The translations under genes and the position numbers were made by a program. A DNA stretch of 64,000 nt from Gloeocapsopsis crepidinum LEGE 06123 (lineage in GTDB: Bacteria; Cyanobacteriota; Cyanobacteriia; Cyanobacteriales; Chroococcidiopsidaceae): assembly GCF_015207655.1 (NCBI RefSeq), contig NZ_JADEWN010000006.1, forward strand, positions 62,001 through 126,000, read 5' to 3'. Of this stretch, positions 1 to 64,000 are shown piece by piece. The notes below the pieces were generated by a model. That model did no database searches. It was not told the DNA's origin and saw nothing but the letters and a program-made list of their open reading frames with translations. Within the stretch, counting starts at the first letter, position 1; each line of letters starts with the position of its first letter.

Positions 1-32
1 TGGCTCGTGCATCTTGATACAAATTTTCTACT

Positions 33-302
33 TTAATGAGCTTTTGATCCACAACTAAAATTTTTATTAATATTCTCAGCCTTTTGCCTTCTACCTTCTG
101 CCTTTCTTTGTAAAGTTTGAAATTCTAGATGTAGGATGTGGTTGGAGGTTTGCAATAACGTCATTGAATCGGCACGAATTGGTTCTAAACTTAATTCGGT
201 TTTGAGTACCTGGATATCAGATACTTGAGATGACAATAGCCAACGCACAAAATTTTGGGGATAAAGTTGAGCTAGATATTTGCAAATATTGTCATAAGCC
301 AA
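33..302 (-). pseudogene. N-terminal fragment resembling Rpn/PD-(D/E)XK transposase-like nuclease, with a repeat-derived C-terminal tail
   Basis: Translation MAYDNICKYLAQLYPQNFVRWLL...LHLEFQT resembles the N-terminus of cyanobacterial Rpn-family proteins. It then runs into a low-complexity tail (RKAEGRRQKAENIN) encoded by a ccttttgccttctaccttctgcc repeat. Confidence 0.55.
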
Positions 303-320
303 TCGCGATGTACCTTTATT

Positions 321-1085
321 TTGAAACTAGAAGCTGTGTCACCATTTTTATTCGTAACCGACTTAGATAATACCCTCGTAGGCGATGACGAAGCCCTATC
401 AACACTCAATGATAAATTGAGTCAGCATCGCCAGGAACATGGAACAAAGATCGTTTATGCTACAGGGCGATCGCCAGAACTATACCGCCTACTGACAAGC
501 GAAAAGACTCTTCTTGAACCTGATGCTTTGATTACTTCAGTGGGAACTGAAATATACCTCAACGGTAGCGACACTCCTGACTCTGGATGGAGTACAAAAA
601 TTGCTCAAGGCTGGAATCGCGATTCGATTGTGGCGGCAAGTGCGCATTTTGCTGATTTAGTTCCGCAACCTGATTCAGAACAGCGTCCGTTTAAAGTCAG
701 CTTTTTCTTAACTCAATCCGTTTTTGGTGAAGTGATTCCCCAACTAGAAACTTTGTTGCAAAACCGAGGGTTAGATGTCAAGCTGATCTACAGCACAGGT
801 CAAGATTTAGATATTTTGCCGCGCAACAGCGATAAAGGGCTAGCAGTGCAATTTCTGCGTCAACAATGGGAAATGTCCCCCGAACAAACTGTTGTGTGTG
901 GTGACTCTGGCAATGATATTGCTTTATTTTCTAGTGGACAAGAACGCGGAGTCATTGTCGGAAACGCGAGTGCAGAACTTTTAGAGTGGCATAATGCTAA
1001 TCCGGTTGACTATCGCTATCTAGCGCAAGCAGCGTGTGCGGGTGGTATTTTAGAAGGCTTACATTATTTTGGGTTCTTGGGATGA
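321..1085 (+). CDS. Sucrose-phosphate phosphatase-like HAD hydrolase (TTG start)
   Basis: HAD motif [16 protein letters not shown] and [11 protein letters not shown] motif; 254 aa. The stop overlaps the ruvA start (ATGA). Confidence 0.85.
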
Positions 1086-1708
1086 TTAGTTATCTCAAAG
1101 GTGCGATCGTTGGTGTAGACAAAAGCAATAGCAATCGTGTCATTCTCACTTTAGATGTGAATCAGGTAGGTTATGACTTGCAAATTCCGGCGCGTTTTGT
1201 TGAGGAATTACCAGCAATTGGGGAAACAGTACAAGTGTTTACGCATCTACAAATGCGAGAAGAACAGCCCTTGCTATATGGTTTTGGTTCAGCCGCGCAG
1301 CGCGATTTGTTTCGTCAGCTAATTAGTGTCAGTGGTATTGGCGCCCAACTCGCGATCGCGCTACTAGATACATTAGATCTACCTGACTTAGTGCAAGCTA
1401 TTGTGAGTGGCAACACGCAGTTACTGATTCAAGCGCCAGGTGTTGGTGGCAGAACAGCAGAACGCATTTCTTTGGAGTTAAAAAAGAAGCTAGCTGATTG
1501 GCGCACGACTGCTGGAGTTGTTGCTATGACTTCTGGAGGACCTCCACCTGCAATTTTTGAAGATGTGCAAATGACACTATTAGCTTTAGGTTACAGTGCC
1601 AGTGAAGTTTCTCAAGCAATTACTGCGGTGAGTGACAGTGCGATTCTACAGCAAAACGCTAATGCTGAGGAATGGATTCGCCAGGCGATCGCGCATTTAA
1701 GCGGTTGA
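1082..1708 (+). CDS. ruvA: Holliday junction branch migration protein RuvA
   Basis: [12 protein letters not shown]..., [14 protein letters not shown] and [20 protein letters not shown] helix-hairpin-helix motifs. ATG at 1082 is the natural start rather than 1034. Confidence 0.92.
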
Positions 1709-1724
1709 AAGCATAGTAGTTAGT

Positions 1725-1862
1725 GAATAGTTTTGAGTTTTGAATTGTGAATTTTGAGTTGAAGAAGTAGGAGTTTTGAGTTTTGAATTGTGAATTGAAG
1801 AATTTTTTTAACTCTCTTAAACTCAACACTTCACGACTCATAACTCATAACTCTCTTAAACT
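1725..1862. repeat. Degenerate short tandem repeat region with complementary arms (ttttgagttttgaattgtgaatt / aactcataactcataactc)
   Basis: Direct reading; lies between convergent ruvA and the deoxyhypusine synthase-like gene. Confidence 0.7.
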
Positions 1863-1880
1863 TCCTGACCTCTGCTATAT

Positions 1881-2990
1881 CTAGCCGCTAGCGCCTACTA
1901 GTTGTGCTTGCTGATAGTCTTGCTGCAGCTTACGATACATTTCCTCGCGGCGGTCGTATAAGCGTTTTAATGAACGAGGTTTGCACTGGTTGATGACATA
2001 AGCTGTGATGATGGGTAATGCGATCGTACTGTCGGTATAGCAAACAACTGTACTGGGTAACTCTTCAGGGTCTACTTTACCCCAGCTGACAGCTTCACTC
2101 GGAGTTGCGCCAGAAAGCCCGCCAGTATCAGGTCGCGCGTCGGTAACTTGCACAAAGTAGTCGTGACCGCGTTCTTCTAAGCCTAAAACTTCGTGCAGTT
2201 GCGGTTGTGTTTGCAACAAAAAGTTCTTTGGGCTACCACCACCAATAATGACCGCAGCACTTTTCCCTTCGACACCAGCATCCCCAGACTCACGGGCACA
2301 GTAGGCGATCGCGGCAGTTTCATTTACATCAATTGCGGGATCTATTATCATATTTGACCCCGATAAAGATAATGCTGCGACGTTCATTCCAATCGAACTG
2401 TCGCCAGGAGAAGAAGTATAAATAGGAACACCGCATTCGTAGGCTGTTGCTAACAAGCAAGAATGTTCTACACCAACTTGTTTTTCGACTTCTCGGACGT
2501 ATTTACCTAACAGATTATGAAATTCAGCCGTTCCCATGCGTTTTTGAAATGGTTCGGCTTGGATAATTTTCCGAATGAAATCGTCTGTTCCCAGCAGCAC
2601 ATCATAATCAAAAATAATGTCATAAATACGGATTGTGCCTTGCTCGCGTAGTTTGACATCATCTAAGAAAGGACTGCTACTATACAACTTCATTCCTAAG
2701 CCGTAGTGCAAATCGTGGTAAAGGTTAGCGCCAGTACTGATAATCCAATCAACAAAGCCATGACGCATTAATGGTGCAAGCGCAGAAACTCCAAATCCTG
2801 CTGGAGTCATCGCGCCAGATACACTCAAGCCTACTGTCACGCCTTCTTGTAGCACTTCGCGGCTAAGTAGTTGACAAATTTCCCGTAACCTTGCTGAATT
2901 ATATGCAGTGAAGTAGTTATCAATTAAGTCTACGACACCAATATCTGATGGTATTGGTACTGGTGCAATTTTTTTGCTAGGTATTGCCAT
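1881..2990 (-). CDS. Deoxyhypusine synthase family protein (DHS-like / homospermidine synthase-like)
   Basis: [42 protein letters not shown] and the [17 protein letters not shown] motif. Likely start MAIPSKK at 2990. Confidence 0.85.
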
Positions 2991-3108
2991 GATTTCACTC
3001 CCATTGATGGATCGCCCCGATCTAATGTAGCTAGGTTTTGGCAACTAGTGAGCTATTTCGATCTCGACGTGCCACTTATATCGGTGACAAAGTAATTCGG
3101 TGGCGATG

Positions 3109-3939
3109 TCATTCATCACGATCGTTGGCAAATGTTTTGAATTCGATGGCATCGTGACTACAAAAGAGGCGAACATCGCGGTGATTGATCGATAGTGTGT
3201 GTAGCTGTGCTTGATTGTGAAGCCGCGCTTTGCGATCTACCTCCATCATCGACTGATAAACTCGTAGCCCTGGCGTGCAGTGTCGATTTAAGGCATCCAT
3301 CTCGTGTCGGTAGAAGTAGGCATCGCCTGCATGTAAAAGCCAGCCGTCCGGTGTTTGAATGGCAATGCCAGCATGACCCCGCGTGTGACCCGTTAGCGGA
3401 ATCAGCAGAATTTCTGGTGGCAATCCAGCAAGATCGCGGACTGCCTCAAATCCATACCAAGGTTCGCCCCCTGCCGTATAGTATTGCCAGTGTTTAACTT
3501 CATCCCACTGCTGTGACCGATAACGCCGACTTGCGATGAAACCATGCCGATCTTGGGCTGCCTCAATCTCAGTCTGCATGACATGTACTGTTGCTTCAGG
3601 GAAATCTTCTAAACCGCCTGCATGGTCGAAATCGAGGTGAGTTAGCACAATGTGGCGCACGTCATTAGCAGAAAATCCCAGATCCTTAATTTGTGCGATC
3701 GCCGTATATTTACGATCAAACTGGATATTATTAAACTGGACGAAAAACGGACTCAGCCGCGAGTAAGGCGACTGGACATCACGCAAGCCAAAGCCAGTAT
3801 CAACTAGAACAAGTCCCTGATTCGTCTCAATCAGCAGACAGTGGCAGACAAGGTGAGAGAATAAGCCACGGCTAAAGCCATCGAAAAGTGCGCCGCCGAT
3901 TGGGCACATACAGCCGCAGTTGAGATGATGAATGTGCAT
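3109..3939 (-). CDS. MBL-fold metallo-hydrolase
   Basis: HLDFDHAGGLEDFP motif (HxDxDH) and later GHTRGHAGI and LLHAGDAYF. Confidence 0.85.
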   Translation of the reverse strand: MHIHHLNCGCMCPIGGALFDGFSRGLFSHLVCHCLLIETNQGLVLVDTGFGLRDVQSPYSRLSPFFVQFNNIQFDRKYTAIAQIKDLGFSANDVRHIVLTHLDFDHAGGLEDFPEATVHVMQTEIEAAQDRHGFIASRRYRSQQWDEVKHWQYYTAGGEPWYGFEAVRDLAGLPPEILLIPLTGHTRGHAGIAIQTPDGWLLHAGDAYFYRHEMDALNRHCTPGLRVYQSMMEVDRKARLHNQAQLHTLSINHRDVRLFCSHDAIEFKTFANDRDE

Positions 3940-3981
3940 AAGTAGTTTGTGTGCCAGTTATTTGAGCGAAATATGAGTTCA

Positions 3982-4314
3982 TCACAGCAGCACAGGTTGA
4001 GCGTCGATGCGAATGCGAAAGAGCGTGTAGGCTTTTTGACGCAGGTCTTTTCCCTTTTGATACTTCGCCTGACGGTGCAACTGGTTGGCGGTGACGTAGA
4101 GGTAGCCATTGGTGACAACTGAAAGCGTATCTGTCCACATCAAACGTGGGACATGTAGTACTGTTTCCCATTCTCCTTGAGTAGAACGCCAGAGAATTGC
4201 TTGATACTCATAATTGGTAGCATTGACTAACCACTCTTCCATGTCTCCTAGATCTAGATCGCGAACAAGTCCGGTAGCTTCAGGTAAATCACTTGTTGGC
4301 TGAACCTGGCTCAT
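3982..4314 (-). pseudogene. C-terminal remnant of an L-dopachrome tautomerase-related / major royal jelly protein-like family
   Basis: ILWRSTQGEWETVLHVPRLMWTDTLSVVTNGYLYVTANQLHRQAKYQKGKDLRQKAYTLFRIRID resembles the C-terminal end of this beta-propeller family; only 110 aa remain. Confidence 0.5.
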
Positions 4315-5086
4315 TGAGCTTGCGGTTCATCTCAGCTGTCACTGTATCCGGTAAGATAGTGCCAATCGCGCCTTGAACTTTCGTCTTCAGCGATTCTGCT
4401 AAGGTTGCATCTTTACCTGCCATTAAAGCCTCAAATCCTTGCTTTGCGACTTCAGCTGGATTGTCCTTTTTATCCGCACCCACTTTCGTATCATCTAGAC
4501 CCGCACGGTGGAAGAAGTTAGTCTCAGTGGCTCCAGGCATGAGTGCAGTAACAGTGACACCCGTATCCTTTAACTCGTTGCGAATCGCTTCGGAAAACGA
4601 ATGAACGAATGCCTTAGATGCCGCATAAACTGCTTGGAACGGACTGGGCATTTGGGAAACGATCGACGACGTAAAAAGAATTTTTCCGGCACCGCGATCA
4701 ACCATATCTTTCACTACTCGTTTAGCCAGATGAACCGTTGACGCAACGTTCAGCTCGACCAAATTCAGTTCTTCCTGTAAATCGGTTTTAGTGAACTCGC
4801 CACCGACACCGACACCCGCATTGATCGCGATCGCATCTATAGGTCGTCCCGTCGCCTGAATCTGTTTATAGAGCGTCTCGACACCATCATAAGTGGCAAG
4901 ATCCGCCTGCACTGTCTCGACCTTGGCACCCAATTCCTCGAAAGCTTGAGCCGCTTCATTGATGCTTGAACCTGTAGCTGTAACTAAAAGATCAAAACCA
5001 TTTTGGGCGAACTGTTTAGCGAGTTCATAGCCAATACCGCTGGAAGCACCCGTCACGACAGCCAAGGGTCGGGTTAACGAATCCAT
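4289..5086 (-). CDS. SDR family NAD(P)-dependent oxidoreductase
   Basis: TGASSGIGYELAKQFA Rossmann motif, NAGVG, YAASKAFVHSFSEA (YxxxK). Confidence 0.9.
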   Translation of the reverse strand: MDSLTRPLAVVTGASSGIGYELAKQFAQNGFDLLVTATGSSINEAAQAFEELGAKVETVQADLATYDGVETLYKQIQATGRPIDAIAINAGVGVGGEFTKTDLQEELNLVELNVASTVHLAKRVVKDMVDRGAGKILFTSSIVSQMPSPFQAVYAASKAFVHSFSEAIRNELKDTGVTVTALMPGATETNFFHRAGLDDTKVGADKKDNPAEVAKQGFEALMAGKDATLAESLKTKVQGAIGTILPDTVTAEMNRKLNEPGSANK

Positions 5087-5408
5087 AACTATGTAAACTC
5101 CTATTACTCAACGATTATTTGCCACAGCAAGTCTCATGTTCGCTGTTGACTCTTACAAAGTTAGGATGGCAGATAGGTGGTTACGTCTTTCTCAGGATTG
5201 ATTGCTCGTGAACTTAACTAGCAAAAGCAGGAGTTGGGCGATCGCGTAATGCCGAGGCAACGGCTACGAGATTTGCGGCGGCTGCCTCTCCAGATTTTTG
5301 TGACCACTTATGTTTGTCATTTATTTGTAGATAGGACTCTCCTGAACCTGGATCTTTATCATTACAAATGAAGACAAAATATAGTTGTAATTTGATTATT
5401 TTAGAAGT

Positions 5409-6086
5409 ATGACAATTAAGACCTCCACGAATCTAAATCCAGATGTAGAAGCTGAACGCTTGAATCAAGAAGCAACGGCTTCATCACTAACGGAAGAACA
5501 ATATCAGCGCAAAATGCAGCGGCGTAAAGAAGTGCAAGAAAAGCGCGTCGCCCAAGCATCACAAGAAAAAGGCTTAATTATTGTTAATACTGGTAACGGT
5601 AAAGGAAAAACAACAGCAGCGCTAGGGATGGTATTGCGATCGCTTGGTCATGGATATAAAGTAGCAATTGTCCAATTTATTAAAGGAGCTTGGGAACCTG
5701 CAGAGAAAGCAGTTCTCAGTCGCTGGGCAGATCAGTTACAATTCTATGCAATGGGTGAAGGATTTACTTGGGAAACTCAAAACCGCGAACGTGATATCCA
5801 AAAAGCTAATGAAGCATGGGAAATTGCGTTAAACTGCATCTGTAATCCTGACTTGAGATTAGTACTGTTAGATGAAGTGAATGTTGCCCTGAAATTAGGT
5901 TTTTTGAGTGTTGACACAGTGCTAGCAGGTCTAGAGCAAAAGCCAAGTGATTCCCACATAATTTTGACAGGGAGAGGCGCACCAGCGGTTTTAATTGAAC
6001 GCGCTGACTTGGTAACTGAAATGACGCTAGTCAAGCATCCTTTTCGCGAACAAGGTGTCAAAGCCCAACCAGGAATTGAGTTTTAA
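5409..6086 (+). CDS. cobO: Cob(I)yrinic acid a,c-diamide adenosyltransferase
   Basis: GLIIVNTGNGKGKTTAALGMVLRSLGHG P-loop, VQFIKGAW, LLDEVNVAL, GRGAP. Confidence 0.9.
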   Translation: MTIKTSTNLNPDVEAERLNQEATASSLTEEQYQRKMQRRKEVQEKRVAQASQEKGLIIVNTGNGKGKTTAALGMVLRSLGHGYKVAIVQFIKGAWEPAEKAVLSRWADQLQFYAMGEGFTWETQNRERDIQKANEAWEIALNCICNPDLRLVLLDEVNVALKLGFLSVDTVLAGLEQKPSDSHIILTGRGAPAVLIERADLVTEMTLVKHPFREQGVKAQPGIEF

Positions 6087-6251
6087 CATGAGCAATAAGC
6101 AATTAGCTTTGTATCTGTGATATAGATGGCAACACTCAACATAGTTGGAACACTATCGCAACTCAGAACAATTGCCCCAACTAACTTTTAGCCTTGAACC
6201 CGAAGGTTTGTGTTAGCGTCTCTAACCTCTGAGTCCTAAGTTCTATTGTAC

Positions 6252-6824
6252 TTAGTTGGAATAGTAATTTTGACAAGTTTGGAGAATTTGGCGATCGCCA
6301 GTACTCACTTCAGGCAGTTGATAATATTCTTGCAAGGCAACAGCGTAAGGATAAGCGATCGCATCAAATTCTTCTCCAATTCTTGGTTTATCACCCGCAG
6401 TAGCAATTTGTTGCGGTTGCGCTGCTGTATCTTCGTCAGCAGAGGGCGCATTAGCAACCATTAAAGCGAGTTCACCTAAGTTGATATTGCCAGAAAAACA
6501 ACTAAACTCTGAATAAGGTAAGTAAAATGCCCCAATTACCTTACCTTGATGCAATTCAAACACCATATATTCTTGCCCAATTTGCTGCGGTTGTGGTGCT
6601 CTGCCGTATAAGTATACGCCGTCTTGCTGTGGTAGTTTTCCTCGCAAGGCTGGAAACGTATCTTTACCTGAAATATTGACGTTATTTCTGCCTGGTGAGG
6701 CAGCGATCGCAGAAGGCATTAACCCTGGCATAACTTCACTCGTAAAAATGCCCATTCCTAGGAGCAAACTAGCCAGTGGAACTTGTAATAACAAACTACA
6801 TAATGATGATAATTTATTAATCAT
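6252..6824 (-). CDS. Hypothetical secreted protein
   Basis: 190 aa ORF with an N-terminal hydrophobic segment/signal-like sequence ending near AIAA; no family recognised. Confidence 0.6.
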   Translation of the reverse strand: MINKLSSLCSLLLQVPLASLLLGMGIFTSEVMPGLMPSAIAASPGRNNVNISGKDTFPALRGKLPQQDGVYLYGRAPQPQQIGQEYMVFELHQGKVIGAFYLPYSEFSCFSGNINLGELALMVANAPSADEDTAAQPQQIATAGDKPRIGEEFDAIAYPYAVALQEYYQLPEVSTGDRQILQTCQNYYSN

Positions 6825-7151
6825 TAGATTAAAGTGGGGGCATTATCCTGCGTTACTTAAAGCATAGCTAATTAGTTATATACAATTATTCCTTCGCAAG
6901 TTGGACTTTATTTTTAACAGAACTTAATCATGAAACGAAGATAATCTTCTTGTAGTAGGTAGACAAAAGCCGAGGCAATAGGTTATCTGTTATTTCTACA
7001 GAAGTTATTAACGCTTTTCCAGAAAAACGTTATCCTACTGCTAAATTCAGTTATTAGCGCGTGATATTAAGTCTAGGCTTCCTCGTTGTGTAATTTTAGG
7101 ATTTTGAATGGTGGGTAAGGCTAAATATTATCTACTTGCAATCCGACTCTC

Positions 7152-8066
7152 TTAGTTTTTCATTAAAGTATATGCACCACTGATATTTGGCAGAGGATCT
7201 TGCGAATATAGTGTGTCCAGTCCAAAAAGACTCAGAATCTCTATTGCCCTTTCTAGTTGCTCGTCTGTAATGTATTTTTTCCAACTATCAACTACATTAC
7301 CTGTAGTAATAATCGCACTTTCTTGCCGACTTGTCGCAGAAGGCTTATTAAGAATTGCAAAGACTGTGTCATCAAATTTTTTGCCTAAAAATGTAAATAA
7401 ACGTTCAATTTCTGCTTTAGGCTCTTTACAAAAATTTTCGTAGAAAGCTAGATGAATCTCTTGTGGAGCAAACTGTTTTAAAGGAACATAATTTTCTAAG
7501 CACCAGAGAAATATCTGCTTTTCAAAATCAGTTTTGGCTGCTATGATTTCCTGCTTAAATGGTTGTAAAAAATCTTCGACTAATTCTGGTTGTGCTAACA
7601 GTTCATCTAAATGATTACCCCAGCCCAAGTGAAGTTTAGAGTTGACAACAGCACATGGATGCCTAAACAATAAGATGATGGGAACCTCTGGAAAGTTGCG
7701 GTGTAGCCATTTCAATAAAAAATTTGCTCTAATATCTTTAATCATTCGTTTTTGACAAAATACTTTTTTATTAAACTGGTCCGTCCACCGATTTTTGATT
7801 TTTCCAGATAATATAGCTTTTGTCGGTTGAAGAAACTCTTGGTGTTGGTTATCTGGTCTTAAATATTGTCGATATCTAAAATGCTCAACTAGCTCTACTT
7901 TATAGGGATGAAAAGGCTCAAATATATCTCGATAATCATTATTATAGTTGATAATAGAAGAAACCCAGGTTGTGCCACTTCTACCAGTTCCTGCTAGAAA
8001 AATTGCTTGTCTGTAATCTGAATTTAGCTCTAAAAAAAGTTTTTTTTCACGACTATTTTTTAACAT
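7152..8066 (-). CDS. Sulfotransferase domain protein
   Basis: QAIFLAGTGRSGTTWVSSIIN (5'-PSB-type loop) and VPIILLFRHPCAVVNSKL (3'-PB-type). Confidence 0.85.
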   Translation of the reverse strand: MLKNSREKKLFLELNSDYRQAIFLAGTGRSGTTWVSSIINYNNDYRDIFEPFHPYKVELVEHFRYRQYLRPDNQHQEFLQPTKAILSGKIKNRWTDQFNKKVFCQKRMIKDIRANFLLKWLHRNFPEVPIILLFRHPCAVVNSKLHLGWGNHLDELLAQPELVEDFLQPFKQEIIAAKTDFEKQIFLWCLENYVPLKQFAPQEIHLAFYENFCKEPKAEIERLFTFLGKKFDDTVFAILNKPSATSRQESAIITTGNVVDSWKKYITDEQLERAIEILSLFGLDTLYSQDPLPNISGAYTLMKN

Positions 8067-8080
8067 TTTTATGAATAAAT

Positions 8081-9310
8081 TTATGTATTTTTAACCAATT
8101 GATTATAAAGTTCAAGATAGCGTTTTGCTTGTAATTCTAGAGGGTATTCAGAAAGTGCGATCGCCCGACAATTGTGCCGCATCTGTTCGCGCAGATTTTG
8201 CTCCTCTAGCAGGTATACAATACCATCACAGAGATCTTGGGCATTCTCTGGCTTGGCTAAGTAACCTGTTATACCTGGGCGTACCAAGTCAGGAACACCA
8301 CCAATTTTGCAAGAAATCATCGGCGTACCACAAGCTATACTCTCTTGTAACGTTAAGGGTAAATTATCTGCTCGTGTAGGAAAAACAAACAAATCAGCAG
8401 CAGAATAAGCGATTGTTTTTGATTCGTCACTGGTAAGATAACCCAAATCGATTGTTGCCATTCCTACAGTTTGAGCAATTGCTGCACCACTATTACCAAA
8501 GATTAACAGCACAGTTTCTGCTTTCAATCCACCCGGTAAGTTTTGTAATGCTTGTGCTAGTAAATCTCCACCCTTACGACGTTCTGTCAGGCTATCAGCA
8601 CCAAACATAAGGACTTTTTTACCTCTTGGTATACCTAAGTGCGCTCTACACTGTTCTGGATCGAGAGGTTGATAGGCTTGGGTATCAATGCCATAAGGGA
8701 TATGGTGAATTGGAAAGCGATTGAGGATACTTTGCTTAGCTTGTTCGTATAGCCATCGGCTAGGAGTAGCTACAGTTAAATTTGACTGACTATAAATCCA
8801 ATTTTTTAATCTCCATTCTAAGCGAGTGTTATCTTTTTCAATTTTTGGATAAACATCAGGATAAGGGCATTTTCCGCAGCCAGTTTTCCAGCGATCGCAG
8901 TCGTAACTATATGTACAATGTCCTGTAAAACTCCACATATCATGGAGTGTAAACACAGCAGGTTTATCTTTTGTTAAAGATGATATTGCTAAGTAGTTAA
9001 AATATCCTGTATGCAAGTTATGGAAGTTAATAATATCAGCATTTTTATAGACACTATTTTTAGGAATATTAAATGTATTCAAAAAGTGTAAGTAATTTAG
9101 TCCCAAAGGCTTAGTTAAACGAAGATATAACTGCCTTTCGATATATGTCTTTTTAGCCGGAGTCGTCGTTATGCGATCGCTGTTGCTTTGAGCATTCCCC
9201 ACTAACAGGTGTGAATCTACTCCTTGAGCAAGTAAACCTTGGTGCAGTCTGTAGCCTGCAATTGCGGCTCCCCCACTAATATCAGATTGATTAATATGTA
9301 ATACATTCAT
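8081..9310 (-). CDS. Glycosyltransferase family 4
   Basis: GGAAIAGYRLHQGLL N-terminus; FPTRADNLPLTLQESIACGTPMIS C-terminal GT-B motif. Confidence 0.88.
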   Translation of the reverse strand: MNVLHINQSDISGGAAIAGYRLHQGLLAQGVDSHLLVGNAQSNSDRITTTPAKKTYIERQLYLRLTKPLGLNYLHFLNTFNIPKNSVYKNADIINFHNLHTGYFNYLAISSLTKDKPAVFTLHDMWSFTGHCTYSYDCDRWKTGCGKCPYPDVYPKIEKDNTRLEWRLKNWIYSQSNLTVATPSRWLYEQAKQSILNRFPIHHIPYGIDTQAYQPLDPEQCRAHLGIPRGKKVLMFGADSLTERRKGGDLLAQALQNLPGGLKAETVLLIFGNSGAAIAQTVGMATIDLGYLTSDESKTIAYSAADLFVFPTRADNLPLTLQESIACGTPMISCKIGGVPDLVRPGITGYLAKPENAQDLCDGIVYLLEEQNLREQMRHNCRAIALSEYPLELQAKRYLELYNQLVKNT

Positions 9311-10521
9311 TTTTGATCAGGTGAAGTCCTATGATGAACTAATACTTGTTGAAAAAATAATTCATAACTTTTAACACAATTTTCTATATTAAACTTCTCA
9401 AAAGCTTGTTGTGCAATTTGAGAATGCTGATTGAGTAGAGCGGGATTGTTTATATATTGCAGCATGGCATGAGCGATAGAAGACACATTTGCTTTACCTG
9501 CTTGAGTTTTAATAGTAAAACCCGCAGTTTGAGCGTTATGTATCATCATTTCAGGGATTCCGCCAATCTCAGTTGCGATCGCTGGTTTGCCGAAAGATAA
9601 ATACTCAATAATCGAATAAGGAAGACTTTCACCGTCAAAATATGTCGGCAAAACCCCAACATCAAAACATTCTATCCAGTCATTAGGATCAGCAGAGTAG
9701 CCAACAAAGTGTATTTTATCAGCCATGTCATTAAGCGATGCTTTGAGATTTCTGAGATATTCGCTGTCACCAACCAAAATTAAATGAGCTTCTCGTTGAG
9801 TTGCGTGTAGCACCTGCTGAAATGCTTGAATTAACTCTGCCCAACCTTTTTCCTGAATTCCTCTAGCAACCATACCAAATACGAGAGCATCTTTCGGTAT
9901 CTTTAGTTTCTCTCGCCCAGAGATCGTCTTTTGTGGTTGAGGTAGTGCCACACCGTTATAAATCTTTTTTATAGGCAGATTACTCGTCGCATATGGTGCT
10001 ATTGCTGTCGCATTATCTTCTGATAGAACAACAATTCCATTAATTCTATTGAAGATTTTTTGAGTACTACTGCGATCGCTGAGTTGTTGCTCGATCACGT
10101 ATTTATAGTCACCGTGATCTGTCACAACAACTGGAGTTGATACTTGTATATTCTCTACAACAAATTTATCTGCATGATATAAATGACTATTAATTAAATC
10201 TACTTTTATTTGTTTCAGAATAAATTGAAAATGCAGCTTTCTTAATTTTTCTCTAATTTTTACTTTTTTACCTGTTTTCGCTATTAAACGCTCTAATTTT
10301 GTCAAAGCTTGATTTAGTAAATTCGGTGAGGAAGGAGGAAAGAAAGATATTACTTTGACATTATCAGGAAATCTATCAACTAAAGTATTGTCAGCAATTG
10401 GAAAAAAATTACAGTTATAAACATATACAGTATGATGCTTTGCTAAAGCACTTGCTAACCTAATAACAAAAGTTTGCGCACCTCCGGTCATTAAGTGAGA
10501 AATGGTAATAAGAATTTTCAT
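9307..10521 (-). CDS. Glycosyltransferase family 4
   Basis: MKILITISHLMTGGAQTFVIRLASAL; LPTYFDGESLPYSIIEYLSFGKPAIATEIGGIPEM. Start MKILI at 10521. 4-nt overlap with the downstream gene. Confidence 0.88.
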   Translation of the reverse strand: MKILITISHLMTGGAQTFVIRLASALAKHHTVYVYNCNFFPIADNTLVDRFPDNVKVISFFPPSSPNLLNQALTKLERLIAKTGKKVKIREKLRKLHFQFILKQIKVDLINSHLYHADKFVVENIQVSTPVVVTDHGDYKYVIEQQLSDRSSTQKIFNRINGIVVLSEDNATAIAPYATSNLPIKKIYNGVALPQPQKTISGREKLKIPKDALVFGMVARGIQEKGWAELIQAFQQVLHATQREAHLILVGDSEYLRNLKASLNDMADKIHFVGYSADPNDWIECFDVGVLPTYFDGESLPYSIIEYLSFGKPAIATEIGGIPEMMIHNAQTAGFTIKTQAGKANVSSIAHAMLQYINNPALLNQHSQIAQQAFEKFNIENCVKSYELFFQQVLVHHRTSPDQK

Positions 10522-10744
10522 ATTTAGCAAGATTCAGGATTCAGAGGATGCTTTGCAGACCTACTTTCAGAATTAAATTGAGTTAGATTAATGCTTCCGA
10601 TCTTCTATAATGTTTTAACTTGATTGACCATTGTGTTACTAAGTCAAAAAGTAGAATAAACTTGAATATTTAAAGCTATTCAGTTCAAATTGATTGTAAA
10701 ACGTAGTAGAACTTGGTAATTAGGCAATAGAAATCAGCTTTTAC

Positions 10745-11827
10745 TCATTGGGCTAATTGAGTAGACATAGGTGTGTTTTGTAATGTAATAGAATGCCTTT
10801 GCCGCATTAATTCTGTAGACCAACGAATACTAAGATATTCTCTCGCTAAGCGTCTGATATAACGAGTTCTTCTAACTTTAAAATAGATTAGACCTTCCCA
10901 GTATTCCATCGTATTAACTAAATTTTTGTCTCGACAAATTGACCAAATTCTGACAGCTTCATCAGTAGATTTGACATATGTTGACCATTGCGTTGCCAAC
11001 CAGAAATAAAGTCCTGCGATTAGATAGCGGCGATGCTCATTGAGCAATTGTGCTTTAGCAAGCATTGTATAGACGTCTGCAATGAGTTGTTCATTAGAAA
11101 GCAGGTATTCGGCTGTAATTCCTTTTTTACCAATAGAATCTCTATGTTTTACAGGCATTCGCCAAAAGCAATCAGGTTGAGAAAACCTTTTGTACTTTAA
11201 TCCTTTAATTAATGCTCGGACATGAAATTCCCAATCTTGCCAAATAATCAAACTTTCGTCCCACGGTTCTAATCTTTGCAGTGCCGCTTTTCTCCAAATA
11301 GGACTAGTTGTTTGCCAAGGAACATCCAAGGATAAAAATCGATCGAGATCGTTTTCTGGCTCTTGAGTTTCGCGATTCCAAAGCAACGCTTCATCTCCTG
11401 GTAGTTCGCAGAACACTTGACAAGGAAAAACCCCAAAGTCTAAATCAGGGCGATCGCGCATAGTTGCAACACGTTTTTCTAAACAGTGTGGCGCTAAACA
11501 ATCATCTGAATCAAGAAAAATGATATAATCACCAGTTGCCTGAGCAACTCCTTGATTACGAGACGCAGGAGCACCAGGATGACCTTGAGTACGTTTGATG
11601 AAACGAATACGCGGATCTGCTTGTGACAATGCCAACATTTGTGTTTCTGTTTCGTCTGTTGAGCCATCGTCAACGACAAGAACTTCCCAGTTTTCGTAGG
11701 TTTGTTCGCGCACAGATTTGATTGTTTCTAATAACAGTAAGTAGCGATTTTTTGTAGGGATGACAATAGAAACTTTGGATGAACCGAGATGATTTTGTTC
11801 TATTTGATTGTTCCCATTAAGACTCAT
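10745..11827 (-). CDS. Glycosyltransferase family 2
   Basis: VSIVIPTKNRYLLLLETIKSVREQTYENWEVLVVDDGSTDET...FLDSDD. Confidence 0.92.
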   Translation of the reverse strand: MSLNGNNQIEQNHLGSSKVSIVIPTKNRYLLLLETIKSVREQTYENWEVLVVDDGSTDETETQMLALSQADPRIRFIKRTQGHPGAPASRNQGVAQATGDYIIFLDSDDCLAPHCLEKRVATMRDRPDLDFGVFPCQVFCELPGDEALLWNRETQEPENDLDRFLSLDVPWQTTSPIWRKAALQRLEPWDESLIIWQDWEFHVRALIKGLKYKRFSQPDCFWRMPVKHRDSIGKKGITAEYLLSNEQLIADVYTMLAKAQLLNEHRRYLIAGLYFWLATQWSTYVKSTDEAVRIWSICRDKNLVNTMEYWEGLIYFKVRRTRYIRRLAREYLSIRWSTELMRQRHSITLQNTPMSTQLAQ

Positions 11828-11937
11828 TGGATTAGTTACTCTTTTGTCGTAAATAGTGATGGGAGTCTAAATAGTAGTGTTGTGTAACGCAACAGCAATA
11901 GGGTTAAACAATGCCAAGCATTTGGAGTACGATTTTG

Positions 11938-13788
11938 TTATCCCGCTTGACTGTATTCATGCTGCATTTGATGATACTTCCAAAGTTCGCCACGTTGCTC
12001 GAGTAGTTCTTGATATCCTCCCTGTTCAATGATGCGACCTTGCTCTAGAACAACAACTTTGTCAGCACGAACAATTGTTGATAGGCGATGTGCGATCGCA
12101 ATTACTGTTCTGCCCACAGCTAACTTCTCTAACGACTGTTGAATTAAGCGCTCTGATACCGAGTCTAAGGCACTTGTTGCTTCATCGAGGATTAAAATTT
12201 CTGGGTTACGCAGCAGGGCACGGGCGATCGCAATTCGCTGACGTTGTCCTCCTGATAAGCGGACTCCGCGATCGCCTAACTGCGTATCAAACCCCTGTGG
12301 TAGATCCTGAATAAACTCCAACGCATTCGCAAGTTTTGCTGCCTCAATGACTACTGCATCATCTACATCTTCTAATGCATAAGCAATGTTGTCTCGCACA
12401 GAAGTATTAAAGATATAAGTGTCTTGACTGACAACAGCTAGCTTATTACGAAATGAGTAGACATTAAATTCGCGTAGATTGACACCATCAATTAACACCT
12501 TACCCTGAGTAGGATCGTAAAATCTAGGAATTAGATCGGCTAAAGTACTTTTGCCAGCACCTGATGCTCCTACTAATGCTGTCATCTTGCCTTTTTCAAT
12601 CGTTAAATTAATGTTGTGTAAGACAATTTCCTCTGAGTCATAACCAAAATTTACTCCAACAAACTCAATTTTTTGCTTCAAGCCAATAAATTTTTTGTTG
12701 CCGTTATAAAATAAGGGTTTATTGTCTACGCGAAGTAATTCTTTAATATTGCTGAACGATCCTTGACAATTGCTTAACTGTACTCTTGCCCCATCAATTT
12801 GGCGCCGCAAAGGCATAATTCGGAGTAAAACAAACAGAAACGTTAGTAGTGAGGAGACTTGTAATTGTCCGTTAGGAATTAAAACTGTAAATGCTAGCAG
12901 CAGCATTCCCACTAAAATTGCTGTTGCTACTCCTTCTGAAAGTGGTTCAATGAGTGATGAGATTGAGACGGCTTTAGTAGTGGCTTTGAGAAAGTTAGAA
13001 TTAGCCTCGTCAAATCTTTTTCTTTCAAAGTTGTATGCTGCGAAAGCTTGAACGGTACGAACTCCATGAATATATTCAAGCGAAATTGTTGTATACCACT
13101 TTGCGGCTCTTGTTTTTTCAAAACTTGCTTCTCGTACGCGCCCTAAGAGCGATGAAATTCCTACTGATATTAAACTAAAGAGCAAGATAGAAACAATCGT
13201 CAGTTGCCAAGACAACAAGAGCATAGAAATAATGTAGACGAATAATATAGTAAATTTTGTCAGAATGACTGAGACAAAATTAAATGCCTGCATGATCTGC
13301 ATGATCTCAGTGGTAATGCTGTGTACTAATCCTCCTGATCTTGTCTTAGCAAAGTACCGCAAGCTTAACGATTGAAATAATTCAAATACTCGCTTTCGTA
13401 GAAAATAAACTAATTTAAATTGTGTAATTTGCGTGTAAAGGCGACCTAAATAAGTAAAGAGCGATCGCACTAAAGTTGTTAATAATATTAAGGCACATAC
13501 TCGATAAATTCGCTCAGATGCTGGAGCATTCACTCCCAAAACCCAAATGTCAAACCACTCGATTCCAGTACGAATTGGTTGGGCATCTGGATTTGTTAAA
13601 TTTTGGAGAAATGAAAGAATAAATCCTACTCCAATACCTTCAAATATGGCAGCAATTATAGTAAAGACAATAGCTAGAATTGCAATACCCCGAAAATTAC
13701 GAAATTCTCTAATTAGAAAGTAGTTCTCTTGCCAAATTTTTGTAGCACTTAACAAATTGCGGAATGATAGCGAAATTTTAGAGTTCAT
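11938..13788 (-). CDS. ABC transporter, fused permease/ATPase (HepA/MsbA-like exporter)
   Basis: Transmembrane N-terminus; Walker A VGASGAGKSTL, signature LSGGQRQRIAIARALL, Walker B ILILDEATSALD. Confidence 0.9.
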   Translation of the reverse strand: MNSKISLSFRNLLSATKIWQENYFLIREFRNFRGIAILAIVFTIIAAIFEGIGVGFILSFLQNLTNPDAQPIRTGIEWFDIWVLGVNAPASERIYRVCALILLTTLVRSLFTYLGRLYTQITQFKLVYFLRKRVFELFQSLSLRYFAKTRSGGLVHSITTEIMQIMQAFNFVSVILTKFTILFVYIISMLLLSWQLTIVSILLFSLISVGISSLLGRVREASFEKTRAAKWYTTISLEYIHGVRTVQAFAAYNFERKRFDEANSNFLKATTKAVSISSLIEPLSEGVATAILVGMLLLAFTVLIPNGQLQVSSLLTFLFVLLRIMPLRRQIDGARVQLSNCQGSFSNIKELLRVDNKPLFYNGNKKFIGLKQKIEFVGVNFGYDSEEIVLHNINLTIEKGKMTALVGASGAGKSTLADLIPRFYDPTQGKVLIDGVNLREFNVYSFRNKLAVVSQDTYIFNTSVRDNIAYALEDVDDAVVIEAAKLANALEFIQDLPQGFDTQLGDRGVRLSGGQRQRIAIARALLRNPEILILDEATSALDSVSERLIQQSLEKLAVGRTVIAIAHRLSTIVRADKVVVLEQGRIIEQGGYQELLEQRGELWKYHQMQHEYSQAG

Positions 13789-14676
13789 TACTTATAAGAT
13801 CTGCAGCAGTATGAGTAAGTGTATGGCAGATATAGTCGCCATTCAGACTAGGTAAGTAGAAGTGAGCACTACAATAACATTTTTTGTTGACACTACATTC
13901 TTTGTTAGAAGTCGCAGTTACATAAAAAATTAAGCAAGTACTTTCGTTAACATCGTGCAGCTTTGGTTGGAGGCTAAGGCATAACAACTTCTTGAAACAC
14001 TCTAGTCGCAGCTATTTTTAACATTTTTTTAATTACAGACAATATATCATCGTTTAATATGAGCTGCAACGTATTATAATATACAAATATTTAAAGCAAA
14101 GTGTTATGGATAGCATTGCTGGAAGTTGTGCTGGCAAAGTTATTATGGAATATACTGTGCAGCTTAAAAATTGAGTGCCAAAGTGTATCAGTATCTCTAG
14201 GCTAGCTAGGAGTAATACGCCACAGTAAACCTCAGCAAGTACATACACAAACTAAAACCAACTGAGACGTCGAAAGTACGGTCAAAATCTATCTCTTGCA
14301 TATGTTTTTACCAAAAATTATTTAGCTCTTTTTAGAGTGACAGCTAGAAAAAGTATGACTTTTTCCGATAAAAAATAGTTCATTCACTGAGAATGCTGTC
14401 AAAAGCTAGATGGTGGTTCAAATACATCAATAGCCGCTTTCACGGGAAGCATTTCTAAAAATTGAATTTACTAGTAAGAACTGATTTGCGGCTATGATTC
14501 TGATAAGTAGAAGTTTAACATAATGATATTTCTAGTAGTTTAGTCATCAAAGTAATGTATTGGAAACAACAAAAGAAGTATTTTGTATGTAGAATATCAG
14601 ACTTTTTGCAAAGTTCCCTGATTGTCAGCAGGTTATGTTGTTCCATTCTTAAATCAAAGATGCCAGGAATCGTGCA

Positions 14677-15771
14677 ATGGCTAAAGTTCGTCTAGAGAAT
14701 ATTAAACGCAAGTTCAACAATGTAACTGCGATAGAAAATATTACTTTTGAAATTCCTGATGGACAATTTTGGGTTCTTGTTGGACCATCAGGTTGTGGTA
14801 AATCAACAATTCTGAGAACGATCGCAGGGTTAGAAACAGCAACAAGTGGAAACCTATACATCGGGGATCTTCTTGTAAATAACGTTCCAGCGCGACAGCG
14901 GGATGTTGCTATGGTTTTTCAAAATTATGCACTTTACCCACACATGAGTGTTGCCCAAAACATTGCGTTTGGGTTACAGATGCGAAAAGTTGACTCAAAA
15001 GTGATTCAACAAAGAGTAGAAACAGTTGCGCGATCGCTTGCACTTGAACATCTTCTAGAACGTAAACCCAAACAATTATCTGGGGGACAGCAACAACGCG
15101 TCGCATTAGGAAGAGCGATCGCCCGCGAAGCACAAGTATTTTTATTAGATGAACCTTTATCAAACTTGGATGCGCAGCTACGTGACGATACCCGTGCAGA
15201 GTTAAAACAGTTGCATCACAATTTAGGTATTACGACAATTTATGTCACCCACGATCAAGTTGAAGCGATGACTTTAGCAGATCGCATCGTTATCCTCAAT
15301 CAGGGAAGAATTCAACAAATTGGAGAGCCACAAAGCGTTTATGCTAAACCTGCTAACCGGATGGTGGCAACTTTCTTAGGCAATCCGCCAATGAATATTT
15401 TGCCTGCAAAGTACAAAAATGGCAACTTTTTGGTAGAGAGTCAGGTTATTTCATGTCCGATGAGAATTCGTGACGTATTGCGTTTATCCGAAGGACAAGT
15501 TGTGGATTTAGGGATTCGTCCAGAGGATTTGTTTATTAATGAATCGCAAAACGAAGAAATTGCAGCCTTAACAGTTGAAGTCAAACTTGTAGAACCTTTG
15601 GGAAGAGAAACTTTAATTCGTGCTGGTTTACCCAGTTCGAGTGTGCAAGTCAATATTCAACAGGCGGGTGTTATGCGTTTGCATCTGGGAGATCGCATTT
15701 CACTAGGGCTTGATTTAGAACAGCTATTTATCTTCAACTCGACGACAGGCGATCGCTTGTATCCGTGTTAG
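14677..15771 (+). CDS. ABC transporter ATP-binding protein (UgpC/MalK type)
   Basis: VGPSGCGKSTILRTIAGLE, LSGGQQQRVALGRAIAREAQVFLLDEPLSNLDAQLR, C-terminal TOBE-like region (LGIRPEDL). Confidence 0.9.
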   Translation: MAKVRLENIKRKFNNVTAIENITFEIPDGQFWVLVGPSGCGKSTILRTIAGLETATSGNLYIGDLLVNNVPARQRDVAMVFQNYALYPHMSVAQNIAFGLQMRKVDSKVIQQRVETVARSLALEHLLERKPKQLSGGQQQRVALGRAIAREAQVFLLDEPLSNLDAQLRDDTRAELKQLHHNLGITTIYVTHDQVEAMTLADRIVILNQGRIQQIGEPQSVYAKPANRMVATFLGNPPMNILPAKYKNGNFLVESQVISCPMRIRDVLRLSEGQVVDLGIRPEDLFINESQNEEIAALTVEVKLVEPLGRETLIRAGLPSSSVQVNIQQAGVMRLHLGDRISLGLDLEQLFIFNSTTGDRLYPC

Positions 15772-16229
15772 TTTGCTTCTAGTAACTTTTCCATACGGAT
15801 GAGGTATTCATCCTGTGCTATTGGCTTGTAACCCAGCCTTTGATATAGTTTTTGAGCAGGATTTTCTTTGAATACGCTCAAGTAGATGCGTTGTAGGTTC
15901 TTTGTTCTAGCGATGTTTTCTATGTGTTGTAGCAAGGTTGTGCCGTATCCTTTACCACGAAATGATGCTACAAGCTGAATAGTGTGGATATATAAGTACT
16001 CGCTTGCCTCTCGAATCGCAAAAAAACCAATGAGGTCGTGGTTACGATACACCATTGTGTATCTTTCTGGAAAGCACGGTTCTTGTTGGTGAAGTTCCTC
16101 GTCCCAGCCGATGGTACGACTTATCATTAGATAAAAATTATCTCTGGTTAGTGACCGGATAAATGAGCCATGTATTTGTGGATTGCAAGAAGTAATAGTA
16201 AGTTGTGAATCTAAGGAATTGGCAGGCAT
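15768..16229 (-). CDS. GNAT family N-acetyltransferase
   Basis: LVASFRGKGYGTTLLQHIENIAR acetyl-CoA binding motif; LSVFKENPAQKLYQRLGY. Confidence 0.85.
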   Translation of the reverse strand: MPANSLDSQLTITSCNPQIHGSFIRSLTRDNFYLMISRTIGWDEELHQQEPCFPERYTMVYRNHDLIGFFAIREASEYLYIHTIQLVASFRGKGYGTTLLQHIENIARTKNLQRIYLSVFKENPAQKLYQRLGYKPIAQDEYLIRMEKLLEAN

Positions 16230-16252
16230 TGCAATTGCCTCTTACATATTCT

Positions 16253-17317
16253 TCAAACTAGATTTTTTTCTTTCAACTTCTCCTGTAACTGATTTGGCGC
16301 AAATGCACCGTGTTCGGTAATGATTGCTGTAATTAAATCTGCAGGAGTGACATCAAAAGCAGGATTGTAAAACTCAACTCCTTCGGGAGTAATTATAGTC
16401 TCACCAATTGCATAAACTTCACTTGCATCGCGTTCTTCAATCGGAATTTCATCACCACTTGTTAAGGAAAAATCAATCGTCGAGAGGGGAGCCGCAACAA
16501 AGAAAGGAACATTATGCGCTTGAGCAACAATTGCTAAACTGTATGTGCCAATTTTATTCGCAGTGTCTCCATTGGCAGCAATGCGATCTGCACCAACAAC
16601 AACCGCATGAATTAATCCTTGTTGCATACAGTGTGCTGCCATATTATCAGTAATTAAGGTGACAGGAATTCCTTCTTGAACGCATTCCCATGCAGTCAAT
16701 TTTGCGCCTTGTAAACGGGGACGAGTTTCATCAGCATAAACTCTGGCTAGTCTCTCTTTTGCCCAAGCACAACGTATTATCCCTAAGGCTGTACCGTAGC
16801 CTGCTGTTGCTAAAGCACCCGCGTTGCAGTGTGTCAGAATATTGAGTTTTTCTGGAGTCGAAGGTAAAACTTCTAAACCGCGATCGCCAATTGCTTGACA
16901 AGTTTGCAAGTCTTCAGCATTGATCGTTTGCGCAGTATGGAGTAAAGCTTGTTTAATTTGTTCAACTGATCCCAGCATTTCATATGCCGTTTTCAACATC
17001 CGTGCGATCGCCCAAAACAAGTTAACAGCCGTAGGACGTGTCGCGCGGAGCATCACAGCAATTTCCTCAAGCTGATGTAGAAATTCTTCGCGATTTTGAG
17101 TTGAAATCTCACGCGCCCCAAGATACATGCCATAAGCAGCAGCAACGCCAATTGCGGGTGCACCCCGCACAATCATGGTTTTAATTGCCTGTACCATATC
17201 TTCGCAGCGGTGAATCTCGACGAATGCATACTCGTGGGGTAGCCGAGTTTGATCGATTAGCAAGACTGAGTTTTCATACCAAACAACGGGAAAAACCTGA
17301 GAGGGGCAGGGGGACAT
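16253..17317 (-). CDS. mtnA: S-methyl-5-thioribose-1-phosphate isomerase
   Basis: [76 protein letters not shown]. Probable start at 17317 ([16 protein letters not shown]); an upstream in-frame start is possible. Confidence 0.9.
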
Positions 17318-17407
17318 AGTTAGAGGCTCGCAAGGGCAAGGGGAAAGAATAGAAAGCGACTGTTTGAAGTTTGTACGGGCGCACAAGTGTACGCCCATAA
17401 ACCTGAT

Positions 17408-19315
17408 TTAGCTTACAGATGAAAGTGTTTTGTTAAAAAAGGCTTTTAACACTTCTTGCGCTATTTGGGGACTGGTTAGACCCAATTCTGCTTTGGATTG
17501 TTCCGGAGAAGCATGGTCCACCAAGACATCTGGCACGCCAAAACGCTTGACAGGTACAACAACATCGGCATCAAGTAATGCCTCCGCTACAGCCGAACCA
17601 AAGCCACCCATCAGACAACCTTCTTCTAAAGTGACAACACGTCCGATGTGTTGTGCCAATGGTAGAATCAATTCGGTGTCAAGCGGCTTGGCAAACCGAG
17701 CGTTGACGACTGTCGCTTGAATTCCATGTTCGCTAAGAATTTCAGCGATTTGCATGGCTGGGTAAACCGTTGAGCCAAATCCTAGCAGCAACACATCATC
17801 ACCATGGCGTAGAGTTTCGCCTTTGCCGATCTCGACTGGTTCCCACCCTTCTTCCATCAAAGGAACACCATAGCCGTTCCCGCGAGGATAACGCATCGCA
17901 ATTGGACCATCAGTGTGGTTCACTCCTGTGACAACCATCCGCTGCAACTCGGCTTCGTCTTTCGGTGCCATCAACACCATATTGGGTAAGCAACGCAAAT
18001 AAGCAATATCATACATTCCTTGATGCGTTGGACCATCTGCACCAACAATTCCCGCCCGATCCATGCAGAAAAATACAGGTAGGTTTTGGATGCACACATC
18101 GTGAACAATTTGGTCATAGCCGCGTTGCAAGAAAGTTGAGTAGATCGCGACAACGGGACGCATTCCCTCACAAGCCAAGCCTGCGGCTAAAGTCACAGCA
18201 TGTTGTTCTGCAATCCCAACATCAATATACTGGTGGGGCAGTTTTGCTTGTAGTTTGTCTAGCCCTGTACCTGTTGCCATTGCTGCTGTAATGCCGACAA
18301 TTTTGGGATTGTTTTCGGCGAGTTTTACCAAAGCGTGGGCAAAAACTTTGGAATATCCAGGAGGCTTAGGTTTACTAGAAGGAATTGCCTTACCTGTTGT
18401 CAGGTTAAAAGGTGACTGCGCGTGATAGCCTACTTGGTCTTGTTCAGCGATCGCATATCCTTTACCTTTAACAGTAGCAACGTGTACGAGTACTGGTCCT
18501 GCAATTTTATGGGCTTGCTTGAAGGTAGCAATCAGTTCTTCCAAGTTATGCCCATCAACAGGTCCCATGTAGGTAATGCCTAATTCTTCAAAGACAGCTC
18601 CTACTTTCGGTACTGCTAGCCGCTTCATGCCCTCTTTAAACCGTTCAAGTTCGGTTTCTAAAGAATCACCAACAAAAGGAATTTGTTTGACTTGTTCTTC
18701 TAAATTATCAGACAAAAACTGTACTGGCGGACTTAAACGCATTTTGTTTAAATGGCGCGAAATTGCACCTACATTGGGAGAAATCGACATTTCATTGTCG
18801 TTTAATACCACAAGCAGGTTTGTTTTCGGCAAGTGTCCTGCATGGTTAATCGCTTCTAACGCCATACCACCAGTCAAGGCACCGTCACCAATGACCGCGA
18901 CAACTTTAAATTTTTCGCCTTTTAAATCTCGCGCGAGTGCCATGCCCAAGGCAGCAGATATACTTGTGGAAGCATGACCCGCGCCAAAATGGTCGAACTT
19001 GTTCTCACAGCGCTTTAAATAGCCCGCTACACCGTCTTTTTGCCGCAATGTATGAAAGCGACTATAGCGACCAGTAATCAGTTTATGAGGATAGGCTTGG
19101 TGCCCTACATCCCAAATAACTTTATCGTGGTCGAGGTCTAAGGTTTGGTAAAGCGCTAATGTTAACTCCACCACACCTAATCCTGGTCCGAGGTGTCCGC
19201 CACTCGCCGCCACGGTTTGCAAATGCTTATCCCGAATTTGACGGGCGATCTGCTGCAGTTGGCGAATCGATAAGCCGTGCAACTGGTTAGGATGGGTGAT
19301 TTCACTCAGGTGCAT
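17408..19315 (-). CDS. dxs: 1-deoxy-D-xylulose-5-phosphate synthase
   Basis: 635 aa; [69 protein letters not shown]. Confidence 0.95.
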
Positions 19316-20276
19316 ATTCGGGGTACTCTCTGGCTTTAATCTTTAATGATTGTCCCATTAAAAATCCTACCCAAACTTACTGAAATCTGGTACCGCTGAA
19401 GGTGAGCTATCTAGGAAGAGAAAACGCCACATATGATACTATTGCCTGCGATCGCCGTTTAAAATTATTTATTTTTATTCCTCAAACGGTATACACATAC
19501 CATTTGAGATCGTCATTACAACAAATCATCATTTTCCTTTGTCCTGCTCCACGGCAGTTTAACGCCACTTGTTACAACGGGTATCTTATCCGCAACAACG
19601 TAACTATGTATTGCTCTACTAGTAAAACTTTTCCAGAGTTTTGCTCTAAATTTCTTACCTTATTTTGATAATTCAATTGACTTAACGTAAATTCGAGCAA
19701 CAGCTTGGCTGCTTGCCAACCACTAGACACTGGCGTATATTTCAACCACTCAGCTCTTTTTCATCGAACTGACATTAAAGTCATAATTTGCTTGTCTTTC
19801 ACTAAGTAAATTAATGAATTTTATAATACTTCGTGCTGTTGCAGCGAACTTTGTATTTTTGCTGTAATCTACCATTTATAAAGAAAATTCAGTCTTTATA
19901 GTCAAACTATTAATGTATTATTCAACACCTGTTAGCTCTTGATAACAGCGCAGCACAAGAATTTTCTTTCCTAGTTACTATGAATTTACTAAATCAACAT
20001 ATCTGATAAAAATAACTCGCTAGTGCAAGATTTCTTAACAAAGAAACACTTTGCGCGTACCGATAACTGTAATTCGGTAAAATAAATAAACAAAGCTAAT
20101 AGAACTGTTACTTCTAATTTGGATATTTTAAATCTTTAAAAGATATACTAGTAGTAACTTCCTGTTTTTCATCAGACTTAGGTTCAGCAATAATACTGAG
20201 TTTATAATTGCAAAAAGACTTATAATAAGTATAAAATTTAGCATACTGTTACAAAAAATAACCAACTCTTTATCCA

Positions 20277-21143
20277 ATGCTCAGACGCCTTAAGAAGTTT
20301 AGTCAACGTCTTCAGCGAGAATTGTCGGTCATTCAGCCAGAGATAACTGGAATGATTAACGATCGTCAAGAGTATATACGTCAACCACGGAATCATTTCA
20401 CCCAGCAAGGCTATGAAGTTATTCCTGAGTTTTTGGATAAACAAGAGTGCGATCGCTTAATTAAGGTTGCAGATTCTTATATCAATAATCACAGCTATCT
20501 TATTGCTGGAGACTGCTATTTACTTTGTCGCAAAGATATTCATGATGTAGATTTGGACGTTCAACAGATCATGAATGCCCAAGAAATTGATGATAAACTT
20601 GCACAACTGTTCAGTTCACACATCATTGAAGATATCTTTGAAGCGCGCATTGGCGAACCTGTTTTGCTGCGAAATATCTCAATCAAGATTGACAATCCCG
20701 ATACCACCTCAAAGCGAGGCTATCATACTGATTGCGTAACTAAGACAGTTTACAAAGTCTTTATTTATCTCACTGACGTTAATGAATATGGCGATGGACC
20801 ATACACTGTGATTCCTGGCTCTCATCTTCATACCTACAGAAGACTCATTAATTATTGCTATGGTTGGATCAAGCAAGTACTATATGCATCCAAAAATAGC
20901 CGCAATTATAAAGAAGATATTCAACTTTTATATAACGACAAACAAGCTGTTCCGCTGTTTGGCAAAGCAGGAACAATGGTTATATCCAATCAACAGTTAG
21001 TACATAAAGGATGGCATCAGCAAGACAAGAGTAAAAGATATGCCTTAGTTTGCTATGTCATCCCTGCAAAAGACTATCACGGTCAACGCTTTTCTTTTGG
21101 TAGAAGTGCATTACAAAAAAGTGTGGAGATTGTTAGTCGTTAG
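20277..21143 (+). CDS. Phytanoyl-CoA dioxygenase-like (PhyH) family protein
   Basis: Fe(II)/2OG-dioxygenase-like layout: GYHTDCVTK (HxD), DGPYTVIPGSHLHTYR, distal QQLVHKGWHQ. Confidence 0.7.
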   Translation: MLRRLKKFSQRLQRELSVIQPEITGMINDRQEYIRQPRNHFTQQGYEVIPEFLDKQECDRLIKVADSYINNHSYLIAGDCYLLCRKDIHDVDLDVQQIMNAQEIDDKLAQLFSSHIIEDIFEARIGEPVLLRNISIKIDNPDTTSKRGYHTDCVTKTVYKVFIYLTDVNEYGDGPYTVIPGSHLHTYRRLINYCYGWIKQVLYASKNSRNYKEDIQLLYNDKQAVPLFGKAGTMVISNQQLVHKGWHQQDKSKRYALVCYVIPAKDYHGQRFSFGRSALQKSVEIVSR

Positions 21144-21168
21144 TGGTTAGTGGTGAGCATGAATCACA

Positions 21169-21263
21169 GATAGCCTACGACTGAAGTCGAGGCTATCCAA
21201 GCAAAGTGTACCTTCGTACACTCAAAACTTACTTGATTAGCAGTAAGTCCACATAGGTGGACT
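21169..21263 (+). repeat. Composite three-hairpin dispersed element, copy 1 (hairpins A, B, C)
   Basis: A: gatagcct-a-cgact-ga-agtcg-aggctatc (21169-21197). B: agtgtac-cttc-gtacact (21205-21222). C: agtccac-atag-gtggact (21246-21263). Confidence 0.75.
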
Positions 21264-21427
21264 TTGTTTATCTAGCTAGCGCATTCACGCAGGATGTCTA
21301 CTAATCAACCGGACTTGATATTATTGTGCTTAGCATCCAGTAACTAGTAACTAGCCACTAGCAACTCAAGCACAGCCTGATTATTCAACTGAAAATGACA
21401 TTACTACTCACTTGAGAGCGTGCAATA

Positions 21428-22168
21428 CTAAGTTTGTGTTAATCGACTAACTAAAGCCTTGCCAGCAAACTTAGGCAAAGCTGACATCCGCCGCCAACGC
21501 CAAGGTTCCTGATACAAGCGATACAGCCACTCCAAATGATTATTTCCTAACCAAGCTGGCGCTCTAGACTTCACCCCCGCCCAAATGTCAAAGCTACCTC
21601 CCACACCAATCCAAGTTGCTTGAGGGCATAAATGACGATTTTGGGCAATCCATAATTCTTGACGCGGCACTCCAAGTCCTACTAAAATCAAGCTCGGTTG
21701 CAATGTCTGCAACATTTGCTTTAATTTTTCAACTTCAGTTGCTGATAAATAGCCATGCTCTGTGCCAGCTATGTGCAGATGTGGCGATCGCTGTTGCCAA
21801 TTTTTCGCGGCTTGGGCAGCTACTCCTGGAGAACCTCCATAGAAAAACACCGGATAAGACGTTGGTGTTTGTCCGATACTATCTAACAGTAGCTCTGCAA
21901 GCTCAATGCCTGGACACCGCTGGATGCGTTTGCCACGAAGTAGCATATATAAGACAATTCCAGCACCATCAGGAATAACTAACTCGGCTTGTTGAATTGC
22001 TTGAGCTAAAGCAGTATGCTGCTCTGCTTGCATCGTCATTTCTGCATTTAGCGTGATCACATGAGTGCCAATTTCTTGTTTGAGGCGCGATCGCAACCAA
22101 CTCACATAGTCATCCATCAGATGAACTGGCAACCCGAGTACAGAATCTAACAGTGCTGCCTCAGACAT
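21428..22168 (-). CDS. WecB/TagA/CpsF family glycosyltransferase
   Basis: ADLVIPDGAGIV-like (AELVIPDGAGIVLYMLLRG), FFYGGSPGVAAQAAKN, LVGLGVPRQELWIAQNRH, GVGGSFDIWAG. Confidence 0.92.
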   Translation of the reverse strand: MSEAALLDSVLGLPVHLMDDYVSWLRSRLKQEIGTHVITLNAEMTMQAEQHTALAQAIQQAELVIPDGAGIVLYMLLRGKRIQRCPGIELAELLLDSIGQTPTSYPVFFYGGSPGVAAQAAKNWQQRSPHLHIAGTEHGYLSATEVEKLKQMLQTLQPSLILVGLGVPRQELWIAQNRHLCPQATWIGVGGSFDIWAGVKSRAPAWLGNNHLEWLYRLYQEPWRWRRMSALPKFAGKALVSRLTQT

Positions 22169-22297
22169 TATTTACATTCCTCACTACGTCTAAAGCTTAT
22201 TGTGTAAAAGGCTGGCTTGTCTAGACGCCAAAATTTTATCGTACTCTTCGTCATTAGGGAATGCAATCCAGTGGCATTTTTGTTGAGTTACGGTTAT

Positions 22298-23170
22298 TTA
22301 ATGCGCTCTGTAGGCTGTGGGTGTCATACCTGTCAACTGCCGAAATTGTTTGCTTAAATGACTGTGGCTGTTGAATCCACACAAGAAGGCAATATCTATA
22401 ATTGATTGATTGGTTTGTTTCAACAACTGCTTTGCTCGTTCTACGCGTTGCTGAAGTAGGTATTGATAAGGAGCTATCCCTAGTGATTGCTTAAATAAAT
22501 GGCTAAAGTGAAATTGACTCATGCCTAGTAACTGGGCTAAGTCGGTAAGCTTAACGTCTTGACTCAAATGTTCGTTAATGTATTCCAAAACTTGCAGAAG
22601 TTGGCGCTGGGTTAAACCGCCCTCATAAATTGCCAAACGAGGTGCAGACGCAGAGTATTGTCTGAGCAAATGCACTGCTAACACATTTGCCAGTGATTCA
22701 GTATAGAGCCTTCCTCCTATATGTTTTTGTTTGAGTTCAGCAAGCAGCAACATAGCGATCGCCTCAATTTGCGGATCGCGTGTCCGAAATTCGGGAAGTA
22801 ATTCAAGGCGATCGGAATTGATGTTAATCGTTTCGCTAGCAACGCGCTGAAGGAAACGTGCCGCAATGCGAATCTGCAAGTAGTGGTCATCACTATCCCA
22901 GCGGGCAAAAAACGGCGTTTTTGCAGGCGTTACAGAAATGTCGCCTTTCCCGTATAGTCCTACGTAGGTTTTACCTTCCCTCGTTTGCAGCAAGCGAACT
23001 GGACGGGATGCCAGCGATAAACTAATCGCGTGTTCCTCGCTGTAATGACACCAGCCTTCGCCCGCAGGATGTTGAAATTGCTCAACCAGAATATTTTCCC
23101 AATCTTGATTTTGACTAGACAAAACGGGCACACAGGTTGTTTCTTGTTGATACGGGACTGTTGTCTTCAT
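22298..23170 (-). CDS. AraC family transcriptional regulator
   Basis: C-terminal double HTH: LTDLAQLLGMSQFHFSHLFKQSLGIAPYQYLLQQRVERAKQLL...IAFLCGFNSHSHLSKQFRQLTGMTPTAYR. Confidence 0.92.
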   Translation of the reverse strand: MKTTVPYQQETTCVPVLSSQNQDWENILVEQFQHPAGEGWCHYSEEHAISLSLASRPVRLLQTREGKTYVGLYGKGDISVTPAKTPFFARWDSDDHYLQIRIAARFLQRVASETININSDRLELLPEFRTRDPQIEAIAMLLLAELKQKHIGGRLYTESLANVLAVHLLRQYSASAPRLAIYEGGLTQRQLLQVLEYINEHLSQDVKLTDLAQLLGMSQFHFSHLFKQSLGIAPYQYLLQQRVERAKQLLKQTNQSIIDIAFLCGFNSHSHLSKQFRQLTGMTPTAYRAH

Positions 23171-23328
23171 GCTCCAAACCCACTTCGTCTTCAATTGTCT
23201 TCACGTTTGGGTGATTTCTACCAAGTAGCCTGAAATCTGACCGCAAGATTTTGATAATTACACAAAAATCAGATAGCTGAGTCTAAATCGTTTGCCTAAG
23301 CTGAAATGGTGAGAGATCAGGAGGAAAT

Positions 23329-23958
23329 ATGGCACGCATTCTACACCTTGATTCTAGTCCTAGAGGAGAACGATCGCACTCGCGCCGCATGACAAGAGAA
23401 TTCATTGAGGCGAGGATGCAAACTCATCCCTCTGATCTTGTCACCTATCGGGATATTGGTCGCAATCCTGTTCCCCATGTCGATGAACTGTGGATTGCAG
23501 CAGCTTATACACCGCTAGAGCAACGCACACCTGAATTATCAAAGGCAATTTCTATTAGCGATCGCCTCATAGATGAGTTTTTAGCGGCTGATCTCTACGT
23601 CATCGGCATACCCATGTACAATTTCAGCGTACCCAGTACATTTAAGGCTTATATTGACCAGATTGTGCGTGTGGGGCGAACCTTCGCGTTTGAGCCAGAA
23701 AATACTGCAAATCCTTATAAACCACTCGTGTTGGGTAAGAAAATGTTTGTGATTACAGCGCGAGGTAGTTCTGGTTTTGCACCTGGTGAGCATAACGAGA
23801 AGCTCAATTATCAAGATCCATATTTAAGAGCAATCTTTGGATTTATTGGCATCACCGATATCACATTTATTCATATTGAAAATGATGAGTTCGGTGGCAC
23901 AAGTTTAGCGCAATCCATTGCAGCTGCGCGTATCCAAGTTGCTCAATTAGTGGCGTAA
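23329..23958 (+). CDS. azoR: FMN-dependent NADH-azoreductase
   Basis: ARILHLDSSPRGERSHSRRMT; IGIPMYNFSVPSTFKAYIDQIVRVGRTF; ITARGSSGF. GGAGG-type SD upstream. Confidence 0.9.
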   Translation: MARILHLDSSPRGERSHSRRMTREFIEARMQTHPSDLVTYRDIGRNPVPHVDELWIAAAYTPLEQRTPELSKAISISDRLIDEFLAADLYVIGIPMYNFSVPSTFKAYIDQIVRVGRTFAFEPENTANPYKPLVLGKKMFVITARGSSGFAPGEHNEKLNYQDPYLRAIFGFIGITDITFIHIENDEFGGTSLAQSIAAARIQVAQLVA

Positions 23959-23985
23959 AGCGTTGCAACAACATTAGGAGGCTTT

Positions 23986-24474
23986 ATGATAAGTGTTAAC
24001 CACTTACCTGTTGTTTTGCAGCTTTTTGCAGCGTTAGGCTGCGGGTTGGTAGCCGGAGTTTTCTTTGCCTTCTCGACTTTCGTGATGAGCGCACTTGCCC
24101 GACTTCCATCAACGCAAGGTATCATTGCCATGCAATCGATCAATATCACAGCAATTAATCCCTTGTTCATGGCTGCCTTATTTGGAACATCCCTATCTTG
24201 CCTTCTTTTAGCTATTTTTTCGCTATCAAAGTGGCATCAACCTGGCGCTGCTTACTTGCTTATTGGTAGCCTCCTCTATCTTGTCGGTACAGTGCTAGTA
24301 ACAATCGTGTTTAATGTGCCACTCAATGAAGCGCTAGCGACAGTTAAGCCAGACACCATTGAGGGTGCAAACTTGTGGGCTAGCTACCTGACTAACTGGA
24401 CATTTTGGAACCATATTCGGGCAATAGCAGCATTTTTGGCAGCAGCAGCGTTCACCCTAACGCTCGGAAACTGA
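23986..24474 (+). CDS. DUF1772 (anthrone oxygenase-like) membrane protein
   Basis: GLVAGVFFAFSTFVMSAL...NITAINPLFMAALFGT...FNVPLNEALA...WNHIRA. Confidence 0.8.
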   Translation: MISVNHLPVVLQLFAALGCGLVAGVFFAFSTFVMSALARLPSTQGIIAMQSINITAINPLFMAALFGTSLSCLLLAIFSLSKWHQPGAAYLLIGSLLYLVGTVLVTIVFNVPLNEALATVKPDTIEGANLWASYLTNWTFWNHIRAIAAFLAAAAFTLTLGN

Positions 24475-24657
24475 GTAACGTAATAAGAACGTAATAAGAA
24501 TGACACTCTATGCAGGTAATGTCATACGATTAAAATAACGGCATCGAGTGAAGCGTCAGTAGATCAGTTGAGCTTGTTTTAGAGATAACCAACGCTTGTA
24601 CCATTAGCAACGTGTGAGGAGGATGCACTACCGTAATCTTAAGCTCAAAAATTCAAA

Positions 24658-26058
24658 ATGTTTCAAGCTACTCGTCGCCGTTTGGCTTTGTGGTATACAT
24701 CTGTAACTGCCGTATTACTACTATTGTTTGCTAGTGGAGTCTATCTGTATGTTCGGAGTACGTTGATCGAGCGCATTGACGATACTCTCAATCACGTTGT
24801 CGAGGTAGTCGAGCGATCGCTTGTGATTGAATCTACCACAACGAATGCTGACAAATTTCGCATCAACATCGAAGCGACTTTTCGCGATAATGCAGATGCT
24901 GTTGAGGACGACCATATTGATTTGGAGTGGTTTAGCCCCACTGGCGAACTTCTATGGTCAACTTTATCTGAACCATTAGGTCTTCCAGTTCATCCAAATC
25001 GCACTGGTGAAACTGTCAAGGTTATTCGAGATCAAGATGCAGTCGAAGGACAGGAAGATTACACTTCACTCTTACTGCGACAAGTGACCGAAAGAGTTGA
25101 AGTTGGACGACAAGTGTTAGGGTATTTGCGCGTTAGCCATCCGTGGTTTGAAGTCACAAAACCAATCCGCCAGTTAATTTTTGACTTAAGTCTTGGAACA
25201 GGGTTAATGGTGCTTTCTGTTGCCTTTTGTGGTTGGTTTCTTTCCGGAAAAGCAATGGAACCCGTACGCGAATCTTATCAACGCCTCAAACAATTCACTG
25301 CTGATGCTTCCCACGAACTGAGAAGTCCAATTGCCTTGATTCAAACTAATGTCCAAGTAGCACTCACAGACCCTGAACTTTTAGAAGCTTCAGGCGCTGG
25401 TGCTAAATACTACCAACAGTTAACCGTCATTGAAAGGCTGACTCAACGATTAGGTCGTTTAGTAGACGATTTACTCTTTCTCGCACGACAAGATAGTGGC
25501 ATTGTGCAGCCATGTTTTGCTGCGTGTCCTTTGGATGCTTTGCTGATGGAAGTGGTGGAAGAACAACAACTACCCGCAAATGAAAAGAATATTACGCTGT
25601 CGCTACATTTAATTGAAGCGCCTGAATCGCATAACCCGCAACTGATTGAGGATTGGTTTACGCTTCAAGGTGATTGGAATCAACTCGTGCGTTTGTTTAC
25701 CAACTTAATCGTTAACGCAGTACATTACACACCACACGGTGGTAAAGTCAATGTTGAGTTGACGAGAATCGCTTCACCGCTGGCGACTCGTATCGCTTTG
25801 CTGCAAGTTAAGGTGAGTGATACAGGTATTGGTATTCCTGAAACAGCCTTACCGCGATTGTTTGATCGTTTTTATCGCGTAGACCCTGCGCGCACTCATA
25901 CTGCAACAACTCCGGTTGCTATTCCAACAGGTTCGGGACTTGGTTTAGCGATCGCGTTGGCGATCGCCGAGAATCACCACGGTCAAATTCAAGTAGAAAG
26001 TCTCTTACATCAAGGCACAACTTTTACTGTTACTTTACCGCTAAATACTGAGTCTTAA
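24658..26058 (+). CDS. Sensor histidine kinase (two TM, RppB/ManS-like architecture)
   Basis: H-box FTADASHELRSPIALIQTNVQVAL; N-box NLIVNAVHYTPHGG; G-boxes VSDTGIGIPE and GSGLGLAIALAI. Confidence 0.9.
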   Translation: MFQATRRRLALWYTSVTAVLLLLFASGVYLYVRSTLIERIDDTLNHVVEVVERSLVIESTTTNADKFRINIEATFRDNADAVEDDHIDLEWFSPTGELLWSTLSEPLGLPVHPNRTGETVKVIRDQDAVEGQEDYTSLLLRQVTERVEVGRQVLGYLRVSHPWFEVTKPIRQLIFDLSLGTGLMVLSVAFCGWFLSGKAMEPVRESYQRLKQFTADASHELRSPIALIQTNVQVALTDPELLEASGAGAKYYQQLTVIERLTQRLGRLVDDLLFLARQDSGIVQPCFAACPLDALLMEVVEEQQLPANEKNITLSLHLIEAPESHNPQLIEDWFTLQGDWNQLVRLFTNLIVNAVHYTPHGGKVNVELTRIASPLATRIALLQVKVSDTGIGIPETALPRLFDRFYRVDPARTHTATTPVAIPTGSGLGLAIALAIAENHHGQIQVESLLHQGTTFTVTLPLNTES

Positions 26059-26412
26059 TACTCATCCTTAAAATAAAAAGTTATCAAAATGCTTCCTGTG
26101 ACAGATGCAAGGAAGTAATTATTCCTAATAATTTACAGTGACATGACAATTGGCGACTAGTGGTTAGCAATTAGCTAATTCCCTTAATCAATGGATAATA
26201 TCTTGGTTTCAAACTATCGGATTTATCCGTTTTATTTCAACTAAAAGCTAATTGCTTTTTTGATATCAGTTGTAGTGCTTTGCCGCAATTGATCCCTCGT
26301 CAGTTTACTCAGTGCCGCTCCTGTAAGAAAATAGGGTCACAACTGGAAAATCAAATACCTGTACTCATAGTGCTACTACTGCTAACAATTTAGAAAAATT
26401 AGGAAAAGTGCA

Positions 26413-27309
26413 ATGCCCATTCCAATTAGAGAAGATATTGTCTACATCATCCTCAATAAAATTAACGATAGTGGTCAGGAAATGCACGAAGTTAACTTTG
26501 AGGAAAGTGACTTCTTCCCAGGCATACAGATAACAAGAGCTGAATTATTAGGTCATCTCGATTATCTCAATCAAACACAATATATCAAGGCAGAATTTTC
26601 AGGAAATGCCTATGCCAACCAAGAAGACGTTCCTAGTGCAGTTGAATCTAAAGAAGTTGACTTTAGAGTTGCTAATACTTTTGGTGCAGAAGATGGTCCC
26701 TTACCACATTTAATTACCTTTGAATCAGCAGAACTCACCGAAAAAGGTAAGCGAATGCTACAAAAAATGGAGGAGAATCCTCCTAAATCTCTCAAAGAAG
26801 GGGTATCAGTTCCGATTGCCACAAAAGATATGCCTTTTCTGGAAAAGGTAATGATCAAAGGGGGATTTGAGGATATTTTTGATGCTAGGGATGTCACTGA
26901 GGTAATTTACCGTGCCATGCGCGATTTGATGCCCACAGAAACCTCTGACCAAGTAGAACAAGAGTTACACAAAGAAGTGTTGCCTACAGAGGATAAAGCG
27001 CTACAAATGGAAATCGCAGACCTTTGGCGCGATACTAATCCCATTGTTGGCTTCTTGAGCAGGATTCGCGCGCCTTTTGATCATTCAAATCGTCACAATC
27101 CTACTGATATTTCCAATGTTAATGACGAACGCTTTTTAACGCGCGTTAAAAATGAATCACCAATGGCAGCAACAGGTTACGATATAGACCGCGACCAAGC
27201 CGTCAAAGCTGTGTTTGCTGCAACTAAAGAGGAATTATCGGAAGAACGAAGTCAGGAAATTGCTCAATATCTACCTGGAAAAGTTCGACAACTCTGGGAA
27301 GAAGCTTAA
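26413..27309 (+). CDS. DUF2267-containing protein
   Basis: C-terminal half FDARDVTEVIYRAMRDLMPTETSDQVEQELHKEVLP...VKAVFAATKEELSEERSQEIAQYLPGKVRQLWEEA is typical of DUF2267. Confidence 0.75.
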   Translation: MPIPIREDIVYIILNKINDSGQEMHEVNFEESDFFPGIQITRAELLGHLDYLNQTQYIKAEFSGNAYANQEDVPSAVESKEVDFRVANTFGAEDGPLPHLITFESAELTEKGKRMLQKMEENPPKSLKEGVSVPIATKDMPFLEKVMIKGGFEDIFDARDVTEVIYRAMRDLMPTETSDQVEQELHKEVLPTEDKALQMEIADLWRDTNPIVGFLSRIRAPFDHSNRHNPTDISNVNDERFLTRVKNESPMAATGYDIDRDQAVKAVFAATKEELSEERSQEIAQYLPGKVRQLWEEA

Positions 27310-27507
27310 TTCATAGTAAATAGTTGAGTATAGTTAAGTTATGAGTTCAATGTTTTAATTAACTCATAACTTAATTTTTTTTAGCATATAATCCAGTTAA
27401 GAGAAAGGAAATTGAAGGTAGCTATTGTATAGCTTTTGATGAAAGAAAGTACTTTTAAATAAGTTGATCAAACTGAACAAGGTTGAATGTTTGCCCAAGA
27501 GGTAAAA

Positions 27508-28179
27508 ATGTTTAACGTTACTCCACATAATTTTAAAAAAATCCAATTTCTAACTGTTTTTAGTACGATAATAATAATGCCAATAATATCTGGAAGCGCA
27601 GCATTTGCCGTTCCCAGAGGAAGTAAGTTATATTCCCAAGTTCAACCCAGTCCTAGTAGTCCATCGCTTAACCCTAGACCAAGCATTTTTAGCGAACCAC
27701 CTTATAACCGTACCCAAACTCCAGTATCTCCAAGTTCTGATATACCAGTATCACCTACAACCCCAGGAACAACACCTCCTTCCCCTTGTCCACCTACAGC
27801 ACCCAGTTCAACTCCAGCACCTAGTTCTGTAACTCAGCCTCCGCTACCAGAACAACAACAAGCTCCTATTACAAGAGTAATGCCTGTTGATGGGAGAGTG
27901 AATATTAGATTGACTAATACAACCAATGCTGTGATTTTCTATCAAGTCATTGGTAATACTGAACAACGCAGCCTCGCAGGAAAGTCAGAAGTGACATTAC
28001 GCGATCTACCTGCACCTGTATCGTTAACATTTTCCCGACAAGATCGAGGATTACTTAGACCAACTTTGAGTGCAACTTCAATGGGATTGTTGGAAGTTAC
28101 ATTAGACGCAACAACTGATTTAGCAGAGGATAGAACAACAATTCGAGTCCAACAAGATGGTGCTGTCTTAGTCAATTAG
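27508..28179 (+). CDS. Hypothetical secreted Pro/Ser/Thr-rich protein
   Basis: Signal-like N-terminus (...IIIMPIISGSAAFAV) followed by a P/S/T-rich linker and a small C-terminal domain. Alternative upstream start at 27487. Confidence 0.6.
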   Translation: MFNVTPHNFKKIQFLTVFSTIIIMPIISGSAAFAVPRGSKLYSQVQPSPSSPSLNPRPSIFSEPPYNRTQTPVSPSSDIPVSPTTPGTTPPSPCPPTAPSSTPAPSSVTQPPLPEQQQAPITRVMPVDGRVNIRLTNTTNAVIFYQVIGNTEQRSLAGKSEVTLRDLPAPVSLTFSRQDRGLLRPTLSATSMGLLEVTLDATTDLAEDRTTIRVQQDGAVLVN

Positions 28180-28215
28180 TAAGTTGCCTCCATCAACTCT
28201 CAAAAACTTCATCCG

Positions 28216-28246
28216 AAAAGTGAGGAGTGGTTATCCTCACTTTTTT
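28216..28246 (+). terminator. Rho-independent terminator-like hairpin
   Basis: aaaagtgagga-gtggtta-tcctcacttttt, with a T tract, 37 nt after the stop of the preceding CDS. Confidence 0.8.
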
Positions 28247-28424
28247 GCTGTTTTATCAAAATAGCGATCGCTTGCTAAATTAACTTAAAACTTAAGTGAG
28301 GAACTTCTCGCTCGTTTGCTTCAGTACAAATGCTTAGCGCATAATAGACGGGAGGACAAAAGTTAGATTTTTTGTCATTGATAAACTAGAAATGTATACG
28401 TAAGAATATTTAGCTCAGCAACAC

Positions 28425-29102
28425 TTGATTGCTCAAAGTGAATTAATCGCACTCTCAAGCAAGACAGCAGTTGCAGTTTTTAATACAAATTATCGCTCAA
28501 ACCCTTGTAAATTAATGTTTTTAGTTTTTGGTAATATGTCTCTCCTTTCGCCTTTAACTGTAGGTGCTTTTTTCCCAGGACTCGACACCTTGTTTTCTAC
28601 GCAAGGAATTATGGTTATGCTACTAGCCGCCTATGCAGGTGCTATGTGGCTATTTCTTACCAGCGCGCCCAAAGTACACACCGTGATGGTGTCAGATATG
28701 GAAATAGCCAGACAGTTGTATGAAGGACTGCTTGATTTACCCGCTGCTGATGTGCCACTACACTATTACTACAACTATGAGCAAACTATTGGTGCAGCAG
28801 GAATTGACCCATTATATATGTCTGCTAGTCCAGGAATTGGTACAACTCGTAGTTTGAATGCTCCTGATGGGCTGTGGTATCAACTCAAGAAAAATACTCA
28901 GTTGCACGTAGTCTCTGGTGCTGGTTTGGGTAGAAAGAACCAGCAACGTCATGTTTGCTTTGACCGCGACTGTTTAGAACAAATCTTAATGCGTGTGGAA
29001 GTTCGTGGGTTAAAGCACAAAATTCTCAGTCAAAAGCCATTAACCTTTTTAGTCAAAGATCTCGAAGGACGCGTGATTGAGTTAGCTGAAGTTTCTAACT
29101 AA
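28425..29102 (+). CDS. VOC/glyoxalase-like domain protein with N-terminal hydrophobic segment
   Basis: KVHTVMVSDMEIARQLYEGLLDLP ... RHVCFDRDCLEQILMRVEVRGLKHKILSQKPLTFLVKDLEGRVIELAEV, VOC-like betaalphabetabetabeta features. The exact start is uncertain. Confidence 0.6.
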   Translation: MIAQSELIALSSKTAVAVFNTNYRSNPCKLMFLVFGNMSLLSPLTVGAFFPGLDTLFSTQGIMVMLLAAYAGAMWLFLTSAPKVHTVMVSDMEIARQLYEGLLDLPAADVPLHYYYNYEQTIGAAGIDPLYMSASPGIGTTRSLNAPDGLWYQLKKNTQLHVVSGAGLGRKNQQRHVCFDRDCLEQILMRVEVRGLKHKILSQKPLTFLVKDLEGRVIELAEVSN

Positions 29103-29137
29103 AGGTGGATGCTACGGGACGCAGGCTAAATATACAA

Positions 29138-29155
29138 AGTCCACCTACGTGGACT
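29138..29155 (+). repeat. C-type hairpin (agtccac-ctac-gtggact), solitary copy
   Basis: Same 7-bp stem as the C hairpins at 21246-21263 and 45931-45948. Confidence 0.7.
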
Positions 29156-29304
29156 AATACTGTCTGTATTGCTGCAATTTCAATGACTCTTTTGCGTAAA
29201 ACTACCTGGCATCGAATACGATGAGGCTTCTTGACGACGCTGCTGGGGGTTAGCTGCATGCGGTTGTTATACAGTATTTACCAATAAAAAGAATTTCTTT
29301 TACC

Positions 29305-29772
29305 TTAGGCACCCTCATCAAGATCGTAGATGTATTCAATATATGTCTCTCGAACTTTCCGCGCACCGGTTATCTCAAAAGCCCTCTTTGCCGCCTCATT
29401 ATCCAAAGATGTTCCGACCCAAATGCGGCTAACCTGATCTTCTATACAACACTTTTTAAGCTCTTCAATCATTCGAGTTCCTATCCCTTTTCTCCTGAAC
29501 CTTGCATCAACGACAATATCGTACAAATACACTTGGAAGCTGGTATTCTCTACAGCGGGAAAACGAAAAGCACTCAAATAACCAACGGGAGTTGAATCAA
29601 CTAGACACAAAAGGAAATAGCAATTCTTACAACCCAAGGCTTGCTTCAGATAAGCATGGCTAGCTACGCTGCCTCGTTCTGACTCTGGGATCAATAGCCA
29701 AAGGGCGGAAGCCAAAAGCTCATGATCGTTCTCCTGTAGTCTTCGTATCTCCATAAGAGTTTGCGATCGCAT
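29305..29772 (-). CDS. GNAT family N-acetyltransferase
   Basis: VVDARFRRKGIGTRMIEELKKCC acetyl-CoA motif; LDNEAAKRAFEITGARKV. Confidence 0.88.
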   Translation of the reverse strand: MRSQTLMEIRRLQENDHELLASALWLLIPESERGSVASHAYLKQALGCKNCYFLLCLVDSTPVGYLSAFRFPAVENTSFQVYLYDIVVDARFRRKGIGTRMIEELKKCCIEDQVSRIWVGTSLDNEAAKRAFEITGARKVRETYIEYIYDLDEGA

Positions 29773-29893
29773 CGTTCAACTTCTTGTAGAAGTAGGCTAA
29801 AGGATTGTTAACTAGGGACGAGAAGCAAGGAAATAGTGATTAGGTTTTAGGTAAATACTATTATTGTTCTTCCCTAACCTCTGATCCCTTCTC

Positions 29894-31624
29894 TCACTCA
29901 CTTTTCAGCCGCACTTGGTCGTATGCAAATTTACCGCGAATGTATTCGTTGAAATAATGTCCTTGAGAAGTCTCCTGTTCTAACCCTTGCGCAATATCAG
30001 CGGGAACATCTTGGTAGTTGTAGATGCTGCCATTTTTGAATTCAATTTGGAGAAGTTTCCTAGCTGGATCGTAATCGTATTTTTTGATCAAGCTGCTAGC
30101 GGATTTGAGTAATGGAAAAGCGATCGCATCGCGAATACTCGCACAATCTGTCAATAGCATCACCAAGCGGTCAATTCCAATACCTAAACCTACAGTTGGT
30201 GGCATTCCATACTCTAAGGCGGTGATAAAATCTTCATCAACGCCCTGTGCTTCCAAATCTCCAGCTGCTTTCCGCGCTGCTTGGGCTTCAAGTCGCTGAC
30301 GTTGATCGATCGGATCGGTTAACTCAGAAAAACCATTTGCTGTCTCTCTACCCACAATAAACAATTCAAATCGCTCAACCAAACCAGGCTTGGAACGATG
30401 CGGCTTTGCCAAAGGTGAAATTTCTACAGGATAATCGAGAACATACGTCGGCTGAATAAGTTGAGATTCTACTTTTTGCTCAAATGCTTCATTGAGAACT
30501 TTACCAATTGAATCACATGCCTCAACGTCAATTCCAGCATTTGCCGCCGCAGCTTTTGCTTCTTCCAGTGAAGAAAATGCCGCAAAATCAATTTCTGTAG
30601 CTTCTTTGACTAAATCGTGCATCGTCACGCGTCGCCAAGGAGGAGTTAAATCAATTGCCTCACCTTGGTATGTAATTTGCAGCTTACCCAATACCTCTTG
30701 CGCCACAGTAACAATCAAATCCTCCGTCAGCGCCATCATGTCATGGTAATCACCATAAGCTTGGTAAACTTCTACCGAGGTAAATTCTGGGTTGTGGCGT
30801 GTCGAAACGCCTTCATTACGAAAAATGCGTCCTAACTCGAATACTTTTTCAAATCCACCCACAATCATCCGCTTGAGGTGTAGTTCAGTCGCAATTCGCA
30901 GATACAACTCCATTTCCAGCGTATTGTGGTAGGTGATAAACGGACGTGCATCTGCGCCTCCAGCCTCTGCTTGTAGTACAGGAGTTTCAATTTCAATAAA
31001 GCCCTGTGTTTCCAAATAACGACGAATTCCAGCAGTAATTCGAGCGCGGCGGCGAAAAGTCTGCTGTACTTCTGGATTCACAATTAAATCAACATACCGC
31101 TGACGATAGCGCTTTTCGGTATCTGTGAGACCATGCCATTTATCTGGTAAAGGCAACAAAGATTTAGTCAGAATCGCGTACTCGCTGACATTAACCGATA
31201 ACTCACCTTTTTCTGTCTTCTTGATAGTACCTTTGGCTCCTAGAATATCTCCCACATCCGTTAGCTGCTTCAAGTGATTAAAAGCATCGGGATCGGTACT
31301 TGCCATGCCTTGCTGGATTCTTTTTTTATCTAGGTATAGTTGAATTGTGCCAGTTTCATCTTGCAAGCTGAAAAAAGCAAGTTTACCAAAAACGCGACGT
31401 GCGAGGATACGACCGGCGATCGCAACTTCGACATCAACCTCTTCACCGCTTGGTAAATCGGCAAATTTTTCTTGGAGTTGTGTTGTATGATGCGTCACTT
31501 CCCAGCGGTAAGCGTAAGGATTCATCCCTAGTTGCTTAAGTTGAGCAACTTTTTCTAAACGCGCAGCACGGATTTCTTCTAGACTTGAGGTACTTTGAGA
31601 ATTTGAAGAGTGATCGGCAGACAT
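29894..31624 (-). CDS. lysS: Lysyl-tRNA synthetase (class II) with C-terminal KTSC domain
   Basis: Class II motifs ([48 protein letters not shown]) followed by a ~65 aa KTSC-like tail [35 protein letters not shown]. Confidence 0.95.
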
Positions 31625-32076
31625 GGTAATTATTTAAGAGCCACTGAGGAACTATACAGACTGGCAATGCTTTCGATTATAAACTTGCGTTGCAATTCCT
31701 GTCGCAGTGTAGTTATCTCAATTGATAGCTTCATCAGGATCAATTCCTAAGCAATCTTTCGGCTAAGCATTCTGCATTTAGTGTTCCTGCTATATTCTGA
31801 CCAGGTTCAGCACAGAGACGTTCTGGTGATGCCCTTTCTGCACTGGTGCAGCAAGACATCCTATTTACTTTACAAAGACTCTTGCCCATAATTGTAAACC
31901 CAGTTCTACTGCTCTATGACGACATGGCTTTAAAACTGAAACAAATATTGTCTTTGAGCTAACATCTTTGCACTCGCAGCGGAACTAAAGCTATTAACGA
32001 TCAGCCCGTCACTTTTTGTTAGCCTCGATAAATTGGGGGTACGGGTTGCATCGTAGTAGAAATCATCAGGGACATC

Positions 32077-33426
32077 ATGGTGCAAGATATTTTTGAACTA
32101 CCAGGACCAGAAGGCAAGGCTTTAGTTGGTAATCTACTCGACTTGAGCCAAGATCCATTAGGTTTTTTAACGCATTGTGCGCGGGAGTATGGTGATATTG
32201 TGCCAATGCGCTTGGGATTAACTCCAACATGTTTAGTTACGCACCCTGATTTAATTGAGGAAATCCTTAAAGACAGGGACTCTTTTATTAAAAGTCGTGG
32301 TTTTCAGGCATTGCGCACTTTATTGGGTGAAGGATTATTAACAAGCGAGGGTGAATCGTGGTTTCGCCAGCGCCGCCTTGTGCAGCCTGTGTTTCACCAA
32401 AAGCTAATTGCTAGTTATGCCACGGTAATGGTTGAATATACTGAACGAATGCTGACTACCTGGCAAGATGGAGAAACGCGGAATATTCATGCCGATATGA
32501 TGCGTCTTACTCTCAATATTGTGATGAAATGTCTATTTAATCAGAACATTGATGAAGGAAACGCACAGGCGATCGCTCATGCGTTGGATGTCGCAATGAA
32601 TTGGTTTGAAAGTAAGCGCCAGCAGAATTTTTTGATTTGGGAATGGTTTCCTCGACCAGAAAATATTCGCTATCGCAATGCTATTAGTCAAATGGACACG
32701 ACGATTTATAGCATTATTGAGCAAAGACGCACTAGCGGTGAAGATCCTGGAGATTTACTCTCAATGCTCATGCAGGCGCGTGATGAAGACGATGGTACTG
32801 GAATGAGCGATCGCCAATTACGCGATGAGGTGGCAACTTTGATGTTAGCAGGGCATGAAACAACAGCAAACGCGTTGACCTGGACATGGATGCTACTTGC
32901 TCAACATCCTCAAGTATTAGCTAAACTCCAAACTGAGTTGCAAGAAGTACTTGATTGACGTTCTCCTACTGACGCTGATATTCCGCAATTGCGTTATACC
33001 GATATGATTGTAAAAGAATCGATGCGACTCTATCCACCAGTTGCAATTTTTGGGCGCGAAGCTGCGGTGGATTGTCAAATTGGTGACTACAACGTACCCA
33101 AAGGCTGCACGATTATGATTAGCCAGTGGGCAATGCATCGCAATCCTCAGTATTTTGCCGATCCCGAAATTTTTAAGCCAGAACGCTGGGCAGACGATTT
33201 AGAAAAACAACTGCCCAGAGGCGTTTATATTCCTTTTGGTGATGGACCACGCATTTGTATTGGCAAAGGTTTTGCACTCATGGAAGCTATTTTATTACTC
33301 ACAACAGTTGCTCAGAAGTTTCGTCTCAATCTTTTGCCTGTTCCAATTGTGCCGCAGCCTTCAATTACTCTGCGACCAGAGCATGGTATCAAAGTGGTTT
33401 TGCAACTGAATGCTTCAGGGAAATAG
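32077..33426 (+). pseudogene. Cytochrome P450 interrupted by one in-frame TGA
   Basis: ORFs 32077-32958 and 32989-33426 share a frame. I-helix LAGHETTANALTW, ExxR KESMRLYPP, heme loop FGDGPRICIGKGFALME. The only interruption is TGA at 32956-32958. Confidence 0.88.
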
Positions 33427-33693
33427 TCTGCTTTTGTAAAGAGTTACAATGTCTGTTTTCTAGTATGTAAGTATCCAAACATATACTTCTTAACTTCAGG
33501 GAGGCGCGATCGCATTAAATTTAGCTACACTGCATAAAGCCTCCCTACACTGCGATATCGATGAGTTAGTATTTTGGTTTTATACCTATGCTTCTCAGTG
33601 GTTGTAACAGTTACCAAGGAAGACTTTTTTGTGTTTGCATTCATAATAAAACAGGCGCGAGCAATCCTAAGTTGATAGTACGAGTAAAACTAC

Positions 33694-35265
33694 GTGATTG
33701 AAGCAGAAGTCCACTACTCACTGCATAACTTCCTGCGATCGCAGGGCGAAGCTTCCTGGCATCATCATTTAACGATGGCACGGTTGGTAGCACGAGGATT
33801 GCGGCTCAAGCGTAGTGCTTTAATTCAAGTCGGGGCTGGTAGTGGCTATCAAGGGCGATATCGCCTGAGTTATCTTGCTCCCGCATTAATGTGGCAAGAA
33901 CCTGTGATTATTGTTGCTTCTGAGGAAGTGCAGCAGCGATTATTACGTGTTGAAATTCCACCACTCCAGCAGTGGTTGCAAACTGATAAAAAAATTCTCA
34001 CAGGTGATTCTTGGGCTTACGATAATTTTCAAGGATTATTGATCGTCTCTCCTACAGCTTGGTTAGCAGCGCAGTTGGCAGGAAAAGGATTTCCTGCGAG
34101 TATTCCTACAATTCTTGATGGCGTAGATGATCTGGAAATGTGGACTCGAACTCAACTTACGGCAAGTATTCAAACTGGTGATTGGGATGAATTAATGCTC
34201 GCTTTTCCCCAACAGGTAGAAGTTATTCGCAATGCACGAGTACAACTGACAAAAGCTGTTTTTCAACATCCAATTAATCCTTACGAGTGCTATCTATGCT
34301 CGCATCAAGAACAAGACATTCTCGCTAGTCTTTATCAAAACCTAAAAATAAGTTGCACAAAAGATCAAGCGCGACACAGCGATGATATTGAGCAACTCGC
34401 TACATCCTCACATGACCTCTGGATGCCAAATGCTTGGCGTAAATTTTGGCAACGCCCGCGCGACAATCAACTACTTTGGGCAACAATTTCGCGATCTCAA
34501 GGCTTATTTTCCGTCCACTCTACGCCTGTGGAAGTTGCGTCTGCACTTGCCCCAATTTGGTCTAGACAACCAGTTGTGTTAATTGGAAGTGCTTTGGATC
34601 AAGAGGCTGAAGCTCCCATCTATCGTAGAAACTTGGGTTTAGGCGAATTAACTTGTCTAAAGTTTTCTGACGAGCGCCGTGAGAATCTCATTCAACTTTA
34701 TTTGCCCGATCGCTTACCTTTACCAAATACACCAGAATTTCAAACTGCATTTATTGAGAAAGTACTTTCGCTCCTTAGCTTAACCGTTGCATCTCCTGGA
34801 ACGACTGTCATTTTGGTAGGAGATGTACCTCTCAAGGCACAAGTTGGTGCAACTTTAGCTGCAGAATTTGGTTCGCGGGTACAAGTTGAGAAAACGACTT
34901 TAGACAATCGCGGGATCTTAGTAACTGGTTGGGACTTTTGGCGACAGCATCAAAGTGAATTCCCAACTCCACAATTATTGATCATTGCCACGTTACCTCT
35001 CCCTTCTTTAGAAAACCCCCTAGTCGCAGGTCGAGTTGCTTACTACAAGCACAAGCATCAAGATTGGTTTCGTTTTTACCTCTTGCCAGCTGCTTTGAAT
35101 GAATTAGCCCGCGCGATCGCCCCAGTTCGCGATCGCCAAGGTGTAGTTGCCTTGCTCGACAGCAGAGTCTTACACCGTAGTTATGGCTCTCAAATTCTAG
35201 CTGCTCTTAGTCCTATGGCAAGAATTGATTATTTAGATTCCAGTTTCCTCTCTCCAACAAATTGA
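33694..35265 (+). CDS. DinG/Rad3-like helicase-related protein (GTG start)
   Basis: N-terminal YSLHNFLRSQGEASWHHHLTMARLVARGLRL...LIQVGAGSGYQGRYRLSYLAPAL and IILDGVDDLE-like (PTILDGVDDLEMW) resemble cyanobacterial helicase annotations. A canonical GKT Walker A was not recognised. Confidence 0.5.
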   Translation: MIEAEVHYSLHNFLRSQGEASWHHHLTMARLVARGLRLKRSALIQVGAGSGYQGRYRLSYLAPALMWQEPVIIVASEEVQQRLLRVEIPPLQQWLQTDKKILTGDSWAYDNFQGLLIVSPTAWLAAQLAGKGFPASIPTILDGVDDLEMWTRTQLTASIQTGDWDELMLAFPQQVEVIRNARVQLTKAVFQHPINPYECYLCSHQEQDILASLYQNLKISCTKDQARHSDDIEQLATSSHDLWMPNAWRKFWQRPRDNQLLWATISRSQGLFSVHSTPVEVASALAPIWSRQPVVLIGSALDQEAEAPIYRRNLGLGELTCLKFSDERRENLIQLYLPDRLPLPNTPEFQTAFIEKVLSLLSLTVASPGTTVILVGDVPLKAQVGATLAAEFGSRVQVEKTTLDNRGILVTGWDFWRQHQSEFPTPQLLIIATLPLPSLENPLVAGRVAYYKHKHQDWFRFYLLPAALNELARAIAPVRDRQGVVALLDSRVLHRSYGSQILAALSPMARIDYLDSSFLSPTN

Positions 35266-35400
35266 GGGGTGAGTGATGAGTGGCGCTTTGGCTAGTGATT
35301 AGTTTTGAATTTTGAATAAAAAGAATTTTCTTCACTCATAACTCAGCACTCAGAACTCAACACTTCACGACTCCTAATCTTCCCCAGCTTCTTCACGATC
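35266..35400. repeat. Degenerate short tandem repeat region with complementary arms
   Basis: gttttgaattttgaata ... actcataactcagcactcagaactcaacacttcacgactc. Confidence 0.65.
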
Positions 35401-35540
35401 CCTCACCCATTGCTGTCGTGCTAGTAGGAGCGCTATTATCAAGGCACAGCAGATGTTTGACATTGACTACGAGACTGATTACTGAGTATTTATTAAGTTT
35501 TTTCAATCCACAATCTCAAAATTCAGAATGGAATAGGACT

Positions 35541-35753
35541 ATGGGCGAAGCAAAGCGTCGTAAAGCAGCACTAGGGGAGAACTACGGTAAAGAAGCTCAA
35601 ATTCTTCCTTGGCTTCCTGTCACCAAAAGTCAAGCCCAACAATTTAGTAAATGGAGCAATCGCGGTGCTTGGTTTGGTATTGGCTTTCTAGTTATTTGGT
35701 GGATCACTGTTCGGTTTATTGGTCCAGCTTTTGGCTGGTGGCAAGTGACCTAG
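35541..35753 (+). CDS. DUF2839 family small membrane protein
   Basis: MGEAKRRKAALGENYGKEAQILPWLPVTKSQAQQFSKWSNRGAWFGIGFLVIWWITVRF; start at 35541. Confidence 0.8.
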   Translation: MGEAKRRKAALGENYGKEAQILPWLPVTKSQAQQFSKWSNRGAWFGIGFLVIWWITVRFIGPAFGWWQVT

Positions 35754-36095
35754 GTCTGACTGAATTGATTCTTCATAAATGTCATAAAAATTTACGCTTG
35801 CTATTGTCATTCTCAAATAGCAGAGTATCAGGTGAGCCAGACTTGACTTTTGCGTTATTTCTAGCTACCGCTAACGATAGAAACACTCTGTGAGAGTGAC
35901 AGTCTGTAGATTTAAGCAAGAAATATGACTTTTTGCATACAGTCAATCAGCAAATAATCAGTTAGCTTGTATCTATGTAAATGTTTATCTGAATTTAGAT
36001 AGGATATTTACCTCTGAAATAAATATATTTTTAGGTAAATATAAAGAAAGTCTAAAAATAGGTCTACAATTAAGTGTGGTGTTTGGAGGACGACC

Positions 36096-36440
36096 GTGTT
36101 TCTCAGATTAGCAGAACAACACCGACAATATGTCCAGGATCTCGTGATGAATCTGCAAGCTCTGGCAACCGTGTTAGAGCGACGTGGTTATTTGGCATCA
36201 TGTTATACCTGTGGCGGGCAAATGAGCAGCGCCTCATTTATGGTTAGCTTGGGAGACAACCATTTGATTCGGTTTCTCGTGTCCGATTATGGCATCACTT
36301 GGACTGAGATGCGTGACGATCGGGAACTTATGAAGTTAGAGGGCGCTGAAGCGATTAGTCAGTTACAAGAACTTGCTAATTTAGTCAAACATTCTGTTTC
36401 CCCTAATGAATCACCAATATTGCTTAGCAAAAAGGTTTAG
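36096..36440 (+). CDS. Hypothetical protein (GTG start)
   Basis: 114 aa ORF with GGAGGACG SD-like sequence upstream and a clear terminator downstream. Confidence 0.6.
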   Translation: MFLRLAEQHRQYVQDLVMNLQALATVLERRGYLASCYTCGGQMSSASFMVSLGDNHLIRFLVSDYGITWTEMRDDRELMKLEGAEAISQLQELANLVKHSVSPNESPILLSKKV

Positions 36441-36539
36441 AGATTGTGGCACTCTAAATCTTTTAGTCTCAGCAGGTGGCAAGGCGATCGCTACTTAGGT
36501 TTATAGGACGCAACTGCGCAAAGATCAGATCCAAATAAG

Positions 36540-36574
36540 ATCCCTAGCTCGTACAGCACAGCTAGGGATTTTAA
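36540..36574 (+). terminator. Rho-independent terminator-like hairpin
   Basis: atccctagct-cgtacagcac-agctagggat followed by ttttaa; perfect 10-bp stem. Confidence 0.8.
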
Positions 36575-36635
36575 CTTAACAAAGTACTAGAAGTGGAATA
36601 GACTTGACTTGTCTTACCACTCCTAATAATTATAA

Positions 36636-37703
36636 TTATTCGTCAGCATCTAATTCTGCGTCGTCTTCAGTTTCTCCAACTGAATTAGCAGAAACAACTG
36701 CTCCCATTTCCAGCTTTTCTCGAACTATCTGCTGAATTTGCTGCGCTAGTTCAAGATTTTCTTCTAAATATTTGATGGCGTTATCACGACCTTGAGCAAT
36801 ATTATCGCCGTTATAGCTATACCAAGCTCCTTTGCGGACAACAACACCAGTTTCTTCCGCTAGGTCAACAATACAGCCTAGAGTTGAAACACCTTTGCCA
36901 AACACAATGTCAAATTCTGCCACTCGAAAAGGTGGAGCAACTTTGTTTTTAGCAACTTTAACTTTGACACGATTACCAAACTCTTCGGTACCTTTTTTCA
37001 AGGTTTGAATCCGGCGAATGTCGAGTCGAACTGAAGCGTAAAACTTTAGAGCGTTACCACCAGTAGTTGTTTCTGGGTTGCCGTAAGTCACACCGATCTT
37101 TTGGCGCAACTGGTTGAGAAATATGACAGTACAGCCAGATTTACCAATATTACCTGTGATTTTCCTTAACGCCTGGCTCATTAAACGAGCTTGAAGACCA
37201 ACGTGCGTATCACCCATTTCGCCTTCAATTTCAGCACGGGGAACAAGTGCAGCTACTGAGTCTACTACGACAATGTCTACAGCTGCCGAGCGGACGAGCT
37301 GATCCACAATTTCTAAAGCCGCTTCCCCTGTATCAGGTTGAGAAACCAGTAAATTGGCAATATCAACTCCCAGTGCAGCAGCATAGGTAGGATCGAGGGC
37401 GTGTTCCGCATCAACAAATGCAGCAACACCACCATTTTTCTGAACTTCTGCAACTGCGTGCAGTGCTACTGTCGTTTTACCAGAACTTTCTGGACCATAA
37501 ACTTCGATGACTCGCCCTTTGGGTAAACCACCGCCCAAAGCTAAATCTAGAGTTAACGCGCCCGTGGAAATTGTTTCCACCCGCATTCGAGTGGCATCAC
37601 CAAGACGCATAATTGCTCCTTTACCGAAGCTGCGTTCAATTTGGTTTAGTACCAAGTTCAGGGCTTTTTGCTTTCCGGATGTATCAGTTGTATCAATAGC
37701 CAT
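36636..37703 (-). CDS. recA: Recombinase RecA
   Basis: [73 protein letters not shown]. Confidence 0.97.
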
Positions 37704-37976
37704 TATTGCCTCTAAGTAGGGAGGTTTAAAATTATTCTGGGAGTTATGACTAGTGCAGATATACTATTTTAGCTAGATTTTCTCTACTTTTGCATGAAAC
37801 TTCAAGCCGAGTTTTAATGGTAAAACAAGTCACTCTCAATAAACGGCTGAACCATGAATCTACGTTTATCCTACGTAGTAATTTAGTAAGATTTTTAACT
37901 AACAATCTTGGCTTATACACAAGAGATAATAGTTTTAAGCTTACCACTGACAACTAACTGTTCTTTTAGTTTTGTA

Positions 37977-39206
37977 ATGACTTTTTATCAAGCAGATTTA
38001 GTGACGGATACTGCAATTTCTGTAGCTGGATTAACCGCTTACATTCAGGCGCTGTTAGAGGAAAATGCCCAGTTACACCACATTTGGGTCATTGGTGAAG
38101 TTTCTAGCGCTAATGGGCACTCTAAGGGGCTGTTTTTTACACTACAAGATACCGAAGGCAAAGCCGCGATCAACTGTGTGGTGTGGCACAGTCAAATAGA
38201 CAAACTGACACAAATTCCTCAACGCGGAGAACAGTTAATTGTTTTGGGAAGTTTGCGACTATATCCCCAAAGAGGACAGTATCAGTTAACTGTATGGCAA
38301 GCTTTGCCAGCAGGCGATGGCTTACAGGCATTACGTTATCGCCAGCTCCGTAACCGCTTAGAAGCAGAAGGGTTATTTGCCGTTGAACGCAAGCGATCGC
38401 TCCCGATCCATCCTCAGACAATTGCGGTTGTCTCTTCTCCTGCGGGTGCAGCATGGGGTGATATTCAAAAAACACTTCGCAGCCGTTATCCAGGGGTGCG
38501 CGTATTATTCTCTCCAGCTTTAGTTCAAGGTGAGCAAGCACCAAGCTCAATCGCGAAGGCAATTGCACGGGTGGAAGAAGACGGTAGAGCAGAGGTCTTA
38601 ATTTTGGCGCGGGGCGGTGGTGCAGTTGAAGAATTAGCTTGCTTTAATGATGAACGAGTGGTGAGAGCGATCGCCCAATGCTCGATTCCGGTGATTACGG
38701 GTATTGGTCATCAACGCGATGAATCTTTAGCTGACTTAGTTGCCGATGTTTGCGTCCATACTCCCACAGCAGCAGCGGAATGCGTTGTGCCTGAATTACA
38801 AGAACTTTATTTTGAACACCAGCAAAGAATAACAACTTTGTGCACAGTCATGTATCAGCAGCTAAAGAATGCAGAAAACCAGCTAGAGGAATTTAAAATT
38901 CGTTTGCGGCGTTTACGCTTAGAGCAAAAGATTCTCCAAGAAAGACAGTTATTAGCATCGCAGCGTCATCAACTTGTCGCGAGAACAAAACAGCAGTTAC
39001 AGCAAGCAACTTTACGCTGCCAGTTTTTAGAGCAGAAATTAGCGAGTCTCGATCCCAAAGCAGTATTAAAGCGAGGTTACGCCGTAGTCAGACAAGAGCA
39101 GGGAGAGATCGTACGTCATGCTAGTAATTTAGCAATAGGACAGAAACTATTTATTCAGTTAACTGAAGGTCAAGTCAAAGTTGAAGTGACACAAATCATC
39201 AATTGA
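37977..39206 (+). CDS. xseA: Exodeoxyribonuclease VII large subunit
   Basis: [89 protein letters not shown]. Start at 37977. Confidence 0.95.
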
Positions 39207-39228
39207 AGTACTAGATAATGGTTGTTTT

Positions 39229-39483
39229 ATGGCTAGACGAAGTAAGGTAGTCAACTCTGACGCAGTAGATGCAACACTCAAACCCGATTGGAATTATGAA
39301 GCTAAGGTTGCTGAAGTAGAAAGAATTATTGCGCAAATTGAAGCTGGGGAGTTGGAATTAGAAGAGGTCTTTGAGAAATTTACAGCAGCTGTTGAATATT
39401 TACGTCAATGCGAAACTTTTCTCCAACAAAGACAGCAGCAGGTAGATTTATTGATTGAAACTTTGAGTGATGAACCCGAATGA
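39229..39483 (+). CDS. xseB: Exodeoxyribonuclease VII small subunit
   Basis: [51 protein letters not shown], immediately after xseA. Confidence 0.92.
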
Positions 39484-39570
39484 GAGGTCAGAGAATTGAA
39501 AAAGCAGAGGAGAATACTCTTTTCTATCTATTTAAAACTCATCACTCAAAACTCAAAACTAATACCTTTT
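39484..39570. repeat. Short tandem repeat region (gaggtcagag ... aactcatcactcaaaactcaaaact)
   Basis: Between convergent xseB and nurA. Confidence 0.55.
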
Positions 39571-40828
39571 AGGCAATACTGCCGCGTTTTCGGGCTTCCT
39601 TGTAGGAAATTCCTACATTGCGTAAACCAGCTTTAATCATTTGTTGTTCGAGCAAGGTAAAGAAACGGGCGCGATCGCCGCCACGAACCACGGCTTGATT
39701 ATGTGCTTCTGCAAGCGCTACCGGATAGCCGTATCCTTTTTGTACCTGAGCCAACATCAAGCTTAGGGATTGATCGAGTAACGTTGTGTTTTCTGCTACC
39801 CAGGCTGGTACTTCTATGCGAGCAATTTCTGTTCCTACATGGACGTAGCAAAAATAAACACTATGGCAGCCATACAGGTCGAGGATGCGGTGCGAACTGC
39901 GCCACAAGGCACTGCGCTGTCCTGGTTTAAGGGTAAACGTCCACAATGCAATATCTCGCAGAGGATCGAGCATCTGACACGGTGCTTTTTCGGCAACAAG
40001 ATTAGGGCAATATGTCACGCAATCAGGATTTTCGTGCGGACACGCTTGTAAGCGTAAAAAGTTAATGGCTTCTCCACTGCGCGAAGCACTGAGGTAGCCC
40101 ATGATCGGAATTCCTGCATCTTTGAGCTGATCCCAAGCATCTAGAATTGGTGGCAAAATGCGATCGCGTGCTTCTAAAGGTAATTGCTCTAAAAACCAAT
40201 AAATAAGCGAACCATCAACCATTGCTAAGAGTGGCACTGAAGACGATAACTTTCCATTTTTCGCCCCACGCTTTGGACTTCGTCCCGCTGGGCTTCGCCT
40301 CGCTTCGCTAACGCTAACGCTTTTCGCCCCTAAAATTGCTAATTCTGCCAAAACAGTGGCTTCCGAAGCGGTACGGCAATATCCCATCCATTCTTCCGTA
40401 CGAATTCCCCACTGACGTGAAATGTACAAGTCTTCAGGGCGATAAAACACTTCGGGTAAGCTATCTAATAATGGCTGCCGATTTTGCCCATAGTGTAAGA
40501 CAACGCGCCCGATATTAAGAAGGTAGCAGTAAGCAATTTCGTGCTGATTTGGGGCAATTTGCGAGCCATCAGTCGCAATGACGGTGTGGACAGGTGGCGG
40601 AATCGGAATGTCAATCGCAGTATCAAGAGGTTCAACGGGTGTAGCGATGCTGAACAGAATGCGATCGCGCCATTTGTGTTGTTTTTCTACTAATTCAGCT
40701 TGTTGCGTACACGCATCCGCAAATAATTCTTGGGCTAATTCTACGCGCTGGCGACTGGCAGCAGCTTCTAAAGTAAGATGCTGGCTAATGCCTTGCATCG
40801 CTTTTGCTAGTTTTGTTAAATCGAGCAT
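39569..40828 (-). CDS. nurA: NurA-domain nuclease
   Basis: VIATDGSQIAPNQHE (NurA catalytic Asp region), LLAMVDGSLIYWFLE, GYLSASRSGEAINFLRL. Contains a repeat insertion (40258-40330). Confidence 0.85.
   Translation of the reverse strand: MLDLTKLAKAMQGISQHLTLEAAASRQRVELAQELFADACTQQAELVEKQHKWRDRILFSIATPVEPLDTAIDIPIPPPVHTVIATDGSQIAPNQHEIAYCYLLNIGRVVLHYGQNRQPLLDSLPEVFYRPEDLYISRQWGIRTEEWMGYCRTASEATVLAELAILGAKSVSVSEARRSPAGRSPKRGAKNGKLSSSVPLLAMVDGSLIYWFLEQLPLEARDRILPPILDAWDQLKDAGIPIMGYLSASRSGEAINFLRLQACPHENPDCVTYCPNLVAEKAPCQMLDPLRDIALWTFTLKPGQRSALWRSSHRILDLYGCHSVYFCYVHVGTEIARIEVPAWVAENTTLLDQSLSLMLAQVQKGYGYPVALAEAHNQAVVRGGDRARFFTLLEQQMIKAGLRNVGISYKEARKRGSIA
40258..40330 (-). mobile_element. In-frame 63-bp small-repeat insertion in nurA with a 10-bp flanking direct repeat
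   Basis: ttttcgcccc at 40258-40267 and again at 40321-40330. The 53-bp core contains ggcttcgcc and ggacttcgtcc hairpin units. Protein reads GAK-SVSVSEARRSPAGRSPKR-GAK-NGK. Confidence 0.75.
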
Positions 40829-40969
40829 AGTTAGCTATGGGCTTTTAGCTATTAGCTTCTAGCTTATATTGTTTTCTCTAAGGTTGAGACAAATAGACAG
40901 CAGGAGGGTAAGTTAGCACAGGAGAAATTATTGATATTTCTTATTTCGTAAAGATGCTGGCTGCACGAT

Positions 40970-41752
40970 TTAACCCCAAATTGAAAAATCATCAGCAAAC
41001 TGAGAAAGTGACAATAGCTGAATGCGATCGTGATTTTGGGCAGCTTGTCGCTCATCGCTGGTGTTGTAGCCCCAATCGGCTAAGTAAAGTTTTACAGTGC
41101 CAAGATTTGACTGTTGAGCAACAAGTTCTAGCGTTTTGATTCGATCTTCAACAAACCACAAGCTTGCGGGCAATGTTTTTGCCGCCGTAATTAACTCGTG
41201 CAGAATTTCATGTTTAGGGCGTTTGTTTTCTTTCCCGAACACTGATTTTTCTGGTAGTTGAATTCCTTGTTGTGCCAGTAGTTGCTGCACAAATCGTCCT
41301 TCTTTAGTAGTCACAATAAACACTTGGATGGGGCTATTAGTTAAGGAATCGAGTTTTTTGATAACGCCAGGATAAAAGCGGTGTAAACCAAGCCAACTTG
41401 CTAAATCGTCTGTAATCCATTTGTCGCGCAAAAAGTCGAGTTTCTGGGCAATATCAGCAGATTGAAGATGTTTCTCTTGCACGATCGCAGGAGCGATCGC
41501 ATTCCAATCTTGCAAAATTTGCTCTTCTGCGACTCCCGCTAGCAAAGCAGCAATTAATACTGGCATTTCCCAGCCTGTTTCAATGACTGGTCGTAACCGA
41601 TAAAACTTTTCGGCTAAATTATCTGGTGGCGTTTCGTCTGTTTGTAGCCAAATATTACAGTAGGTACGCCAAGCTGTCTCAAAATATTCTTTCAGCCCGT
41701 CGCAAATGACGCCATCAAAATCAAGTGCGAGAATCGTTGGTTGTGCTGTCAT
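40970..41752 (-). CDS. HAD family hydrolase
   Basis: ILALDFDGVICDGLKEYFETAWR; VFIVTTKEGRFVQQLL; LWFVEDRIKTLE. Confidence 0.88.
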   Translation of the reverse strand: MTAQPTILALDFDGVICDGLKEYFETAWRTYCNIWLQTDETPPDNLAEKFYRLRPVIETGWEMPVLIAALLAGVAEEQILQDWNAIAPAIVQEKHLQSADIAQKLDFLRDKWITDDLASWLGLHRFYPGVIKKLDSLTNSPIQVFIVTTKEGRFVQQLLAQQGIQLPEKSVFGKENKRPKHEILHELITAAKTLPASLWFVEDRIKTLELVAQQSNLGTVKLYLADWGYNTSDERQAAQNHDRIQLLSLSQFADDFSIWG

Positions 41753-41904
41753 ACCCTCTACGCAATCTTATTGTTACGGTGTACTACACCATTAAGATTG
41801 CTTTAGCAACATTTTTCAAGCACATAGGCGACAAGTCTTCAATTTCCTTCACTGACTGAAGGTAGCGCTGTATGAGCTTTACAATTGCTTGGTGATTTTA
41901 AGAA

Positions 41905-41976
41905 CTGGGGCGCTAGGATTCGAACCTAGGAATGGCGGGACCAAAACCCGCTGCCTTACCACTTGGCTACGCCCCA
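41905..41976 (-). tRNA. tRNA-Gln (TTG anticodon)
   Basis: Reverse complement TGGGGCGTAGCCAAGTGGTAAGGCAGCGGGTTTTGGTCCCGCCATTCCTAGGTTCGAATCCTAGCGCCCCAG folds as a cloverleaf with anticodon loop TTTTGGT. Confidence 0.95.
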
Positions 41977-42034
41977 ATGGGTCAACCTTAACTATATTAG
42001 CAGTAAATTTAGAAAAAGTGTCAAGTCTTTTTAA

Positions 42035-42275
42035 GAGAGGTCAGGAGTGAGTGGAAGAGTGGCTAGTAGCTAGTGAGAGAGTAGGAGTGTGGGAGTGTAG
42101 GTAATAGAGTTTTGCAGTTTTGAGTTCTGAGTTTTGTTCGCGAAGAAAGGTGCCGGAGGCATTTATTAAAAGAAATTTGAACTTTGAGTTTTCTTAACTC
42201 AACACTCAACACTCAACATTCATAACTCTCTTAGTCTACCCACTACCCACCTACCCTCTGCCCCTTCTTCCGTCA
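42035..42275. repeat. Short tandem repeat region (ggctagtagctagtgagagagtaggagtgtgggagtg / aactcaacactcaacactcaac)
   Basis: Direct reading; heptad-like GTGGGAG/ACTCAAC periodicity. Confidence 0.7.
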
Positions 42276-42276
42276 C

Positions 42277-44019
42277 TCAAGCTGGGTAAATCCGCAAGCG
42301 ACGATTAGGTTCTTCGCCAAAGCTATTGGATTTTAGGCGATAGTGTTCTACAAGTTCGTGTTGCATCTTGCGGACTTTAGGCGATCGCGGTAATAACTCC
42401 ACAGGTTGTCCTTTGGGAATTACAATTTGCTCTACTGCCAGGCGTGCCTCTTCTAAGGCATCAATTTCGTCTTCACTTCCCCCTTGGGTAAATAAGCTCA
42501 GTTCGCGTTCATCAGTTGTCAGTGGTTCGTCCATGTCCAACATCCGGCGCAGCGTCCGCGTAATTTGGGGAATAGTGCTGGCTTTAATCATGTGGATCGG
42601 AACTTGACGCACTTTCGCGATATGACGCAACTTTGAGTGATTTTTGACGTGCGATCGCAATGCCAAAATTGCGTCAGCACTATCAATGTCTTTTGTCAAG
42701 ACTACAGGTAAATTCAACACCTGAATCACTTGTTCTAACTGGTGACGACTCACACCATAGGGATAGATGTGTAGAGGTAAATCTTCTCCATTTGGTCCTG
42801 CAGTTTGCGCACCATAGCCAAAGAGATCGCTCTGATCGAGCGATTGGTCGAGTAATCGCTCGAATTCACTTATTCCTGATTCTGGCTCTTTGGAGTAGCG
42901 AGGCAATGGTGACATTTGTCCTGATGCCCGCCATCCATTTGGTTGTAGTACTGGCGTAGTTGATGTATTTCCAGGCATTCTGAGGTCTTGTTTCTCGTCG
43001 GTAATGCCTCGAATTGAGACAGGTTGCTGACGAGTTACAGTCACTTTACCCGCATCATCTACAGTACGCATTTGGGGGCTTGGTTGATGTCCGCGTAAGA
43101 GACTATCTACAGTATCTGCTACACTTTCATGAACTACCCAACGCTGGCGTTCGAGCATTTCTACCGCAATTTCAAACGTAGGTGGCGCTTTACGTTCTAA
43201 AACAGTTTTCTGGCTGCGTCGCCGTCGGGCTTCGTCATCGCCTAATGTGACAGCTTGAATTCCTCCAACTAAGTCTGACAGTGTAGGGTTTTTAATCAAG
43301 TTTTCAATTTGATTACCGTGCGCTGTTCCGACTAACTGTACACCGCGTTCAGCGATTGTCCGTGCTGCCATAGCTTCAAGTTCAGTACCAATTTCATCAA
43401 TGACAATGACTTCTGGCATATGGTTTTCCACTGCCTCAATCATCACTTGATGCTGCAATTCAGGACGTGTAACTTGCATGCGACGGGCGCGACCTATTGC
43501 CGGATGTGCAACGTCTCCATCTCCAGCAATTTCATTCGATGTATCAATAATTACAACTCGTTTATTGAGTTCATCTGCTAGTACCCGTGCAATTTCGCGT
43601 AAAGCTGTCGTTTTACCGACTCCTGGACGACCAAGCATTAAAATTGAGCGACCAGTTTCTACCAGATCGCGAATCATACCGATTGTGCCGTAAACCGCGC
43701 GACCAACACGACAGGTTAAGCCGATAATTTTACCTGTGCGGTTACGGATAGCACTAATGCGGTGTAAAGTTTTCTCAATTCCGGCTCGGTTATCTCCTCC
43801 GAATTCCCCTACACGCTGGATGCACTCGTTGAGTTGTTCCTGCGAAATAGGTGTATCAGAAAGGTACTCGGCTTGATTGGGGAAGCGGGCTTCGGGAAGA
43901 CGCCCCAAGTCCATCACTACTTCAACCAAGTTATCCCTCAAAGGGTGGTACTCTAAAGCTTGTCGAATCTCTAACGGCAAAATATCTAGCAATTTTTGCA
44001 GATCGTCTGTATTGGGCAT
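42277..44019 (-). CDS. Ycf45-like AAA ATPase with C-terminal R3H domain
   Basis: SILMLGRPGVGKTTALREIARVLADE (Walker A), VIVIDEIGTELEAMAARTIAERGVQLVGTAHG; C-terminal R3H-like MQHELVEHYRLKSNSFGEEPNRRLRIYP. Confidence 0.88.
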   Translation of the reverse strand: MPNTDDLQKLLDILPLEIRQALEYHPLRDNLVEVVMDLGRLPEARFPNQAEYLSDTPISQEQLNECIQRVGEFGGDNRAGIEKTLHRISAIRNRTGKIIGLTCRVGRAVYGTIGMIRDLVETGRSILMLGRPGVGKTTALREIARVLADELNKRVVIIDTSNEIAGDGDVAHPAIGRARRMQVTRPELQHQVMIEAVENHMPEVIVIDEIGTELEAMAARTIAERGVQLVGTAHGNQIENLIKNPTLSDLVGGIQAVTLGDDEARRRRSQKTVLERKAPPTFEIAVEMLERQRWVVHESVADTVDSLLRGHQPSPQMRTVDDAGKVTVTRQQPVSIRGITDEKQDLRMPGNTSTTPVLQPNGWRASGQMSPLPRYSKEPESGISEFERLLDQSLDQSDLFGYGAQTAGPNGEDLPLHIYPYGVSRHQLEQVIQVLNLPVVLTKDIDSADAILALRSHVKNHSKLRHIAKVRQVPIHMIKASTIPQITRTLRRMLDMDEPLTTDERELSLFTQGGSEDEIDALEEARLAVEQIVIPKGQPVELLPRSPKVRKMQHELVEHYRLKSNSFGEEPNRRLRIYPA

Positions 44020-44080
44020 TCTTCCTAGGGTGGCGTTATCAACAAGAGAGTAAGAGAGTGAGCGTGTGATTTCAGCATTT

Positions 44081-45274
44081 TTACACTGACTTTAGCTGAG
44101 AAACTAAAGAATTTGCTAGCTTCACAGCCTGCCAGAGTAATTCCTGGTTATCTTCTAAATGCAGTGGGGACACCACAGTAGCTTGATTTATGGGCATTTG
44201 ATCTAATTGCTCTAAAATAGGTGAAAGTAAAGCGCGAGCGTAACTACCGTAAGCAATACCAGAAATGGAGGGGTGGCTAGTGGCTAGTAGCTGGTGGCTA
44301 GTAGTAAGTGATGAGCTTAATGGTGAGCGATCGTTTTCAATCTTCCCTGACCTCTGAACCCTGAACCGAAGATCTGCGCCAGCGTCCCCTGACCCCTTCA
44401 TCAGTCCGATCGCTCTTAACTTTGCAACGGTATAATCATTAGTCCCTCCAGCTAACTGTACATATCCAGGTAATCCGGCTGCGAGTACCTTTTGACTGAG
44501 CTTCACGGCAGCTAGGGTTGTGCCATCACCAATATCACCGCTCATAGGTCGTCCGTCGGTTTGCCAAATCAACGGGCAGGGTAGTGGTGCAATGATACTA
44601 TGCAGGTTCCACAAGTAATCAATCATGCCGTCTCCGTCAGGACAGCTAATTGCTATTAACTTTAACCTGTTAACCCAAGGTTTGATTCCCTGCCATAATC
44701 TTTTAAATTCAGTTATTCGCCCTACTTGCGTGTGAATTTCAAGTGCATCAACTCCAGTAGATAAAACTAACGGTGCGATCGCCCCTGGTGTAGAAACGTA
44801 CGAGCGAGTGTAAATTAGATCGCTAGGACAAACCGGTATACAGCGACCGCATCCATAACAAAGATCTTGGACTACGCCAGAAAAGAGATCGCGGTCAAAC
44901 ACGATTGCTTGCGCTGGACAAATCTTTTCACACGGTCGAGGACATGCAACTGGACACACCTGGGGGTTAAATTCTGCTTTACGAAAATGCGGGTCTTCTC
45001 CATCATTTAAGCTCACCATTAACCACGGGCTACCCTGGTAAGCAAAACCCTGCTGCTGAGCATCAACAGCCAGCAACTTCGCCACTTCCAACGCTTCTTG
45101 CGCTGCTGCAACTACTGCAGGATCAGCCGCCACGTCAATACAGTCAGCACCAGCTAATGTGTAAGCTAATGTTAAATTTCTAACCGCAGGTAGATGTTGA
45201 AAACTAGCTCCACAGATCAACTTAAACCAGTGACCTTCTTTTAAGGAGCATAAGGGTTTATACAAATCAGTCAC
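44081..45274 (-). CDS. ldpA: LdpA-like iron-sulfur protein (light-dependent period)
   Basis: KPLCSLKEGHWFKLICGASFQHLPAVRNLTLAYTLAGADCIDVAADPAVV; two ferredoxin-like Cys clusters CPRPCEKICPAQAI and CYGCGRCIPVCP. Confidence 0.85.
   Translation of the reverse strand: MTDLYKPLCSLKEGHWFKLICGASFQHLPAVRNLTLAYTLAGADCIDVAADPAVVAAAQEALEVAKLLAVDAQQQGFAYQGSPWLMVSLNDGEDPHFRKAEFNPQVCPVACPRPCEKICPAQAIVFDRDLFSGVVQDLCYGCGRCIPVCPSDLIYTRSYVSTPGAIAPLVLSTGVDALEIHTQVGRITEFKRLWQGIKPWVNRLKLIAISCPDGDGMIDYLWNLHSIIAPLPCPLIWQTDGRPMSGDIGDGTTLAAVKLSQKVLAAGLPGYVQLAGGTNDYTVAKLRAIGLMKGSGDAGADLRFRVQRSGKIENDRSPLSSSLTTSHQLLATSHPSISGIAYGSYARALLSPILEQLDQMPINQATVVSPLHLEDNQELLWQAVKLANSLVSQLKSV
44268..44400 (-). repeat. Repeat-derived in-frame expansion within ldpA
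   Basis: ggctagtggctagtagctggtggctagtagtaagtgatgagc ... cctgacctctgaaccctgaacc; encodes the low-complexity segment ...LRFRVQRSGKIENDRSPLSSSLTTSHQLLATSHPS.... Confidence 0.65.
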
Positions 45275-45412
45275 ACTTCTATGCTAATGTGTGACGTCAA
45301 AAATAGCAGCTTGTGAGTCCAAATTTAATAGAATTTTGATGGATGGCAACTCAAGGCGGGCAAGATGCTTAGATCATAATTCATATGCTAGAAAAGTTGA
45401 ACATAATTGTTC

Positions 45413-45430
45413 CTCACCAAACCTGGTGAG
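45413..45430 (+). promoter_or_regulatory. Hairpin upstream of ssb (ctcacca-aacc-tggtgag)
   Basis: Perfect 7-bp stem with 4-nt loop, 55 nt before the ssb start; function unknown. Confidence 0.35.
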
Positions 45431-45485
45431 AGTGAGGATATTCGCAATTACACTATAAGAGAGTACATCTGTACTGGAAAAAGCG

Positions 45486-45845
45486 ATGAGTCTTAATGTT
45501 GTAACTTTGGTAGGTCGTGTTGGTGGCGAACCAGATATCAAATATTTTGAATCTGGCAGTGTTAAGTGCCGATTGACGTTGGCGGTAAGACGTCAGTCAC
45601 GTAATAGTGATGAACCTGATTGGTTTACGCTGGAGTTGTGGGGCAAAACAGCAGAGATTGCAGGGAATTATGTCCACAAAGGAAGTCTAATTGGAGTCAA
45701 AGGATCTTTAAAGTTTGATACTTGGAGCGATCGCAATACAGGTGCAACACGCACGTCACCGATTATCCTTGTTGATAAATTAGATCTTTTAGGTTCCAAA
45801 CAAGATTCCAACTCCAATTTTTCTGGTGGCGACGACAATTTTTAG
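45486..45845 (+). CDS. ssb: Single-stranded DNA-binding protein
   Basis: MSLNVVTLVGRVGGEPDIKYFESGSVKCRLTLAVRR...WFTLELWGKTAEIAGNYVHKGSLIGVKGSL; acidic tail GGDDNF. Confidence 0.92.
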   Translation: MSLNVVTLVGRVGGEPDIKYFESGSVKCRLTLAVRRQSRNSDEPDWFTLELWGKTAEIAGNYVHKGSLIGVKGSLKFDTWSDRNTGATRTSPIILVDKLDLLGSKQDSNSNFSGGDDNF

Positions 45846-45930
45846 CAGAACATATGACATTTGCATGAATGCGAGTGCGAATAAATTCGCTACTAGACAA
45901 ACGTAGACGCGTAGCGGCTTCCCGCAGGAT

Positions 45931-46018
45931 AGTCCACCTTCGTGGACTTACTAGTAAAATTTTTATCCTAGTGTGCGGAGGCACACTTTGTTTCTGTAGC
46001 TCCGACTTCAGTCGAAGG
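45931..46018 (-). repeat. Composite three-hairpin dispersed element, copy 2 (hairpins A, B, C on minus strand)
   Basis: Read on minus: A cttcgactgaagtcggag; B agtgtgc-ctcc-gcacact (45970-45987); C agtccac-gaag-gtggact (45931-45948). Same order as copy 1. Confidence 0.75.
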
Positions 46019-46027
46019 GCATTCTCC

Positions 46028-46825
46028 CTAGTACCGAATTTGCAGCGTTACTGTTGCCTCAACTTGCTGTTCGCCACCAACAATTGGTGTAGTAGCAGCG
46101 CTATCTGCCATAGCCGCTGCTTGACGCATTAAAGGAACAGGTGGTGGTGGGGTCGTACCAGCATTATTAATTTGAATGCTGACAACTTCACTTGGTGAGA
46201 GATTCAAGACATTTAACACAGTGTTAGCTTGTTGTTGGGCATCTTGTGTTGCCTCACGTAAGGCTTGCTGTTGGGCTTGAGCGATCGCACTATCCGTCGC
46301 AATAAAACTTACACTGTCAATTCTTGTTGCCCCAGCTTTCACTGCTTCATCTAATAAATTTCCTGTTCTTTCAGTAGCAATCCGAAAACTGACAATATTT
46401 GTTGCCGAATATCCAGTCAACCGCTGTGTATTATCAGTGTAGCTATAGATTGGGTTAAGTGTGATACCCGTAGTTTCGAGTCTTTCTACATTACGTGCTT
46501 TGAGTAAGGCGACAACTGCTGATGAGCGTCGGGCAGCCTCTTGTTGCACTTCAGCGGCAGTTTTACCTTGGACTTCAACTCCTAAACGTACTTGTGTCAA
46601 TGTCGTGGGAATTGACTCCGTACCGCGACCGCTCACAGTAATAGTACGCATAGAAATTGGAACTTGCGGTTGTGGTTGTTGTGCCATAACAGGAGCGGCG
46701 AATGCTAAACATAATACGCTAGTTGTTACAAATACTCCGCGTAACGGATTCATCAAATTGGAAAAATATTTATGTTGGCGACTTTCAGCTACAGAAGAGG
46801 GATTCATTGATTTTGCTGTCCTCAC
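46028..46825 (-). CDS. SIMPL (DUF541) domain secreted protein
   Basis: MRTITVSGRGTESIPTTLTQVRLGVEVQGKTAAEVQQEAARRSSAVVALLKARNVERLETTGITLNPIYSY. Confidence 0.9.
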   Translation of the reverse strand: MRTAKSMNPSSVAESRQHKYFSNLMNPLRGVFVTTSVLCLAFAAPVMAQQPQPQVPISMRTITVSGRGTESIPTTLTQVRLGVEVQGKTAAEVQQEAARRSSAVVALLKARNVERLETTGITLNPIYSYTDNTQRLTGYSATNIVSFRIATERTGNLLDEAVKAGATRIDSVSFIATDSAIAQAQQQALREATQDAQQQANTVLNVLNLSPSEVVSIQINNAGTTPPPPVPLMRQAAAMADSAATTPIVGGEQQVEATVTLQIRY

Positions 46826-47070
46826 ATTTAGAGGCTAATTAAATTTTGACGTCATGCATGACGTGCTATCTAATCTGACATTAAACAAAAACAATGTTGC
46901 AATTGTTACAGTTTTTGTAACTTAAAATTAGTTAAAAATCAGGAGTTGACCAATTTTTTTGAATATTAAGTATAAAGAAACCCTATTTACACAATCATTA
47001 ATAACCACTCCTAATTTAGTTAGCAAACTTGTACAGTAAAAAGAATGTTTGTACAGATATTGGAAGGTAA

Positions 47071-48516
47071 ATGCAATTGCCAAGTTTAACCTGGTTGATG
47101 CAACTCCCAGGATGGGGAAATACGTATTTGCTGGCAAGTGCGACAGAATCTGCGACAGAGGCTTCCTCAGAAGCAGAATATGGAACACTGTTGCTAACAG
47201 CAGTACTGCTGAGTTTGGTCGTCATTTATTTAGCGAGTAAACTAGGCGGAGAATTTTCAAACCGCGTTGGTTTACCACCTGTTTTGGGAGAATTGGTTGG
47301 TGGTGTGTTAGTTGGGGTTTCTGCCTTGCATCTTTTAGCTTTTCCAGAAGCTGGGGTAGAACCTTCTAGTTCTTTGATTATTCGATTTCTAGAATCTACT
47401 GGAGGTCTTACTCCTGATCTAGCAGGCGCTGTGTTTCGCGACCAAAATGATGTTATTAGTGTTTTGGCAGAAATTGGTGTTGTCATTCTGCTGTTTGAAA
47501 TTGGTCTAGAGTCGAATTTAAAGGAATTACTCGATGTTGGTATTCAAGCAACACTAGTCGCGGTGGTAGGGGTAGCTGTCCCTTTTGCGGCTGGTACTGC
47601 GGGATTGATGGTTTTCTTTGGAATTTCAGCTGTTCCAGCAATTTTTGCAGGTGCAGCTTTAACTGCAACGAGTATTGGCATTACGTCGAAGGTTTTGTCT
47701 GAATTGGGGCGACTTAATTCTAAAGAAGGTCAAATTATTTTGGGTGCTGCGGTTATTGACGACGTGTTAGGCATTATTGTCTTAGCGGTCGTTGCTAGCT
47801 TGGCAAAAACTGGTGAGATTGATGTCACCAACGTTGTTTACTTGATTCTTAGTGCGAGTGGTTTCTTAATTGGTGCTATTCTTCTGGGTAAAGTATTCAA
47901 TAAAACGTTTGTCTCCGTAGTGGATCTGTTTAAGACTCGCGGCGGCATTGTCATACCAGCAATCATTTTTGCTTACGCTATGGCATACTTAGCAGCTGTG
48001 ATTCACTTAGAGGCAATTTTAGGTGCTTTTGCGGCTGGTCTAGTATTGGATGAAACCGATAAACGCAAAGAATTGCAACGTCAAGTCATTCCGATCGCTG
48101 ATATCCTAGTACCAATTTTCTTTGTCACTGTAGGTGCAAAAACTGACTTGGGAGTATTGAACCCAGCCAATCCAACAAATCGCGAAGGTTTGTTGATTGC
48201 AAGTTTTTTAATTGCGATCGCGATCGTCGGTAAAGTCGTCACAGGTTTAGCTGTATTTGGTCAACCTGGAATCAATCGTTTGGCGATCGGTGTGGGGATG
48301 ATTCCTCGTGGTGAAGTCGGACTTGTCTTTGCTGGAGTTGGTTCGGCAAGTGGTGCGCTTTCTAAACCGTTAGAAGCAGCGATTATTATGATGGTCATTT
48401 TGACGACCTTTTTAGCACCACCTTTATTGCGGTTTGTATTTCCTGATTCAGAACCAGCAGTTGAATCTGCGGAAGCAGTTCCTGAATTAGATCGGGCAGC
48501 AAATCGGCAACCGTAG
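47071..48516 (+). CDS. Cation:proton antiporter (CPA2-type)
   Basis: Multi-TM protein with VLGELVGGVLVG, LLFEIGLESNLKELLDVG, AALTATSIGITSKVLSELG, MIPRGEVGLVFAGVG. Confidence 0.9.
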   Translation: MQLPSLTWLMQLPGWGNTYLLASATESATEASSEAEYGTLLLTAVLLSLVVIYLASKLGGEFSNRVGLPPVLGELVGGVLVGVSALHLLAFPEAGVEPSSSLIIRFLESTGGLTPDLAGAVFRDQNDVISVLAEIGVVILLFEIGLESNLKELLDVGIQATLVAVVGVAVPFAAGTAGLMVFFGISAVPAIFAGAALTATSIGITSKVLSELGRLNSKEGQIILGAAVIDDVLGIIVLAVVASLAKTGEIDVTNVVYLILSASGFLIGAILLGKVFNKTFVSVVDLFKTRGGIVIPAIIFAYAMAYLAAVIHLEAILGAFAAGLVLDETDKRKELQRQVIPIADILVPIFFVTVGAKTDLGVLNPANPTNREGLLIASFLIAIAIVGKVVTGLAVFGQPGINRLAIGVGMIPRGEVGLVFAGVGSASGALSKPLEAAIIMMVILTTFLAPPLLRFVFPDSEPAVESAEAVPELDRAANRQP

Positions 48517-48522
48517 AAGAAA

Positions 48523-48554
48523 GGGGTGAGGGGCGAGGAGTGAGGGGTGAGAGG
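48523..48554 (+). repeat. G-rich heptanucleotide tandem repeat (ggggtga ggggcga ggagtga ggggtga gagg)
   Basis: Four consecutive 7-nt units read directly. Confidence 0.85.
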
Positions 48555-48600
48555 AATTATTAAAATCTCTGATAGCTAATCTCCTTGCCCTTAGTACAAA

Positions 48601-49401
48601 TTATTTTGTAGCGACAACGGCGATATTCCAGGCGAAGCGTTTCATTAGAGGTAGTTTTTTGAGAAGGATATCAAACTTTTCTAAGCTTTGATATGTGGGT
48701 GCTAGTCGGGAGTGTTCAAGGATGATTTTCTTCCAGTATCTTTCTTTATTTGGATCTACTTTTTCAATTAAATAAAAGCGGAGGAAGATCCATAAAGTCG
48801 CTAGCCAAAAGGTATCGTAAGTTGTTTTTGAGAAGTGCGATCGCACAAAATCTACAATATTGATATCCAACGGCATTTCATCTTCCGTGCGCACCTTTGT
48901 GGCAATGCGTCGATAGACATTAATCACAGGGTTGTGCCGTAGAGGGTCCCAAAAACAAGCTTTTCCACCTGGCTTAAGAACGCGATGCATTTCTCGAATG
49001 GCTGCGCGGGGGTTAGGGATATGGTGTAGAAGATTTGAGGCATAAACTATATCAAAGGTGTTATCAGGACAATCAAGTGCGATCGCGTTCATTGTGCGTC
49101 CTTGGACTTTCACTCCATTTGCCTCAGCAAGTTTCAATGCAACTTCCACCATTCCTGGTGAATAATCTGCTGCAACACATCTTGCCCCTTTTTTCGCAAA
49201 GTAGACGCTGTTTTCACCCGCGCCACAACCTAAATCTAATAACAACTTGCCTCTAATATCTCCCAGATGATTCAGAATAAAGCGATTTTCGGGGGCAGTA
49301 CAAGCTTCAAAATAATCTCTAACTTGAATTCCTTCGACGTCGATTGTAGAAGCCCATTCGTCATGGAATCGTTGTTCTTTGGCAAATACATCATCGCGCA
49401 T
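48601..49401 (-). CDS. Class I SAM-dependent methyltransferase
   Basis: LLLDLGCGAGENSVYFAKKGARCVAADYSPGMVEVA; FDIVYASNLLHHIPNPRAAIREMHRVLKPGGKACF. Start at 49401 because the leuA terminator occupies 49419-49442. Confidence 0.88.
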   Translation of the reverse strand: MRDDVFAKEQRFHDEWASTIDVEGIQVRDYFEACTAPENRFILNHLGDIRGKLLLDLGCGAGENSVYFAKKGARCVAADYSPGMVEVALKLAEANGVKVQGRTMNAIALDCPDNTFDIVYASNLLHHIPNPRAAIREMHRVLKPGGKACFWDPLRHNPVINVYRRIATKVRTEDEMPLDINIVDFVRSHFSKTTYDTFWLATLWIFLRFYLIEKVDPNKERYWKKIILEHSRLAPTYQSLEKFDILLKKLPLMKRFAWNIAVVATK

Positions 49402-49418
49402 GATGACCTGGCTGCAAA

Positions 49419-49442
49419 TAAAAAAGGTGGGCATTGCCCACC
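49419..49442 (-). terminator. Rho-independent terminator of leuA
   Basis: On minus strand GGTGGGCAATGCCCACC followed by a T tract (TTTTTTTATTT), directly after the leuA stop. Confidence 0.85.
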
Positions 49443-49452
49443 CTATCATGTT

Positions 49453-51042
49453 TTACACGGTTAATTGTTGCTGCTTATTCTGGATGGCAGCATACAAACG
49501 ATTCAGGGCGTTAACGTACGCTTGGGCTGAGGCAACGATGATATCTGTATTAGCTGCATGACCAGAATACACGCGATCTTCATAACGCAGGCGAATTGTG
49601 ACTTCACCGATCGCATCAATCCCCGCAGTCACTGACTGAACAGAAAACTCAATGAGTTGATTGGGGACATTCACCACGCGGTTAATTGCCTTATAGACAG
49701 CATCAACGGGTCCGGTTCCAATTGCCGCATCGGTTAATTCTTCGCCTTCAGGAGTACGAATCGACACAGTAGCAGTGGGACACGCGCGATCGCCACAGGA
49801 GACTTGCACAAACTCTAAACGAAATAGTTCTGGCGTTTGTTGAATTTCATCGTTGACGATTGCTTCTAAATCCCAATCAGAAATTTCTTTTTTCTTATCT
49901 GCTAAGTCTTTAAACCGCAAAAATGCTTTATTTAAATCTGTTTCCGACAGTTCAAATCCCAATTCCTTTAGACGAGTGCGGAAGGCGTTACGTCCTGAAT
50001 GTTTGCCTAAGACGATTTGATTATCAGTTAAGCCGATGGATTGGGCATCCATAATTTCATACGTCAGCTTATTTTTCAATACCCCATCTTGATGAATTCC
50101 AGATTCGTGGGCAAAAGCATTTGCCCCAACAATCGCCTTATTTGGCTGTACTAGCATCCCTGTTAAGTTAGAAACAAGTCGGGAAGTTTTATAAATCTGG
50201 TGCGTATCAATATTTGTCAAAGGTGCTTCAGACTCAACTGGGCGACCTAAATAAGGGTTATAGTGTTGCCGTCTGACGTGTAGCGCCATGACTAATTCTT
50301 CTAAGGCTGCATTGCCAGCGCGTTCCCCAATACCGTTAATCGTACATTCGAGTTGTCGCGCTCCATTCTTAACGGCTTCTAAGAAGTTAGCAACAGCTAA
50401 ACCTAAGTCATTATGACCGTGAACCGAAATAATTGCTTGGTCAATATTCGGAACGTTCTCTTTTATACCACGAATCAGCGCTCCAAATTCACTAGGGGTG
50501 GTGTAACCTACGGTGTCCGGAATATTAATTGTTTTTGCTCCAGCCGCGATCGCGCGTTCTAGCACTTGATACAAGTACTCTGGATCAGTGCGTACCGCAT
50601 CCATTGGGGAAAATTCTACATCATCCATGAAAGATTTAGCATAGGCGACCATTTCTTCGGCGATCGCTAACACCTCAGAACGGGATTTCTTCAACTGGTA
50701 CTCTAGATGAATATCTGACGTGGAAATAAATGTATGAATTCTTGCTTTAGTAGCTGGCTTTAATGCCTCTGCTGCTGCTTTAATATCATCCTTGATTGCT
50801 CTTGCCAAACTACAAATTACAGGACCATCTTCAGTACCCACAGTTTCGGCAATTTGCTGTACTGCATTAAAGTCTCCAGGACTGGCAAATGCAAATCCAG
50901 CTTCGATAATATCTACACCCAACCGTGACAGTTGGCGAGCAATCATCACTTTCTCTTCTACATTTAATGTGGCACCAGGACATTGTTCTCCGTCCCGCAA
51001 TGTTGTGTCAAAGATAATGATGCGATCTTGTTGTGCGTGCAT
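49453..51042 (-). CDS. leuA: 2-isopropylmalate synthase
   Basis: [89 protein letters not shown]-terminal LeuA dimer region. Confidence 0.96.
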
Positions 51043-51201
51043 AGTACTCCTTATTTGATGTTGTTTGTGTCAACTTATTCTTGATTTCTACTACAGCAAT
51101 CGTAAATTATATGTAAACACGTTCATGCTATTGCTCTGTATACTCTGCCTTTTGTTCTTTGTATTTAAGTCTAAAATATCAACTATATTCCAACTAAATT
51201 A

Positions 51202-51723
51202 TTAATAATCTACTTTCTCTATGTATTCTCTAATATCATTTAAATCAATATATCTATCAGTAGCATTCCGTAATTCTCGTGCAATCATTCCTTCTGTGGA
51301 TACTACAGTAATGTGAGTATCTTTTGATCGTAATAGCTCAATTGCTCGTTCAAAATCTCCATCTCCACTAAATAAAATAACATGGTTATATTGCTCTACA
51401 GTATTAAACATATCTACGACAATTTCAATATCTAGGTTCGCTTTTTGCGAATAACGTCCAGAGGTATCGTCGTAATATTCTTTAAGAATTTTATGCCGTA
51501 CTGTATATCCTAAGCTGATTAATGCATCTCTAAAACCACGCTGATCTTGTGGATCTTTTAAGCCGGTATACCAAAAGGCATTGATTAATATCGTCTCTGG
51601 CTGCTCTGTTTTAAAGTATTCCAATACTCTTCTTGGATCGAAAAACCAACCATTTTTTTGTTGCGCATAGAACATATTATTGCCGTCTACAAAAATAGAC
51701 GTGCGGTTTATTAAGCATGCCAT
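51202..51723 (-). CDS. NYN domain protein (LabA/DUF88 family)
   Basis: TSIFVDGNNMFYAQQKNGWFFDPRRVLEYF...KANLDIEIVVDMFNTVEQYNHVILFSGDGDFERAIELLRSK with the conserved Asp pattern. Confidence 0.88.
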   Translation of the reverse strand: MACLINRTSIFVDGNNMFYAQQKNGWFFDPRRVLEYFKTEQPETILINAFWYTGLKDPQDQRGFRDALISLGYTVRHKILKEYYDDTSGRYSQKANLDIEIVVDMFNTVEQYNHVILFSGDGDFERAIELLRSKDTHITVVSTEGMIARELRNATDRYIDLNDIREYIEKVDY

Positions 51724-52682
51724 AAAAGTTAAACCTAAAAGCTTAGAAAAATAGTTAGTTTCCTTTTGATTTATATTGCAACTTATATAGCGTTTCTATT
51801 TGATTTATGAACATCTCCTTGGGGCTGCTAATTATTCAAGAGTCACTTTTTCACTATTTGATCGGCATACTAGCTTCTCTTTCGTTAGCCATTAGCCACT
51901 CTTCTAGTACGTTATCAAATTCACAAATCATTTAGAAGTACTATATTACTTAAAATAATTGAATAAAATATATTTTTCCGAAGCCGCAAAATATGCCGCA
52001 TTTTTTAGAAAATCCTTTGTTCAGGTTACTGTTTCAGATAATACACAATTGCCTTTTGTTTCTACCCTACTGTCACATAGCATCTAAACATTTTTTGAGG
52101 TTTAATGCTTTTTTGCAATAACTCCTACCAATTTTTTCCTAGCTTGTTGCTCTCAGTACTTACTAAAACACACAGTATAGCTGGCTAAAATTGTTTAAAT
52201 CGCTGCTACTGCCACTAATTTTAGGCTTTAATGTAGCTTAGTAATACCTCCTAAATAGCGTGTAAACTGATAATAAGACATAATAAGTTTAGTCACAAAT
52301 ATAAATCTGAGTTGTCGTTTTATGCTTGTCGGCTGAATTATAACAGTCTCTACACTCTGAGAAATTTATAATCACAGGCACAGTCTATAGTATTAATGCT
52401 AACGCTACTTCTTAGGCACCTATTAGTGTCGATGACAGCAAGTAGTTTTGCTTAAATATAGACAGCACGAGACAACTCTTTAATTTTGGAGATTTTCCAT
52501 TGTCGAATAAAATTGTTGATAGGGTACATAGTACCAGAGATTTTTACTGCCTAAGTATAAATGCTATTGCGAGTAATATATGCATATCATAGCTAAATTC
52601 GGTTGATATTGAAATTTTGAGAGATTAACTTAGAAAAGACAAAATCAGGTTGTTGTAGGGAAAACAAGCTTCCAGGCAAGAT

Positions 52683-55085
52683 ATGACACAACACGATACA
52701 GCATCCAAGCTCCAGAAAAAAGACTCAGCTGGTAAGCGATCGCCTAAAGTGCATAAAGCAACGACAAAAATCACTGCAATATTGACGGTACGTCAATCGT
52801 TACGTCTTGCCTGGATCGGACACATTCTTACAATAGCTTGGGCAATCGCAGCTGCGATCGCAATAGGCGGAAATTGGCGATTAGTTCAGCTGTGGGAATC
52901 TCATGTTCAGACAATGTTTTTTGAATTACGCGGATCAGTAGCACCACCAGAGGATATTGTCATTTTGGCGATTGATGAGCCATCATTATCAATACCCAAG
53001 CAATTGTTGGAAGCAGATCCACAAAAATATGCTTATTTGGAACCACTGAAAGCTTGGGCATGGCAACGTGCTGCGTATGCACAAGTAATCGATCAGTTGA
53101 TGGCAGCAGGTGCAAAAGTCGTTGCTTTGGATATTTTATTTACCAATCCTAGTAGCTACGGTTCCGCTGACGATCAACAATTAGCTCAAGTATTGCAGCG
53201 CTATCCTGGTAAAGTAGCATTGGCTGCCGAGTATGCAGAAGCAGAAATTTATCAAGGTAGATTAATTCAATTAATCCAGCCCGAACGCTTATTTTGGACG
53301 AAACCGCATTCAATTGGCACAATTAATTTTCCGCTAGAAGCTGATGGGAAAGTTCATCGGTTTGCAAGTACTTTCCCACAGTTATTGTCACAACAAGAAG
53401 AATACCCAAAAGATACACTGGAAGAACTGAAAGATTTCCCTTCATTTGAAGAGGCAGTGGCTAAAGCCGCTAACCCTGCGTTTGTCAAACCTCAAGCAGA
53501 GTATATTAATTTTTATGGTCCAGCTGGGACATTTGAGCAGATTTCTTTTTGGCACGTATTAGATCCTGAAAACTGGAATACTTATTTACAGCAAGGAAGG
53601 TATTTCAAAGATAAAATTGTTATAGTTGGGGCAACTGCGGCTTCACTACAGGATTTTCATGGAGCACCATTTGCTGGAAGTTGGTTGTATCCACAGCAAA
53701 TGTCAGGAGTAGAAATTCAAGCGAATGCGATCGCAACTTTACTAAATAATCGTGCGATCGCACAAGGAATTCCTAACACTAATATCTGTAGCTTGTTTGT
53801 ACTACTTTTGGTTGGTGGAAGTGCATTTTTAATTAGAAGATCTAAGCGCACTGTTATTCAATGTGCATCGACCGCAGGAATTATGATTTTCTGGGTCAGT
53901 CTGAGTTATTTCAGTTTCATATATGGTCGTTTGTATTTTCCTGTTGCTGTTCCTTTGGTTGCGATCTCTCTTGCCAGCTTTTCCTACTTAGGTACAGGTG
54001 TAGCAAGTGAAAGATTGAGAAAAAGGAGTTTACACCGTAGCTTAGAACGTTATGCATCATCTCCAATTGTGCAAGAAATTATTAGTCAACAAGATGACCT
54101 ACAATACCTACTTGAGCAACGTGAGCTAGCAACGATTGGAAAGCTCCTTGGCGGGCGTTATAAAATTGTCAGAGTATTAGGTGCTGGTGGCTTTAGTGAA
54201 ACCTATGTAGCAGAGGACAGACAACGCCCAGGTAGTCCACTATGTGTTGTTAAACAACTTAAACTTGCTAGCAACAATCCCAAACACTTCCAACTTGCTA
54301 GACGTTTGTTTCAATTAGAGGCAGAAACCCTAGAAAAGTTGGGAACCCATGACCAAATTCCTCAACTGCTGGCGTACTTTGATGAAGGTGAAGAATTTTA
54401 TCTTGTGCAAGAGTTGGTTATTGGTCATCCTCTTAGCCAGGAGATTCCTCCAGGTAGACCAATGCCAGAATCTACAGTTGTCACAATAATATACGAACTT
54501 CTACAAACTTTAGAATTTGTTCACAGTCATGGAGTCATTCATCGAGACATCAAACCGAGTAATATCATTCGGCGACACTCCGACAATAAGCTTGTGCTAA
54601 TTGACTTTGGTGCAGTCAAAGAAGTAAGTAACCAATTATTAGATCAAGAGGGGCAAAGTAGCTTTACTATCGGAATTGGTACTCAAGGCTATGCTCCCAG
54701 TGAACAATGTGCAGGTCGTGTTAGATATAGTAGTGACATTTATGCATTGGGCATGACAGGTATTAGAGCTTTAACTGGATTATCTCCTCATGAGTTGCAG
54801 CTAGATGTAAACACGGGAGAAACACTCTGGATGGACAAAGCTCAAGTTAGTCATGAGTTTGCTACAGTTTTGTGTAAAATGGTGCGTCATGATTTTACCC
54901 AACGCTATCAATCTGCGTTAGAAGCTTTATCTGACTTTAAGCAACTAGTAAATTTGCATACTAGCTCTTTAAAAATAGACGATAACTTACCTGTAGATGA
55001 CTACGATGCTCCTACAACACCTTGGGGTATTGCAACTACCGAAATTGCTGATCCGAATTCTACTATTGTTTTGCCGCCACAGTAG
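52683..55085 (+). CDS. CHASE2 domain-containing serine/threonine protein kinase
   Basis: Extracellular CHASE2-like region (ILAIDEPSL...VVALDILFTNPSSYGSADDQQLAQVL...KIVIVGATAASLQDFHGAPF), TM segments, then kinase GGRYKIVRVLGAGGFSETYVAED...HRDIKPSNIIRR...LIDFGAVKE. Confidence 0.92.
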   Translation: MTQHDTASKLQKKDSAGKRSPKVHKATTKITAILTVRQSLRLAWIGHILTIAWAIAAAIAIGGNWRLVQLWESHVQTMFFELRGSVAPPEDIVILAIDEPSLSIPKQLLEADPQKYAYLEPLKAWAWQRAAYAQVIDQLMAAGAKVVALDILFTNPSSYGSADDQQLAQVLQRYPGKVALAAEYAEAEIYQGRLIQLIQPERLFWTKPHSIGTINFPLEADGKVHRFASTFPQLLSQQEEYPKDTLEELKDFPSFEEAVAKAANPAFVKPQAEYINFYGPAGTFEQISFWHVLDPENWNTYLQQGRYFKDKIVIVGATAASLQDFHGAPFAGSWLYPQQMSGVEIQANAIATLLNNRAIAQGIPNTNICSLFVLLLVGGSAFLIRRSKRTVIQCASTAGIMIFWVSLSYFSFIYGRLYFPVAVPLVAISLASFSYLGTGVASERLRKRSLHRSLERYASSPIVQEIISQQDDLQYLLEQRELATIGKLLGGRYKIVRVLGAGGFSETYVAEDRQRPGSPLCVVKQLKLASNNPKHFQLARRLFQLEAETLEKLGTHDQIPQLLAYFDEGEEFYLVQELVIGHPLSQEIPPGRPMPESTVVTIIYELLQTLEFVHSHGVIHRDIKPSNIIRRHSDNKLVLIDFGAVKEVSNQLLDQEGQSSFTIGIGTQGYAPSEQCAGRVRYSSDIYALGMTGIRALTGLSPHELQLDVNTGETLWMDKAQVSHEFATVLCKMVRHDFTQRYQSALEALSDFKQLVNLHTSSLKIDDNLPVDDYDAPTTPWGIATTEIADPNSTIVLPPQ

Positions 55086-55199
55086 TTAATTGCAGTACAG
55101 ATATACTGTTCTACTTGTGGCGGTATTTGTTGTGCTACCGCGGTAAGAAGCTTTGCCAGCAATGTGAAAAAACAGCTAATTGCAATTTTATAGCTCTTG

Positions 55200-57041
55200 T
55201 TATAGCTCCATTGGTATAGATTCTTCAATTGGAGATGGCGTGTTATCAACTGGTTGTTCTATTGGTGTGTTATCGATAGGCTCAGTTGGCGTGTTGTCAA
55301 CAGGCTCAGTTGGTGTGTTATCGATAGGCTCAGTTGGCGTGTTGTCAACAGGCTCAGTTGGTGTGTTATCGATAGGCTCAGTTGGCGTGTTATCAACTGG
55401 TTGTTCTATTGGTGTGTTATCAACTGGTTGTTCTATCGGAGTGTTATCAACTGGTTGTTCTATCGGAGTGTTATCGATAGGCTCAGTTGAGGTATTGTCA
55501 ACTGGTTGTTCTATCGGGATATTGTCAACTGGTTGTTCTATCGGAGTGTTATCGATAGGCTCAGTTGGCGTGTTATCAACTGGTTGTTCTATTGGTGTGT
55601 TGTCAACAGGCTCAGTTGGTGTGTTATCGATAGGCTCAGTTGGCGTGTTATCAACAGGTTCAGGTGGTGTGTTATCAACTGGTTGTTCTATCGGGGTATT
55701 GTCAACAGGTTCAGGTGGTATGTTATCAACTGGTTGTTCTATCGGGGTGCTGTCAACAGGCTCAGTTGGCGTATTGTCAACTGGTTCAGGTGGTGTGTTA
55801 TCAACTGGTTGTTCTATCGGGGTATTGTCAACAGGCTCAGTTGGCGTGTTATCAACTGGTTCAGGTGGTGTGTTATCAACTGGTTGTTCTATTGGCGTAT
55901 TGTCAACAGGCTCAGTTGGTAGTGTAGTAGGAGTTTCCTCTGTTGTTGGTGGTGTATTATCTCCAGTTGTTGGTGGAGTTGTAGGAGATTGAGTATTGTT
56001 AGATGTTCCACCAGTTGTTGGTGTATCATTTTCTAGCGGTGGTGTTACTGGTTCAGCATCATCAGCAGAAGAATTAGGCGGTGTTGTATTGTCTACTGGA
56101 TCTGTGCCGTCTCTCACTTCGTTATCAGGCGGCTGCTGATTATTGCTACCTCCATTTGTAGTGTTAGTTGTACTGCTTGGTGTGCTTTCAGGTGATGGTG
56201 TTGTAGAAGTATTGTTGCCTTGATTTGATGGAGTTGGTGTTGTAGAAGTATTGTTGCCTTGAGTTTGTTGAGTGTCTCTAGCTGAATTGCTGGGAGACTG
56301 AACAAATGATGGATTTTCAACTACTCCTTCGCCTCTCACTGGCTGCTTTGAAGCGGCAGCTGCCGCAGTTTCTGCTTGAACACTAGACAATGCAGGATCA
56401 GCTGATGGGTTAGTATTTGGTCGATTTAAATTCAGTTGCTGTACTAGATCGCTCGTTTCATAAAAAGTATTCAGATCAAACTCATACAGTTGCTCAATTC
56501 TATCATCAACGACAACTGCCATTTGCCCAGCTTCAAGGACTTCGCTTTGAGAAGCGCTTTCATTAAAAACTTCAATATTACTATCTGTTAAAGCTCCAAC
56601 AATTGTTGTATCAGTATCGGGTATGTAGCGTACAAATAATGCCGAGCCTCTGATTGCTGCAGCTGCATTTGGTGTTTGAATACCTGTTACTCCTCTTCCT
56701 GGAGGAATGAGCAATAGTACTGTTCCGTTTGATAATCTAAATCTACGCGTTTTTGCGATGAAGCGGAATACTGCTTGTTCTCCAACCCTTGCTAAGGAGC
56801 CATCATTGAAACGTAATTCTGCCAACGAAGAACGACCTGTTGACAATGCATCTCCAGGTTGAATTGCATCTGACAATCGCGCTGGGCGTGGTGTGCGATT
56901 TTGTGGTAGCAGGCGCACTAGGTTACGTATGTTTTGCACGACGGCTCGTGTCAAAGTAGTTTCAGCACTAGCCTTCTTAGCTATTGGCAGCGTCATGCTC
57001 CAAAAAACAAAGGTAAGGATAAGGACGAACTTGCGAGACAT
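55200..57041 (-). CDS. FecR domain secreted protein with Pro/Thr/Asn-rich stalk and PVDNTPxE tandem repeats
   Basis: Signal peptide, FecR-like region (GDALSTGRSSLAELRFNDGSLARVGEQAVFRF...VTGIQTPNAAAAIRGSALFVRY), low-complexity linker, then about 27 PVDNTP-type units. Confidence 0.88.
   Translation of the reverse strand: MSRKFVLILTFVFWSMTLPIAKKASAETTLTRAVVQNIRNLVRLLPQNRTPRPARLSDAIQPGDALSTGRSSLAELRFNDGSLARVGEQAVFRFIAKTRRFRLSNGTVLLLIPPGRGVTGIQTPNAAAAIRGSALFVRYIPDTDTTIVGALTDSNIEVFNESASQSEVLEAGQMAVVVDDRIEQLYEFDLNTFYETSDLVQQLNLNRPNTNPSADPALSSVQAETAAAAASKQPVRGEGVVENPSFVQSPSNSARDTQQTQGNNTSTTPTPSNQGNNTSTTPSPESTPSSTTNTTNGGSNNQQPPDNEVRDGTDPVDNTTPPNSSADDAEPVTPPLENDTPTTGGTSNNTQSPTTPPTTGDNTPPTTEETPTTLPTEPVDNTPIEQPVDNTPPEPVDNTPTEPVDNTPIEQPVDNTPPEPVDNTPTEPVDSTPIEQPVDNIPPEPVDNTPIEQPVDNTPPEPVDNTPTEPIDNTPTEPVDNTPIEQPVDNTPTEPIDNTPIEQPVDNIPIEQPVDNTSTEPIDNTPIEQPVDNTPIEQPVDNTPIEQPVDNTPTEPIDNTPTEPVDNTPTEPIDNTPTEPVDNTPTEPIDNTPIEQPVDNTPSPIEESIPMEL
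55234..55925 (-). repeat. Coding tandem array of mixed 24-nt and 27-nt units (P[VI]DNTP[TP]E and P[VI]DNTPIEQ)
   Basis: Units counted from the translation of the FecR ORF. Confidence 0.88.
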
Positions 57042-57372
57042 GGCTTTTAGTGCCTAAAAAGGGTGAACAAGTGCCAAAGCAATCAGACGAAGTTTCTGAT
57101 TTCCAAGTTTCATCATGCCAAATTACATCGTTGCAGAAGCCATTAAAATAGCAAATTTCCCCGAATAAATTTCATCTACTCATTTTAATCAGCTAGTTCT
57201 TAAACTTCACTCTTCTAGTAATAATAAGGAACATTTTTTTTGTCTAAGCAAGATGCGGTCTAAATAATATTACGTTTGGATAAATTTTTTTTGGATCTAA
57301 GAACAACTATCTGATGTGTAAATTTTTTATAACTATTTTGTATTCAACAGATTTTGTGTATAATTATATACT

Positions 57373-58965
57373 GTGAAAAAACTTATTTTTAAAGCTACTA
57401 TTACGAAGCCTTGGCTTAAGAAACTCTCTGGCTCACCTCAAAGTTTGTGTGAGCAAAATCTCTTACAAGCCTCATGGCGAAAGCTATTTTTGTGGATTAT
57501 CTTCACTGCTAATAGCACTATCCTGTTTTCGATTCATTCTATTATAGTTGTTGCCACTCCTCAAAGCAATTGTGAGATAAAAGACATTTCTGTATCAGCA
57601 ATATCCTCAATGCATCGAGAAAACAAAGAGGACTTCTCATGCATTTCTACAATAGATTCACTGCTCTATCCGGAAAAGGCTGTAACTTCTTCCGAGTGCC
57701 GAATTGCCAACAATCAAGATACAACAAAATCACAACAGTTTATCACACCAATTGATTTTCAAAAGCAGCTTGTTGAAAAAGACAACTTACATTTAGTAGA
57801 AAATTTGAGGACTCCAGCAAACAATGCATTCGAGCAGTCAAATTTATTTAACTTAAGTTCTGGATATAGCTTGACGTCTGAGTCAGCTACAGAGTTCCTT
57901 GATGAACACCAAAAAACCAATATTGAACTATCCCTGTCTACTTCCTATGCATTACAGCAAAAGTTAAATGAACAGGGTTGCAAATATAACTTAGTTTCTC
58001 CCACATCTCACCACCTACAAATAGCACAAGGCGCACAATCTCTACCGACACCTGCTGATGGAGAATTAGGTGAATTACGTCTGCGCGAATTAGAAGGGCG
58101 ATCGCAATCAGATACTGATGAACTAGGAAGATTGCGTATCCGCGAAATTAAAAGGCGATCGCCACAGATAGATTCAGATCTAGGTAGATTACGAATCCGA
58201 GAATTAGAGCGACAGCCAACACCACCAGAATTCGCTGCACCTCCACCACCATCACCTCAGTTAGGCTCCCTGTTTGCTCAGATTGGTTACTTCCAGACAA
58301 ATAACATATTCTCTGGAGTAGATCCAGGTCGTATCCCAGGTGGTTTACTCTCATCAGGTGTCACTTTGATTACGACGCCGAAGTTAGGAGAGAATACTGA
58401 TCTGATTGCTGCAATTGATGGCAGTTTGATTCGCTACCTTGAACAATCTACATCTAATTACAATCAGTTCCGCGCAAGAGCAGGAATTCGTCAAAGACTT
58501 TCACCTCAAATGTTTGGCGAAATCGGTGTGATTAACCAGCAGTTATTTCGTTCAGAGTCAGGAAATCGCTTTTTGAATGAAAATGCCCTCCGCTTTGTGC
58601 TGCGACGGCGCGATCGCTTAACAAACGATTTGCGATTAGATAGCCTATACGAGTTACGTCTGACGGATGCTAATCCTGAAACCCGTAGTCGAATCATCAA
58701 CTCTTTACTTGTTTCCTTAAGCTACAACTTACAAAACAACTTCTTAGTTGGTCTTGACTACCAGTTTGCCCTATCAGACTTTACACAGCGCGATCGCGAA
58801 GATCAATTTCACCGCATACTCGGACGCTTAACTTATGCAGCCTCGCGTGAAAGCCAATTTAATCTTCAAGCAGGAGTAACACTTGGTGGTTCTTCTGATC
58901 CAAATGTTGATTTTGATAACTTATTTTTGAGTGTGACTTATACGGTTGAGTTAGGTAGCTTTTGA
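57373..58965 (+). CDS. Secreted protein, putative outer-membrane beta-barrel, with three LGxLRIREL repeats (GTG start)
   Basis: Repeats ELGELRLRELE / ELGRLRIREIK / DLGRLRIRELE, then alternating-polarity strands (SQFNLQAGVTLGGSSDPNVDFDNLFLSVTYTVELGSF C-terminus ending in F). Confidence 0.6.
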   Translation: MKKLIFKATITKPWLKKLSGSPQSLCEQNLLQASWRKLFLWIIFTANSTILFSIHSIIVVATPQSNCEIKDISVSAISSMHRENKEDFSCISTIDSLLYPEKAVTSSECRIANNQDTTKSQQFITPIDFQKQLVEKDNLHLVENLRTPANNAFEQSNLFNLSSGYSLTSESATEFLDEHQKTNIELSLSTSYALQQKLNEQGCKYNLVSPTSHHLQIAQGAQSLPTPADGELGELRLRELEGRSQSDTDELGRLRIREIKRRSPQIDSDLGRLRIRELERQPTPPEFAAPPPPSPQLGSLFAQIGYFQTNNIFSGVDPGRIPGGLLSSGVTLITTPKLGENTDLIAAIDGSLIRYLEQSTSNYNQFRARAGIRQRLSPQMFGEIGVINQQLFRSESGNRFLNENALRFVLRRRDRLTNDLRLDSLYELRLTDANPETRSRIINSLLVSLSYNLQNNFLVGLDYQFALSDFTQRDREDQFHRILGRLTYAASRESQFNLQAGVTLGGSSDPNVDFDNLFLSVTYTVELGSF

Positions 58966-58967
58966 TT

Positions 58968-59045
58968 AAGGGTAAGAAGCAAGTGATTAGTGGGAGAGTA
59001 GGAGTGTGGGAGCGTGGGAGAGATTTGATTATTACTACCCAACTA
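58968..59045. repeat. Short tandem repeat region (gtgattagtgggagagtaggagtgtgggagcgtgggagag)
   Basis: Between convergent genes; nearly the same motif as at 42062-42104. Confidence 0.65.
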
Positions 59046-59885
59046 CCCAGTTTCCTCAGCAAGTTGATAAGAACACCAATCGCTCCAGCTACCTGCATAC
59101 AACTTTCCAGTGTCAATACCAGCCAACTCTAAAGAAAGTAAATTAACACAGGCAGTAACGCCAGAACCGCAATAAACGATAATTTCTTCAGCTTTCTGTT
59201 CCTGTAATTTTTCCCAACGCTGCTGTTGTTCGCTAAGCGATCGCAAGTAACCTTGAGCGTCAGAAACTTCTTGCCAGGGATAATTTACTGCACCAGGAAT
59301 ATGACCTGCAATCGGATCAATTGGTTCGCGTTCTCCCAAATAGCGATCGCTTTCGCGGGAATCGACGAGAATGACATCAGGAAGATCTTTGCGAGCTTTA
59401 ACTGTTGTCATATCTACTACCTTATCAGCGTGTACTTGTGGCACAAAATTACCTAGTTTTGGTTTAGGAATTGCATTAGTAACAGGATAACTGCTTGTTA
59501 GCCAGCCCCTAAATCCACCATTCAAAACTGCTACTTGAGAGTGTCCTAAGTACCTTAGCTGCCACCACAAGCGCGCCGCAAAAGCAAAACGTGAGTCATC
59601 ATAGGCAACAACGAGTGTTTGTGGAGTGATACCCATCTGCGATAACTTGTGCGCCAACTTGTCTGGATCGGGTAAAGGATGACGTCCGCCGTGTTGCGTT
59701 ATGGGGCTAGAAAGATCTTGGTTTAAATCTAGGTAAAAAGCTCCTGGAATGTGACTTTTATGATATTGTTGGCGACCAAATTGAGGATCTGCAAGCGAAA
59801 AACGACAATCGGCGATCGCGACTTGAGGATCTTCCAAGTGTTCAAACAACCATGTGGCAGAAACTACTGATTTTAAATTAGTCAT
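59043..59885 (-). CDS. Sulfurtransferase (two rhodanese domains)
   Basis: VSATWLFEHLEDPQVAIADCRFSL; VAYDDSRFAFAARLWWQLRYLGHSQVAVLNGGFRGW; C-terminal active site VYCGSGVTACVNLLSLELAG. Confidence 0.92.
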   Translation of the reverse strand: MTNLKSVVSATWLFEHLEDPQVAIADCRFSLADPQFGRQQYHKSHIPGAFYLDLNQDLSSPITQHGGRHPLPDPDKLAHKLSQMGITPQTLVVAYDDSRFAFAARLWWQLRYLGHSQVAVLNGGFRGWLTSSYPVTNAIPKPKLGNFVPQVHADKVVDMTTVKARKDLPDVILVDSRESDRYLGEREPIDPIAGHIPGAVNYPWQEVSDAQGYLRSLSEQQQRWEKLQEQKAEEIIVYCGSGVTACVNLLSLELAGIDTGKLYAGSWSDWCSYQLAEETG

Positions 59886-60075
59886 ATTGAGAGCAATGAA
59901 GGCACTTTAACTAGGTGAGCGTAGTTATTTATCACGCGTTTTATGGTGGTTAATTGTTGTTCCACTGACTATTAACCGATAACAGCCCTTAAGTTACGTT
60001 TATTTTCGCCCACTTACTTAGCGCTACTAGAAAATATCATTAAAGATATTATTCTATGCCTAACAGCCTAGCATC

Positions 60076-60939
60076 ATGCCAGACGCCGAGTTTATTCCTC
60101 AAGCCACAGCCGATGGCTCATTTACATTTTTTTCTAAAGAATTTGATGAAGCGTTTCACAGTCAATACGGGGCGCGTCAGGAAGCCGAAAAAAAGTTTGT
60201 CGAACCGACTCAACTTCAACAAAAAGCCCAGCAACCTCGACTACGATTATTGGACATTTGCTATGGTTTGGGCTACAACACTGCAGCTGCTTTGGCAACC
60301 ATTTGGCAAGTTAATCCTAGTTGTTCGGTTGAGGTCATCGCACTAGAGTCTAATCTTGGTGTACCACAAGCGGCGATCGCTCACAAACTACTGCAATCTT
60401 GGTGTCAGCCTGTAACGCAACTCCTCACTCAATTAGCAACCGAACATCAAATCCAAACGAATAATCTTAAAGCTAAACTGATTATCGGTGATGCCAGAAA
60501 GACAATTCAAGAATTGCATCAAGCCCAGCTTCAAGCTGAGGCAATTTTTCTCGATCCCTTCTCACCACCACATTGCCCGCAACTATGGACAGTAGAATTT
60601 CTTCAGCAGGTTGCTTTGTGTCTAGCCCCTGATGGACGGTTAGCGACTTATTCGTGTGCGGCTGCGGTACGAACAGCATTAATTCAAGCTGGGTTAAAAA
60701 TTGGTTCGACACCACCAGTTGGTAGGCGATCGCCAGGTACAGTAGCAGCTTGGGCTATTGATTTACCTGCATTATCGTCAGAAGAACAAGAGCATCTCCT
60801 CACTCGTGCTGCAATTCCCTACCGCGATCCACAACTCAGTGATCCAGCAAGTATTATCTTACAGCGACGTCAGCAAGAGCAAAATGCTAGCTCGTTGATG
60901 TCAACATCACAGTGGAAACAACATAGAAAAAATCAGTAG
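60076..60939 (+). CDS. MnmC N-domain-like tRNA U34 methyltransferase (MnmD-type, DUF752)
   Basis: TADGSFTFFSKEFDEAFHSQYGARQEAEKKFVEPTQL; LDICYGLGYNTAAAL; AIFLDPFSPPHCPQLWTVEFLQQVA; TYSCAAAVRTALIQAGLKIGSTPPVGRRSPGTVA. Confidence 0.88.
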   Translation: MPDAEFIPQATADGSFTFFSKEFDEAFHSQYGARQEAEKKFVEPTQLQQKAQQPRLRLLDICYGLGYNTAAALATIWQVNPSCSVEVIALESNLGVPQAAIAHKLLQSWCQPVTQLLTQLATEHQIQTNNLKAKLIIGDARKTIQELHQAQLQAEAIFLDPFSPPHCPQLWTVEFLQQVALCLAPDGRLATYSCAAAVRTALIQAGLKIGSTPPVGRRSPGTVAAWAIDLPALSSEEQEHLLTRAAIPYRDPQLSDPASIILQRRQQEQNASSLMSTSQWKQHRKNQ

Positions 60940-61790
60940 AAACTCACTATAAAATACTGTGTTTAATATTGAAATAATACATATTCATAATACTTTATGA
61001 AGTTTTAAAAAAACTCACTGATGTACTCATCTCTTTCAAATCAATTTGTGCAAATTTGTATGTTTCTTTATTAAAACTTTAATAAGATTCGCTAGAAGTA
61101 CTTAAGACATAAAGTTATAGTAAAAATAGGCAAAAACTCTATCTTATTTTTCACAGTTTCTTTATCTTAAGTTCAAGCAGGTTGAAACTATAAATCAAAA
61201 AGTTTCAAATACCGTTTTTATGGGTAGCATCTCACTTATAAAAATGAACTGAAGAAAAGTTCATTACAAAGATATTGCTTATATTGGTATTCTCTGCCTA
61301 CATATAATTACGTTTCTTCCTAAGAGGGAGGGTGAGGATGTTAATAAGCTTTTATTGTCAGCAAACTATAAAGATGATAAGTGTTTTCAGTGCCAGAACC
61401 ATCGAGCAGAGGGTAAGTGTGGGGTAGGCAACTTACCTATTATTGCTACATTTCATACTTAATTGAATTAATATCCTTATTCTGAATAAATTTCAGATGA
61501 CACAATAAATACTCTCAAAATAATTCATTTATTACGTTTGCCTGTAGCTTATTGTCGAAGCCTAAATAGCAAAAGATAGCCTCTTAATACCATCTCTTGG
61601 TGTCATTTTCTCCTGTTTGGAGCATAGAGATAAAATTCCTGCTGCCTAATTGAATTTTTGCCAACTATCAAGTAAATAAGTTTCAGTATTTCTCCAAAGA
61701 AATACTATAAGCTGACGCACTCAATTAATAAAGTGTGCGTGAATGCAACTGTTTTTATATACAAATTAAAAAAACATTTTGGAGGAGTTT

Positions 61791-63314
61791 ATGCCTTCTA
61801 ATTTTTCTCGACGTGAAGTTTTAAGGCTGCTCAGTTTTCTATCCGCTGGAGCAGCTGGTGTAGGAAGTGTACCATTTATTAGCAGTCTTGTTAATAAAGC
61901 CAACGCACAAACAAGTAGTGTTTATGTTCGGGAGAATATAGCCACGTTTATGCAATCGCCTGCAAAAATTGCAGCTTTAAGGGAAGGAGTTCGGGTGATG
62001 CAGTCTCGGTCTAGTAACGATCCGACGAGCTGGATTTACCAAGCAAATATGCATGGCATTCCCAGAAACGAGTCGCGAAGATTGACAGCATGGGGTACTT
62101 GCAATCATGGGAGTTTCTTCTTCTTTCCCTGGCATCGAATGTATGTGTACTACTTTGAGCGAATTCTGCGTCAAGCATCCGGCGATCCTACTCTGGCACT
62201 TCCTTACTGGAACTATTCAGATTTCCCCGATCAGCGTCCTTTACCAGAGCCGTTTCGCAATCGACTACTACCTGACGGCTCCACTAATTCTCTTTATGTA
62301 GAACAACGCGCTCCTGGTATAAATCAAGGTACAACTGCATTAGCATCCGCTGAAGTCAGTTATAGTGCGGCTTTTCAACGCACAAACTTTTTCCATACCA
62401 GTTCTGGACAGCAAAGCTTTGGCGGTCGTAGAGCAACAAGCTCGATGCATCGCGGTTCTGGTGGAGGACTTTTAGAGGGACGACCACACAACCAAGTTCA
62501 TGTAGTGGTAGGTGGTAGCAATGGCTGGATGCGTCAGGTAGAAATGGCTGCTCGCGATCCAATTTTTTGGCTCCATCATTCAAATATTGACCGCCTTTGG
62601 GGGCGGTGGCTTTCATTAGGAGGTGGAAGGGCAAATCCTCTCAATGATCGTGACTGGATGGACGATCGCTTTACCTTTTTTAACGAAAATGGCGACCGAG
62701 TGACGATGCGTGGCAGAGACATCATCGACACAGTACAGCAACTAAACTATAGATATGACGATGCCCCGCTAGGAAATCAAATGCTGGTGAGTGGAATGAG
62801 CGGTGCTGAGTCTTCTTCACAAGCAGCTGCAACTCCTCAACTGTTAGCTACAACACCTATGAATAATCAGCAAATGTTGGTAGAACTCAGAGAAGCTCCA
62901 GTAACTCTCACTTTGCGATTTCCAGAGTCACAAGGATATAGAGCGTTCAGTAATAGAACCTCAGCAGTAAGTTCTCTTACACTTAATGTTGAGAAAGTTG
63001 AATATAATCCTAGAAATTCAATTCCTTATGAGGTTTATATCAACCTGCCTCAAGGGGTTCCTCCAGACCGCAACAGTCCTTACTACGTAGGTAGATTGGC
63101 ACTATTTGCACATCCCCAAAAAGCCACCTTTAGTCTTGATATTAGTGAAGCGGTAAGCGAGTTACAGCGGCTTAATCTCATAACTGGAGATTCTATCTCA
63201 GTTACGTTTGTTCCACCTGCTGGGGAGGTTAATGTATTGCAAAGGACAGATCGCGCTAGACAATTGCCAGGGGTAGTTCGTTTTGAACGAGTGACTATCA
63301 CAACAGCAAACTGA
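61791..63314 (+). CDS. Tyrosinase/polyphenol oxidase-like copper enzyme with Tat-type leader
   Basis: SRREVLRLLSFLSAGAAG leader; NHGSFFFFPWHRMYVYYFERIL (CuA), HNQVHVVVGG and DPIFWLHHSNIDRLWGRW (CuB). SD ggaggag directly before ATG at 61791. Confidence 0.9.
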   Translation: MPSNFSRREVLRLLSFLSAGAAGVGSVPFISSLVNKANAQTSSVYVRENIATFMQSPAKIAALREGVRVMQSRSSNDPTSWIYQANMHGIPRNESRRLTAWGTCNHGSFFFFPWHRMYVYYFERILRQASGDPTLALPYWNYSDFPDQRPLPEPFRNRLLPDGSTNSLYVEQRAPGINQGTTALASAEVSYSAAFQRTNFFHTSSGQQSFGGRRATSSMHRGSGGGLLEGRPHNQVHVVVGGSNGWMRQVEMAARDPIFWLHHSNIDRLWGRWLSLGGGRANPLNDRDWMDDRFTFFNENGDRVTMRGRDIIDTVQQLNYRYDDAPLGNQMLVSGMSGAESSSQAAATPQLLATTPMNNQQMLVELREAPVTLTLRFPESQGYRAFSNRTSAVSSLTLNVEKVEYNPRNSIPYEVYINLPQGVPPDRNSPYYVGRLALFAHPQKATFSLDISEAVSELQRLNLITGDSISVTFVPPAGEVNVLQRTDRARQLPGVVRFERVTITTAN

Positions 63315-64000
63315 TCATTGCACAATCACGTCTTTAGACATAGATCGAGTAACACTGTATCAGGATAGGGGGTATCTACCAATGTACAAGTAGAAACAAA
63401 TTGTAATAATTGCAAGTATTGAGAGAGGAGTAATTGATTTAAGACTTACGCAAGAACGCTCTATAAATCTTATTTTTATGTACTTCTAGATACACTGCGC
63501 AAATGGATTCTCTGCGTCATATCATGTGGGAAGCTGCTTGCGCATTTATATAGTTCGTTTGCTTAAATGTTGCAACAGTTATCTGACTATTAGCTATTAG
63601 CTTAAAGTCATAAATAATCGCGAGACTGACAACAGCTTGTCAAATAGTTTTCGCTCACAATATAGCAAAAAAATAACCAATTGGATAGGAGGAAATCAAA
63701 TTACTTGCAAGCAAATCAAATATACTACAATCGGAAGAAAAGATTAAAAATACCATAGTTGCTTCAATAAGAATGTTAAGACAGACGTGTTTTAATCAAG
63801 AGAATTAACTTCATTTTTTAAGTTTATGATACTTAAAGATTAGTTTAAAATACACAACTTGCAAAGACTGCAAAGTCTGCAATCTCAAGAATTATCACTG
63901 TTTCTAAAATTAAATTTCTGAATGACTATGACAAGATACTTCAGGGAATATTTTGCTGTTTTAGGCAAAAATCTACTGTTTGTTTTCATCTTTATTGAAT

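Follow-up and report, generated by a model that had tools for sequence, protein, structure and literature searches.

An in-frame insert in nurA of Gloeocapsopsis crepidinum as a putative copy of a dispersed repeat family set in heptamer arrays

The window analyzed here is a stretch of 64,000 nucleotides from Gloeocapsopsis crepidinum LEGE 06123 (contig NZ_JADEWN010000006.1, positions 62,001 to 126,000), and its nurA gene lies on the reverse strand at positions 39569-40828 of this stretch. The gene has an intact reading frame of 419 aa with a match to the Pfam family NurA (PF09376, E 1.4e-37), and outside the loop region the protein is 94-96% identical to that of the sister species. Direct reading of the sequence bears out the 10-mer TTTTCGCCCC at 40258-40267 and again at 40321-40330, with a spacing of 63. 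In the protein, residues 167-190 read GAK-SVSVSEARRSPAGRSPKR-GAK; the insert adds 21 amino acids, in frame, to a floppy loop of NurA, and the gene has remained readable, as originally predicted.

In the AlphaFold2 model, the insert residues 167-187 form the end of a long helix (144-174) and the linker to the strand leading to MVDGS. The pLDDT is below 50 over residues 174-196, with a mean of 66.5 for the model, and the PDB set contained no sequence match to a solved NurA structure by which the loop could be placed. The insert most likely serves NurA as a neutral linker.

The layout on the coding strand is GGGGCGA-AAAGCGT-[42-nt core]-AAAGCGT-GGGGCGA. The first heptamer, GGGGCGA (40324-40330), makes up the first half of the first 10-mer and is common to nurA of both sister species, G001 and G002; heptamer context of this kind is found in all copies described below. 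It is followed by AAAGCGT (40317-40323), aligned with GGGGCGT in G002, and by the 42-nt core TAGCGTTAGCGAAGCGAGGCGAAGCCCAGCGGGACGAAGTCC (40275-40316), which is absent from both sister nurA genes and ends with a constant 3' mini-hairpin, GGGACGAAGTCC (40275-40286), whose loop is GAA here and GNA in the family. Downstream of the core stand a second AAAGCGT (40268-40274), aligned with GGAGCGT in G002, and the fourth heptamer, GGGGCGA (40261-40267), which is common to G002 and opens the second 10-mer. Since the 42-nt core is embedded in a heptamer array, the spacing of 63 is 42 plus three times 7. The 10-mer is thus the heptamer GGGGCGA with a fortuitous AAA, which in the first instance belongs to the next heptamer and in the second to the gene, outside the heptamer. 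The 10-bp direct repeat consists of two units of the (GRRGYGA)n array and is no insertion scar. It should be noted that the window holds 71 close 10-bp direct-repeat pairs with a spacing of 15-120, against 7.2 +/- 3.3 in a first-order Markov model; chance is expected to yield some pairs of this kind, and a direct repeat alone is therefore weak evidence.

The sister genes agree with this layout. In G001, nurA has a single GGGGCGA and no core, and in G002 it reads GGGGCGA GGGGCGT GGAGCGT GGGGCGA GGGGTGA, with the heptamers in the order of the window and the core absent, so that the window and G002 differ by 42 nt and not by 63. NurA of other genera has a short loop or a different sequence at this position, and the insert is therefore confined to this genus. 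In G001, the 3' end of nurA is immediately adjoined by a heptamer array (C1:3381478-3381502, L158).

The core is repeated elsewhere. With at most one mismatch allowed, the three genomes of this genus contain the 3' hairpin GCGGGACGAAGTCC 13, 26, and 25 times, compared with 0, 1, and 0 occurrences of a reversed-pattern control, and the nurA stretch matches other places in its own genome (G000) down to E 1.9e-21; the core is therefore not a chance sequence. An identical 42-nt core is present in G000 at C96:77846 (L002) and C96:103360 (L003), and the matches at other copies span the first supposed duplication and most of the second. All 62 copies that we read in the three species carry GRRGYGA-type heptamers on both sides; this set includes three copies that the pattern missed and that were read by eye, and it excludes L256 and its G000 counterpart L124 as non-elements. 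The common layout is GRRGYGA heptamers, GRRGYG, TTAGCG, a variable middle, GCGGGACGAAGTCC, and again GRRGYGA heptamers. The core measures 21 nt in its short form and 42 nt in the form seen in the window, and forms that contain TTCACGAAGTGT have cores of about 46-75 nt. Judged by sequence, the insert in nurA belongs, as a single copy, to a dispersed repeat family found throughout the genus, whose members are normally intergenic and whose cores lie in phase between heptamers; this agrees with the proposal that a small dispersed repeat resides in frame in nurA.

Mini-hairpins with a C-GNA-G loop recur within the cores (GGAC-GAA-GTCC, GGC-GAA-GCC, CAC-GAA-GTG), and 8 of the 19 single substitutions in the constant hairpin, uncorrected for shared descent, fall on the middle loop base, so that GNA is kept. 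The oligonucleotide d(GCGAAGC) is a very stable mini-hairpin. The hairpin units originally noted, GGC-GAA-GCC and GGAC-GAA-GTCC, are present, but shuffled sequences are predicted to fold with equal energy (z about 0), so that folding energy lends no support to the argument from a strong hairpin. Of 386 genomes sampled throughout the phylum, 15 contain the exact 14-mer, most of them in the same order. In one related genus, ATTGCGA heptamers flank a core of the 21-nt type (L226, L227), which is tandemly repeated in L226, and the arrangement of a core within heptamers is therefore wider than the GRRGYGA heptamer itself. In other relatives (L220-L225), the hairpin GCGGGACGAAGTCC occurs in a different context.

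The orthologous places of 29 copies were located in the other two species and aligned. L002 lies in the gene of an ABC-transporter ATPase and exceeds its G002 counterpart L160 by exactly 63 bp, in frame and with flanks 99% identical, while L160 keeps one GAGGGGCGAGG; the more distant G001 is also without the core there. The pair L003/L163 has the same four heptamers in both members and differs by exactly 42 without any duplication; the core of L003 is present in the G002 orthologue as well, and G001 is without it. Differences of +42 (L119 vs L190) and +35 (L120 vs L210) were also found, and in L176 vs L177, the target's own heptamers GGAGCTA GGGGCTA stand to the right of the core. Recent mobility is observed by comparison of relatives in L002/L160, L119/L190, and L120/L210. 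The predicted absence of 63 bp with one flank retained is thus seen exactly at the paralogous insertion L002/L160, and nurA of G001 retains one GGGGCGA, but nurA of G002 deviates with its difference of 42. Core forms also differ at one place: L011 and L012 bear different forms among the sister species, and the MenD-like locus L005 has a long core, a short core, and an AATTGGT heptamer array in the three species.

Among the core-less orthologous sites, 29 of 47 contain a GRRGYG[AT] heptamer, compared with 6 of 91 control windows; the other 18 are without a GRRGYGA heptamer, and several of these carry other heptamers. The window itself has a heptamer array without a core at 48523-48550 (GGGGTGAGGGGCGAGGAGTGAGGGGTGA) and another heptamer-type repeat, GCTAGTGGCTAGTA, at 44276-44304; arrays of the TAGTGGC type are also common at core-less sister sites.

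The first alternative to be weighed is a miniature transposon, moved by a transposase with a preference for GGGGCGA targets and a duplication of about 7-11 bp. If the target is duplicated, the left and right flanks of one copy should match each other better than the flanks of different copies do. With raw letters, own flanks scored 7.41 against 6.90 for different copies (P 0.02, 58 copies). The excess disappeared when purines and pyrimidines were pooled (11.74 vs 11.87, P 0.78), and none was seen outside the nearest heptamers (P 0.98). The small raw excess fits the observation that in 41 of 54 copies the left and right heptamers agree in their C/T state, which could also result if the nearest heptamer were copied in a short duplication. 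Such a transposon would account for the one GAGGGGCGAGG in the empty site L160 and the two in the filled site L002, and the 10-mer pair of the window exceeds in length any match that it has with another copy's flank; owing to the AAA, it is the longest own-flank match of its row. Against it stand, besides these statistics, the exact +42 without duplication at L003/L163 and between the window and G002 nurA. No pair of terminal inverted repeats was seen in the region, the core ends being TTAGCG and GTCC; by this and by the lack of a demonstrated target-site duplication, the family differs from MITEs, which it resembles in consisting of small non-autonomous dispersed elements. We consider this alternative unlikely. 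In its simple form, target-site duplication is rejected on the pairing statistics and the exact +42 filled and empty sites. The original reading of the 10-bp repeat as a duplicated target is not supported, since heptamers are present at all 62 copies and at 29 of 47 core-less sites and own flanks show no excess when pooled; across the copies, the flanks show no duplication beyond the heptamers.

It is also rather improbable that the cores are old at their sites and were precisely lost by recombination between the flanking heptamers, the empty sites of the sisters being losses. The flanking heptamers are direct repeats able to delete a core, the array in G002 nurA could be a deletion product (or the core may have been gained in G000), and the distribution at L003, with the core in the G002 orthologue and not in G001, is in keeping with loss. 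However, deletion between heptamers would leave the occurrence of identical 42-nt cores at unrelated loci unaccounted for, and at L002, even the more distant G001 has no core. Deletion of cores surely also occurs, but it cannot be the whole story.

Movement as a REP/REPIN by a RAYT (Y1 transposase) is very unlikely. REP/REPIN elements, associated with RAYT, are short palindromic dispersed repeats (PMC3116915), as is the present family, and Y1 transposase genes are present in the genome. However, its only two Y1_Tnp genes have the same score and reading frame, indicating an IS200-like element in two copies, and the flanks of both are without a core or heptamer array; no RAYT linked to the copies and no inverted REP doublets were found. 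Local slippage without mobility can be set aside almost completely: heptamers at the nurA site do expand and contract, but the same 42-nt core at unrelated loci refutes such an origin for the core.

We therefore regard as probable, though by no means certain, that this is a dispersed family whose core is copied between heptamer arrays with the heptamers as a guide and without true target-site duplication. A core would be copied out of one heptamer array into another, where the heptamers may either provide short homology, for template switching or for copying that resembles gene conversion, or be recognized as a target motif by some activity; arrays would also lengthen and shorten separately by slippage, and inside genes, only in-frame outcomes would survive. 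We infer that such heptamer-guided copying-in without duplication best fits the presence and absence of cores and their heptamer context, both of which are directly observed. No activity moving the cores was found.

The cyanobacterial small dispersed repeats (SDRs) SDR1-8 of Elhai et al. 2008 are reportedly 21-27 nt long, often placed in tandem heptamers, in part with a common hairpin, and recently mobile. The family studied here is similar by description, being very short and multicopy, with a 21-nt short core, embedded in tandem heptamers and recently mobile, whereas the window's core is 42 nt long, lies inside a protein gene, and has GRRGYGA as host motif. SDR5 inserts exactly between nucleotides 3 and 4 of HIP1 (PMC4390886), which invites comparison with the precise way in which the present cores enter between heptamers. 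The G-rich tandem heptamers scattered over the genome also recall the STRR heptamer GGGGA(C/T)T of Nostoc PCC 7120 (PMC4692102), but the present arrays are built of GRRGYGA units and have a hairpin core within them. Rickettsia palindromic elements are non-coding-type repeats found in frame in unrelated protein genes (PMC10969869), and the in-frame copies described below resemble them in this respect; by description, however, they are about 150 bp long, belong to another phylum, and do not lie in heptamer arrays. SDRs are therefore the closest known kind and the Rickettsia elements the closest for coding insertion, a likeness by description that assigns our family to no named SDR family.

Besides NurA and the ABC-transporter ATPase (L002), the element lies in frame in the MenD-like TPP enzyme (L005, antisense), in a TgpA-like transglutaminase (L128 in G001, with the orthologue L121 in G000), and, antisense, in MutS2 just before LVLLDE (L119). 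With GGGGCGA heptamers, it is free of stops in four of the six frames, and all four are used: one forward frame in NurA, the other in the ABC and TgpA-like proteins, and the two reverse frames in MutS2 and MenD. The element can persist as protein because of these four stop-free frames and because it lands where it is tolerated, as in NurA's disordered linker. At several gene 3' ends (L013, L113, L120, L010, L126), copies replace the C-terminus with GVSAAGRSPE, the stop being supplied by the heptamer GGAGTGA.

The loop of NurA is a recurrent site, and unrelated repeats are found there in other cyanobacteria. In the 80 genes read, most loops have 12-18 residues, and nine, that of the window among them, have at least 25. 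Several of these long loops hold repeats of other kinds: heptamers of the CAATTAC type in UBA11372 and Microseira and of the sequence CCCCART in Trichocoleus, a repeat of GGGGACT/ACAAGGGGG in Anabaena sp. 4-3, and a palindromic one in Phormidium. A concatenated search in which the best candidates were scored gave dozens of own-genome copies for the UBA11372 and Microseira repeats and few further ones for those of Trichocoleus and Phormidium; for the inserts of Desmonostoc and Anabaena sp. 4-3, this search showed no further copies. The loops L024, L025, L057, L075, L077, and L079 hold unrelated repeats or repeat-like inserts, all in frame.

A wider reading, which we put forward tentatively and think somewhat less likely than not to hold in full, is that heptamer arrays act as docking sites by way of which hairpin cores are copied around the genome, with no target-site duplication, and that tolerant protein loops, the NurA linker among them, turn into such sites again and again; an array seeded in frame would then host changing cores and unrelated repeats in each lineage, turning an intergenic repeat into a protein linker. 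For a 42-nt mobile module inside conserved genes, close species thus offer both filled and empty sites, which make the mobility of the smallest cyanobacterial repeats accessible to study with exact junctions. The findings also show intergenic repeats turned into protein in NurA and MutS2 as well as in metabolic or transport genes, and a single NurA loop that takes in unrelated repeats in separate lineages.

Elsewhere in the window, a long imperfect tandem repeat with units of 24-25, 51, 75, and 126 bp occupies positions 55236-55925.
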